Below, piece after piece: positions 1-64,000 of a stretch of DNA of 64,000 nucleotides. Source of the DNA: Crambe crambe (taxonomy: Eukaryota > Porifera > Demospongiae > Poecilosclerida > Crambeidae); the NCBI GenBank assembly GCA_963924555.1, contig OZ004585.1:7828556-7892555 (forward strand), in the 5' to 3' direction. The notes beneath the pieces were generated by a model. It did no database searches. It had not been told where the DNA came from and was given only the letters and a program-made list of their open reading frames with translations. The stretch's first letter is position 1; each line of letters begins with the position of its first letter. The translations under genes and the position numbers were made by a program.

Positions 1-776
1 GAATGTTGCACAGAACATTTCTTTTACTCAAATTTAATGTTTTTGTAGTGATCTATGTACTTGTTGATGTAATTAAGTGTCATGAGTTTTTAGCAAAATA
101 ATAATCATTGCACTTCAGAGTCATAAACAGGGGGTGGGGCTCCACTATTCCAACCAACTACTGACTACTTAAAGCCCTACAATGCAATTGGAATGTAATT
201 AAAAAGCCCAATTTGAAGTACAGTATTACTGTGACATCAAATAGGTACCTAGAAGGCAGAAGATACACACGTCCCAAAAGAAATAGATTTTTTTCTGTCC
301 ATTATATATCAATTGGTCTCATTATTATTTCAATGATAACTTTCATTGATATAGCCATTGCTCCTCATTCATCCACTGTTATTGTATCCTTACAACTATA
401 CAGGAAAGGGAGTGGCTAAGTGACAATCTATATTAAGGGTCCCCCCCCATTGTTTATAATTAGATGCTCAAGCTGAATTCCATTTTTGGACGAGAGCTAT
501 TTTTAGAGATCAAGGATTGGGGCGTAAAGAAAGAGATGTCGACAGAATTTGAAAAGGTTACTAAAGATTAATGGTTTCTAGTTCACATGCGCAGATTATA
601 GCTAGTAGGCGCGCGACTAAAGGCAGCTGTATTTCATTCTATGACCATTGAATTGAAGCTTTAATATGTTGTTGTGTTACTTTAGTCCCAAGTCTCTCTC
701 TATAGCTAGACTACTAGCTTAGTCCATTGCTATTCTAACATGGCTGTTGTGACTCGGTTTGTTTCCTCACATACAG
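1..776. other. Upstream sequence, no coding exon recognised
   Basis: I see no convincing exon here. Open frames such as 213-419 lack splice context or family resemblance. The stretch is probably an intron or 5' flank of the GTPase-Ig-Death gene that begins to be recognisable at 777. Confidence 0.4.
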
Positions 777-3700
777 TGGGCCCAGAAGCAAACTATTGAG
801 GATTTAAAGAAGGTGAGTTGTTATGAAAATAGCTGCTGTGTTGTTGTGTTGGTCCAGTATCTCCAACAAGACCCTCTAGACAGTCACTGCCAGCACCTTA
901 GGCCCATAGCAACAGTAGGCCATTACATAGCAACAGTGTATAAAGAATGGGGGGTGCTCGTATGCAGGGATGGGTTGTTTGTTGGAATGCTGGACTACTC
1001 AACCTTAAAGCAGCTACCTCCAGCATATGTGCCCCAATGTTTCATGGGCACACCTCATCTGGCATGTCTGCTACCGGCTACTAGACCCCTGTCGGTTTGT
1101 ATGGCAATATGCTGACTCAGCAAAATTCCTTGACATGTCTGCCGAGGGAAGTGTGTGAGGTCCATCAACTCATGCACCCCTAGACTCTATTAAGGTGGCG
1201 GGTAGGTATTTGCTCATGAATAATTCATGAGTTAATGAGGCGAGTAGTTGCACCGACTATGAGATGCTACAGTTGAAAACTACAGTTTAATACTGACTAA
1301 CACTTCCTACTCTACAACTGAGGGCAGACCAGACACTTGAGATCACTACCGTTGCAGAGAAACTCAACCACTAAGCAGCCATACCTTGATCGATTTTTTG
1401 ACGTCAATTTTCTCAAACTGCAGCCATGTGCTGACCGTATTTTGTACTTTTTCTTATTATATGAACCAGTGGGCAGGGCCAGACGGAGAGATTTTGAAAA
1501 GAAACCACTGTACGCGAGAGCTATGGCCCATCGATCGTTCGATCGACGGCTAAAAGCGATCAAAATTCAGGAGTGTTGGCTTTTCTGGCTAAAATCTCTC
1601 CGTGCCGCCCTGCATCTTGGTTTATACAACTGGAATAAGCACAAAAGACAGTCATCACAAGCCTGTAGTTCGAGAAAATTGACGTCAAAAAATCGATCGA
1701 GGTATGGCTGCTTAGCGGTTGAGTTTCTCTGCAACGGTAGTGTTCTCGAGTGTCTGGTTTGCCCTCAGATGTAGAGTAGGAAGTGCTAGTCAGTATGAAA
1801 CTGTAATTTTCAACTATACCATCTCATAGTCGGTGCAACTACTCGCCTCATTAACTCATGAATTATTCATGAGCAAACGCATACCCGCCGCCTTAAGCAT
1901 TAAAAATAACGAAGATTCTCCACCTTTGGAGTTTGCAGCTCAAATGGCTTGCATACTAGACCCCTGCTCAATTTTTTTCAGGCCATTGTACTCGCTCACG
2001 AGTCTGCCGAGGGAAGTGGGCAGGGCATAGTGACTCATGGACCCCTTGATCTTATAGAGCATGATTTACTCTACACATTCTCCATGTTTGGAAGCCGTAG
2101 CTGACATGCTGTGCGTGTGGTGGTTTTTTTTGTGGTGCATGATGGCTGTCTTTGTGTGTTGGTTGTATGGTTGTCTCACCTTCTCTCTCTCACTCCTCAC
2201 AGTGGAAGGCAGAGAGTCAGAGGGTGATAGAGAACTGGGAACAGGTGAGTATGAGTGTAGCAGTGGTGTGATGAGGGCGTGGCATGTGGCCCAGTCCATA
2301 CCTGATGTGTGTTCCATGTGTGCAGGGGATAGCTGAGTTGAAGAGGGAGCTTGCTCAGCCCTCCCTGTCTTCATATAGGAAACAATACCTGCAGGGGCAG
2401 GTTCAGGGGAGGGAGACAGGGATCAATGACAGCAAACAAAAGATTCTTGCTATTGATAAAGAACTAGACAAGCGAGAATTAGCCCTCAGGCAACTTGATT
2501 GTAAGTATAGAGATGTTCAACCACTTAGCACTAATTAGATAATGTAGCAGTACATGTTCTAAATATAGATAATAGCCCAGAGCTAAAATAACGGTGTTCG
2601 CTCAGTAGCGATATAATTAATAGCCCTTAGGAAGTAATTAGTGGTTAATTAAAAGTAGGTGAAATTAATTAATGTTAAAAACAGGTATAACTTTTGAAGG
2701 GAAGGTGCTATAGTTCTAAAGTAAGGACCATTCTGCTCAGAAAAATTTTCTCTCTCTCTGTGAGACAGTTAACATTGTCTAAGGAGTGTGCCAGGTGTGT
2801 AATAACCCATTTTGACCAAAATTTAAAGCTGTTTTGTCCATTCTTGAGCATTGTTGGCATTGGAATGAGTTAGTACTTCAAGTTAGAACTGAATATGGTA
2901 CTAGTGGTGGAGGGAAAGAGTCATGGCTGCTGAATGCTTCATCTTTGTATTCATTTCCTTTAGCTACTCCCCCTGCACCTTCCCTTCCTCTTTCTGCCTC
3001 CTCCGACCCTCCTCCTTCTGGTGACAATGGTAAGTTGTGGCTATTAAGTGCTCATAACTTGCAGTTGGTGGTTTAGGTTTATGGGTGGTTATAATACTTC
3101 AATTATCATAGCTGTCTCTCCACCTGCTGAGTCAGACGAGATTCAAGAGTTCTTTAAAGAAATAGAAAAGCACATTAAGAGAAGTGGATCCATCGACCGA
3201 TTACTGGCACACCTGGTGTTCGTAGGCCTCCCTGGTTCGGGAAAATCCACACTCATCGCTCGACTCTTGAAACTTCCTCAGATAGAAAAGCTGCTGAAGG
3301 CTTCTCCCTCCACTGGTGTCATGAATGGCATCATCGCTGTGGATGTTGTTGACGACAAAGCCTCCATGCATGCTGCCAACATAGGCAACAATGAGGACTG
3401 GAACACAGTCGAATTCGGCATCAGCTGCCTGCGACAGATGGGTGTGAAGTGTTTCGTTACGTTTGAAGACGGTGAGAGTGTCGGTGACTCCCAAAGGCCA
3501 AGCAAGTCTTCAGTGAAGTGCAATAATGGAAGTGGTAGCAGTCGACGTGATTCACCACCACCAAGCACTTTGGCCAATGTTCGAAAGATCCTGAAAATAG
3601 AAGGAAAATTCACGAGCATTCGTCCATTTCTGGAGAATAGGATTTCTTTGTACCTGTCGGACACAGGTGGCCAGATAGAGTTCCAAGAATTGCTCCCTCT

Positions 3701-6622
3701 TTTGGTAGCTGGTCTTGCCATCTTTGTCTTTCTCTTCCCTTTGAATGTCAAATTGACTGATTTTTTCAGGATCAGTTATCGAAAGGAAGACGGGAGTGAG
3801 GACAACTGCTACACCTCATCCCTGACCATCAGGGAAGCTCTCCTGCAGACGTTACCCAGCATCGATGCCATGAGGACAGACACCTCCATTGCAAAGCACA
3901 AGCCGTACGTCTTCTTAGCAGGGACCCACAAAGACTGCCTCATAAAGGAGGTTTGTGGACCTGCAGTCGTCCAAGACGAAGCCACTGCCATGGAGTTGGA
4001 AGACGGGGTAAAGAAAGAAGCTGTCGTCAACAGGAAGATAGCAGAAATCGATGACGAGATCAAGTCACTCATCAAGGAGCACAAGTACGATGACTTGGTC
4101 GTTTATGCCTATCCAGATAAGAAACAAGCGATATTTGCTATCGATAACACGCATGAGAGTGACGTCTTTGGATATATTCGATCGCGTATCCTCCAGTTCA
4201 TACGTTCTCGTGAAGAATTTTGTATCCGATTTCCCCTCAGCTATCTCCTTGCCAGCCTGGAACTCCAAGACTCCAGTCAGCCTTTTCTTCAGCGCAAAGA
4301 GTTCACTGAAGCTGTTTCCCAGTATGGAATCAGCGAAGGAGAAGTAGATCATCTGCTCCAATTCCTCCACAGCAGGATCGGACAAATCCGCTACTTCCCC
4401 ACAAAGGGCCTCAAAGACGTGATCATCAAAGAACCACAAGCCCTCTTCAATCTGGTGACGGATCTGATCGTGAATAGCTTCAAGAGAGGTGGCACCATGG
4501 CAGATGATTCAGAAGTACAGAAGGGGGTATATTCATTCGTAGACTTTCATTTTGAATCACGTGTTTCAAATCTCACCCCTAAGAAGGTGATCGAACTCCT
4601 GAAGGAACTGCGCATAGTTGCTCCTTTCCACGATCGTCAAGCTGAAGTGGAAAAATATTTTATTCCCTGCGTCTTGAACCACCTCTCAGAGTCCACCCTG
4701 GAGGAGAAGCAGACAGACATCCAGTCCCTAGCCTTCATGTTTGAGTGTGGTCATTGCCCTAAGGGGGCATTTGGGGTCCTCGTCCATTACATCCTCACTC
4801 ACGAAGAAGAGGGGAAGATCAATTGGAACCTGGACATCAATAAGATTTCCCGTGACCAGGTATCGTTCCAGTTTGGCATCTATGAAGACACCATCACCCT
4901 CAAGTTTCTGACCACACACCTAGAGGTGAGGTGCTGTCCTGATCCTGTAACTGAGAGAATCGAAGATTTCTCCAAGAAGGCAGTCTGCAACCGAGTTCGA
5001 ACAGTACTTCAGGATGGAATAAAGCAGGCTACCAAGAGCCTGCATTATGATGAGAAAAAGATGAAGCACGGCCTTGGTCAACTTTGCAATAAGTGCAGAC
5101 AAATTCATAAGGTGGTGGAAGCAAGGAGCCAACAATACATACTCAAGTGTCCGAATGGAAGCTACCCTTTACCAGATGGTGGGCTGTACTGGTTTGGGCT
5201 GAGTAAGTGCAGTGTAGATGATTCTATTGATGTGGAGTGTTCATGTCTGATGTATTTGATTGCAGGTCCTCCAGTCTACTTCTTACCTGTTGAAGTGAGA
5301 GTGAAGGAAGGCTGTGACAAGGAGATCCAGTGGATGGTATCATGTGAGCCTCCACTCGGGGACCATTCCCAACACTCCTTATCCAGGGAAGACGGTTAAC
5401 CTTTTCGTCTAGACAAGGTCTTCATCCAAGGGAACAATATCTGCTTCAGAAAAGTGAAAAGGAGAGATGCAGGGAAGTATGTCATCAGCTCCTCCAATGC
5501 CATTGGCAAAGGTCATGCTTCATTCAACCTCCAAGTCCAATGTGGGTTTCTATTTTTTAATCAAATAAATCAACGTGATACACTTTCCTCCCTCCATGCA
5601 GACTTGCCAAAATATATTCTTGAGTCAGATTACATTGTGGCTGTTGCTGGGACCACACCCACTGTCCAATTCTCTGTGGACTGCTACCCTCCATTAGATG
5701 AAGATGCTCGACATACTCTAACCAAGGAAGGAGGTGGGGCAGCCACCAAACGATTCAAGGTAGAAGATGGCACCATCACCTTTTGTAGAGTGATCGTGGA
5801 TGACAGTGGAACTTACCACATCAGCTGTGAGAATGACGTCAGAAAGGGACAGGGAACCTTGGAGTTAATGGTGAATCCTTCTGCCATAACGACAGCTGGC
5901 AGTCCTGAAGCTGGTGAGTATTATTGGATAAATCAGGGAAGAGTGGAGCCAATAGCTAGCAATACAGTAATAATTATAGAATGTCTCACAAATCAAAGAG
6001 TAAAAAAATTCTCCCCTCCCTCTATCCTCACATACACTATGTACACTTCAGCCACTCAAAGTTCTCTGGGATCAGCTGACCATTTTCAGGTGTCGTCATT
6101 ACTAGAAGACTTGAACAATGATAATTTGAGAAAATTGGGGACAGCTCTCGGATTGGCTTTCACCAAATTAAAGAGAATGACACTTCCTGGTGACATGGTT
6201 GAAGCATGGTTAAGGGGCGATGGTGACGTCATCAAAACAAGTGGTCCTCCCAGCTGGGAAAGTCTGGCTATAGCACTCGAAAAAACTGGCCACACAAAGA
6301 TAGCCATCACCATCAGGAGAGGTAAATGTGTGGATTGATCTTGAGAAGTGGAACTCATCAATGTCTCTTTCTCTTCTCTCATTTAGAAAAACTGCACGTG
6401 GTCACTAGTTCTCCTTCCCCTCCACATCAAACAGGTTAGTCCTTCAATCAGTCTGATCAATTATGATATGTGAAGTTACAATAATGTTATGGCCCTTAAA
6501 AATCCACAAACCTTATCTTCAATAACTTATACTTTGCAGGTCCTCCACTTAACCCTTCCTCTCCTCCTTCTCAACCTGTCCCCTCCTCCCAAAGAACCAA
6601 ATCACGCTGCCCATTGTTATGA
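777..6622 (+). CDS. GTPase - Ig - Ig - Death domain protein (5' end not seen)
   Basis: Probable membrane-tethered signalling GTPase; the family is recognisable but its function is not established. Exons by GT-AG and phase: 777-812, 2203-2244, 2326-2500, 2964-3029, 3112-5202, 5266-5541, 5602-5913, 6052-6321, 6387-6434, 6540-6622. They sum to 3399 nt, or 1132 residues plus stop. Domains in order: a charged coiled coil (first three exons); a Pro/Ser linker; a GTPase with P-loop GLPGSGKST, switch II DTGGQ followed by FQELLP, and a THKD base-specificity motif, as in Roc/ROCO-type GTPases; a long winged-helix-like region with paired Cys (ECGHC, CNKC); two Ig domains ending RRDAGKYVI and VDDSGTYHI; a Death domain (6090-6320, WESLAIAL core); and a basic tail ending CPLL. 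An in-frame TAA at 5397-5399 lies inside the first Ig domain. The first exon probably lies upstream of the window. Alternative: recent pseudogene. Confidence 0.75.
1194..1892. mobile_element. Palindromic MITE with TTAA target duplication (piggyBac-like)
   Basis: The 699-bp segment is bounded by TTAA on both sides (1190-1193 and 1893-1896). The ends begin GGTGGCGGGTA and finish TACCCGCCGCC. The inverted similarity continues inward for at least 240 bp per arm, with only scattered mismatches, and then weakly to the centre, so the element is close to one long hairpin. TTAA duplication is the hallmark of piggyBac-type transposases; no transposase is present. It sits inside an intron of the GTPase-Ig-Death gene. 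Confidence 0.8.
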
Positions 6623-9310
6623 TCACAATTAACTGTGTTTTGTGCTATTGTGTTGTTTGAGTTGTCTAAAACTATGGAGCCACACCCCCTATACTCTCAT
6701 GCACCCTGCACACTTGTTCTGCATGAGCTTTAGATCATGAATCTTGAATAATTATAACATGATAATATTAGTGATGCACTTAATTGTGATGGATTGATCG
6801 AGTGCATTTAATGAATATCTTGATACTTTGCAATTCTCTATTCAAACCCTTCTCAAGGTTCGCATAGAAGGAAAGGGTCGTCATTATTCAAAATAAAATA
6901 TAAAAATAGCTGCTTCCTACTAACATCCCGAACTACAAATCTTATTCAATCAGGACACACCCAAAGTTAATAAGGAGGATGTTCCCATGATGCACACGTG
7001 CAAATCCTCACTGGGAGAAATCTACCAGATTCTGATGCTTGATTCCATAATGATTATGTTGGACAGTTATACACAGAGGGAAATCAACACACTGGATTCA
7101 AAAATTAATATTCAGTAGTCAGACAAAACTCTTCAAACTGATGCTGTTGTTACTACTCTCAGCTAGCTGCATATGCTATGTGAAACTTCTCCAGCTAAAT
7201 TCTTTTTACATATATATGATCCGACGTTTTGGCCTGGTGCTCAGGCCTTCCTCAGGGGGGATACAATCACAAAATACACGTGGTGAGGTGGCTTGATAAA
7301 AGACACTCCTGTATTTGTATATAAGGGAAAAAGCATTTCGTGAAATGAAAAAAAAGATGTAGGGATGACCACTGCTCAAAAAAGTAAGGAAACAAGAAGG
7401 ATGGAAATGGGATCAATCTTTGTTCTGTATATCCAGCCAACAATCCCTACATATACACACATTACTACACTATAATCTGAAGTTACCTGACGTATATGTA
7501 GGGATTGTTGGCTGGATATACAGAACAAAGATTGATCCCATTTCCATCCTTCTTGTTTCCTTACTTTTTTGAGCAGTGGTCATCCCTACATCTTTTTTTT
7601 CATTTCACGAAATGCTTTTTCCCTTACTTGTTCCTGGTCTTTTTTCCTCTCTTTTATGGTTTTAGCTATGATTAGAGTTCATTCTTCTATGTGTATGCAG
7701 GGACAGATGAAAGAAATTCTCCAATAGCATACCAGCCCAATCATTTATCGAGTCAAGGTGTTGTGTTGTTGAGCCATACTTGGAGGTCGAAGATGCTGAA
7801 ATAGAGTCTACCGTGGTGAATCTAAATCCCCGAATCGATACAGTAGTCTATCATCAGCTAGAGCTAGCTAGACAGCTGAGTAATATTATGATTTCGAATA
7901 ATTGGATATTCAAATACATGCGCATGCGTATTATAGAAAAGATGGCTTCCTAATTGAATTAGTCGAGTGCTGTGCTCCATAGTGTCTCCTTTTTCATCGA
8001 CTCTTTCGAGGATCAACGAGTAGAAAAGATCGTAGTTCGTAGAATTTGGAGTGGATTTGTCCAGAAATCATAGCTGTAGCTTGAGTGGTTCGAGAGATAT
8101 GGTTGTCTAAGAAGAATAAGAAGAAGAATAATAATAGAGAAGAAGAAGAATATAGCGATTTACCTGCTTGCCGTATTTCTGAAACGGTAAGCTCCCTGGT
8201 CCTGAAACTTGGTCTGCACATTGTAGTAGGCTCTAGTAGGCTGGATAATCATTCACAGTAGCTTTTGTTAGGTCTAAGTGGGGGAACTGGAATTTCACTT
8301 TTGTATTAGTCTATAGGCGGCGCGCGCGGCCGTCCGAGTCATCCCTACATAGAGAGTGCTACCGCACTCTCTGATACACTCTATACAACCCACGAAAGGT
8401 ACATCACATTTAATGTATAAAACATTAACCACAGTAGAGTTGGGAGCTATACCAGAGCACTGTACCTGTTGTACATCTGTCACATGGAAAGCATGAAGAC
8501 ACACCCTCATCAGTAGAGGATGCTTCACACCTATAGCCATTAACTAGCTAGCTGCTATTAGCTATTATGAGTGCAAAAATTTCTTCTAAATAAAAGGGAT
8601 AACCACCCAGGCCCTTTTTTTTTTCAGGGTGGAGGGCTAGGGCTAGGGCTAAGGACTAGGGCTAGGATGACCCCAAATTAAGCTAGTCTATGACTGCAGC
8701 ATCATATCAAACCAAGCCATATGGCCCCAAAATTGCAAGCATAGCTACCATGAATTCTTTTCTATTGAAATAGAACAGGTATAGATAGCTAGTGCTCTTT
8801 TCTTGTGTAGCTGCTAACTCTACTATAATATGGTTGCTATTTGTAGAGTCGTTTTCAAATGGTGATGTTTGTTATTGAGCAAGTTCAAAATTGGGGAAGA
8901 GCAAGCACCATAGAAAAAAACAACAAAAAACAACCATCCAGTGAGACATGTGCGATCGACCATTTTTCTGACAGCAGTGGATTGATCTTCTTTTGACGGT
9001 GGGAGATTCACTGATCTCTAGCTATGTACCTAACATAAGAATAATCCAATTAGGGATACATGTAGCAGTTAAAAGTATACACTTTGCTACCTATACTAAT
9101 TGCACTCCTTGCTATTTAGTGTGATTTTTGTCAGTTTATTTGTAGTGATTACTTTTAATTGTAAACATCTTGTGTGCGTCTGGATTGAATAAACGTTATT
9201 ATAAGTGAGACAACTCTAACTTAGTATCACTTTGATCAATCTTGTATTACTAAAGAAGGGATGGCAAAAGATTTTACGAAAGAGGTTAGTATCTTATATG
9301 TAGCTATGTG
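6623..9310. other. Intergenic region between the GTPase gene and the beta-helix array
   Basis: I see no gene here. The stretch holds a large inverted repeat (7322-7625) and a short run of TAGGGC-type repeats near 8630-8670. Open frames are short, without splice context or recognisable domains. Confidence 0.5.
7322..7625. repeat. Long near-perfect inverted repeat (hairpin)
   Basis: Arms 7322-7456 and 7492-7625, about 134 nt each, are reverse complements with almost no mismatches and are separated by only 35 nt. The arms contain no recognisable coding sequence. It could be a foldback transposon or a hairpin RNA locus; the sequence alone does not decide. Confidence 0.85.
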
Positions 9311-9319
9311 CTAGCTGTT

Positions 9320-9910
9320 TTAGTTCACGATCACAGCATCCAGTTGCAAATAATAGAGGACTACATCCAAGGAAAGAGATATAGAAATGGCCCTTTCTCT
9401 ATAAAGGCTTGCCAATGAAATAAATCCAGGACTAGTAATGTGCATGTGCAAATAGTGATCAACGTATGTGCAGTTCCATTTCTTTCCATGTAACTGCCAG
9501 CATATTCCATTAGGGAGGGACGTGAATTTATCAAATTCATCCATTTCTTTCAATATCACATCCAACACTGTGCTGTATGCATAATGATTGTGCTCACTAT
9601 CCCAAGCACGTGGTCTAAACAAGAATTTAGGGGACTTTAAGAGCGGGATAAAGTATGATTCTTGTATCAATAAAGAGTTGGGTGCATTGAAGTAATTGGT
9701 GTTGTTTCTGAAGTTGAGTGCAATCTCTATTTCGGTGATGTTCTTCAGTGAGTAAAACCTATTAGGTTTGATGTACATTCTACTATCTTCTTCCACACAT
9801 ATAGCACTTCCTTCAATGGCCCTATTATCATAGAATCTAGCCTCCAGAGGTTCCTTCAATGATATGTTAGATGATTGTGTAATACTTATTGCACCTCCTG
9901 GAACTATCAA
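9320..9910 (-). pseudogene. Truncated copy of the beta-helix / multi-pass membrane gene
   Basis: The 196-codon open stretch matches the middle of the two full-length genes at 11610-15323 and 18693-22400. It covers the part running from the conserved LKEPLEARFYDN motif through GICWQLHGKKWNCTYVD. Signal peptide, first half of the ectodomain, Cys-rich region and all membrane segments are missing. It is a minus-strand relic at the low-coordinate end of the array. Confidence 0.85.
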
Positions 9911-10611
9911 ACCCTGTGTATTAGCATAAATGAATACTAAGATACCCAGATCTGCATATTTTTAGTGTACCTTGCATATTAAAGCTAGCTTAGCTAGCTC
10001 AGAGAAATCAGAACTGTGGACATGGGTGTAGCACATGATTATCAGGTGATATAGGATCATTCAGCATAGTATACCACAGTGGAATTCTTAGCCCAGCTAT
10101 ATAACAATATTGCATATTTTGAAGAAGATTTGCATACTTGCATATTGATCACAATTTTTGCATATAAATATGCATAAAAACATACACTTGGAGGCACTGC
10201 CATGGCTGTATATTACATCTCTAGTTCTTCCCAGCATACTTAGCATAGGGCCTCACTATGCCTTCAAGTACATCTTCCCTTTGATGTAGTCAATACAATG
10301 CTTATTAACCACAAATACCCTTTGACATGTGAAATCACCCCTATTCCTTCACTAATATTTAGAGAGAACACTGAAGACATGATTATCTATGACAACATAC
10401 ATTAACAGGGGCATAAAATGACGGAAACTTAAGTAAATGTATCATAGCGGACTGTTTTTACAAGCCCTGCAGTCAGCATTGTTGTAGATATGATTATGAT
10501 ACTAACTAAAATATTCTTACAGGGACGGCCTCTTTAGTATCTTCTCTCATTATTATATGTGTACAATAATCTTAGTGGTGTCCCTGCTTCAAATTACCCT
10601 CACTGAGGACA

Positions 10612-10850
10612 GGGTCTGAAGGACAAGAAGGCATTCAGTTTTTAGGTTCAAGTTCTACCTCCAGCATTCAAGACACTGTTGTAAGTATCTCTTTGTTTGT
10701 TCTCCAAATGTGGCATGTTCTGGAAAAGATCTTCCAAGTTATTGTCCCACTCTATGCATACCCTAACGTGTTTCTTCCATCAAAACCTTTACCCGTTATT
10801 GCTACATGTTATAGTTTTTCATACTGTCGACCTTTTGCCTGTTATGGTTT
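10612..10850. repeat. Array flanking unit, copy 1
   Basis: This segment resembles 16436-16680 and 24590-24870. All three share the core 'ttcaagacactgttgtaag', a TTTG run, a 'tggcatgtt' motif and a closing 'cataccctaa'. Each lies on the 3' side of one copy of the minus-strand beta-helix gene, so it marks the unit of tandem duplication. Short open frames here are not supported as genes. Confidence 0.65.
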
Positions 10851-11148
10851 GTTCAATGACTGGAAACACAGTAAGAAGAGAAAGAAATTCAAATCCAGCA
10901 AGAAAGTTCATTCTTTCATCATCAGTCATCTCTATGAATTTTATGATCTCAAATTTTTAGTTAAATTTTCATTCTCATCCTTGTGTGATCATAACAACCT
11001 TCCCTAATGAAATTATTCTGACTAACAATTGTTAGAGCACTACAAGATGACACCATAACACCTAGCTACATAGCCCCGTTTTGCCTTACTTTACCTTTTT
11101 CTTTGATGAGAGAGACTACCAGTGCCTGGAACGAGGTTAACAAGAATA

Positions 11149-11375
11149 GTGTAAAGAAACGGAAATAGTGCTCATTGTACATATAGCTAGGAGTTCAGAA
11201 TATGAAAGATAGAGCAATATAGAAAGAACTTGCACTGAGGACTCTAGTGCCCGTGGCTAGCTACAGTGAGTCGCAATGCACTAGAATGAGTCCGGCTAGG
11301 GCTAGGGCATACATTGGGAGAGTGAGGGGATAGAGATCAGTACACTTACCATAACATGCCTCAGCACTGCACTGA
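11149..11375 (-). pseudogene. Relic of the membrane region of the beta-helix gene
   Basis: Pieces match the full-length gene in order but with large deletions. 11187-11245 matches the region around 19436-19495. 11260-11375 matches 12690-12815, including the 'gagtccggctaggg' and 'gggagagtgag' stretches. No open frame survives. It lies just 3' of the intact gene at 11610. Confidence 0.65.
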
Positions 11376-11609
11376 TTCTATTGATCTCAATTTTCATTCT
11401 CATCCTTGTGTGATCAACAAACTTTCCCAAATGAAATTAAAGGTCTGTTTATGATTATTATCATTCTGCTAAAAATACTACAAGACAAGATGATCCAGCT
11501 ACTATTGATAATACAGCAGAGGAATTACCATATGCTAGCACAACTAAGAGAGAGTAGATTCAGTAATTAGCTATGTGACACTAACCAATGTCTTATGCAC
11601 AAGTACTTC

Positions 11610-14600
11610 TTAATATGTATCAATGATTTGGTTTTCACGATCTTCAGCTGCTGAAAACAGCACCCTATCAGCTTCTTCATTAGCTTTGTCCTCTTTGTCC
11701 TCTAGAATTTTGTATCTGTTTGCATATTTCTTCCTGATCTTTGAGATTAGCTTTGGATAGTTGTGGCAACAATGAAACAGCACTATCAGAAGTAGCACAA
11801 AGAGTGCTAGACTCACTAAGATGTAGGTTGGAATTAAAGCAGATCCAAAGAAGAAATAACATTCTATTATCAGCAAATAGTCCACCATGAAAAATAAGTC
11901 TACCAATCCAATCAAACAGTTTTGGAATGGACGACAGAGAGCCTGTACAAGAATGAACGTTATAATAATCATGTGATGGATTGTTAACATAGTTTTAGGG
12001 CTTTTTCCTTGCAAACCACCATCAACTGTGAACAGGAGGAGGGTGATCCAGAGGCGGAGTCCAAACCAGAACCTCCACTTATCCTTGAAAGGGCCACCAT
12101 AAGCATCGATGAAAGGCTTGAAAAACTTGTTGACTAGTTTGAACCTCATGAAGCAGTAAGAGAATGTGACAAAAATAGTGTAAGGAAGCAGAAATAGTGC
12201 CGTGAATATCGTAGCAAGAGCTAGATAGAAACCGTGTATTCCATGCCCATAATCTTCACCATTATATAACCACACCGTCGTCTGGTTGACAATGCTAGAA
12301 TGATCTGTTGTGGAGTATAGTGTGGTGTAGCTGACAATATCGATCACTGTATGTAGAAGTTTAGAATAAGAAAGATAGAGTAATGTGGAAAGAACTTGCA
12401 CTGAAGATTTTGATACGAGGTTTGAAATTCTGATGGAGAATTTTGATATAATGATCATTTCAATGACAATGCTCCACAGACATACAGGAAATATGAACTG
12501 GAATCCTATTTTAGCTGTAGGAGTCATTTCCTTATAAAAACAGAGTGGAAAGCCAAGGTTAAGGTTGAGTAGAGAGATTACAATGCGTAAGAATGTTGCA
12601 TATGGTCCATGGTAGTCCTCTGTTAGTTTATCCATTGATAGACCCAGTATGTTGGCATAAAATATGACTCCATTGATGGTGCCTTCAGCTACAGTGAGTC
12701 GTAATGCAAAGAGAAGCACCACTAGAATGAGTCCGGCTAGGGCATACATTGGGAGAGTGAGGAGATAGAGATCAGTACAGTTATCATAACATGCCTCAGA
12801 TCCAAACACTGCACTGTAATTCTCCTTGCATTGACCACATAAGATTCCAATGCGATTGTTGAGACAGGATAGATCAGTAATGGAGTCATTTGGTATGAAA
12901 TCATGAAAGTTAGGGTCACAGTGGTTAGGTGGACAGTTTCTGGCAAACAAGATGGTTTCATTACTTGAATTGCCAGTCCAGAAATTTGGCGGACTTGTAA
13001 TGATTCTGGTATCAATATTGCACTCGTAACTATAGTCACGAAGGGCAAGTGTGCAGTTACAATACCCTTCTTCAGACATGTGAAATCCCAAAGGACAATA
13101 TGCATTGACATATATATAAAATCTGTTAGGGGGATCAGCCTTAGCTTTGTAACTGTATATAATTATGCAAATCTCTCTCTCTTCCCGGTTCTGAAACACT
13201 GCTGATACTGTGGAGCTACTCTCATGTTTATGTAATACATAATCAAGCTCCTGAATTAGAAATCGGCCATCTGAGCAACTTACTTGCTGCAATACAACGA
13301 ACTTATCATCATAGGACTGAGATATGGAAATGGCCCTTTCTCCTGGATAGGTAAAAAGGCTTGCCAGATAAAAAGAAGCATTCACAAGATTGAAATAATC
13401 AACGTATGTGCAGTTCCATTTTTCTCCATGTAATTGCCAGCATATTCCATTGGGGAGGGATGTGAATTTATCAAATTCATCCATTTCTTTCAATATCACA
13501 TCAAACACTGTGCTGTATGCATATTGATTGTGCTTACTATCCCAAGCACGTGGTCCAAACAAGAATTTAGGGGACTCTAAGAGGTTGGTTAATGAGTCAG
13601 GTACAAATAAAGAGTTGGGTGTAGTGATGTAATTGGTGTTGTTTCTGAAGTAGAGTGCAATCTCTATTTCGGTGATGTTCTTCAGTGAGTAAAGCCTATT
13701 TGGCTGTATATACATTCTACTCTCTGATACATGTATAGCACTTCCTTTATTGCCCCTATTGTCATAGAATCTAGCCTCCAGAGGTTCCTTCAAAACTAAG
13801 TTAGATGATCGCATAATGGTTATTGCACCTCCAGAATACACATTCTTGACACCAGCACCACACATGGTCAAGTTCCCAGAAATGGTCAAATTACTGTGAA
13901 CAATTATTATTCCACGATTCATTGAACAAAAGTAATTGTGTCCATTCATGGTAATACGTGTCTTCTCTAAAAACATAACAGCATGTCTTTTTAATGGATC
14001 ACTATAGTGCATGTAGACATTGGCGATATCAATATGTAAGAGTGAATTACCATATGCCATTCCATTGATATATGAGCCCACTCTATTCGAGTGGTCTGAA
14101 TTGAATCCAAGATACTTTATGCACCAAGATGTTTTTTCCAGTTTAATTTCATGTGATATGCTGGAATGCGACCGAATGATTAACAGTGCACTTATATAAG
14201 AGGAAGTCGATGTCACTGGTACACTGTGGGTATAGAGTGGAAATGCAGTGTTCTTAATAATGAGTGATCTTCTCTCTCCAGTGACTGTCTTATTAAGGAA
14301 ACCAGTTGAATGATGAATGATAAACAGTGGCAAAGGAATGAAATAATGTTTGGTGTCTTGAAATGAGTTGCTTCCATTTGAGCAATACTCATATGGGACT
14401 CCTTGGAATATGACTTGGGAATCAGTTATACTATTATGAAAAAAGATACTGACACCTAGTTTTGGGCCTGTCCAAATGGGCGAAGAACTATTCGGTTTCA
14501 TGTTCATGCTGATATTTGCTACAAATTTTTGCTGTGATATTAATAGAGTGAACCACCTATTGATCTCTGATATATTTTGATAGTTACTGAAGGGTAGCCA

Positions 14601-15323
14601 ACCATGTTCAGCAATGGGTGGCATTTTGAGTGTAGAGTTGTTTACAATGTGTAGATTACATTTCAAGCTTGAAGTGGTCATAAGACTGTCAGTGAAGTAA
14701 AAGAGAGTTCTCATATGGGGCACGACAATAGAAGCTATGTTGATATGGACATTGCTATCACCACAAAGATTCACTCCTATTATGCTGAACTCACTGGTAT
14801 TCCATCTCTGATGTATCAGGTTATTTAATGTCAAGTTGTAGCAATGGTTGAAAAAGAATGCTGTTTTTGTATCTTTATGATACTGTATGAATTGGTTAGT
14901 ATTGTTAACATACCTCACAGCTGGTGCTGGAATAACACCTGCACAATTGTGGAACACGATAGAACTGATGGTCAGATTGGAGACATTGAAGAACCCAAAT
15001 CCCCCAGATCCTGGAAGGCATTCAATTTCAACATGATCGTGTCCATTGACTCTGTTCATGAGTAGCTCTTGTGAAGGAGCAATAGTGATATCAGAGGTAT
15101 TCTCAATCTGACAAAATGAGTGCTTTCCATCGATCATAAACAAGGACTTGTTAAGCTCAAGGTTGGTATTAGGAGGGATAGTTGCACTAGGAGAACACAG
15201 ATACTTCATCAGACTCTCACCATCATTAATGGACACACTTTCAGCTGAACAGCTATTGGCTAGTACACTCAGAAACACAACAGCCAGATAAGGCAGGGAA
15301 GTACTGCAGCATAACCTACCCAT
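11610..15323 (-). CDS. Beta-helix ectodomain, Cys-rich, multi-pass membrane protein (copy A)
   Basis: Intronless gene of 1237 residues. I chose the ATG at 15323 because the paralogue starts at the same MGRL; the frame extends 13 codons further up without an ATG. A signal peptide (about residues 4-28, ending CSA) is followed by an Asn-glycosylation-rich ectodomain of about 750 residues. Its repeated short Ile/Leu/Asn strands suggest a right-handed beta-helix. A Cys-rich module follows (LCGQCKENYSAVFGSEACYDNC), then about 8-10 hydrophobic segments in the last 400 residues, beginning LYLLTLPMYALAGLILVVLL. The tail is short, acidic and cytoplasmic-looking. The neighbouring copy at 18693 is closely similar throughout. 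Its function is unknown; a cell-surface recognition or adhesion receptor is plausible but inferred. I recall similar large families in sponges and cnidarians. Confidence 0.85.
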   Translation of the reverse strand: MGRLCCSTSLPYLAVVFLSVLANSCSAESVSINDGESLMKYLCSPSATIPPNTNLELNKSLFMIDGKHSFCQIENTSDITIAPSQELLMNRVNGHDHVEIECLPGSGGFGFFNVSNLTISSIVFHNCAGVIPAPAVRYVNNTNQFIQYHKDTKTAFFFNHCYNLTLNNLIHQRWNTSEFSIIGVNLCGDSNVHINIASIVVPHMRTLFYFTDSLMTTSSLKCNLHIVNNSTLKMPPIAEHGWLPFSNYQNISEINRWFTLLISQQKFVANISMNMKPNSSSPIWTGPKLGVSIFFHNSITDSQVIFQGVPYEYCSNGSNSFQDTKHYFIPLPLFIIHHSTGFLNKTVTGERRSLIIKNTAFPLYTHSVPVTSTSSYISALLIIRSHSSISHEIKLEKTSWCIKYLGFNSDHSNRVGSYINGMAYGNSLLHIDIANVYMHYSDPLKRHAVMFLEKTRITMNGHNYFCSMNRGIIIVHSNLTISGNLTMCGAGVKNVYSGGAITIMRSSNLVLKEPLEARFYDNRGNKGSAIHVSESRMYIQPNRLYSLKNITEIEIALYFRNNTNYITTPNSLFVPDSLTNLLESPKFLFGPRAWDSKHNQYAYSTVFDVILKEMDEFDKFTSLPNGICWQLHGEKWNCTYVDYFNLVNASFYLASLFTYPGERAISISQSYDDKFVVLQQVSCSDGRFLIQELDYVLHKHESSSTVSAVFQNREEREICIIIYSYKAKADPPNRFYIYVNAYCPLGFHMSEEGYCNCTLALRDYSYECNIDTRIITSPPNFWTGNSSNETILFARNCPPNHCDPNFHDFIPNDSITDLSCLNNRIGILCGQCKENYSAVFGSEACYDNCTDLYLLTLPMYALAGLILVVLLFALRLTVAEGTINGVIFYANILGLSMDKLTEDYHGPYATFLRIVISLLNLNLGFPLCFYKEMTPTAKIGFQFIFPVCLWSIVIEMIIISKFSIRISNLVSKSSVQVLSTLLYLSYSKLLHTVIDIVSYTTLYSTTDHSSIVNQTTVWLYNGEDYGHGIHGFYLALATIFTALFLLPYTIFVTFSYCFMRFKLVNKFFKPFIDAYGGPFKDKWRFWFGLRLWITLLLFTVDGGLQGKSPKTMLTIHHMIIITFILVQALCRPFQNCLIGLVDLFFMVDYLLIIECYFFFGSALIPTYILVSLALFVLLLIVLFHCCHNYPKLISKIRKKYANRYKILEDKEDKANEEADRVLFSAAEDRENQIIDTY

Positions 15324-16435
15324 GACTAATGTAGACTGCCAGCTATAGCTACCTAGATTCAATTTATAGTGATACTAATTGAATTATCATGACCATCAGA
15401 CACAAAAAATCTGATGTGTGGCTATAGGGCTAAGCCACCACCAGAGTGACTGTTACCACATCTTACATTATTTGTCCCGCACTTTTAAGAAATCACGGCA
15501 CCAATTACCACATAGCTGACAGCATAATGTTGGCTAGCTATTATTATAACCACCACTATCAAATTAACTGTATCTTCCTGGACATCTGGAATCTGAAATT
15601 AGATTACTAGCTAATAGTTCTTCCATGACAGCTGGCATCAGCTATTAATTTAGCTATCTGCAGTGCTGATACCCACTTCACTATACAGGGTGTAGTTTGT
15701 TTTTCGTTTGTATTTTTTTTTGTGTTGTAGTTATGGTCTAGTGATGTGGGAACAGTTTCCCTGTTGAGTATAACACACTATAATAAGGGTGTTATGAGCC
15801 TGTGTGAAAGTGACTATATTTTTATTTTTGTTCTTTGTGTTGTTGTTGTCTTTTTTAATAATGATCCAGTCATTGTGGGAACAGTTTTCCTGTTCACTAC
15901 TACACCCAGTATAACACACTAACAGGGTGTTATGAACCTGTGTGAAAGTGACACTAGCTATACCCCTGAAACCTTCAGGGATAAGAAAACTAGCTAGGTA
16001 GTGGCTTAGACCACAGAAACATGATCCATGATCCTATCAATATCAGAATCCATGCAGTTAACCATCCAACAACCTATAGCTGAAATTGGCAGCACATGAC
16101 CACAAGTCTATTAGCTAACCCTATAATTTAATAGCTAGCTTCTCCCATTCTTAGAAATTGGGAAGTTTGTGGTGTAACTGGAGATGGTTAAGTTAGTGGC
16201 TTGCCAATCATAGGCAACCATAGGACAAATTTATGGTGTACACCACATTATGGTCCACAAAGAAAAACAGTAAGGCAGTTGTTCTTTCTCTAGTGGCATT
16301 AAGAATGTCAAGTCCATTGGCATATTTCTGAGCTGGACAACTCTTCTAAACTTTTCTACGATCTCTGGATCCAATTAGCTATGCTGTAATGAATTCCAGA
16401 GGGAGTAACTAAATCAGGAGGTGTGGCAGAGTGAT

Positions 16436-16680
16436 AGTTGTCAAGGACAAGAAAGTGCTCAGTTTTTAGGTTCATGCTCTACCTCCAGTATTCAAGACAC
16501 TGTTGTAAGCATCTCTAGTTTGTTTGTTTGTTTGTTTGTTTGTTTGTTCTTCATGATCTTTTCTAGAACATCATGCCACACTAAGTGGCATGTTATCTTG
16601 CAAGTTAGTCCCACTCTGAGCTGCATACCCTAATCTATTGCTTTTGCCTGTCACTCTGTTGACCCTTTACCTGTTATATC
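16436..16680. repeat. Array flanking unit, copy 2, with (TTTG)n
   Basis: Second copy of the segment also found at 10612-10850 and 24590-24870. It contains a TTTG microsatellite at about 16513-16545. It lies on the 3' side of the gene at 18693-22400. Confidence 0.65.
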
Positions 16681-16831
16681 TTACTGGAATGACAGTAAAA
16701 CAAGAATGATATCAAGAATATTTTTATCATTTAGTCATCTCTATGAGATTTTATGATCTCAAATTTTGTATGATCATAACACTGACAATCTTTACAAGAT
16801 GACACTGTAGGCTGACTCTATTAAATAGACA

Positions 16832-16892
16832 CACTTTCAGCTGAACAGCTATTGGCTAGTATACTCAGAAACATGACAGCCAGATAAGGCAG
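16832..16892 (-). pseudogene. Relic of the signal-peptide end of the beta-helix gene
   Basis: These 61 bp match the segment at about 15233-15293 of copy A with few changes, in the same orientation. That segment encodes the signal peptide and cleavage region. No downstream coding sequence remains. Confidence 0.7.
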
Positions 16893-18692
16893 GGAACTGA
16901 TCTACATTATGTATGTTAAAATATTATTGTGAAAGTGACACTAGCTATACCCCTGAAAGCTTCAGGGATAAGAAAACTAGGTAGGTAGTGGCTTAGTGGA
17001 CACACTGGGACCTCCACATAGTGACCTCCACATAGTGAACATGATCCAATGTCAATTCCATGGTCCTATCAATATCAGAATCCATGCAGTTAACCATCCA
17101 ACAATCTATACTTTACTGCTGTCTTTGCTGCAGATTTTTGGCAGCCATATGGTTACAGGTAGCTATAGCTACCATCTACACTGTGTCATAATGTGTACAC
17201 CACAAATTTGTCCTATGGTTGCCTATAACTGGCAAGCCACTAATTTACCATCTCCAATTACCTACACCACAAACTTTCCAGTATAGGAGAAGCTATAGCT
17301 ATTAAATAAAAGGATTAACAGACTTGTGGTCATGTGCTGCCGATTTCAGCTATAGTCGTTCTTTCTTCACTCTGTTGATATAATCTCCTTGTGTGAACCT
17401 TCCCCAATGAAAGCTAAAATGAGTTTATGTGAATTGTTAGTAAATACTACAAGATAACACTGTAGCTCAATAATACAGTGGTAAAATCAGCATGCTAGCA
17501 TAACAAGAAAAGAGTGGATTCGATATAATATTATTATAATAAGGAAATAAATAAAACATGAATGGGTTCTATTATACACACTTCATGACTCATAGCTATA
17601 CACAATCAAAACTGCCTGCTCTTTCACTTGTAAAGGTTGCTCATAATATCCTTAATTTAGTGTCACTGGACTGATTCTATAAATGCCTTCATGTCCTGTA
17701 TTTAGCTATCCTTCCATAAAAGTAATTAAGATCTTGAAGTAATTGCCAGGAAATAAATTTAGTGCATATTTTTATGACATAGCTAATTACGCAAAGTTAT
17801 CTTTCTAATATTATAGAATATCAGTCATGTGACACTAAATTTCAACTAGCTAGCTAGCTAGTTAAAAAGCAAGTAGCTAGCTACTTCTGGCCATTCTACG
17901 ATTTCATTCCTCCTGATTCCTCCCATTCACTTCCACTGGAAGAAAATAATCCTTGGTAGCTACCATAATATGAAACCTTGGATTTGATTCCTTGAAATCT
18001 GATCCTGGTTTAGTAAGGTGAACTATTCAAGTTCATTGATGCAATCTCTGAGTTAATTAGTATAATCAAAACACACAAGAGGCCAAATAAAGGCAAGGAG
18101 AGATATTGCAGAATGCAACAGGAGCTAAAGTAGGGATAAGTGGCTAGTTGTTCATTACGGGGGCAGAGTGACAAAAATGAAGTGATCAGGTGACTAACAC
18201 AGCATGCCAGGTGGGTCTGGGGACATATCACCCAGAAATGTTTTGGCTTTAGAGCTTTTTAGTAGATTGAAGCTGATGCATTCTCAATTAGCATTCGGAA
18301 TGAAAAAAGTGGTCCTGACTAACCTGATCAGTCACTACTGGGTTATATGGAGGTGTGGCAAGGGGTAACTTAACTCTCTTTGTCATGAACAGCATTACCA
18401 GTAGATTCACATTACATCATAGCTGAAGAAATAGCTTAGTGTTTCTTCTTCTTTTTCTTCTTCTCCTTCTCCTTTTTTAGCATCAGTCATCTCTATGAAA
18501 CTCACTCTCATCTTGTGTGAACATTCCCCAATGAAATTAGTAGCTGAAAGGTCAGTTTATGAATAGTTAGTGATCGTTAGTGAAACACGTAGCTAACAGC
18601 ATCCATATATAATTAACAAATCAAGTTAAGAAAGAGTGGTTCTATAATAAGTAGCTTGGTGCGTGCATGTGTACTTAGAAATTTATTTTTGA

Positions 18693-21600
18693 TTAATATG
18701 TATCAGCAATTTGATTTTCACGCTCTTCGGCTGCTAAAAACAGCTTCCTGTCAGTTTCTTCAATAGCATGACCATTTTCGTCTTTGCCAGTTACGTATCT
18801 GTTCACATATTTCTTCCTGATCTTTGAGACAAGATTTGGGTAGTTGCGGCAACAATGAAATAGCACTATCAGAAGTAGCACAAAGAGTGCTAGACTCAGT
18901 AAGATATAAGCTGCAATTGAAGTAGGTCCAAAGATGAAATAGCATTCTATTATTAGCCAATAGTCCACCATGAAAAATAAGTCTACCAATCCAATCAAAC
19001 GGTTTTGGAATGGACGACGAAGTGACTGTATGAGAATGAATATAATAATAATCATCCGATGAATCGTTAACATGGTGTTAGGGCTTTTTCCTTGCAAACC
19101 ACCATCAACTGTGAACAGGAGGAGGGTGATCCAGAGGCGGAGTCCAAACCAGAACCTCCACTTATCCTTGAAAGGGCCACCATAAGCATCGATGAAAGGC
19201 TTGAAGAATTTGTTGATTAGTTTGAACCTCATGAAGCAGTAAGAGAATGTGACAAGAATAGTGTAAGGGAGCAGAAAGAGTGCTGTGAATGTCGTAGCAA
19301 GAGCTAGATAGAAACCATGTATACCATGGCCATAATCTTCACCATTATAAAACCAAACTATCGTCTGGTTGACAGTGCTAGAATGATCTGTTGTGGATAG
19401 TGTGGTGTAACTGACGATATCGATCACTGTACGTAGGAGTTTAGAATATGAAAGATAGAGCAATGTGGAAAGAACTTGCACTGAAGATTTTGATATGAGG
19501 TTTGAAATTCTGATGGAGAATTTTGATATAATGATCATTCCAATGACAATGCTCCACATGTACACAGGAAATATGAACTGGAATCCTATTTTAGCTGTAG
19601 GAGTCATTTCCTTGTAAAAACAGAGTGGAGAGCCAAGGTTAAGGTTAAGTAGAGAGATTACGATGTGTAAGAATGTTGCATATGGTCCATGGTAGTCTTC
19701 TGTTAGTTTATCTATTGATAGACCCAGTATGTTGGCATAGAATATAACCCCATTGATGGTGCCTGTGGCTACAGTGAGTCGCAGTGCAAAGAGAAGCACC
19801 ACTAGAATGAGTCCGGCTAGGGCATACATTGGGAGAGTGAGGAGATAGAGATCAGTACAGTTATCATAACATGCCTCAGATCCAAACACTGCACTGTAAT
19901 TCTCCTTGCATTGACCACATAAGATTCCAGTGCGATTGTTGAGACAGGATAGATCAGTAATGGAGTCATTCGGTATGAAATCATGAAAGTTAGGGTCACA
20001 GTGGTTAGGTGGACAATTTCTGGCAAACAAGATGGTTTCGTTACTTGAATTGCCAATCCAGAAATTTGGCGGACTTGTAATGACTCTGGTATCAATATTG
20101 CACTTGTAACCATAGTTACTGAGGGTAGGCATGCAGATACAATACCCTTCTTCAGATATGCGAAACCCCAGAGGACAATATGCATTGACATATATATAAA
20201 ATCTATTACGGGGATCAGCCTTAGCTTTGTCACTGTATATAATTATGCAAATCTCTTTCTCTTCCCGGTTTTGAAACACTGCTGATACTGTGGAGTTACT
20301 CTCATGTTTATGTAATACATAGTCAAGCTCCCTAATTGGAAATTGGCCATCTGAGCAACTTACTTGCAATATAATGAACTTATCATCATAGGAACAAGAC
20401 ATAGAAATGGCCCTTTCTCCTGGATAGGTAAAAAGGCTTGCCCGATAAAAAGAAACATTTGCCAAATTCAAATAATCAACGTATGTGCAGTGCCATTTCT
20501 CTCCATGTAACTGCCAGCATATTCCATTTGGAAGGGATGTGAATTTATCAAATTCATCCATTTCTTTCAATATCACATCAAACACTGTGCTGTATGCATA
20601 TTGATTGTGCTTACTATCCCAAGCATGTGGTCCAAACAAGAATTTAGGGGAATCTAAGAGGTTGGTTAATGATTCAGAGTAGATAAATAAAGAGTTGGGT
20701 GTATTGAAGTAATTGGTGTTGTTTCTGAAATAGAGTGAAATCTCTATTTCGGTGATGTTCTTCAGTGAGTAAAGCCTATTAGGCTGTATATACATTCTAC
20801 TATCTTCTGCCACATATATAGCACTTCCTTGAGTGGCCTTATTGTCACAGAATCTAGCCTCCAGAGGCTCCTTCAGAAATATATTTGATGACTTTCTAAT
20901 GATTATAGCACCACCTTGATATAATATATTGTTGGTATCGGCACCACACGCAGTCAGGTTCCCAGAAATGGTCAAATTACTGTTCTCAACTTGAATCATA
21001 TTTCTATGATTCACTGAAAAGTAATTGTGTCCATTCAATGTAATATCATGTATGTTGATGAAGTACATTATAATTCGTATAAACAATGGACTACTATAGT
21101 TCATGTAGGCATTAACAATATCGATATGTAAGAGTGAATTATCAAATGCCTCTCCATTGATCATGTTATATGAGCCCACTCTGTCTGAACTGAACCCGAA
21201 ATGCTTCAAGCACCAAGATACGTTTTCCAATGTAACTTGATGTGGTATCTTGGAATCTGAAATGACTAGCACTTGTATGATATCCAAATAAGAATTAGTC
21301 GATGTCACTGGGGCACTGTGGGGATACAGTACAAATGCAGTGTTCTTGATAACAAGTGATCTTCTCTCTCCAGTGACTGTCTTATTAAGGAGAGGAGTAG
21401 AATGATGCCTGATGCACAGTAGTAAAGGAATGAAATAATGCTTGGGGTCTTGAAATGAGTTGCTTCCATTTGAGCAATACTCATACGGGACTCCTTGGAA
21501 TATGACTTGGGAATCAGTTATACTATTAATAAATATGACACTGATGCTTAGTTTTGGGCCTATCAAAGAACTAGTTGGTTTTATATCCATATGGACATTT

Positions 21601-22400
21601 ACTTTGAATTTTTGCTGTGATAGTAAAAGAGTGAACCACCCAGTGATATTTGATATCAATAGATGGTTAGGGAGGTGTCTAAAACCTTCCTCGCAATATT
21701 CAGTAATTGGTGGAATTTCGAGGGTAGAGTTGTTTACGATATTTAGATTACATAACAAGCTTGAAGTGGTCATAAGACTGTCAGTGAAGTAAAAGAAGGT
21801 TTTCATGTGGGGCACTGTGATAGAAGCTGTGTTGATATGGACATTGCTATGACCACAAAGATTCACTCCTATCATACTGAACTCACTGGTATTCCGAGGT
21901 ATCAAGTTATTTAGTGTCAAGTTGTAGCAATGATTGAAAAAGAATGCTGTTTTTGTATCTTTATGATACCGTATGAATTGGTTAGTATTGTTAACATACC
22001 TCACAACTGGTGCTGGAATAACACCTGCACATTTTTTGAACACAATAGAACTGATGGTGAGATTGGAGACATTGAAGAACCAAAATCCCCCAGACCCTGG
22101 AAGACATTCAACTTCAACATGATTTTGTCCACTTTTTAGTAGCTCTTGTGAAGGAGCAATAGTGATATCAGAGGTATTCTCAATCAGACAAAATGAGTGC
22201 TTTCCATCGATCATAAACAAGGACTTGTTAAGCTCAAGGTTAGTATTAGGAGGGATAGTTGCACTAGGAGAACACAGATACTTCATCAGACTCTCACCAT
22301 CATTAATGGACACATTTTCAGCTGAACAGCTATTGGCTAGTACACTCAGAAACACAACAGCCAGATAAGGCAGGGAACAGTTGCAGACTAACCTACCCAT
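18693..22400 (-). CDS. Beta-helix ectodomain, Cys-rich, multi-pass membrane protein (copy B)
   Basis: Intronless gene of 1235 residues, starting at the ATG at 22400 (MGRL). It has the same architecture as copy A: a signal peptide, an Asn-glycosylated beta-helix-like ectodomain, the LCGQCKENYSAVFGSEACYDNC module, many hydrophobic segments and a short charged tail. Differences from copy A concentrate in the N-terminal ectodomain (for example the block encoded around 21640-21730) and in the last 30 residues. The Cys-rich and membrane regions are almost unchanged. That pattern fits a conserved membrane engine with a more variable outer domain, as in recognition receptors; this is inference. Conserved sequence immediately upstream of the ATG is shared with copy A. 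Confidence 0.85.
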   Translation of the reverse strand: MGRLVCNCSLPYLAVVFLSVLANSCSAENVSINDGESLMKYLCSPSATIPPNTNLELNKSLFMIDGKHSFCLIENTSDITIAPSQELLKSGQNHVEVECLPGSGGFWFFNVSNLTISSIVFKKCAGVIPAPVVRYVNNTNQFIRYHKDTKTAFFFNHCYNLTLNNLIPRNTSEFSMIGVNLCGHSNVHINTASITVPHMKTFFYFTDSLMTTSSLLCNLNIVNNSTLEIPPITEYCEEGFRHLPNHLLISNITGWFTLLLSQQKFKVNVHMDIKPTSSLIGPKLSISVIFINSITDSQVIFQGVPYEYCSNGSNSFQDPKHYFIPLLLCIRHHSTPLLNKTVTGERRSLVIKNTAFVLYPHSAPVTSTNSYLDIIQVLVISDSKIPHQVTLENVSWCLKHFGFSSDRVGSYNMINGEAFDNSLLHIDIVNAYMNYSSPLFIRIIMYFINIHDITLNGHNYFSVNHRNMIQVENSNLTISGNLTACGADTNNILYQGGAIIIRKSSNIFLKEPLEARFCDNKATQGSAIYVAEDSRMYIQPNRLYSLKNITEIEISLYFRNNTNYFNTPNSLFIYSESLTNLLDSPKFLFGPHAWDSKHNQYAYSTVFDVILKEMDEFDKFTSLPNGICWQLHGEKWHCTYVDYLNLANVSFYRASLFTYPGERAISMSCSYDDKFIILQVSCSDGQFPIRELDYVLHKHESNSTVSAVFQNREEKEICIIIYSDKAKADPRNRFYIYVNAYCPLGFRISEEGYCICMPTLSNYGYKCNIDTRVITSPPNFWIGNSSNETILFARNCPPNHCDPNFHDFIPNDSITDLSCLNNRTGILCGQCKENYSAVFGSEACYDNCTDLYLLTLPMYALAGLILVVLLFALRLTVATGTINGVIFYANILGLSIDKLTEDYHGPYATFLHIVISLLNLNLGSPLCFYKEMTPTAKIGFQFIFPVYMWSIVIGMIIISKFSIRISNLISKSSVQVLSTLLYLSYSKLLRTVIDIVSYTTLSTTDHSSTVNQTIVWFYNGEDYGHGIHGFYLALATTFTALFLLPYTILVTFSYCFMRFKLINKFFKPFIDAYGGPFKDKWRFWFGLRLWITLLLFTVDGGLQGKSPNTMLTIHRMIIIIFILIQSLRRPFQNRLIGLVDLFFMVDYWLIIECYFIFGPTSIAAYILLSLALFVLLLIVLFHCCRNYPNLVSKIRKKYVNRYVTGKDENGHAIEETDRKLFLAAEERENQIADTY

Positions 22401-23383
22401 GACTAATGTAGACTGCCAGCTATAGCTACCTGAGCCTTAATTTATAGCTATCATGTCACGATGTGGGGCACACAGACCAATTATGGGGCTATACGTGTGC
22501 ACTAAATTAGTCATGCAACAGGATGTGGATAGCTAGTGCCATTATGACTGTAACCTTCACTATTATGGCTGTAACCTTCACTACTATGGCTGTAACCTTC
22601 ACTATTTTGCTATCGGCTGGAAACTTTAATCATCTTAATGATACGATGTCATGACATTGTAGTGGAATTCTTCTCATGGGGACACCTTTTTCGAGGGATC
22701 GAGGAATCTGATTAGAATCCTTAGGTGAACTACATCGTTGGGGACAGAGAAAACTCTCCTAATGTTTGCATTTCGGGAGTGTCACGGTGTAATAGTGCAG
22801 CACATAATATGACACATAATAACTACGTATCATTAGAGCTAGTTTGTATCATGAATTTTTTGTTTTGGAAAAAAATAATAAGTCGACAGGACACATTCCT
22901 GGAAGATGTACCCCCATGAAGAGTTCAACAAATTTGCTGACCAAAAAATCCTTGCATGGCATCTGTATAGTAGGGAAAGCACATCATAAGGTGCCAATCC
23001 CATAATCATGTTTCAGTAATGCAGTTAGTAAACAAAATTTAATCATGCTGGCCAAAGGATTCCCCATGCGTGTGGTGTATAGTCTGGGAAATACATTAAT
23101 AGTGGAGAACTAACCATCACACTTGAGATGGTGGTGAATTCAATTGGTCAAGTTTGTGGTGTACACATCATAATGTTATGAAGTGCTATAGAGCTAAAGT
23201 CACATAATATAGAATGCAGGAGAGTCGGGGGGGGATTGGAACTCCCCTAAGTGACAGGTGTCTTAACTTGGCACCAGCAAACAGAATGGCAACCATATAT
23301 ATCCATTGTTGAAAGGATTTATTAATTCCTGCTCATCCAGCTGCTCAGCCCATGTTATTCTATGGCTGTAGCTAGCTACGTAC

Positions 23384-24374
23384 GTATATAGAGTAAGTGA
23401 TCAATCATCAGACGGATCAATTACTGGACACTTTTCCTGTACCTACGATTTAGGTATCAAAAGATAGCCCATTGAAACCTGATCCAGAATCCTGACTTTC
23501 AGTCATGGCTGTTAGTTCATGTACATTTTATACATCATTAAAGCAGGTGTCCGATAATCAGACAAAAGTATCATATTTCAGTTTATGGCCAGATTTTTCT
23601 AGGTCTGATTGTCAAAGTTCAAGCTTCGAATTACCACTGCAATACAAACCTGAACTTAAGGTACTTTTAGGTAACCAATATTCAGACGGTAAAAGGATCC
23701 TTCACACTGAGATTCAACATCACCAGTGGAATCAGCACCTGCTGAATGTAATATACCCAAAGTTTCAAGTCCCGAAAATGAATGGTACTATTGTTACTGT
23801 CATTATTGCTTGTTTTTGTTATCTTGTTTTTGTTATCTTGTTTTTGTTATCTTGTTTTTGTTATCTTGTTTTTGTTATCTGTATATGTATCAGCTCCATG
23901 TAAAAATTGAGTAAATGTGAACAATTATTCATAATATTGTAACTGTTCATAGTTTACTTGTTACAATAGACAAAAAGGGAATGCTGATTCCACTCGTAGA
24001 GTGTTGAATGTAATTAATATTGTGGTCAAATTACAGATCAGCCACATTTTTTGCTGGTTACCTAAAGTACTATTGCATTGGTATTAATTTTGATGCTTGA
24101 CTTCTATAATTCTGAATCCTGACTTTCAGTCGTGGCTGTTAATTCATATAGATTACATCATTAAAGCAGGTGTCTGCAAATGGCAGAGTTTTCTAGGTAT
24201 GATCATCAAAGTTGGAAGACAGAAAGTTCTATCCTTCCCCCTATCTGTGTCTCTATCAGTCTTCAATGGGTGATCTTTTGATACCTAAATCGTAGGTACT
24301 GGTATAAACCAGATGCCAGAAAAAGTGTCCAGTAATGATCTGTCTGATAATTGATCACTTACTCTCTATATCTA
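23384..24374. mobile_element. Inverted-terminal-repeat element, non-autonomous
   Basis: Both ends carry inverted copies of a roughly 100-bp sequence. The left end reads through 'gagtaagtgatcaat', 'actggacactttt' and 'tacgatttaggtatcaaaag'; the right end has the reverse complement (about 24262-24374). A segment near 23493-23560 is also repeated at 24117-24180. There is no transposase. I could not fix the target duplication with confidence. Confidence 0.55.
23811..23880. repeat. Minisatellite, 15-bp unit
   Basis: About five tandem copies of a unit reading TTGTTTTTGTTATCT. The block makes an artificial open frame of FVILFLLSC repeats. It lies inside the inverted-repeat element at 23384-24374. 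Confidence 0.85.
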
Positions 24375-24589
24375 TTTCATAATTGTCCTGATTTCATATT
24401 CCTGGGAGTACGAGTCCACATAGAGAGGTTCCACTGTACTGCATAAATTTCTTCCACTGGCATTGCATCAATTTCACTACCTGTTCATAAGGGTAAGGAG
24501 TTTCTCAGGTATATAAACTTCACAAGTGGTTCCTTGTACCTTACTGTCAACTGTCAACAGGTGCATTTATGTAGAGAGAAAGGAGCACA

Positions 24590-24870
24590 AGGTTCACATG
24601 GAGATGTGCTAAAACTTTGTAAGTTAGGTTCATGCTCACCTTCAGCAGTGCATTCAAGACACTGTTGTAAGCATTTGTTTGTTTGTTTGTTTGTTTGTTT
24701 GTTTGTTTGTTTGTTCTTCATGATCTTTTCTAGAACATGCCACACTAAGTGGCATGTTATCTTGCAAAGTTATTGTCCCACTCTGAGCTGCATACCCTAA
24801 TTTGCCATCAGACCCTTCAGCTACCTTTGTTCTATGGTTTTTCATTCTGTTGACCTTTTACCTGTTATAT
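24590..24870. repeat. Array flanking unit, copy 3, with (TTTG)n
   Basis: Third copy of the segment at 10612-10850 and 16436-16680, with a longer TTTG microsatellite (about 24677-24715). It lies on the 3' side of the beta-helix gene relic at 25122. Confidence 0.65.
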
Positions 24871-25121
24871 TTTACTGACATGACAGAAGAATATCTATCA
24901 TTAGTCATCCCTATGAAAATCAAATTTGGAATATCTTTGTGTGATCATAACACTGACAATCAATAGTAGAACAGCATTAGCTACAGGATGACTTTGTAAT
25001 ACCTAGATAGGTTATTTTTATTATAGAGCAGAGAAGCTATAGCTTAAAAAAAAAAAGAGAGTGTGTTCAATCTTATTATGAATGTGTAGCTATTCTTCAT
25101 GAAAGTTTATTTGATAAGCTA

Positions 25122-25186
25122 ATATGTATCAATGATTTGGTTTTCATGCTCTTCAGCTAGTAAAAACAGCTTCCTGTCAGAAGGTT
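25122..25186 (-). pseudogene. Relic of the 3' end of the beta-helix gene
   Basis: The sequence matches the last codons and stop region of copies A and B (compare 11610-11670 and 18693-18755). It then breaks off into unrelated sequence. It is evidence for a further lost copy beyond copy B. Confidence 0.7.
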
Positions 25187-26050
25187 GACATACTAGTGAA
25201 GGAATTTTTATAATATGATCAAGTGCTAAGTGACAGGTGTCCTAACAGCTAACAGAATGACAACCATAAAGATATTGTTTCCATGGAAAGAGATGAAAGG
25301 ATAATTCTTGCTCATCCAGCTGCTCAGCCTAGACAACACATGGCTGCAGCTATAATATCTCTAGTTAGCTGGAATGCAGAGAGTTAATTGTCGTGATCTC
25401 ATATTCCAGGGAGTCCATATTTAGAGATTCCATGTAAGGTTCATGTTTGGTATCTTTCATCCATATATAAACCTCACTTTACTGTCAACAATGGTGCATT
25501 TACGTAAAGAGAAATGAGCACAAGGTTAACCAGGGAATTGAGTTGATGAGCTCTAAAATAGAGAATAGGAAGCTGCTCGACAACACCTGTGATGTCTATG
25601 ACCTGCTGGATGTCCTGATGATATCATATATTTCAAGTACTGCAGGATCCACCGCTTCTTTGAATGATTTATAATATTATTAGTCCTGACAGTTTCCAGA
25701 AGCATAGCCTTCTTATAGCTATATTATTTGATATTGTACAGTGATCAGGAGACCAATAGCACTGGAGATGGTCAAATTTTGGTGTACTGTATACCATAGT
25801 TCCCTGGCCTATGTACCAATGAATGATGAGCATGCATGCTTATGACTGTGCACACTTGCGAAGGCCCTGTTCCACTCTCCTGTATTCAGCTACTCCACCT
25901 ATAGGTAACTACATTTAGTCCCACAAGAGTACTTTAACTGCCAGAGATAGGACTTTATAGATGACTATCGGTCCTCCCTTTGGCTACGTACATAATATGT
26001 ATAAAGTCCTGGTACTGTTCACCATTGTATAATACAAGTGCAGCAGTGAC

Positions 26051-26371
26051 AGGGGCGGATCTAGGCCTTGAAATTGATAGTCTTCCACCTGTCACTTGCG
26101 CGCGCGAAGCCACGCCCGCCTTTGCTTAACCACGCCCGCTTCACATTATTAAACAGTGTCAGGTGCTCGATGTCTAAAGCTTCAGCTGTAGCTTGTAGCT
26201 AGCTAAACTTCTAGTAGCTGTACCTTGTAGCTAGCTGCTAGCAATAAACTGTACTGGCTGAAACTAACCAAATATTCGAGTGTAAGCGCACGCGCTGACG
26301 ATCTTTACCTAATACACAAAATAATTGACAGTCTTCTGGAACACGGAAGAAGACTGCCTAAATCCGCCCCT
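26051..26371. mobile_element. hAT-type MITE
   Basis: The 321-bp segment starts AGGGGCGGATCTAGG and ends CCTAAATCCGCCCCT. The adjacent 8 bp are GCAGTGAC on the left and GCAGTGCA on the right, an imperfect 8-bp target duplication. The terminal motif and 8-bp duplication are characteristic of hAT elements. There is no transposase inside. Confidence 0.75.
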
Positions 26372-28335
26372 GCAGTGCACTATGTAACCCTCACCATTTA
26401 GAGTATATTAATAATAAAATGCTCAGACTCAGAGCCATAGTCTTGTGTAGCTGACCCTCTGCTTTTTTTATGTGGGCATGGGGAGGGAAAAAGGTTGGGT
26501 TGCATTTGCACATCAGTAATTGTTCTAGTGCCATTATCCGCAAGTACTTATTGCATACCAAAAAAGGAGGTGATGGGTCAGGTACAAGAAGCTCTTTAAC
26601 CTTAGAACCCCCTCAATTTCCTGTATTTTCTGATGAAAGAGGTTCATTTACTTTTAGCTACAATTCATTGGTAACTGGGATGCCTGTAAAATTGCTGGCC
26701 TTATATAGCTACACTTTCAGATGATTATTCCATACCATTTTAAAAGCTTGTGTACTATCAAGAGCACACTACTAACTCGTACACTTTATACTGCCAGTTA
26801 TGGGAAGGTGAAGGAGAGAGTTCACCATGTAGCTGGTTACATAGTAAGCTGCTGGGACTATTATCTTTTGGTTTAGCAAAATTTAATGTTTAGCAAGAAT
26901 TTACACAGTGAATAGGACATCCATATATGGTGTAGCTATATTCATAAACCACATTACATGCAAGTGTAGAGCTAGTGTGCATGAGGGAATTTCCCAGGGA
27001 GAATCCCAGGGGAAAACCGAGAGTGCACTTGGAATTCCCCTTTGCATAATCCTTGGGCTACTATGCATGATCAAGAGCTTGAAGTCTTTAGCTACCAAGA
27101 TGTACAGTAGGTTGTAAATGAAGAGGTGCTATTTTCAAGCAGACTTACATACTGGTATCTAGTTGCATGCATTATAGCATGCATGAGTGTATAGTCTTGC
27201 AGTATGCAACTGCATGCACTTATAGATGCATGTACAACGACCTTTGAACCATGATAATATACATTAGTGACACAATGAAACTAGAATAATAAAATTTTAG
27301 CTAATTAACGTTTTGGACATGATCGTCTGTCGTGCCCCAACTTCTTACGGTTACCGCATCTTCGTATCAACTTGAAGAAGTTACAACCTCTATTTTCTTC
27401 ATCAACATACTTGGAACAGCCATAAAACCATTTCCCCTTATCTTTTCCCTTTTTTGCTTTCCTTTTAACTGCCTTTTTGCCGCAATCACATAATATGCCT
27501 TTATCTTTCCTACTTCTCCTCTTAGCTCCTCCTCTTCTTACTTCTTGTACTGACCCCAATTGACGTGCCGTCTGACTGCTGCTTGACATGGCTTCATCAG
27601 CCCACAAGAAGAATTTACAATCACCTTTTTTCTGATAGTGAGGGCACTTATAAAATTCCCTACCTATAATACACCATAGGAGATGGAGCTAATGGATTGG
27701 TTAAATCATAGCTAGCTATAGTACTAAATACCTTTGTTTGGACCTTCTTTGTGTACAGTTATGAGGACAGCTTGCTCTCCACACTTGCACAAGGGATTAT
27801 GATCCGGAGCTGCTGTTCAGGAAAACTTGTTTAGCTAATGACAGATAGCTATGATACACAAGCTAGCATGCAGTATCCTCCAATTTTGAGCTCGGAAGTC
27901 TTTACAGCAGATGCCAACCAGACATCACTAGCTACTTGTACCACATGCACTTCTATCCTGTGCATATGGTGAGATTTTAGGATAAAGGTTGTCACACACT
28001 GTGAGTAAGGGGAGACTGCTAGCTGATTGATTCACTTCCATGCTGTGAAGTGGATATTTTTGGGCTGGGAGGCCCTGATTATAGGGGAGGCCTATTTTCA
28101 TGACACCAGTGCGCCACAGTGGCAACGCTATAGCCTCTAGCCTAGCCCTAGCCCCTAGCTGCTACTTTTTTTCATACAATCGTTAGAAAGACAGCAAACA
28201 AGAAGGCTGAGAGCAGAGAGGGTACAAAGTCTCTGAAAAGGCAACCAAGAAAGCCTTGAATTGCGAGAGCAGAGGCTACAAAGTAAGCCAGTTATTAAAC
28301 AGTCATTTGAGATAACAGCAAGCAAGAGAGCCACA

Positions 28336-28427
28336 TAGCCTCGTACCCAGGCCCGCTTTTCTTGTGGGGCGGTTAGCCTTCGCTTTTCCACCACCCCGCA
28401 AAAAAAGTGGGCCTGGGTATGAGGCTA
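28336..28427. mobile_element. 92-bp MITE with 10-bp target duplication
   Basis: The ends are TAGCCTCGTACCCAGGCCC and its complement. They are flanked by perfect 10-bp direct repeats GAGAGCCACA at 28326-28335 and 28428-28437. It lies in the intron between the linker exon and the first GRF exon of Death-GRF copy 1. It resembles the larger element at 36660-37115 in its termini. Confidence 0.85.
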
Positions 28428-29203
28428 GAGAGCCACAAAGCCATGACTGCAGGAAGAGCAAAGTCTCTATTGCTAGTTAGATTGACAGAATCGTTGATAA
28501 CATGATGAATTTCAGATCTTTAGTCTTCTATATAGCTTCTGTATCTATACACCTGCAAAAAAAATTTTCATCAGTAGAATAGCTCTATAATAAATGCTTG
28601 GTGCATATCAAGTCTTATGTGCTGAGGCATCACACTTGTTAGTTTTGTGTACTTTCCAGTCACACGTACATGCAATAGAAGAAAGTGCTGCTGCTGGAAG
28701 TGGAAGGAGAGCACTATTTGCATCATTACTTACATATTGGAACATGCATGGAAGTGTACATAGCTGGTTCTCAGTATAAATTAGGATGAGCCTTTTATTG
28801 AGGGGATTTCCCTGGGGAAAACCAACACATCCAGACTGATAGACATGAAATGATTCACCTCGATGTTGTGAAGTGGATCCTTTTGCCAGTGTACCAATAG
28901 TACTGCTAAAATCAAAGGCTATTCCTTTCTCGCGACTTACTAAAATAAGATTTACTATAATGACGATGTAATATCAATATGCTGTCTTACTCTGTCGAGC
29001 TAGGTCCCGTTCTCCAACAGCTTTGGCACATAGAGCAGTTAGTAGGGTCTTCCATGACGGTTCAGGGATGACGGACTTTAGCCACTCTATGAGCATCTCA
29101 CAGAGACACGGTGGCGGATCGTCACGATACTGCATTTTAATCCTTTTCAAAGTTCCCACCTTGAACTTTAACTCTATCCCTATGTCATACCACTTCGCGC
29201 TAG

Positions 29204-29322
29204 TACGGTGGCCGAGAAGGGTCATGTCGCTCTGCCGACATAGCGGCCGCGCGGTACTTGAGCGGCCGATCGGCCGATCGAGCGGTGACGGCTAATTGGA
29301 GAGAAATTTTTAAATATTGCAA
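29204..29322. repeat. Left terminal inverted repeat of the transposon
   Basis: It is GC-rich, including a palindromic GATCGGCCGATC core. It matches 33643-33761 in inverted orientation. Read outward on the minus strand, it supplies an ATG at 29225 in frame with the downstream Death-domain half (MTLLGHRT, then SAKWYD). Confidence 0.9.
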
Positions 29323-29359
29323 CCACGTGTTCACAATCAGCTCGCTTTATGCTGTATTG

Positions 29360-31540
29360 ATGGCAGACTCACACTCTCTTGGATCACTGCTACTAGAGAT
29401 GAGCCAGGTGCTACACGACAAGGCAAAATCATTAAAAGCTTCTAAGTCAAAGAAAGTCAGGTCTGTTGGCTCGGATGACACTTCTGAAGACGAGAGAGAA
29501 GGTCAGTTATATTATAGCTAGTTGTGGGGAAGATTTTACTTTAAAATGAAGGTGTGTACTTTAAGTTGTCTTGATGAAGGTTTGTGTATCTGTGTAGCTA
29601 AGTCTGTGAACTTCATTAATTTTGTTATGGACATTTCTAGAATTTTTCATACAGTGTGTAAGTCCAGCGCTAGTGATTGTTGAAAACTTCCTTGATGCAG
29701 TGACACTATATTGTGTATCATCTACGCATGCTGGCTCACAGTATACTTGGTCTACCATAGTTGGAGAGCCTATGGAATTCCCCTCAACCCCTGTTATTTA
29801 TGTGAATAAAGGGGGTCTATACCAATGTATTGTCAAGTTCAAAGAAAAGGAAATCAAAGGGAAATTAGTGACTATTTGTGTTGATGTTGGTATGTTGTGT
29901 GATTATACTGCAGAAGTATTATTCAGTTAAGTGTTGCTCTTGCTTTTTAGCATCTCCTCAATCTTCCAGTACTGAAAAAAGACACCGTGTGCATGATGGC
30001 CCCCCTTCCAGTAGAGAGCACCTGAGGGGAACTCCCCAACAGGGTCCCAGTGTTAGTGTCAGTGCAGATTCTGCTGTATCCAGTGCTGGATCGAGTTATG
30101 TGGCTTCCACAAAAGTGTCAGTTCCTTCCACAAAGGTGCCAATCTTAGCCACTCAAACACCTTGCACTTCCAGTCTAGACTCCTGTCAAGGTGCACAAGT
30201 TATTTTTTCATTGCACAACTGTGTAGTCCTGGATTTCTCAGAGAGCGAGATTTCTAGTGCAACAAGTGGTTATGCACAAGAGAGATTGTTGGGCAGTGGA
30301 GGGTTTAGTGTTGTCTATAAAGGTATCCTCAATGGTTCATATGTTGCCATCAAGAAATTAACTGAGGTAATTCTAATAGTTATAATAATAGTGCTTTCAA
30401 TTGGTCACTTTCAGGATGGTGCATTAGCTCTTGCTGGTGGTCAGGAAAAGAAGTTACCAGATTCATTCACTCTCTCTGGCCTACTTGCCAGTGAAATCAG
30501 AGCCCTGACAAGGTATAGATAGTAATGCCATAGATACATAGTTTAAATTTTGGTAGTTACTGCTTACAGATGCCGCCATCGCAATTTAGTGGACTTGATG
30601 GGATTTTGCCTTTCTCCTCCTATGTTGGTATATGAATATATGGAGCGGGGAAATCTTTATGATCAAATTTTTAACAAGGTATAGTTTCAAAGTCATAGAT
30701 TTGAAGCTAATTTAATCACTACAGAAAGCTCAACCTGGCGACAAAGATCTGTGATTTTGAAGGATGTCTGTCGTGGTTTGTTATGGCTTCATGGTGCCAA
30801 TCCCCAAGTAGTTCATGGAGATATTAAAGCGTATGTGGACTCTATTACTCATTGTAATATTGCATTCATATTCTCTATCCAGGGCCAATATACTCCTGGA
30901 TCAGCATTTGACTGCAAAACTGGGGGACTTTGGGTTCACCAGAGAATTTTCTCAGGTCGTTGGAGGGCGAACCATGATAACTGTACCAGTAGTGGCCAAG
31001 TCATTGGGGTACTACCCTCCAGAAATGGATACTTGCCACTTATCACCAAAGAGTGATGTTTTTTCTTATGGTGTTGTGAGTTAATAATGAAAATAGCTTA
31101 TTATTATACATGCATTCTTATTCATTTAGGTAGCTCTGGAAACATTTAGTGGACAGGAAGCCTATGACAAGGGAAGGGTTGATCCACTTCTGGTAAGTCC
31201 ATCTTATCCCAAATATGCACAATAGTAGTTAGGTGGACAGGAATTCTGTTTGTGTTCTGGTACTTAGTCTAACCATACAATAATTATGGCTAAGGCTCAC
31301 CCCACAATGCTAATTTTGTCCAGACCGAGCATCTTGAAGCCAGAAAGAGTGTGAATGGGTACAAGAGCGTGGCTGATCCAAAGGCTGGTGAGCTGCCACA
31401 CTACCTGCTTCTTCTCTATTATAAAATTATAGAGCAGAGCCTCTTGAAACACAGCAAACGTCCTTCATCTAAAATGGTAAACCTTTGTACTCTGTTCTAG
31501 ATAATAATAATAATTTCAATTATTGTAGTTGATGCAGTGA
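29360..31540 (+). CDS. Ig-domain IRAK/Pelle-like protein kinase, inside the transposon
   Basis: Exons: 29360-29501, 29641-29889, 29951-30366, 30415-30512, 30570-30678, 30725-30830, 30883-31075, 31130-31192, 31324-31476, 31529-31540. The N-terminal coil ([16 protein letters not shown]) starts 38 bp inside the left inverted repeat. An Ig-like domain follows (about residues 48-130, closing GGLYQC), then a Ser/Thr/Pro-rich linker. The kinase domain has [13 protein letters not shown], the VAIKKL lysine, [23 protein letters not shown] (HGD instead of HRD, as in IRAK/Pelle and plant receptor-like kinases), DFGF and SDVFSYGV. Catalytic Lys, Asp and Asn and the DFG are present, so it looks active. Phases agree at every junction except exon 5 to 6, where one nucleotide is missing (total 1541 nt). 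It lacks the Death domain usual in IRAKs. Confidence 0.75.
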
Positions 31541-31669
31541 TGGTGTGAAACAAACTTCTAGTATCTCTACCATTATAAAACTCTTTCAAAACAGTATAGC
31601 TAAAAATTCTGTATCAGATTCATCATAAACTTTGTGTTGTACTGTAAGAAATTTAGAATAAATCATCTG

Positions 31670-33500
31670 CTACCAAAGTTCAATGTGGTGAACTAGTTTG
31701 ATATAAACATTCCGACAGTTATTGTGAGTGATATCACCCTCACTCAAGTGCAATTCAGTCTCCAGAGCCCTTCTTGCAACGGTCCTAAAGAAATTTGGAC
31801 ACAGCAATGGTGCAGGCTTTGACTCTAGCATACTCTCTGCCCACAGGCTACAATCAATGGATTGTAGCTGGTCTTCTGAGCCTTGAAACAAAAAATGGTT
31901 ACCAATGAAACTAAACTCAAAGCAGCAGACATACCATACAAGTCTGGCATATCATAGATGTCAATGGGACGGCCATGTGGAGTGTCTACAGTATGATTCT
32001 TTCTTATAGGATGATTATTCCAATCTCTGGCAAAAGCTTCCAAATCTTTATGTAAAAGGTTTCCAAACACATAACCCAAGGTATATCTGGAGTTAAAAAA
32101 TGAAACCCAGCTATAGAAAGACTTCTTGATAGCAACCTGTGAGTATCATTGCTCTTGTCGAATAGTCCGTCTGTCAGAAGGTCCTTAATCATAAGCAAGA
32201 CAATCAGCAAAAGATCTCCCACTAGCTAACCTGTATACCTACCCTGCACAATGTTATCCACCAATCTGTTTTAAATCTCCTCAACTGGGCCCAAAGAGAC
32301 TCGATTCTCTAATAAGATACTGTAATTACTATGTGGATCCTTTTGTAATATTAACTTACAGTATTAGATGTTGATGGTCCATATATAAAAATCTTACAAC
32401 CGGCCAGTGAATCATTATGGTTCATTCGGAATGCTAAGTGAACTTTAGCAAGTTTGCAATTCTCAGTTCCGCAATCACATCGCACAACTTTAGGACAGCC
32501 TAGTCAAATACAGCTAGTTTATTCATGCAACCAAGCATTTGTACCTTAATATACCTCCACAGCTCTCCACATATTCTAAATAATATTGTGAAATCACCCT
32601 CGGGTCTCGATTTGTTGAGGACAGTTTCAGCCATAAAATCTTCCTGGAAAACCTAATGGATACATGAACAGTAGTACCAAGACTACTAAGATATTAAAAC
32701 AAGCATCAAAACATACCCATCAATGCAACCATGAATGGAGAGTCCATATGGAGTGAGCTTATCATAACCATCAACATGCCATAATTGATTAGGTCCCTAG
32801 TTATAACAGCTATATTTAATAATCCATAAAATGATTATGGCTAGCTCATTAACCTTGCACTTATATGATCTTCTTTTCAGGCGCCTGCTCTTCCTCTGCT
32901 CTACTCCCTCTGGATCCAATTGTCTCAGTAGCTGCATAACTGTATCTCTATGATCAATAATTGCTAGATTCTATGAGGTTCTTTAATTAAAGGAAATAGT
33001 CATAAACCTTCTCAATATTATCTTATATTAAATTTTAGTCCTGAGTATCCTCCACAATGCTCGATAGCCACACAACTTATCAGGGGACCGCAATAGAAGC
33101 TAGAACACATTACCATTTCATTTTAACACAACTTTACACCAATAATAATCATAAGAACTTGAATTAGAGCTTTAAGAGTATCTTCTGGTGGATCGGTAGT
33201 GCGTCTCTTAAGCCCTAGCTTTCGAAACTGCCGTTTTAACCAGGACATACTGTAAGTGGAAAAATGCAAACTCAATACATAGCAGGCAGTGGTAGTGTGC
33301 TTATAGCACTCATTTATGCTCTCCTTTAGTGTGCCACTTCATCAAGGATCTAGAACCCTGTAAACCCATCTACGATATGCTAGTGCTTGTAAAAAGATCT
33401 ATGACTATGGCTGCTTCATCTATATGCCATGCCATACCTTTTTGTGACTCCATGTACCAAACATAATCTTTCAAGAATTACTCTGTACGGCCTTCCAGTA
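31670..33500 (-). CDS. DDE integrase-type transposase of the IS3EU-like element
   Basis: Spliced minus-strand gene; the first exon(s) are unresolved. Conserved blocks in order: PYRVILERLCLVHGV (about 33440-33490); MSWLKRQFRKLGLKRR (33248 down), a helix-turn-helix-like region; LCGYRALWRILR; then WHVDGYDKLTPYG with the first catalytic Asp (about 32710-32795). GCIDG next joins an exon starting FSRKILWL (about 32565-32650). RCDCGTEN carries the second Asp (about 32440-32500). RIESLWAQL carries the Glu (about 32300). The C-terminal block has ARDWNNHPIR and TPHGRPIDIYDMPDLYG, and the gene ends HHIELW with stop at 31670-31672. The order and motifs match the eukaryotic rve-like integrase family seen in animal transposons. 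All three acidic residues are present, so the enzyme may be functional. Confidence 0.8.
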
Positions 33501-33642
33501 TAAAAATATTAAGACTTCTGGTAGGAAATAAACTACCATATCTAATCTAGAAGTCGCCTGCAAACATAGCCTTACCATCTGTTACAGCAGCATTCATTAT
33601 GATAAGCATACAGACACCGTCTATGGTCGCATGCGCATGGTT

Positions 33643-33761
33643 TTGCAGTATTTAAAAATTTCTCTCCAATTAGCCGTCACCGCTCGATCGGCCGATCGGC
33701 CGCTCAAGTACCGCGCGGCCGCTAAGTCGGCAGAGCGACATGACCCTTCTCGGCCACCGTA
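33643..33761. repeat. Right terminal inverted repeat of the transposon
   Basis: Inverted copy of 29204-29322. It abuts the 6-bp duplicate CGCTAG at 33762-33767. The interrupted Death-domain frame reads into it and stops at about 33670. Confidence 0.9.
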
Positions 33762-33851
33762 CGCTAGCATCATGTAAATAATCTCTGACTTCCTTCAGAT
33801 CGTCAATTGTCAGCACCTGCACCATCATGATCGAGGTCTTTGTTTGTTCAT

Positions 33852-34706
33852 AGATATTAGACACGGAACAGGATTGGAAACTTCCTACGTCATGTGACGT
33901 CACGCCCATTAAGCTAATACATTTCGCGCATGCTATCCGCGTTGTAACCATAGAAAATTTAGCCCTATTGTCGCAATACATTTTCTGAGGAAGAGAGGTA
34001 CAGACTTTGTGGGACTAGAGCTACGAGTGCAAGTACTTTTCTAGCAATTTTATCCTATAGAAGTTTGGAAGGTAAAGTTTCTTACTGGAATAGACTGAAA
34101 TAAAGTATGTAGTAATTGTTCTTGGTGTAGGATATGTTGCTAAAGATTTTATAGGCCTACCAATTTGTGGGACTAAAACAGGACTCGCATAAATTTAGAA
34201 GTCAAGTATTTGGTATCTTTTAGTAGTATAATAGTTTGTCTATCGGATGATATATGTTATATTGATTCATAGCTGTTAGTTTTTTTTGATTGCAGTGTTA
34301 AACTATGGGTTAAATAGTTATTATTATTATTTATTTGCATTATCATGTTTTATTATCCACTCCATAAAGCTCTCTGCACAAGAATGGGCATCTATAGATG
34401 GCTGGAGAGGAAGACTAAACTCTTCATCTTTCAAAATCCTTGAGATACTGAATCTCTCATAGATTTATACTGTTTAGCTAGATCTAGTATCATATTAAGT
34501 TTTATTATTTTTATAGAAACACAACATGGAAACACTCTAGCCCAGCTAATATTAAGCTACTAGACTAATATCTACTCTGATATCTTTTGCAGAACTCATT
34601 AACTATGTGGTAACTATGCATTCATATCTCGCGCCAAAATTTCCCGGCAAACACGGATAGCACGCGCATGGTAGTATTAAGTTTCCAATCCTGTTCCGTG
34701 TCTACT
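33852..34706. mobile_element. Second, non-autonomous foldback insertion upstream of Death-GRF copy 1
   Basis: The ends are inverted copies containing ATAGATA and TAGACACGGAACAGGATTGG. Weaker inverted similarity extends inward ('cggatagcacgcgcatg' against its complement). The sequence outside it (GGTTTGTTTATCTGCCCACACCC at the right edge) continues the 5' region of Death-GRF copy 2. That indicates about 855 bp inserted there. Flanking TTTGTT repeats suggest an 8-9 bp target duplication, but the exact edges are uncertain. Confidence 0.55.
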
Positions 34707-35068
34707 ATCTATGGTTTGTTTATCTGCCCACACCCACGCATCCCCTACATTTTGCGCGCGACCTACCTGAATGCGCGCGCATATGCGATGTATGTAATGA
34801 GAGAGAACATACAAAGGATGAACGTACTGGATGACGAATGTAACTACACCCCAAGATTCAAGGACAAAGACACTGTATATCCCAAGATTCAACATGTGAG
34901 ATGTCTCCAAAGCAGAGCTGCAGTAATTTAGGAGGGGGACTCCGGAGGAAGGGAGCATTTGTGCATGTACCTTTGCCACCCCCCTTGAAATTTGCCTAGT
35001 TTGAATAAGGTATTCCATACAAATGGGCACATTAATATTTATGCTTCACCTGCTGTATTAGACACAAG

Positions 35069-35072
<4 letters not shown>

Positions 35073-35098
<26 letters not shown>
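35073..35098. repeat. (AT)n microsatellite
   Basis: A pure run of AT dinucleotides in the spacer 3' of Death-GRF copy 2. Confidence 0.95.
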
Positions 35099-35102
<4 letters not shown>

Positions 35103-35230
35103 GAGCAGAGACAGTCTGACCAGTCCCCTACCATTCTCCTACGTACACAGCTCTGAGTCACATAGCTTGTACATGTATTATGTTTTAAAAAACAACAACA
35201 ACAAAATAAATAATACTGCAGTTAGTATCT

Positions 35231-36351
35231 TTAGTTAGTGTTAAAAATTTTTCTTTTTACAGAAGTCTTCTTCCCACATGATCGTATGTTGTGCCCCAGC
35301 TCCTTGCAAAAGCTACATCTTGGTCCAGGTGGGGCTGACTTGGAGAATTTACAACCATTCTCATCAAAATACCTGGAACACCCATAAAACCACCTTCCCT
35401 TATTTTCCCCCCTTCTTGACTTCCTTAAGGTTGCCTTGATTCCACAATGACATTTCTCTTCTCTGCTTTGCCTTTTTCCTAATTTAGGTGTTGATCCTGA
35501 CATAGATCCTGATTGTTGTCTTAATTTTTGGCTGCTAGGTGTAGCAGATAGCTCATCAGCCCACTTGAAAAAATCACACCGTCTCTGTTGATTTGGACAT
35601 CTATAAAATTGTCGACCTAAAAAAGATGAAGATTGATAATAACTAGAGTGCAAATAGTAATGATTAATACCTTTATTTTCACTATCTTTGACAACTGTCA
35701 AGAGAATGGGTTGCTTTCCACAATGACATTTGGACGTGGAGGAAAGTGGTGCTGCAGGAGACATAGGAAGGTAGAAGAAAAGAAAGATTGCACGCTATAA
35801 AGGGGGACTTTGCCCCCAGTAGCTGTCTCCATTACTGGGTACTATAGCTAGCTATCTTAATTGAACCATGTATTAGGCATACATGCTTGAGAACCAGGCA
35901 GCCTGCTTATTTCCTTTAGGTTGACGTTATTTAGGCCTCTAGCTCCACACTGTGAGATTGATCCTTTTGCTGGTGTACCAATTGTACTACTGAAATCAAA
36001 GGCTATTCCTTTCTTGCCACGAACTAAAGTAAAAAATCGTAAGATTATAATATCACAGCAATAGGTACAACCTGCTGCTTTACTGTCTAGAGCTAGTGCC
36101 TGTTCCCCAACAGCTTTGGCACACAGAGCAGTGAGTAGTTTATTCCATGACGGTTCAGGGTTGACGGACTTTAGCCACACTATGAGCATCTCACGGAGAC
36201 AATGTGACGGATCAGGATGTTGTGCTTTAATGTTGTCCAAAGTTCCCACATGGATATCTAACTCTATCCCTATGTCATACCACTTTGAACTAACATCATG
36301 TATATATTCTCTGACTCCCTTTAGATCGTTAATTGTCAGCACGGCCACCAT
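35231..36351 (-). CDS. Death domain - tandem GRF zinc finger - zinc knuckle protein, copy 2
   Basis: Exon 1, 36351-36072: ATG chosen at MVAVLTINDLKGV, where copy 1 also has MVQVLTIDDL. It encodes a complete Death domain, ending LCAKAVGEQALA. Exon 2 begins at 36023 (GKKGIAFDFSST). Exons 3 (35751-35671) and 4 (35616-35231) encode two GRF-type fingers (CHCGKQPILL...QFYRCP...CDFFKWADE and CHCGIKATL...GRWFYGCS...CKFSK), then an intact CxxCxxxxHxxxxC knuckle (CSFCKELGHNIRSC) and a basic tail. GRF fingers and knuckles bind nucleic acid; Death domains assemble signalling complexes. The exon-2 donor used in copy 1 is changed from GT to CT here (35941-35942). Either a weaker donor four codons' worth of sequence earlier (GTGGAG, same phase) is used, or exon 2 runs to TAA at 35857-35859 and makes a 148-residue Death-only protein. 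Confidence 0.7.
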
Positions 36352-36484
36352 TATCACTTGATTCAATGATTGCTTATCTTCCCACACGTGCACCCACACA
36401 TCCCGCCGAAAAAAAGGGGGACCTCCCTAGCTAGCTAGCTAGCTTGCTACACTGCGCGCGCGACCTGTTAATATTAAATAATGA

Positions 36485-38989
36485 TCATGAATGAGAGGAG
36501 AGAACAATGAAGAATAGTAGGATGAGATATTGTGGAGGATCAGAGGAGTAGGAAGCACTGGAGTACAAAGTCCGCTGCATACAATAAGAGAGAGAATACA
36601 AAGGATGATAAGAGTATTATGAATGTGTACTACAACCCAGTGAAGGCATGGGGGTGTGTTAGTCTCGCAAGCCAGCCCACTTATTTTTTTCGCGGGCGGT
36701 GGAAAAATAAGGGTCTGGTCAAACTTGCATGGTCGAGTTGTTCTGAGTGTCCAGATTTTTTCTGGACAGATGTACGTAATGCTTCATAATGGGGTGTGGC
36801 TTCAAGATATCCTGTGGGTAAGGTAACAAAAGTACACAAAAAACACTATTTGCTTTTCATTTATACTGCATACTGCTTGTAGCCCAACAATTCAGCATTC
36901 TCCAAGATAGCCCTTTTCAAAGCCATGATCTTTTGCAGATCTGCTCAAGCAACATTGCACGCGCGATTATTCATAATGACGCATGACGTCAGATTAAGGA
37001 TCCGCCCGGCCAGTACTGCTGACTCTGCAGAACAACTCGACCATGCGAGTTTGACCAGACCCTTATTTTTCCACCAGCCCTGCGAAAAAAATAAGTGGGC
37101 TGGCTTGCGAGACTAGGGGTGTGTGATGTATATACCCACAATTCAGACCAAAGTAGCTCTTACAAGATAAACATGCCAAATGAAAGATTAATTTATCACA
37201 CTCCAACTTACAGTTTCATTGCTGAAGCATGGTTCTTCTTCCACGGGTCTCCTGTAGACATCTTGTGATGTGCAGTTCACCTCATTGCAATGACAAGGAC
37301 AATCAATAGGCTTAAGTGAACAAGAAAGAGAGTCAAGGAGCATCTGAATTCTTTGCTAATTCCAACTCAAGCACTGAGGAAGCAGGGATAATTATAACAG
37401 TATGACAGGACAAAATGTCCAGGAAAAACTCCAGCTTGACTGGCCATTTTTCACTGCAGCTTGACTTTGGTCTAACACTATTACATATAGAAAGAAGAAG
37501 TGTAGCAGGTGTTTGAAAATCAGTGCAAACTCAGTGCTATGCCATCTAATGTCATGTGATTTGTTCCAATAGGCCCTGTAGTCTTTGGATTATTGGACTC
37601 TAACATGGTTGTTAGGGATCTAAATGGGGACATTTTATTTTATTTAAGGCAATAATTAAGGGGTTCATTCACTAAGTTTAGTAACATGGTCAGCAGCTAC
37701 TGGACAGAAGTCCAGCCATGTTTGATCTGATGAAAATGGCTGGTACACTAAATAAAATTAATCCTAGAGCAATGTGGAGTTATGCATATAAGGATATGGG
37801 GTTCCCTGGACCAGCACGTGGTGGATCTATTCCTATGGTTACAGCTGTTTCTGATCTCCAGTAGTAGCAGGTTTGTGCCGGGTACACTCACAACCCAGTA
37901 ACTATGAAAGAGAACGAAGTTATGCAATCATAGCTAATCCCATATTTGGGTAAAAGTTGGTAAAGGGTTCACCTAGTGCTGCCAAAGTCTGGATTTAATA
38001 TTTTGAGCCTAATGTAATTTAAAAGCATATTAGGATTTTTCAGCATCTATTCCCATACTTATGGCAAATGTATTTGCCAGGATATTGCTCAGGATTTCTT
38101 GTCATGTTGGCAGCACTGGAACTTCAACTTCACCCATACTCCTAAAAAGGTTGTTCCCTTGCTCGTTGTTATTGGTAAAGGGTCACATCCCATGTCCCAG
38201 ACTAGCCTCGTACCGCCCCACGAAAAAAGCGGACCTGGGTACTGCTTAAGGGGTCATCCGGGGGCCCTGCTTAGGTTATGCTATTTGCTTGGTAAAAGGG
38301 TCATCTCTTGCTAAAGCTTGGTAAGTTATGCAGTAAGCAAGGCATGTAGATCAGACTCTTACCTTGAGGTGTGATTTCCAGCACCAACACCACCCACACT
38401 GTCACCAGATCCACTACTACTACCGCTGCAAGTCAATGTCCCATTCAAACCTACGGATACGTTCGTGCGCTGGTAGAACTGAATTCTTTTCTCACATAGA
38501 CGGACGGGACACTCATTTTCACTTGCCAGCACTAATCTCCACAGACTAGTCTGCATGCTACAATAAAATGATGAAATTGAAAAGACCATAACTGATAATG
38601 TAACCCAGTTAGTTGTAACAAGTGAAAATTATATTTTATGTTTGTAAGTGATGAAATGTTCAGATGTTGTACTATCTGAACATGTGATAAGAATTGTTAT
38701 GAGCTTGTCTTGACTAAAGAAAGTCTTATGGAAGAAAATTCTAATACCTGATCTTAATCAGGCTAACTAATGATAATTCTTATGGCACATGCCCAGATAA
38801 TAACATTATGTAGATGACAGTGTGATACCTGATGATAACATATGTAGATGACAGTGTGATACCTGATAAAAGCAAGTCTTATGGATGTCCATAGCCCTCC
38901 ACTGAGGATCCACTGCACACCACTCACTGCCCACAATACAATGCCCTATTATAACACACTATAACAGTCAGTGATCAAGAGTAGCTATC

Positions 38990-39074
<85 letters not shown>

Positions 39075-40745
39075 GGGAAAGTCACTACAGCTTACCTATC
39101 AACACTATTTAAAAAGCAAAGTTTCATCACAGCATGTGAAAACTATTATTTTCTGTATAATTTCAGTATATCTTGTTATAAGCTTAGTATATTCTCTGTA
39201 TATTTGCTTAAAATCAGTAAAATAATCACTTTATTAGTACCTTAGAGATTGATAGGGCACTGCTGTTGGTACAGTCAGTGGTTGGACGAAATATATCGGC
39301 ACAGGGTCGTACCTCCATGCCAACGATGGACTCCACCTCATACACACCCATGTTGATCAGTTCACAAAGAAGGAGTGGATGGTGAACACCTAAGAGATCA
39401 CCACTCTGAGATCAGAGAGAGAAACACATATACGTAATATCTTGAATACAGGGGGTTTGAGAATCTTAATTAAAAGGAGCGTCCATATTTAAGGGTTCAG
39501 TTAATGAGCACTAACATAAACGGGTGTCCTAAAATGGGTGTCCTATAAAAGGGTGTCCTAAAATGGGTGTCCTAATAAAGGATAACGGCGTCCATATTTA
39601 AGGGTTGAATTGATACATATATGTTCAGTTAATAAGCACTAACATAAATGGGTGTCCTAAAAATGAGTGTCCTAATAAAGGATAATGGAGGGACCTCTCT
39701 AATTGGGACACTTATCGTGTGTCCAAGGACTCTTTTAATGAGGCTATAATGTGACTCTACCTCCATAGTGTTAGTAGATGCTATGATTTCCATCCTCTCT
39801 CCCAGCAGGTAGAATATGTTACCACTCTCCAGCGAAGAGGAATTGCTAAGGAGTGTCTCTTTCACGACCTCAGATAAGATTTTATTCAGATTGGCTCCAG
39901 AGTGCACAGTACCCAGGATACCACTGAACGGAATTGAATGCATACTTCCATTCCGTTCCAAACTTGTAATAACTACCACATCACTGCTTCCTTCATCTGC
40001 ATGGCATTCCAAGATAGAAAAGAGAATCAATTTCAAGGAACCAATCACTTAAATTATTATAAGGGGATTAAGAGCATTTTTTTCTTAGGCGGTTCAAAAA
40101 TAAATTACTTGTTTAACGACAGAATTGAAATAAATTTAAACTAGTATACTGCTGTTTATCTTTGTATACTAGATCCCAGTATACAGCTGTTTCTTTGTAT
40201 ACTAGCCATATAAACATGATGCATAGTATACTGAGATGCCATTACAGTATGATGCATAGTATACTGAGATGTCATTAGAGTAAGAAAGGAGAAAAAAATC
40301 TGTGATTTATTTGAAACTGCCTTACTCCTGTGGTAACTCAGAGTGCTGTTGTCTTCATGATGTGCCACATCCCTATGCAAGAGGGCATCATAGAGGTAGT
40401 GGTAGGACTCTAGGTCACCATCACGACAAAACGAGGGAATTGGAGTCATGTGATCTTTTATCTGTGTAGAGGATTCTCTGGAGAAGGGGTCCATGGGGTA
40501 GCAGGCAGAGAGACCCGATGAAAACTGCACGATAACTCTACGATTTTTAAAAAAAGAAAAATTTAGTACTTATAGGATTGTTCCCAGTATACTAAATGCA
40601 TGGGGGGGGGGGGGGGGGGGGGGGCAGAGTGGGAATTATATTCTCATGAATAATATACTTAAGCACCGTTTGAAAGTATACAGCTAAAGAGGATTGTTGC
40701 GGCTTATTGTCCTCCTGGAGAAGAGAGGATGATATATACTAGTTA

Positions 40746-40776
<31 letters not shown>

Positions 40777-43700
40777 TGTGTGTATGTACTTACACATTGT
40801 CATTTTCTGATGGGTCTTCATCACGAGCTCTCAATTTCGCAAACCTTGTGAGAGTTGAGTTTGCGAGTGTCAAGTCCAAAAGAAGCTGCTCGTAGAGATG
40901 AGGTTGACCTGTGTGATAGAGAGGTGGTCTCTGATGTCTCAGGTTTCACTGTAGTGTGGGGTGGTCTTAATAGAGAGGTGGTCTCATTACAGGGTAGTCT
41001 GATTAGACAGGTCTCATTGGGAATAGGTGCTGTTGGGACATGGTGGAGTGGTCTTAATAGAGAGGTGGTCTCATTACAGGATGGTCTGATTAGACAGGTC
41101 TCATTGGGAATAGGTGCTGTTGGGACATGGTGGAGTGGTCTTAATATAGAGAGGTGGTCTCATTACAGGGTGGTCTGATTAGACAGGTTTCATTGGGAAT
41201 AGGTGCTGTTGGGACATGGTGGAGTGGTTTTAATAGAGAGGTGGTCTCATTACAGGGTGGTCTGATTAGACAGGTTTCATTGGGAATAGGTGCTGTTGGG
41301 ACATGGTGGAGTGGAGAGGTGGTCTCATTACAGGGTGGTCTGATTAGACAGGTCTCATTGGGAATAGGTGCTGTTGGGACATGGTGGAGTGGTCTTAATA
41401 GAGAGGTGGTGGTCTGGTTTTGATATTTGTTGTAGTATGCAAATCATATGCTTACAATTGGCAATGGTGGAGTCTGAAGTATTATCCTTCAGCGTCTCTA
41501 TCAGCTCCTCCAGGAACTCTCTGGCATTTGTCGGTGAAGGAAGACCATTGCAAATGGGCCTATGAGTATCCATTAAGAATTAGGGGGTATTTAGAGCCCA
41601 TTATTATGTGCTTAATTAAATATACACGCACCTGTTGTTGTTATTGATGAAGTATGCAGTGTTGTGTGTGTCGATATCCGAGGGGAGGGAACCCACGTCC
41701 AAAGGGGGTGGGTCTGGGATATCCATGGGAACAGGAAGTACCAAGGCTATGCTATAAGGTAGAGAAAAGAAAATTAATGAATGAAACATATTCATATGTG
41801 TGAAGAACATCATTAAAATTAAGTTTTGATGAAAATTAATTGTCTCAAATTTATAGGGAAATGTAATCATCTATTGTGGAGGTAGTGTGCATGCTCAGCA
41901 AGGTTCTCCCCAGGATTTATTGAAGGCATAGGGGCAAGACCATGATCATCGACCATGAAGGGGAGTGGCCCAAAGATGGCTCCTGGTGTAGAAGCACTAG
42001 GGGGAAGAACTGAAGGCATAGTGGCAAGAAATAAGGCATAGGGGGAAGAACTGAGAGCATAGTGGCCTGCTATGCCTTAAGATGCCTGGAGAGAAGAACC
42101 CTGCTCAGAATACCAAAGGCATTTATAATATGTACAAGATTAAATATCTGGTAGAAATCCCTCAAACATGCAAATAGTAAAGACATAATAATACATAGTA
42201 CAACATACCTGAAAGGAGAACCATCAACGGGTGCATAGAAGTAAGTGACATTCATCAACTGGAACATCTTGCCCCCTCTGAGGGGGACCCACGCAGCTAT
42301 AGTGGCGCTACCACGTTCCCGGTCCAACATGGAGCGACGAATCTCTTCGAACTCGGACTTGTTCTGAGCGTGCTCAAACCTGCTCACATCCAGGTACAGC
42401 AGGTCATCACCTGATATATTCTGGGGAAAATATGCAGAGATGATGAAACCTCATTTCTAATAAACATTTCTCAAACATGAAATTGTAAGCGTTTTACTGT
42501 ATCAATTCTTTTGACCCAGCCTATCAACTTGCCTTGATATAGGTGGAATTTATGAGCGGGTGAGTAACCAGCTGTCCATTGTTATCAACCATGAAGGCAT
42601 AGCCCAGCACTCCAAACTACATTTTTTTAAATTCCTGAATTTAAACTTGGCAAGTGTTCAGCATGCAGTGGTACCTCATGTTGTAAGAAGAGTTCTTTGA
42701 TTCCACCGATGTCCACATCGACTCCACTAACCCCGACAAAAGTAGGAGCAGTCTGCAGCAAATGAACATAATCTCATGCTCTATGTGTGTGTGTATGTAC
42801 TAATATATTATTGTAATGTGCATATTAGTCTATTCGTGCTGTCTTGATCCCTTGATCGAGCTATAACTTTCTCAATTCTTCATAAAAAACCAGCTCATAG
42901 AGTGGGTGATCAGCTCTCTGTTGGTATTTTATTTAGGTGTAGCTGACCCTTTACCAAAGGGAAATATGGTAAAGGGTCAGCTATGTACTGGATCAATTCC
43001 TAACTTACGTACATCTTCAGCCTGTGTGTACAATGGTTGACTTGCACTTAGAGATATACCTCCCTGAAACATATAAGAAATACATGAATCAAAGAAGAAT
43101 AATCCATGCATGGTGTCCTCGAGTGGAGGCCAGGTGAGGGGAAGGAGAGGGGGAGGGGCTAGGAGGGAGAGAGAGGGAGATAGATCAATGGAGAAAGAGA
43201 AGAACCTAGGGAGAGGAGAGGCCAGTAACGGAAGGCAGAAGCGGGAGGATTTCATGAGACAGGGGGGGGGGGGGGGGGGAGGGTGGGTGGATGCAGAGCA
43301 CACCAAGGCAATTTAATGATGGGATATATGCACCACATGGTCTATATAGTCCATGGTCCATGGTTTCGATATATGCATGACTATTATAGTTATGTGCGTA
43401 TGTTCAAAAAGTGCACAGTAAAATGCAAAGTTCTTGTCCATTGACTCACATACACACTCCTATAACTGTTCCAGAAGATTTGAGTCCTGCTGGAGTTAAG
43501 GGGAGTGAGAGCACGAAGACACTCCGTAAATTCCTGCAGATCACAATCAAAACAGGAGTAATCACCCTATGCATGTGTGTGGAAGTAGAGCTAGTTGGCC
43601 ATCTACTCATGGTTTCTCATTTAAAGGCAACTGTGTGAGTAAGAATTACACAGTGACATGACATAGCAGACATACAGATACTATGGATTGCAGGTCACTT

Positions 43701-43867
43701 GCCAGTCCACTAATGTCGTCATTCTTGCAATGACCAATCATAATTATGGTGATATCACTTTTAATAACTCTGGTTGGTTCATGTCAGTCATGTGACATTT
43801 GATTCTACATAATGTACCTTTAATGTAGGCATAATATCTTCATAATGCTCAATCTCATAAAAGTCAC

Positions 43868-43918
<51 letters not shown>

Positions 43919-46249
43919 AATGCACCATCTTTATCTAAAGAGGTGATTAATACACATCTTCCTCTCCTTTCTTTCATAAAAGTCATCTGTCAGTGAGTGA
44001 GTGAGAGAGAATTAGTGAAAGCTCCATCAGAAAATGTACAGATGTCTCAATATGGACACACTTTTAGGATAAGGAGAAAAATATATATAAGACTCTTGAT
44101 TAGAGATCAGAGGGGCATCCTAATTCAGGAAAATGTTCTGATTTTGTGCATGCTAAGTCATGCACAGCATTACATGCATGCTACGCACCTCCACTGTTGC
44201 GAGTGGCAGTTTTCACGACTTCTTTGTCTCCAAGTAACAGAGGAACAGCATCGCGATGCCTCAATCCTACTATGAAGACAAACACTCGAACCTGCACATG
44301 CAAGTATGTAATTATGACTAAATATTAAAATTAGCTGACATGAAATTAAATTGTCTCTAACTTCTTTCTATAATAGTTGGACCAAATTTCAGCCCCAAGG
44401 CTACTAGTAATCATGAGTTATGGAGAACTAAAGTATGCCATTTGTCCCAAACTTCTGTCATGTGTTCAGTAATGGTTGGACAATCTCCTCACCAAATTTC
44501 AGTCCCAAGGCTACTAGTAATCATGAGTTATGGAGAGTAAGTTGACCATGTCATTACATACGTAACTCTGCTTACGTTCATTGATACGTTTGTTCTTTCG
44601 ATATTCTCTACAAGGTTGTAATCACTCAAGTATGCATCATCATCTGTGAGGACAGCAATGACCTTGTGACACTCGGGTTCAGAGTCCAATGCAGCCAGAG
44701 CCGTCTTCATGACATCATCGAATTTTTGGGTCCTTCCTTCATCAGTTGTGATGTTCTCAATCACTTGATTCATTGTCTTCAGGAAGTGCATACATGGGGA
44801 AGAGAATTGATGACTGATTGGGTAAGGTAAGGTCAAAGCAATTGATTACAATTGATGATTGATTGGGTAAGGTAAGGTCAAAGCAATTGATTACAATTGA
44901 TGATTGATTGGGTAAGGTAAGGTCAAAGCAATTGATTACAATTGATGATTGATTGGGTAAGGTAAGGTCAAAGCAATTGATTACAATTGATGATTGATTG
45001 GGTAAGGTAAGGTCAAAGCAATTGATTACAATTGATGATTGATTGGGTAAGGTAAGGTCAAAGCAATTGATTACAATTGATGACTGATTGGGTAAGGTAA
45101 GGTCAAAGCAATTGATTACAATTGATGACTGATTGGGTAAGGTAAGGTCAAAGCAATTGATTACAATTGATGACTGATTGGGTAAGGTAAGGTCAAAGCA
45201 ATTGATTACAATTGATGATTGATTGGGTAAGGTAAAGAGTCAAAGCAATTGATTACAATTGATGATTGATTGGGTAAGGTAAGGTCAAAGCAATACACAC
45301 TACAGTGAAATCATACCTCAAACCACCTAAAACTAGAGCTTACTAGAACGTTGATAGGGGAAGCTCGTGTCTTGTTGCTGAAGCAGCTCTTGAGTTGCTG
45401 CATTTCACCAACCTAATTCAACATATGTCACACGGCTGATGAAAATAGCTAGTGTCAACGTCGTTTTTGCTCCACAAATTTTGTCCAACAACCATAACAC
45501 CAATAACACCAATAACAACAATAACAACAACAATAATAATGATGACGACAACAACAACAACTGTGGTTAGTGATTTTTACTACTATGATTTTATACCTCC
45601 ACAGTGTACCTACTCTCTCCCCTCCCTCCCTCCCTCCTCCCCCTCCCCCTCCCCCTCCCCCTACCTGGAGTACAAGGAAGTAGTCATTCTGACTGAGAGA
45701 GAGAAGAAGTCGTTGTGCCACTATCTTGGCCAGCAGGAGTCTGTAACCATCAACACTCCCACTTCTACAAGAGAAATGGAAAAGTGTAGGTAGGGACAGC
45801 AGATTACACCACACCAAATCCCAGAACCAAATTTATATAGCCTCTTATCAAATCACTGCAATCTGCTGTAAGAGCACTGGTCAATGGAAGACAGTAGGTA
45901 AGAGCATTGGCTAATGGTTGGTCATTTACCCACTTCATATGGTAGTGCTAGTGGTCTGGAAAAATCACACGAAAATTTCACCTTGTAAAAATTTCCACTA
46001 TTAAAAAACTATTTCCTGATCACTTGTTGTCTAGCACTTACGAGTCCATGATGATGACTAGGAACTTGGCCCCTGGAACAGTGTTGACATACCTACGTTA
46101 CGTACATAGCAATTAATACTTTAATCCAAGGGAAGACCCTCTCATTAGGGAGTATTAGAACAGGTTCAGGAAAAGACAGCAGACATCTTATATACTAAGG
46201 GGTGTGGATATTCAGTATGAGTTGTAACACTACTACTTGTTATTATTGC

Positions 46250-46284
<35 letters not shown>

Positions 46285-48604
46285 TTTTTTACCATGGTCT
46301 GGAGCGACTGTCATAAGTGTCCACGACCTTCATGGGGCAGCGATGGCATCGATTCAGCAGTATCCAATCAGATGCTGAAAAAATAATGATGACAGATTTC
46401 GTGCTAATAAAACACACATTGATAACGTTTCATGCCCTCCCCCACTTGTTCAATGTCTACTTAATTGGAGAATTGCTGGACTCACCTGGGTAGAATCTAA
46501 GTGGGCTAAATGATGATCCGAAGTAAAGTAACTCCGCTCTGAGCTGTTCCTGCATCAACTGCTTTCTTTGCTGAATGTAGTGGGAGGTGAGGTTCTCACT
46601 CCACTCGGCAAAACACAGCACTCGAGGATCTGCACAGTGGAACATCATAATTGTCAGCTCACTGGTGTGTTTCCCACAAAGAAGGGTACCAGGGTGCCCC
46701 TCCCCCTTTCTAGTTTATATGATAGGTCACTAAGAGGGGTACTGGGGTGCCCCTCCCCTCTTTCTCTCCTGCATTGTATAATAGCAGACACAGTGACACT
46801 ACAGGAGCTACATCTCAGCAGTCACTCTGAAAGCACCCTATTTAAAAGGGTCTGGTGTGATTGTTTTCAAACTGAAGGGAATTATAGCTGAAATGTTTCT
46901 TTTCAATGATATTTCGAGGGACCGATGCAAACATGTTATGTATGTAGTGACCACGCTACTGTGATTTTAACAGTCGACTGACACTAACAGTGAAAGTTAT
47001 TGTGATAGTGTCAGATTTAATTAATTAAATGATGCCTTGCAATTGTACACACAAATAGCTTCCATAATTATAGAGTGAATCCCCCCCCCCAATCTCATGC
47101 CTCTCTGATTAACAAAGATAGACATCCTGACATTGTTACAAAACACCTCAACCTATCCTATACTAAATTATATCCTGATAAATATCCTGACAAATATCCT
47201 GACCTCTCTGATAGGTATCCCAATTATTATCCTATGAAAATATCCTGATAAATATCCTGACAAATATCCTAACCTCTCTGATAGGTGTTCCAATACAATT
47301 TCAGAATTCTGATAGATATCCTGACAGATATATCCCAACCTCTCAACCCTTATAGAAATATCTCATACAGATATCCTGACAAATATCCTAACCTCTCTGA
47401 TGAATATCCAAGGAGAAATGGAGGGCAGAGTTATTGAGACTGACTGGCACACCAAACCCTAAAACGTTCCCCAAAGAGACCGGAGTGTACATTTGAGGAT
47501 CATAACTGTCTTCTGCCCCTTCCCCCTCTTCGACCCTCGCCCGATAAAAATTCAGCTGGGGGTTCTGATAGTTCACCCCATCTCCAGATGGTGTGCCCAC
47601 TGGTGGTTTGGGGCAGATGTTGGAACACACATCAGAGCAGACATTGCAGCAGTTTCTGCAGATGTAGATATTGTCGAAAGGGTTCAGGAAAGGGTTCAGG
47701 GAAGGGTTCAGGCACTCGGGAGAACTACAGCATCCTGTGTTGTTGTTCCTGAGGTAGAGCTGCTCCGTTACCAAAGTCATGTTCTAAAACACCACAAGAA
47801 CAGAAAAGAACATCACTATTCCATTCCAGCCACTTACTAAATGCTTGGGATTATGATGGAAAACTTGGACATAAGTGGTCGAGAATGGGGGATTTCTGCT
47901 ATGTTATATTAATATCTCATTACATTCTACTGTTCATGATGACCATGCACATTCGCCCCATAATGTTTGCACTTTGTACTAGTACCATAAAGACCGTAGT
48001 TGGTTGGGACTCTTGATCACATGATCAAGGTATATGAAGTGTGTATCATTGCAGAGTGTATTTATACCTGGATCCATCCATGCATGTACGCACACGCACA
48101 CACACATACCTTCAAAGCATCACCAACAGTTTGAAAGTACTGAGAGAGCGAATCTGCCACATTGTTGACAATCTCAGATCCGTTAACCTTCATCAGGCGA
48201 AGAGGAGTGCTTACATTTGCATACACCTGTCAAGCAAAGAAAACGTTATCAGAATTCTTATCAATGCTTAATCCCTTGCTGTCCACGTGTGCATGTGGAA
48301 TTGAAAGGCTTATTACTCACTTCTTGCAGAATAGAGAAATTAGTGGCCGCTTCGAATTCGAGTTTCAGACGCTCCCCAATCGCTTGAGCCACTTTGATTA
48401 GCCTGAATAGAATCAAGGTTAGAGTGAGTTCTTTTAATCACTACATAAGATGTCCAGCTCATTGGAAAACTCCAGCCTGGCTACTGTAACTGACAATTCA
48501 TACTACCTCATCTGGTTCACACTGCCCCCCTGCCCGTTTCCCGGGACCCACACCATCGCTGCCAGCTGCAAACAGATCAGAGTAATGGCTACTTCAAACT
48601 TCAT
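36485..48604 (-). CDS. Voltage-gated calcium channel alpha-2/delta (or CACHD1-like) subunit, VWA and Cache domains
   Basis: Auxiliary membrane subunit that promotes surface expression and gating of voltage-gated calcium channels. Exon 1 (48604-48507) encodes a signal peptide (MKFEVAITLICLQLAAMV). Further phased exons: 48402-48321, 48226-48110, 47783-47393, 46629-46486, 46374-46293, 46092-46042, 45764-45665, about 45411-45317, about 44800-44575. They encode the VWA_N region (YFGSSFSPLRFYPG, YDSRSRPW) and the VWA domain. The MIDAS motif DSSGS is assembled across the 46042/45764 junction, and ECHKVIAVLTDDD follows. Cache-type exons lie at about 43060-42070 (GVSGVDVDIGGIKELF, GVLGYAFMVDNNGQLVTHPL). 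The C-terminal Cys-rich exons are at 40530-38363 and 37350-37212 (CPCHCNEVNC). The last exon (36574-36485) ends in a hydrophobic tail (YLILLFFIVL), like the GPI signal of alpha-2/delta. Some middle junctions are unresolved. Microsatellites fill several introns. Confidence 0.8.
36660..37115. mobile_element. 456-bp MITE with 9-bp target duplication
   Basis: The ends read TAGTCTCGCAAGCCAGCCC and its complement, with inverted similarity of about 85 bp per arm. Perfect 9-bp direct repeats GGGGTGTGT flank it (36651-36659 and 37116-37124). It sits in the last intron of the alpha-2/delta gene. A 9-bp duplication suggests a Mutator-like source, but the superfamily is not certain. Confidence 0.85.
38993..39072. 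repeat. (GT)n microsatellite
   Basis: About 40 GT dinucleotides in an intron of the alpha-2/delta gene. They create a spurious CVCVCV open frame. Confidence 0.95.
40600..40624. repeat. Poly-G tract
   Basis: About 24 consecutive G (on the plus strand) in an intron of the alpha-2/delta gene, followed by a (TATG)n run at about 40750-40780. G-quadruplex formation is possible. Confidence 0.9.
40950..41415. repeat. Minisatellite, about 87-bp unit, five copies
   Basis: The motif TTGGGAATAGGTGCTG recurs at about 41017, 41104, 41192, 41279 and 41360 within nearly identical units; one unit is partly deleted. It is intronic to the alpha-2/delta gene. The long plus-strand open frames here are repeat artefacts. 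Confidence 0.9.
43869..43916. repeat. (GA)n microsatellite
   Basis: About 24 GA dinucleotides in an intron of the alpha-2/delta gene. A poly-G/GGGA tract occurs nearby at 43260-43280. Confidence 0.95.
44807..45292. repeat. Minisatellite, about 45-bp unit, eleven copies
   Basis: Nearly perfect head-to-tail units built around GATTGGGTAAGGTAAGG and CAAAGCAATTGATTACAA. They lie in the intron that splits the VWA domain. Every unit contains GGTAAGGTAAG, which on the plus strand resembles splice-donor sequence. There are no unique spacers, so this is not a CRISPR-like array. Confidence 0.95.
46246..46290. repeat. (TTG)n and poly-T tract
   Basis: A trinucleotide run followed by nine T, adjoining the donor of the YDSRSRPW exon of the alpha-2/delta gene. 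Confidence 0.9.
47120..47392. repeat. Degenerate minisatellite (ATATCCTGACAAATATCCTAACCTCTCTGAT)
   Basis: Several imperfect copies of a roughly 30-bp unit rich in ATATCCTGA. They run up to and into the splice donor of the alpha-2/delta exon at 47393-47783. The exon edge itself falls within the last repeat copy (CTCTCTGATGAATATCC). Confidence 0.75.
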
Positions 48605-48752
48605 CCTTCATCCGACAACCCAAAAAGACAGGAAATCGGTTACAGATGATCTGAGTGCTTATATAAACCGAGATTGCAACGACCCTTTACCGAGAAAACA
48701 GCCAAATAATTCGCGCGCATTGATTAACACTACACGTGGTAAACAGAAGATC
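48605..48752. promoter_or_regulatory. Divergent promoter between alpha-2/delta and CYTH genes
   Basis: Only 148 bp separate the two start codons, which face away from each other. Both 5' untranslated regions and the core promoters must lie in or overlap this interval. I see no TATA box with confidence. Confidence 0.6.
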
Positions 48753-51700
48753 ATGCCTTCTAACATTGAGATCAAGGCTAGGTTATCGGATAAAGCACTA
48801 GCTCTGAAAGTTTCTAAGGAACTGAGCAAAAGTGAAGGTAATGATCACTGAAAGTATCTGCAAAAATTAATGCAAATCTGCAGGGACCACTTTGAAACAA
48901 GTAGACACTTTTTATAATGTCCCCAATGGAAGACTTAAGGTAACCACTATAGTGACTACCTTATTGTCACATGATTATCACATGATCATAACTTAGCTGC
49001 GTGTGATTGAGGGAAGGAAGGAAGCTCAGCTGATTTCGTACCAGCGGCAAGATATTGCAGGACCAAAGAAGTCGGACTTTAACATCGCTATCACAGAGGT
49101 TGCCATGCACAATAAGCTTATACAGTGAAACCTCCAAATAATGGACACAACCTTTTGTCCTTTGTAGAGAAGTTATCCTTTTTTGGGCGTTACAAAGGTA
49201 CTTATAGAATTCGTCCTTTATGAAGAGGTTTATCATCTTTTTCTTCATTGGAGCTTTTACTGTACATGTTCATACTGCAACGAAAACTGAATGTGTGATC
49301 ACAGAGCTGTTATGGTCTCTGGGAGAAAAATGGGAGGGACTAACCTTGGCTTCCAAATATTCTTTATTATTTAAAAAAAATTAATGTGTTCTCTATAGAA
49401 TCCTCAAGATCTGAATAAAGTGCTTACCGATTCTCTGGGCATACTAGGCAAGTTATTTGAGTCTATAGTTTGAAAGTTGGTAATGCTCGATTGTTGTTTT
49501 TTTTTACAATCAGGTCATGTGAAGAAGACACGCTTAGTCTTCCTTGTTGGTCAGACTCGAGTGCATATCGATAGTGTTGATACGTTAGGAGACTTTATAG
49601 AGTTGGAGGTAATTCATGGTACATAGTACAGTGGAACCCCAGATGGTATTGCAGTATTAGGGGGAGGACCTTTTTAATCATTACAGTGGAACCCTTGAAT
49701 GTGATGCCCTGAAGTACAAAAAAAAACCTCAATATTCCAGACAGTATTGGGGGAGAACCATTGCACTCCCTGAAATACATAATTATCCTGGACACTTATT
49801 GTGATCGCTCTGTAATTATCTATATTACACTCACCAAGGACACGTCCTTTAGCAGTACTGGTCCAAAAAGTGTTGCCGCCTTGAGAAAATGTCAAAAAAA
49901 ATGGCCTTTTTTTCATGACACCAATGACACTCAAATCTGAATCCGGTAGATTCGACTTGGTCAGTTAAAACCAAAATTTTACACAAAAGATTAAGACTTT
50001 TTTTCACAAAATTTACCAGGTCGCCGCCTTGGGAAAATGGCCTTTTTTCATGAGACCAATGACACTCGAATGTGAATCTAACCCTTTGGCATGATGCCTA
50101 GATTCATTTAAAACCTAATTTGGTCAGTTAAAACCAAAATTTGACACAAAAGATTAAAATTTACCAGGTCGCTGCCTTGGGAAAATTTCAAAAAAGGGTC
50201 TTTTTTCCCATGAGACCAATGACACTCAAATGTGAATCTAAACCTTCAGCACAATGCCTAGATTCATTTAAAACCTAATTTGGTCAGTTAAAACCAAAAT
50301 TTGACACAAAAGATTAAAATTTACCAGGTCGCTGCCTTGGGAAAATTTCAAAAAAAGGGTCTTTTTTCCCATGAGACCAATGACACTCAAATGTGAATCT
50401 AAACCTTCGGCACAATGCCTAGATTCATTTAAAACCTAATTTGGTCAGTTAAAACCAAAATTTGACACAAAAGATTAAGACTGTTTTTCATAAAAATTTA
50501 CCAGGTCTGCTGCCTTGGGAAAATGATCTTTTTTCCCCATGAGACCAATGACACTCAAATGTGAATCTAAACCTTCGGCACAATGCCTAGATTCATTTAA
50601 AACCTAATTTGGTCAGTTAAAACCAAAATTTGACACAAAAGATTAAGACTTTTTTTCATAAAATTTACCAGGTCACTGCCTTGGGAAAATTTCAAAAAAT
50701 GGTCTTTTTTCCCATGAGACCAAATGACACTCAAATGTGAAATCTATCAGCACAATGCCTAGATTCATTTAAACCTAATTTGGTCAGTTAAACCCAAAAT
50801 TTGGGCACAAAAGATTAAGACTATTTTTCATAAAATTTACCAGGTCGCCGCCTTGGGAAAATTTCAAAAAAATGGTCTTTTTTTCATGAGACTAATGACA
50901 CTCAAATGTGAATCTAACCCTTCAGCACAATGCCTAGATTCATTTTAAAACCTAATTGGTCAGTTAAAACCAAAATTTGGCACAAAAGATTAAGACTGTT
51001 TTCCACAAAATTTACCAGGTCGCCGCCTTGGGAAAATTTCAAAAAATGGTCTTTTTTTCATGAGACTAATGACACTCAAATGTGAATCTAAACCTTCGGC
51101 ACAATGCCTAGATTCATTTAAAACCTAATTTGGTCAGTTAAAACCAAAATTTGGGCACAAAAGATTAAGACTGTTTTTCATAAAATTTACCAGGTCGCCG
51201 CCTTGGGAAAATTTCAAAAAATGGTCTTTTTTTTTCATGAGACTAATGACACTCAAATGTGAATCTAACCCTTCAGCACAATGCCTATATTCATTTTAAA
51301 ACCTAATTTGGTCAGTTAAAACCAAAATTTGGCACAAAAGATCAAGACTGTTTTTCACAAAATTTACCAGGTTGCCACCTTGGGAAAATTTTAAAAAATG
51401 GTCTTTTTTTCATGAGACTAATGACACTCAAATGTGAATCTAAACCTTCGGCACAATGCCTAGATTCATTTAAAACCTAATTTGGTCAGTTAAACCCAAA
51501 ATTTGGGCACAAAAGATTAAGACTTTTTTTCATAAAATTTACCAGGTCACTGCCTTGGGAAAATTTCCAAAAATGGTCTTTTTTCATGAGACTAATGACA
51601 CTCAAATGTGAATCTAAACCTTCGGCACAATGCCTAGATTCATTTAAACCTAATTTGGTCAGTTAAACCCAAAATTTGGGCACAAAAGATTAAGACTGTT

Positions 51701-53284
51701 TTTCATAAAATTTACCAGGTCGCCGCCTTGGGAAAATTTCAAAAAATGGTCTTTTTTTCATGAGACTAATGACACTCAAATGTGAATCTAAACCTTTGGC
51801 ACAATGCCTAGATTCATTTAAACCTATTTTGGTCAGTTAAACCCAAAATTTGGGCACAAAAGATTAAGACTGTTTTTCATAAAATTTACCAGGTCGCCGC
51901 CTTGGGAAAATTTCAAAAAATGGTCTTTTTTTCATGAGACTAATGACACTCAAATGTGAATCTAACCCTTCAGCACAATGCCTAAAACCTAAGTTAAAAC
52001 CAAAATTTGACACAAAAGATTAAGACTGTTTTTCACAAAATTTACCAGGTTGCCGCCTTGGGAAAATTGGTCTTTTTTTTCATGAGACTAATGACACTCA
52101 AATGTGAATCTAACCCTTCAGCACAATGCCTAGATTCATTTAAAACCTAATTTGGTCAGTTAAAACCAAAATTTGACACAAAAAATTAAGACTGTTTTGA
52201 TTATATATAAATTTACCAAGTCTGGTTTTCTTCTTTGGTAGCTTTATTTCAGCAAGACTGGAAATAAAAATAATTTTCTGCTCACTCTGAGCAAATTCTG
52301 AGCATGAAAAGACAATAGGAATCAGAGTCAGTATATCAATGAAAGTGCTTGACAGTATGCTCCTTCAGCTTTGTCATATTCTCCAATTTCTTATGACATA
52401 TGTGACACTTTAAGTCCTGTTTGAGCATTGGTTCATACACCCCCTTCACATCAAGATCCACTTTTCCCTCTTCCCGAAGAATAGAAATAACTTTCTCGGC
52501 CTCTAAGAAGAAATCAGTGTTGAAGGAATTCCAGTGTTTCTTGTTCTTGAGGCAAGGAGAATCAAAGTCTTGACTAACCACATGCATATGGAGTCTCGTC
52601 ATACTAGGAGAGGCATGGTAGCCATATCTGAATGTCACAGAACTGTCTCCAGATTTTCTCACATCCTCTGCAATGCCCTTTCCATTCTCCAGCATATTTT
52701 CAATTAGACTCAAGTGTGCTCTATTCAGAGATCTGAGATCTCTCAGGTCCTCCTTGGGCAACACTAAGAAATGGTACTTGGCCTTAGGGTAGCCATCTTT
52801 GATGACAACAGTGAGTTCACTGGTTTTCACTACTTTTTCTGGATCCTTCATAGCCTCGATGAGTGCCATATGCCAAGGTGTAGCTCTTCTGCCAGTAGAC
52901 AAAGGTGCTCTTGATTTTGAGCAAGAGGATGCAAGTTGTAATGGATATTCTGCCATTCTGGTATAAAAGAAATTCTTGTACATTGCTACTATATACAATA
53001 GCTAAACTCAAATAAAGCCCACCATGTGTTTTACTTGTTTCCTGTCCCCTCCCCTTAATGTGGAAAAATTTTATGGTTGTGGTATCAAATCACCTACTTA
53101 TATAAATGTTGTGGCCTAATTAATTATACAGGTTCATGCTATTTCCTAGGTCGTGCTTCAGGACAGACAGACTCCTTCAGAGGGAGAAGAAATTGCAAGA
53201 AGACTGATGGAACAGTTGAAGATAGCATCCACCAGCCTTGTCACTGGTGCTTACATGGACCTGATATTAGAAAAAGCAAAATGA
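48753..53284 (+). CDS. CYTH-domain protein (CyaB / thiamine-triphosphatase-like)
   Basis: 173-residue protein of the triphosphate-tunnel metalloenzyme superfamily. These fold as a charged beta-barrel that binds triphosphates with divalent metal. Exons: 48753-48837, 48884-48939, 48997-49098, 49399-49447, 49514-49608, 53150-53284; the total of 522 nt is in frame. Motifs: N-terminal [19 protein letters not shown] followed by [36 protein letters not shown]; and LGDFIELE. These match CyaB-type CYTH proteins, with the basic and acidic strand residues kept. The intron after 49447 starts with GC (GCAAGT), the only choice that keeps the frame. The last intron is 3.5 kb, against about 50-400 for the others, and holds a satellite block and the aprataxin gene. 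Substrate is not determined by sequence. Confidence 0.85.
49850..52215. repeat. Satellite block, about 165-175-bp unit, about 13 copies
   Basis: Direct tandem units each contain TTTACCAGGTCGCCGCCTTGG, ATGAGACTAATGACACTC, AATGTGAATCTA and GCACAATGCCTAGATTC. ACCAGGT recurs at about 50018, 50166, 50326, 50500, 50667, 50838, 51015, 51190, 51367, 51542, 51715, 51888 and 52047. Copies differ by point changes and poly-T length. It lies wholly in the last intron of the CYTH gene, next to the nested aprataxin gene. Confidence 0.9.
52336..52956 (-). CDS. APTX: Aprataxin-like DNA 5'-adenylate hydrolase (HIT + zinc finger), nested in an intron
   Basis: Aprataxin removes AMP from abortive ligation intermediates at DNA breaks in the nucleus. 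This single-exon gene encodes 206 residues from the ATG at 52956 (MAEYPLQL); the frame is open for 14 more codons upstream. The HIT domain contains [20 protein letters not shown] and [25 protein letters not shown], the aprataxin signature. It is followed by a C-terminal C2H2 finger (CHICHKKL...HTVKHFH). The N-terminal FHA domain of vertebrate aprataxin is absent, as in other short forms. In the His triad the first position is Arg (RLHMH, where vertebrates have HVHLH); the central nucleophile position is His. It lies on the strand opposite the CYTH gene within its last intron and has no introns, which might indicate retroposition, but no poly-A tail is evident. Confidence 0.9.
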   Translation of the reverse strand: MAEYPLQLASSCSKSRAPLSTGRRATPWHMALIEAMKDPEKVVKTSELTVVIKDGYPKAKYHFLVLPKEDLRDLRSLNRAHLSLIENMLENGKGIAEDVRKSGDSSVTFRYGYHASPSMTRLHMHVVSQDFDSPCLKNKKHWNSFNTDFFLEAEKVISILREEGKVDLDVKGVYEPMLKQDLKCHICHKKLENMTKLKEHTVKHFH

Positions 53285-53496
53285 CCCTGAAATATCACAA
53301 CCATCACCTCTCAATTCTACCTATACTAAAGCATAAGAATACAGTCATCACTTCTCAATTCTAGCTGTGCGCAGTCAGTGGCTTTTCTGTTACCACATTT
53401 ATAGCGTGATCAAATGCAAGTTACATTATAATTGTGTATGCCTTAATTGTCATTATTAATAATCGTTAATCTTTTCCACAAAAAGATAAGAATTGC

Positions 53497-56400
53497 TTAA
53501 CCCACCGTGTGTCTCCTAATACTACTTGCTACAGAGGTATTACATTCGTATTCGTCTTCCGTGGACCCTTCCTGAGTACCAAATAGAGATCCTCTGTGGT
53601 TGGATTCATTTTCACTCTCCATAGAACGACTTAAAACATTAAATACAGCCCATCTCTTGTTGCTTCCAGTTGAGCTTTCATGGGTTATACCTTTTTTATT
53701 GTGAAATAGAGTATCATCAAGACCAGTAGATGGTAAGCGAAAATCATTGCTATCACCCGATTTTATTCGTTCTTCGTAATTTTGCATCACGTTCAAAGCA
53801 AAGACAACACGACTTTTCTGCTGTACAGCTAACTTCTTTTTTTTTAAGTGATCGGTCAAGGGAGGGAGGTTAAGAGAAGCCTCAGTCAGAGGAAATTTGG
53901 GCGGGAAGAGCACTTCCATTTGATTATGATCAGCACAGCAGGGAGCAGCCTTGGAGACATGTGTCACAGCTTTTGAAATGACCGATGGAGGTGGAGTTGG
54001 TAGCAAAACCTGGGATTCTGGAAGTGAAATTTCTCCTGGTTCCTGCAAAATCGTAGGATTAGTCCATTGTTTTCAAAACAGTATGCATGATCTTTTGTCC
54101 TAAATCTGCTCTATCTGTGGCTAAGTCTCTTACCGACACCTACCCACAGACTATTCACAAGTATAAGTCCATGTTGGTTGTAGCTGTTTGCAATGCTAGC
54201 AGCTAGCTAGTATGCTCAAGATAAAAACTAATGAACTCATGCTGTACCTTCATATCCATACAATCAAGCTTCCTATAAATAGAAAAGACATTGCTATCTC
54301 TTGTCAGCTTTATTTTAGCCATGGGTTTCCTGAATCTTGTCTTCCTCTCGAAATGTTTGCCAAGGATCCATTTCTTGGGTGCATAGTAGTCTGGATCTCT
54401 GTCTATGCATTTACGATAGTACGACTCCATTGCTAATAGTTCTTTCTTTGCTTCACGAAGAACTCTGAAGATTTTCCTTGCCACACTGGAAGAGTACAGT
54501 AGACATCATGAGATAGAATTTGATATATATATGTGTGTGTGTGTGTGTAGCTATAAGAAAGTATTTCAGTGGACCCTCTGAATAATGGACACACTGGGAC
54601 CCAGCCTTTAGAGAGGTTGTCCTCTTTCAGAGGTTATCTTGTATATACCCTTTCTTTATAAGTTCGTCTCTTTTGAAGTGTCCTTTATTTAAGGTTTTAC
54701 TTTAAGTGACTCACGTCCATTTTGATGTGGCTGCACCAGAAGTTATATCCATAGTCACAGCAGATGAACAGGCCTTGAGAGAGCGTGGTATTTTATGTGG
54801 AAGGCTAGCCACATCCAGGGGGTACGTCAATTTCCAATTAACCTTTTCCCCAAATGTCCCTATAAACAAAACATACTACCTACCTACTACTAAGGATAGT
54901 GATTTTGAACACACCAATATATCTTGCATCTTTGGTCCATAAGCGTACGGAGCAATCTGTAGAAGCAGTAATAATGAGACTTTTGGCTTCAGCCAGATCG
55001 ATTGAAACCACACTGCTCAGATGAGCCCTCCACGCTATTCCATAGCGCGGTGGTTGTTGGATGGGCTTTAAAACATCATCAGGAACTTTCAGGCAGTAAT
55101 TAGTAATTCTCCATACCTATGGGGGGAGTGATTTGAGTACAGATACAGCTCTGTGTAATTAGCTCATTGATTTTATCTACACAGTACAGTGCAAGCTAGC
55201 TATGTACCTGAATGTATCCGAGTGAGTTTCCTGTGACAAGCATGGCACCCTTGCTGTCAATTTTAAGAGAAGTCACAGACTGGCTGCTCCATTTTGATTC
55301 TGGCAAGAGATGACGATTGCAACTCCAGATATTAAATCGTCCTAAAAATAACACTCTTGATAAGGGGAAACAACAACAACAACAAAACAAAACAGTGTTA
55401 TCCTCACCAATTAGTCCACCTCCATGGATGTTCCACATGTAAACCCATCCTCCTGTGCCAACTGCCACCAATGTAGCAGAGTTGATATCTGTCTCGCGTT
55501 TTGGAATAAAGGCTATCTGCAAGACAATATTTATTATGAAGGATATCCCAGAGTTTTCAAACAATGGACATAATTTATTTCATTCGTCTTCTCTTTGCAA
55601 TTCCATAGCTAGACAAAGTGGCCACATACCATTTCTATGGCACATTTATCTTTGGCTGTGATTGGTGGAGGATGAAAGTTTCTACTGAAGGGCCATGTTG
55701 TGAACCTCTTCTGGGTACGTCGTGATGATATTGCAGTGTTACGACAGTCTTCTGTGTTGAATGAGGCCAACCTCTGTGGTTCCAATTCATCTGATTCCCT
55801 AAGCAAAATAGTAAGAAAGTGTGTACAGCTTGATGATAATATGATGGATGGACACATTGGTGGATTGAATATATGCTTCACACTCAATATCTTACCCTTC
55901 TAGCTATGATTATAAGTCTTTTACTTACGCATGGGTGTTGTAGATCTGGATTGGAATGGTCATAATTTCAAAACTTGGAAAAGTATTGAGTTCACAAGTC
56001 AGTGTGTCTTCCTCTGGAGGCAGACGACTCATGAATTTCTCATTCTTATCATATTCCCATTTCAGGGCACCACTTTTACGATAAACGTAGGAATTTCTCC
56101 TGAATCTTGGAGAAGGTAGACGCCCTGAATTATCCCAGCCATGCAATCGACGAATCATGTATTTGCTGTGATCCGCATCTATGTGCCACAGGTGTATACT
56201 ACCGTCATAGCTTGCAGATGCCAACATGTAGGGTTCCTGGTGAGCCATGCACAGTACATCCTCTTTGTGGATTCCATGACCAAAGTATTTTGGGTAAGTG
56301 AAATCTTCTATTTCTCCATTTGGGTCTCTCCATGAATTATTATAAGTGGCAAAAGCTCGGAACCAGCCTCCAATGATGATATTGCTGCTAGTGAAACAGA

Positions 56401-59400
56401 TCCCTGTCACCTGTTAGTGCATGGGAGTGGTATAAAAATTAGACTTTAATATAGTAGCAGTGGTGGAGACTTATAGGGAGACACTGAAATAAGATTTTAT
56501 TAACCTTTATTTGGTTCTGAAGCACTTGCCCCCCACCCAATTTTTAGTACTAAGATGTCTCCACCCCTGTATAGCATGGGATGGAATCTTATTTTTAGCT
56601 GTGGAACAACCCCCCCACACTCTACTAGCTACCTCTGAATGATAGTTATTTCTGAGCACACAAAGACATGCTCCATTATTGAAATTCCAGACTTTTATAG
56701 ATCCATCCTTTCCTCCCGTTAGCAGCTTTCTCCCAGCCTTGTCAAAAATCATGGCCGTGATCTCATGCTCCCCGTGACACTTTGAGAAGTGGATGATTTT
56801 TTCTCCAGTATCCACATCCCACACTGACACAACAGATCCATGGCATCCACTCACAACCTTAAAATGAAGTTTTATATCCAATTTTCGTTTTCAGTATTAT
56901 ACCAAAGCCATAGAACACTTATTATTAAAACTATTCTAGGCTACCAATTTTCACTATCAAAGTCTCAAGACTCTGGTCTACCTCTTGTCAAGTTAGCCTA
57001 CAATAGCTAGCAAGCTACCTGGCCAAAATTCTCATTGTACAGTGCTGCACACAAGGGACGATCATGAGTTTTTTCCCCGATCGACTTCTGATAGTCATCC
57101 TCTTTAGTAGTGGGGACGAGAGCCCCCAAACGGCTGTTAGCTATCATTATTAATTCAGTAAAAGGGTGCACAAAAAAGGCTGTAGGTGGGTGTGGCAAAA
57201 GGGGGTGGCATCGGTTGATAATCTGGAGACAGGTTTGGTCACTTATATTCCATACCCGTATTTCCTGCATAACATAATTATCATAGCCGATCACTTCTGA
57301 GAATTAACTAAACGGTCCATTGGAGTTTCCAATATCCATGCAAAATTTATAGTTGATGTCATACCATGTCTTTGGAAAGAGAGTAGACATGCTTGTGGTT
57401 TGAGATGACGACATGCATGATGGCAGACACATGGCCTCTTAAAACCTGAATTAATAAACAACTGACTCAGTATTGAGATTCGGATATTATTAAACTATCA
57501 GGACACATATATATTCAAAATGGTTAATACTATTAAAAGGGTTTTACTCCTTTGAAATATACCAATTAATTATTTACTGTTATAGGATGCCCAGTAAGGT
57601 AGGGATTCCAGAATCGTAATATTCTATCCATTCCTCCAGTTGCTGCAAAAAGCATGAGTATTAATATTGTACAAAGACAATTGGTAACCTCACCAATAAA
57701 ATTCCATTCTTTGCAGAAGTCAAAAGAGAAGACTCCCTTTCTTACCTTGAGTGAGGCACCTCTGTTCCCCCCATTGATATCAAAGAGGTTGAGGGAGTTA
57801 TTCTCATCGTTGCTGCAGGAAATGATGTAGCCCATTGAGTGCCAGTATTTGACCTTCAACACCCAGTCATTGTGCACCTGTAGACAACCAATCAAAATAA
57901 CATAGCTAGATTTATAATAGTGAATTCTGTTTTCTGACTTTTAGCTACATTATGGTAGTACAGTGGAACCTCTGAGTAAAGGACAATTTGAGATCAGCCA
58001 CTTTGTCCTTTGTAGAGAGGTTGTCCTTTGTAGAGTGGTTGAGATTAAAACTGTACTAATGTGCTAGGCCTAAAAGAGTGTCCTTTTATCAGGAGGTTGT
58101 CCTTTTCTTGGAGAATCCTCTATCGGTTCCACTGTATTATGATGACTTTAGCCCAGCTATGTATAATATACCTTGGGAAAATAAGATGTTCTGACCCCAT
58201 CATATTTTTGGTTCATGAGTTCAAAGAAAGAGACCAGATTGCTTCCCATGTTGGGAATGAAGAGGTACGTCATGGCTTTGTTGAATTCCATGATGAAGAT
58301 CCCGCCTTCTGTGTCTCCCATGATCAACAATGCTCTGTTGGGATCAATTGGATTGATCCTGGGGGAAAGAGGAAGATAATAGTTCCACAAGAATGAGTCG
58401 TGGAGGAACAATCCTATTTAGAGTGTACTTTGTACCAGTAGGTCATGGTGAGAACACAGAAGGGGAGCTTTATGATGCTGAAGACGTGCTCATTTGTGTT
58501 GCAGTCATATATGGAGAGTTTGCTGTCAGTCAGAGATATTATCATCTTATTAGCATTGGGAAGGACAACCATATCTGTGATCCAAGGCAATTTCCCTACA
58601 TCAATCTAGAAAATAATAGGGTGATGGCTTGATTATACAAATATATTTAATCGAAATAAATTTATGACTTCTCAATAATGCTATTGTGCAGGCTGCTACT
58701 TGTGTCTATTGGCTCACCGTTACAACTTTCTGGAGTGTAAGGTCACTATTCCAGTAGGATAGTGTTCCATCTGTACAAATTGTGACGTAGACGCCCTCTA
58801 CATCTTTGGCATTGGTTTGATATTTTCTGCTGTAAGTACGATGCTTGCCATCGGGAAGAAAGGCAATGCAGGTCACATCGTGAGCATAACTGGAATTAGG
58901 ATGTTAAGAATGATATTATTAATCATTAGTGGTTACAAATACACTGGAGAGTCATAGGATAACATGCAGTGTCACAGCTAATAAACTCTTAGCTTAACAA
59001 ACCAGCTACCTTAGCATCTTTTTAAAGGGATGAGGGTATGGTGTCTCTTTCCCAACCATGTTATCTCGCTCTTGGTACTCACTCAACAAATATGAACAGA
59101 AGTCGTTCTGCAAAAAGGGTAGCAGAAACTCACTCACTTAATTATTTCTGTATAGCTAGCAAGCAATACTCACCCAGTTAATAGTGCCATAGCATTGAGT
59201 GTCTATTTTATAAAATAATGTAGCTAAAAATTTGTAATTTAGTTTCCGTCCTAGTATCTGACTAAAAGCTGCCCGAAACTCATTTTCGTTCAATCCCTCA
59301 TTTCCTTCTTCATCTGCTTTCTGAAAGAAAGAAAATCATGAGCCTATGATAACAAGGATTGATACTTGACCATTATGATTTCCACTTTATTTTTGAAAGC

Positions 59401-60046
59401 TATTATACTAGTTGGCAGTCATATACTTACATGGAATACTTTCATCAATTCTATCATGTGTTGAATAGTTATCTGCTCATCTGGTCTTTGGTACTCAGGA
59501 GGAGAGGTTCTCTTCATTTTGCCAGAGTATGTCTCTTTGAGTTTTTTTGATCTCCTGCCAAAACTTGACTCATCATCAGATCCTGAGTCGCTGAATAACT
59601 CTGAAGAGCTCTTCACTTTGACATTTTCTCTGCTAATTCCTAATTCTTCTCTATCTAGCATTACAACAATGAAATAAAACGATATATAGTGGAACTCAGC
59701 TACAATCAACAACAACAATAACAACAACAGTAACAAAATAAGTAGCTATAGCTCAATTACCTGCAAATGTCTTGGTCTTAAAAAATTCCACTTCCTCTTC
59801 ACCACTTTCAGCAAGCAATCTCTGCAGCTCATCTGCCAGAAGAAGTTGTCGTCTAAGTCTTGCCTCTTTCTGCTTACTTTTCTTCCAATGCTTGAGCTGA
59901 CCACTGATAGACTCTCTGGCCGCCTCAGCATATTTTATGGGTGTCGAGGTTTTTTCAACACGCGTATGTTCTCTACTTTGCTTCTTTTGAGGCGTTAGTG
60001 GTGGTAGCTGTAGTAAGTTGCTATTCTCTGTTTTTACAGAGCTCAT
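53497..60046 (-). CDS. EF-hand and WD40-repeat protein (WDR49 / WDR64 / EFCAB8-like)
   Basis: Probable ciliary or axonemal scaffold, by family resemblance. Exon 1 (60046-59761) encodes a basic coiled N-terminus (MSSVKTENSN, LRRQLLLADELQRLL). Then 59654-59431 (acidic/Ser, IELMKVFHV); 59320-59174 and 59107-59010 (degenerate EF-hand pair: ADEEGNEGLNENEF and FYKIDTQCYGTINW); 58889-58718 (first WD repeat, ending TLSYWNSDL). Further WD-repeat exons lie at about 58630-58450, 58365-58170, 57881-57692, 57642-57580, 57445-57365, 57267-57020, 56858-56633 and 56408-55930, then smaller ones to 54249. Typical signatures are GGKDGSIKVWNF, SASYDGSIHLWHI and ATGGMDRILRFWN. The last exon ends at 53497 in a Ser-rich tail. 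Length and domain order match the EF-hand/WD40 family. Most inner splice sites were not individually verified. Confidence 0.8.
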
Positions 60047-60212
60047 GTTTAACCGAAACTGTAAAAGAGACTCTTCCTTGTAACCCAAGGAACCGTTTGC
60101 GCATGTGCAGCAATAAACCTTGAACCTTTGAACTTTGGAAGGGAGTGGCAATCTCGGAGTCCCTCTTCGCTTCACTAGCTCTGTGTCACAGGTCGAAGCA
60201 TAGCAGGCACCG
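60047..60212. promoter_or_regulatory. Divergent promoter between the EF-hand/WD40 gene and the HDAC gene
   Basis: 166 bp separate the oppositely oriented start codons. The interval is GC-richer than the surroundings. I cannot identify specific sites. Confidence 0.6.
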
Positions 60213-62203
60213 ATGGCTACTTCAGATTGTTTCGCGTGAGTGAGTTAATTCAGCTAGTGTCCAGTTTAGTAGCCAGTTAGCCTCGACGTCCCTAGTCTCG
60301 CGGAGGGTCGGGCTCCGCGAGACTACCTCCAGGCCGTCGGAAGGGAAAGACGGCCTCCCCCTTCCCACTTCCGACAGTCTGGCTATATCAACTTTCCAGT
60401 TCCTGAATGTTTTTAATAGCACACCGTACTACATTTCATTCCCTTCCCATATAATGGTGCTGTGGAACCATGTTTGGAGTTATAATAATTATGTGGTCCT
60501 GTTATCACCTCCAATTCCAAGTAGTCAAGTCTGGTAAAGGGTCGGCTATGCCAAATTCAAAGCTAGCTGGACTGATTGTCATGTTTTATTAGGACTGGTC
60601 TCATCTATGACCCACTTATGACCAAACATAAGAACGAATATAACCCCAACCACCCTGAGACTCCTGAACGAATTGTGGAGGCGTGGCATGTACTAGAGCA
60701 GAGAGGGTTAAAACAACGTTGCAAAATCATCAAGGTTAGTGCAAGAAAGTAGGAGTGATAGGGAAGAGTGGGTGTGGTAGGGAAAGAGACGAGAGTGGCA
60801 AAGGGGGTGTGGTAGAGAAAGAGAAAAGGGAGTGGCAGAGGGGGTGTAGTAGGAAGAGAGAAAGAGGACATGAAACTTTTCAAGGTTAAAATTGTTTTCC
60901 AGTCACGAGAAGCCACGGAAGAAGAGATTCTGAGAGTCCACTCACAAGAGCATGTGACTGTCCTCTCGTACAACGTTGACCAGCCTCAGGACAGACTCAA
61001 CCTTCTCAGTACTTGCTACAACTCCATATTCCTCAACCCTGTAAGTGAGTGGGCGGATCTTATAGGAATCTATACAGTGATTTTATAGGCATAGAGGTTA
61101 GATTTACACTTATCTTCATTAGACAAAACCCCCCCCCCCCAGGGTTGGCATTCAAAGTTCAATACAGCTTGAAATTTGCCCACTGGAAAAATGATTCACA
61201 TTTCGAGTTATTTCCCTGCATAAGTCACTATCATGTTGTACTACAGCACTCATTCACTGCAGCAAGTCTGGCGGCAGGATGTGTCACTCAACTAACGGAG
61301 GAAGTAGTTACTGGACGACTGAAAAACGGAATGGCTTTAGTGAGGTGAGCTCAGTGAGACCAGCTTAAGGCATGACAAAAGTCAGAAGAATAATCTCGTA
61401 AGAAATCTTTTTCCCCCGTATTATCAGACCCCCTGGACATCATGCAGAACAATCAAAATGTATGGGGTTTTCCCTTTTCAACAGTGTTGCCATAGCAGCG
61501 AAGCATGCCATCGAAAAGTTAGGATTACAAAGGTATGTCGTAAGAGATTACAAAAGAGGTATGCAAGCGATTATAATGGTATGCAAGAGATTACAAATAG
61601 TATGTAAGAGATTACAAAGAAGGTATGTAAGAGATTATAAAAGAGGTATGCACATAGGTGTGCAAGAGATTACAGAAGAGATTACAAAAGTATGTGTACA
61701 ATGTCTACTATAAATCTTCGTGGGGGAAAATTTTTAACCAGAGACTCGTTAGTTTTTTACCCTACAAAAGTTTCGCACACCATGTACAACTTCTGGCCAC
61801 ACTGTCACAAGATCTTGCTTCTACTGATTTTTGCCTCCATTTAGGATTTTGATAGTAGACTGGGATATTCACCATGGAAACGGGATACAGCATCAATTCT
61901 ACGAAGACAAAAGGTATTCTCATGAGAAATTATTTAATAAGTCATTACCACTCTCGTCTAATTTAGAGTTCTCTATGTTTCTCTCCATCGTTTTGACAAC
62001 GGTGAATACTTCCCTTGTGCTGATGATGCAAATTTTGATTATGTGGGGGATGGGAATGGAAAAGGATATAACATCAATGTGGCGTGGAATGGAGATTCGA
62101 TGGGAGACGTGGAGTATTTGTTAGCATTTTATCATATCTTGTTACCAGTGGCATTAGAGGTAATGCAACAACTTACTTTTTTCTTGCATTGTGATAACGA
62201 GGA

Positions 62204-62293
<90 letters not shown>

Positions 62294-62458
62294 ACTCAGT
62301 TTGATCCTGAACTGGTGTTAGTATCGTGTGGTTTTGATGCTGGACTGGGGGATCATTTGGGAGGATACCGTGTGACTCCTGCAGGATATGCTCATATGAC
62401 ACACCTCCTAATGGGCGTGGCACAAGGAAAACTTGTTTTGGCCTTGGAAGGAGGTGTG

Positions 62459-62516
<58 letters not shown>

Positions 62517-63974
62517 GATAACATAACTCTGATTCTCTTTCAGGTTATAGTCTTTCCTGCATCAGGGAGTCCACATGTGCCATAGTCTCAGTGCTGCTGG
62601 GTGACACGCTCCTTCCAGAACTGGAGGTGGACACGCCCTCAGAGAGTGCCATCAGATCAATATGTAGCACCGGTCTCACTCACTCCCAATACTGGAAATC
62701 TCTTGGAGTCTTTAGTAAGTACCGTAACTCCATGCAAGGCATAAAATTCAGTGGAACCTCCCTATACACGATAGAGGACACTCCGAAAGAGTCAATTTAA
62801 AAGTACCTTTTGTGTTGCAAAAGAGGTGTCTTAAGGAATCATACTCGATGGTACAAAGTCACAAAGAATACCAGGAAACACATTCCCTACTATCTTTCCT
62901 TGGTCAAAAGTTCAAGAGTGAGATATTTCAATGGAGGGTTTCAAAAAACAACCTCCCACAAAGAGGACAACCTCCTCGGGTCGTCCTCGGGGTCCCCAAG
63001 TGTCGGAGGTTTTACTGTAAAGGAAAGAGAACAAACCTCTCAACAAAAGGCAATCTAAAAGTATACATTCTATAATGATAACATCGACCTCTTTACAATG
63101 GCCAAGTGTCCACTATTCAGAGATTTGTTTCCACTGACCATTAATTTTGTCAGTTACATAATATTAAACAATGATTTACATAGCAATGACCAGGAATGTT
63201 CTTTCATTCTGTTCACTAATGCTGAAAAAAATCAGGGCATTGAAAGCATACATTCATTCTGTCATTGTCCACTTGCACTCACATCACATGGTAATTGTAA
63301 AAAGAGTATCTTACCTTGATGATCCTTACCTATTATCAGGCAGTACTACTGGTAGTGGTGTGCAGTCTGCTGGTTTAGCAGAGTCTATCACTCCAGAGTC
63401 AGGTAAATTACCTGCTGAAGCTCTCTTTGGAAGAGAAGGGCCTTCAGTAAGTTATCTAAGGACATTTGAGTTCAGCTGTCAGACAGTTCAGACTAGTCCC
63501 AAGAAATTACTGATTGAATTTTACATTAATTTTTAGAACAATCTGAGTGAAGTGCTTACCAAGTTTAAGATTCCAATGGACCAATCAAGTCATTCCATGC
63601 AGAATCATGAGGAGGAGCTACATTCTGCATCATCACAGGATCAAGAGTCACATGACCAGAAAGATAAATTCCAGCAAGGATCATATGACCCGACACGTGA
63701 CCACAGTTTGCCTGATGAAGGATCATCACATGATCAGGTAGGTACCTCATTCTCTGCTTCCTTCGTCTAATAGCCAATCGAAGTTTGAAAAAAAAATGTC
63801 AAAAGCCAAATTTCCGTGCTCTTTTCATAGGATCAGAGGTCATCACAGGACCAAGGTGATGCGACTATGGGGTCTGGACCAGCCATTTCTAGTCCCAGTG
63901 AACAGCAATCTGTCAACCCAGGCATCACTCTAGTTCAAAAGAACATTGTCCAATCTTTAGAGAATGAAGGACAT
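60213..63974 (+). CDS. Class IIb histone deacetylase (HDAC6/HDAC10-like), 3' end outside the window
   Basis: Zn-dependent lysine deacetylase. Exons: 60213-60235, 60593-60734, 60903-61040, 61247-61344, 61428-61532, 61845-61913, 61967-62159, 62300-62453, 62544-62714, 63340-63446, 63537-63737, 63831-63974. The total of 1545 nt is in frame. The catalytic domain starts almost at the N-terminus: [22 protein letters not shown] (active-site His pair), [12 protein letters not shown] (zinc Asp/His), [12 protein letters not shown] (zinc Asp), [10 protein letters not shown] and LEGGY, where the Tyr spans an exon junction. All catalytic residues are present. The wording is closest, from memory, to the second catalytic domain of HDAC6. 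After about residue 360 comes a Ser/Gln/Asp-rich linker ([10 protein letters not shown]). Whether a second catalytic or ZnF-UBP domain follows lies beyond the window. Confidence 0.9.
60293..60325. repeat. Small hairpin with TAGTCTCGC termini
   Basis: TAGTCTCGCGGAG and CTCCGCGAGACTA flank a 7-bp loop in the first intron of the HDAC gene. The termini match those of the MITE at 36660-37115, so it may be a minimal relic of the same family. Confidence 0.6.
61535..61690. repeat. Minisatellite, about 21-bp unit (GTATGTAAGAGATTACAAA)
   Basis: Several imperfect copies lie directly downstream of the donor of HDAC exon 5. Each copy repeats the donor-like GGTATG(T/C)AAGAG sequence, so the array probably arose by copying the splice site. 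Confidence 0.8.
62205..62290. repeat. (CT)n microsatellite forming a polypyrimidine tract
   Basis: A long CT run immediately precedes the acceptor of HDAC exon 8 at 62300. A (TG)n(AG)n run follows that exon at about 62455-62512, so both flanks of this exon are simple repeats. Confidence 0.95.
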
Positions 63975-64000
63975 GTAAGTCTGGAGGGATCTGGTCTATT

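Follow-up and report, generated by a model that had tools for sequence, protein, structure and literature searches.

The transposon at positions 29204-33761 and its genes

The window, the 64,000-nucleotide stretch of DNA that was analysed, carries at positions 29204-33761 a terminal inverted repeat (TIR) transposon of 4558 bp with ends TACGG..CCGTA. The initial annotation had described a unit of this size with 119-bp inverted termini and 6-bp target duplicates, and this description holds: the TIRs agree at 117 of 119 positions, and CGCTAG is present on both sides. Inverted-repeat detection in the window placed the two arms at 29203-29322 and 33643-33762. A host exon had likewise been thought to be split at the element ends, and when the flanks are rejoined without the element they indeed form a single open host frame. 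This rejoined frame gives a Death-domain match of 20.7 bits (E 4.4e-4), just below the Pfam cut-off of 22.6. The features of the locus are as follows.

28974..29203, minus strand: host Death-domain-like exon, part of an open frame that is cut by the element and resumes at 33768
29198..29203: left target-site duplicate CGCTAG
29204..29322: left TIR, 119 bp, starting TACGGTGGCCGAGAAGGG
29360..29501, plus strand: kinase exon 1 with ATG at 29360, from reading frame and splice sites
29641..29889, plus strand: kinase Ig-like exon (Ig assignment weak)
29951..30190, plus strand: kinase linker exon
30227..30366, plus strand: kinase N-lobe exon with glycine-rich loop and VAIKK
30415..30512, plus strand: kinase exon
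30570..30678, plus strand: kinase exon
30725..30830, plus strand: kinase exon with HGDIK and a frameshifting 7-nt deletion relative to the C9, C19 and C21 copies
30883..31075, plus strand: kinase exon with DFG and activation loop
31130..31192, plus strand: kinase exon
31324..31476, plus strand: kinase exon
31529..31561, plus strand: last kinase exon, with a premature stop relative to the other family-A copies
31930..33248, minus strand: spliced DDE transposase/integrase of the rva_4 type, eight modelled exons (33159-33248, 33008-33099, 32854-32947, 32717-32796, 32555-32652, 32360-32499, 32243-32308 and 31930-32183, the start of the last being uncertain)
33643..33761: right TIR
33762..33767: right target-site duplicate CGCTAG

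The kinase ATG lies 37 bases past the end of the left TIR, and the gene comprises 11 exons in this copy rather than the ten counted earlier. It had been called an Ig-kinase gene. The spliced kinase is borne out, whereas the Ig part is weak, consisting of a C/W/YxC pattern common to family D (see below) and a sub-threshold Pfam match (Ig_2, E 0.095). A single-sequence AlphaFold model of the Ig-like exon reached a pLDDT of 45, too poor for use. Relative to the three other copies of its family, the window kinase lacks 7 nt in its seventh exon (at about 30733) and stops six codons early. Its glycine-rich loop has Ser in place of Gly, and approximately 1.1 kb with probable upstream exons, present in the C9, C19 and C21 copies, is absent. 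The window copy is therefore damaged, and an intact kinase is not encodable from its sequence as read.

The proposal that the unit also contains a spliced DDE integrase was correct. Two window exons of this minus-strand gene gave weak rva_4 matches, and the spliced transposase matches Pfam rva_4 with E 3.2e-33 for the family-A copy on C19 and 4.1e-30 for family C. The family A and C proteins also match rve and HTH_21 weakly. Relative to the C19 model, the window transposase has one frameshift and one stop.

Copies and relatives in the genome

The window copy is one of four members of what we call family A, located on four contigs (C8, C9, C19 and C21, the last three holding the other copies). 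All four carry both kinase and transposase, and no family-A copy without the kinase was found among them; in the C19 copy the outer portion of one end is missing. A search for several loci at which the element's termini enclose this kinase had been suggested as a check on whether the kinase is mobile cargo. These four loci, together with related families that carry the kinase too, support the view that it is. Three of the four family-A kinases are broken, and the C19 and C8 kinases differ by pN 0.022 and pS 0.017, such that no constraint is visible between them.

A conserved end motif, TAYGG.RGCCGAGAAG, marks a wider lineage beyond family A. It matches the genome 171 times, whereas the reversed-motif control matches 0 times, and the end letters read TACGG in family A and TATGG in families B, C and D. 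Paired-end elements of at least 4 kb number 29, and 23 of these hold both kinase and transposase, in convergent orientation in 22 cases. The remainder hold only a transposase (three), only a kinase (one) or neither (two). Counted another way, the kinase is present in 23 of the 26 such elements with an intron-bearing transposase match. In family D the two genes lie on one strand. Related kinases are also found inside paired ends in families B, C, D, E and I. Target duplicates of 6 bp match in eight of the 10 copies with both flanks read, and are mismatched in A_C21 and C_C5.

The association can also be approached from the kinase. An intron-bearing transposase lies at most 10 kb from 30 of 41 kinase places, where about 0.25 would be expected at random. 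Six of the 41 have neither a paired element nor a transposase within 6 kb, and two members of the kinase clade described below, G (C12) and K (C9:3378513), have no ends and no transposase nearby. Such places may be relics or host genes. Five short family-D elements were considered as kinase-only mobile elements, but this claim was dropped because they proved to be internal deletions that join transposase exon 1 to the kinase C-lobe.

The genome also holds intronless IS3EU-like transposases, and none of their 36 places has the element-type kinase within 10 kb, a count that speaks against a need for such a kinase across the whole superfamily. At one intronless IS3EU-like locus (L084), no exact 14-base inverted pair was found around the gene, and no element-type kinase place was found within 10 kb.

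Identity and conservation of the kinase

The best PDB match of the kinase is IRAK4 in families A and D, while that of the family C kinase carries the label ScRIPK and outranks IRAK1 and IRAK4. A one-exon tree places the element kinases, IRAK4 and a host IRAK-like exon together (99/98), apart from other host kinases. Within this group, the single host IRAK-like exon examined falls outside the element-kinase clade (100/99). In the segment aligned with IRAK4, the residue that we take to be the gatekeeper is Tyr in families A, B, D, E and G, and Phe in family C. A tyrosine gatekeeper is described as a feature of the IRAK family (PMC3498205).

The element kinases thus resemble IRAK/Pelle kinases in the catalytic domain, but differ in sitting inside a transposon and in what precedes this domain. 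A Pfam scan of the family-A N-terminal pieces found no Death domain match. Ahead of the catalytic domain are an N-terminal domain, which is conserved but unclassified, and the Ig-like exon; the alignment of N-terminal parts covered families B, C and D. The family D kinase matched 28 defence-kinase models in a PADLOC scan (best mads_6, E 5e-52), which we read as general kinase similarity. Pattern searches returned 51 matches but no relatives among viral contigs, and 47 matches with four distant relatives, at 23-26% identity, among bacterial and archaeal genomes.

Across families, both genes bear the marks of long conservation. Kinases of the other families are 43-64% identical to that of family A, the catalytic residues are retained in families A-D, and exon layouts in these families are similar, two kinase exons (193 and 63 nt) having the same length throughout. 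The kinase reading frame runs uninterrupted through every modelled exon in A_C19, and through the kinase domain in C_C5 and D_C20; the transposase frame is open in A_C19, A_C9 and C_C5. Four between-family kinase pairs gave pS 0.72-0.89 against pN 0.17-0.40, and three transposase pairs gave pS 0.78-0.84 against pN 0.21-0.31. Synonymous change is thus nearly saturated while amino-acid change is limited, a pattern indicating that both genes are strongly constrained.

Ten element-type kinases form one clade (99/97), and its split into A, F, G, D and B, C, E, J, K matches the transposase tree, in which B, I and C group together (83/85) apart from the others. The strict support mark was not attained by any transposase branch, and the kinase split appears to follow that tree roughly.

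Origin and role of the kinase

The family identities, exon layouts, retained residues, constraint and transposase-like tree split, together with the position of the host IRAK-like exon outside the clade, lead us to conclude from sequence comparison that the kinase has long been resident in an IS3EU-like lineage and does not stem from a single recent capture. The initial annotation had proposed that the element captured an innate-signalling kinase; as a single capture of a host gene, this is not supported, in view of the orthologues in several diverged families and the placement of that host exon. With no Death domain match in the family-A N-terminal pieces, a part in innate signalling is at most a possibility.

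IS3EU elements are described as having TA..TA termini and usually a 6-bp target-site duplication (PMC10045372; PMC12730594). For the fungal TET+ IS3EU families, the account in PMC12730594 gives ends of TAYGG..CCRTA, TIRs longer than 30 bp, a 6-bp duplication and an alpha-kinase gene that runs opposite to the transposase. Judged from these published descriptions, the present elements are like this Repbase superfamily in their ends, duplication length and DDE integrase-type transposase, and the 119-bp TIRs of the window copy fit the length stated for the fungal TET+ families. A kinase opposite to the transposase is found in the fungal families and in most of the present elements, but the fungal alpha-kinase is unrelated to the IRAK-like kinase, no TET/JBP gene was noticed here, and the host looks like an animal, probably a sponge, rather than a fungus. 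Our literature search, which was weak on subscription papers, showed among the papers listed no account of a DNA transposon with an IRAK-like kinase.

We favor, with a probability of roughly 0.7, the reading that the window unit is a damaged IS3EU-like cut-and-paste transposon from a two-gene lineage in which the kinase is kept as an aid to the element. The lineage carries a DDE transposase and, usually convergent with it, a kinase composed of the conserved N-terminal domain, an Ig-like exon and an IRAK-like catalytic domain. The transposase would bind the common end motif and move anything between two ends, so that the kinase would spread along with it. Between-family constraint and the parallel with the fungal alpha-kinase suggest that the kinase is retained because it helps the element, most likely through phosphorylation, either of the transposase or of a host factor involved in transposition or silencing.

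A different kind of benefit, which we consider unlikely, would come from interference with host innate signalling, the kinase serving as a decoy or antagonist in the host IRAK pathway and thereby shielding the element or the host cell. The IRAK4-like catalytic domain of families A and D and the failure to find a Death domain in the family-A N-terminal part are in keeping with this. Nevertheless, active-site residues are retained, our results show no link to adaptors of the IRAK pathway, and fungi, which also have kinase-bearing IS3EU elements, are not known to have a Toll/IRAK pathway. A precedent for the decoy is the antagonist action stated for IRAK members that lack a Death domain (PMC3498205).

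Three further alternatives are less likely. Pack-MULEs and Pack-TIR elements are gene-capturing DNA transposons, and resemble the present elements as TIR elements with host-type gene sequence. A host kinase swept between two ends in the Pack-TIR manner might hitch-hike without benefit, as the three broken family-A kinases and the kinase fragments of the five short family-D elements could suggest. Such a passenger is improbable given the frequency of the kinase among transposase-bearing paired elements and the exclusion of the host exon from the clade; in contrast to Pack-type cargo, this kinase accompanies the element's own transposase in one family after another and is under constraint. Still less credible is one recent capture in family A, which would account for the kinase common to all four copies but not for the related kinases that families B, C, D, E and I have inside their paired ends and whose exon layouts, as far as they were read, are similar. 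An assembly or annotation artefact has almost no chance of being correct, as it can call on nothing beyond the mixed decay of the copies and is opposed by the many loci, which are spread over different contigs and differ in their flanks and target duplicates.

A broader possibility can be entertained only tentatively: animal and fungal IS3EU-type transposons may have gained unrelated kinases independently because phosphorylating the transposase, or a factor in transposition or silencing, is part of how they move or evade silencing. The intronless IS3EU-like transposases that lack this kinase in the same genome lower its odds. If it were true, the animal answer would be the IRAK-like kinase, a signalling enzyme that belongs to the transposon and is retained as its second core gene.

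It is unusual for a lineage of DNA transposons to maintain a receptor-type kinase as its second gene. The parallel with the fungal alpha-kinase makes this more than an isolated curiosity and raises a question open to testing, namely why some of these transposons retain a kinase. For genome annotation, element kinase genes could pass as host immune IRAKs. The lineage also offers a route by which signalling kinases may be copied around an animal genome.

The element at 29204-33761 and its copies

The initial annotation had proposed a DNA transposon with inverted termini, target duplicates, a kinase gene and a spliced DDE gene, and each of these was recovered in the window:

29204-33761: element unit, with terminal inverted repeats (TIRs) of 119 bp (117/119 identical), ends TACGG..CCGTA, and the 6-bp target-site duplicate (TSD) CGCTAG flanking both ends
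Within 29204-33761, plus strand: kinase gene
Within 29204-33761, minus strand: spliced DDE transposase gene

When the element and one duplicate are removed, an open minus-strand frame spans the flanks (28974-29203 and 33768 onwards), and a Pfam scan of this joined frame gives a Death-domain match (E 4.4e-4) just below the Pfam cut-off. Judging from this frame and match, the insertion site appears to be a host exon with Death-domain-like sequence.

The kinase had also been proposed to be mobile cargo, and a search of the 143.1-Mb genome with the 119-bp terminus bore this out. Paired ends were found at four loci: in the window (C8:7828556-7892555), C9:905837-911993, C21:3535464-3541001 and C19:4219953-4225602. 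Kinase and transposase are present in 4/4 of these copies, here called family A; because the same kinase lies between paired ends at four loci, the cargo is mobile. The C9, C19 and C21 copies are 99.4-99.6% identical to one another, and the window copy is 97.5% identical to each. In the C19 copy roughly the 40 outermost bases of the left TIR are missing, the C9 copy is flanked by ATGTTG duplicates, and the target duplicates flanking the C21 copy do not match. The only remaining terminus matches among those listed are two 45-base fragments on C19, and two partial family-A relatives lie at C3:1117011-1118898 and C1:6695320-6696145.

In the right half of the C9 copy (locus L011, C9:904837-912993) sits a nested insertion of 492 bp, bounded by inverted ends of its own. 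On C21, the family-A copy (locus L012) and a family-D terminus at C21:3535354 are 110 bp apart, so this copy may have integrated next to or within an older relative.

In the C19 copy the kinase is open with canonical splice sites, and the transposase is open with an uncertain junction before its last exon. In the C9 copy 10 nt are deleted from a kinase exon and the transposase is open; in the C21 copy part of the Ig-like exon is gone and the transposase requires one frameshift. As read from its sequence, the window kinase is non-functional: 7 nt are deleted, a stop comes early, Gly in the glycine-rich loop is replaced by Ser, and the upstream exons are missing. The window transposase has one frameshift and one stop. 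About 1.1 kb between the first and Ig-like exons, present in the C9, C19 and C21 copies and absent from the window copy, appears to encode a domain of roughly 100 residues. The family-A version of this domain (seen in locus L014 and other copies) gave no Pfam match, with E values up to 1 allowed; in families B, C and D, related domains precede the kinase.

A lineage of two-gene elements

Protein searches of the sponge's own genome found many further kinase-transposase neighbours, and ends were obtained for family B (TATGGAAGCCGAGAAGGGC), family C (TATGGAAGCCGAGAAGTGC) and family D (TATGGTGGCCGAGAAGGG). Their common pattern occurs 171 times in the genome and its reversed control 0 times. Pairing of 154 ends gave 53 facing pairs, 29 of at least 4 kb and 24 shorter. 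The longer pairs hold kinase and transposase in 23 cases, transposase only in 3, kinase only in 1 and neither in 2; elements without a kinase match may hold diverged kinases. The shorter ones hold a kinase fragment (5/24) or neither gene (19/24). Gene orientation is convergent in 22 of the 23 two-gene pairs, the exception being a family-D copy on C20 with both genes on one strand, and two of the 23 (23.6 kb and 10.4 kb) possibly contain nested insertions. The two-gene unit is a lineage of several families rather than one element.

TSDs, frames and kinase absence were assessed on the copies read: family-D copies have perfect 6-bp duplicates (6/6), and the flanks of the only family-C copy read do not match. 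Five short family-D elements of 2.4-2.7 kb (loci L050, L051, L054, L062 and L063), with perfect TSDs, retain the first transposase exon together with the C-lobe of the kinase; between L054 and the full C20 copy, 238 codons show 2 synonymous changes and no amino-acid change. Contig C11 carries many unpaired forward-facing ends, tens to hundreds of kb apart.

Among the matches listed, an intron-bearing transposase lies within 10 kb of 30/41 kinase places (~0.25 expected at random) and a kinase within 10 kb of 32/44 intron-bearing transposase places; for intronless IS3EU-like transposases the count is 0/36. Twelve of these 41 kinase places fall outside any pair. Of these twelve, six have a transposase no more than 6 kb away (two of them also with one recognised end) and the other six do not (one with one recognised end).

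Element-type kinase sequence without paired ends or a nearby transposase occurs at C9:3378513, C12:3072376 and four other places, and the two unlinked places read both fall in the element clade. Such kinases may be relics or host genes.

Divergence and constraint

In spliced alignments the family-A kinase shares 43-64% identity with those of the other families, and the exon layouts are similar. The catalytic Lys, HxD and DFG are retained in families A-D, and defects occur in the models of B (one frameshift), F (two frameshifts) and G (one stop). In the kinase tree, ten element-type rows form a single clade (99/97) beside IRAK4; ten other host kinases, which we read as TKL-type, lie apart from it. 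A-D come from paired elements with transposase, E from within paired ends, F and J from near a transposase, and G and K stand alone, so not every row is proven cargo. The clade remains separate (100/99, 92 columns) when one exon of a host IRAK-like gene (C19:3866646) is added. The main split of the transposase tree matches that of the kinase tree with moderate support; B, I and C group at 83/85, and no branch reaches the strict mark.

Between families, four kinase pairs (one of partial length) give synonymous change (pS) of 0.72-0.89, near saturation, and amino-acid change (pN) of 0.17-0.40, and three transposase pairs show a similar pattern. Among closer copies the signal of constraint is mixed: pN/pS for kinases is 0.05 for A vs C3 (58 codons), 0.49 for A vs C1 (61 codons), 0.34 for E vs J, 0.79 for F vs G and 1.3 for C19 vs C8, and for transposases 0.17 for C19 vs C8, 0.54 for A vs C3, and 0.83, from 4 changes, for two family-C copies.

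An IRAK-like kinase in an IS3EU-like transposon

The element fits IS3EU, as described in PMC10045372 and PMC12730594, in its ends, its duplicates, the length of its TIRs and its type of transposase. Among the host matches listed for human IRAK4, the one with the highest score (C15:2554633) is 40% identical; for Amphimedon, a kinase-only IRAK4 at 40% identity is reported (PMC3498205). Large host arrays of other kinases lie on contigs C3, C9, C12, C13, C14 and C16.

The reading of the cargo as an IRAK/Pelle-like kinase, to be placed against host IRAKs, held for the catalytic domain, which is IRAK-like in a clade adjoining IRAK4. It failed as IRAK membership, since the Death domain of that family was not found in the element kinase as far as tested. 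A cautious label is "IRAK-like catalytic domain". Alpha-kinases are not known to be related in sequence to this kinase. In TET-bearing fungal IS3EU elements the TET gene always lies between the transposase and alpha-kinase genes, which are oppositely oriented (PMC12730594).

The presence of intronless relatives lacking this kinase in the same genome argues that the kinase is not required by every IS3EU-like lineage. That the kinase would serve the element, and not a pathway confined to animals, is suggested mainly by the recurrence of kinases within one superfamily, as alpha-kinases in fungi and as IRAK-like kinases here.
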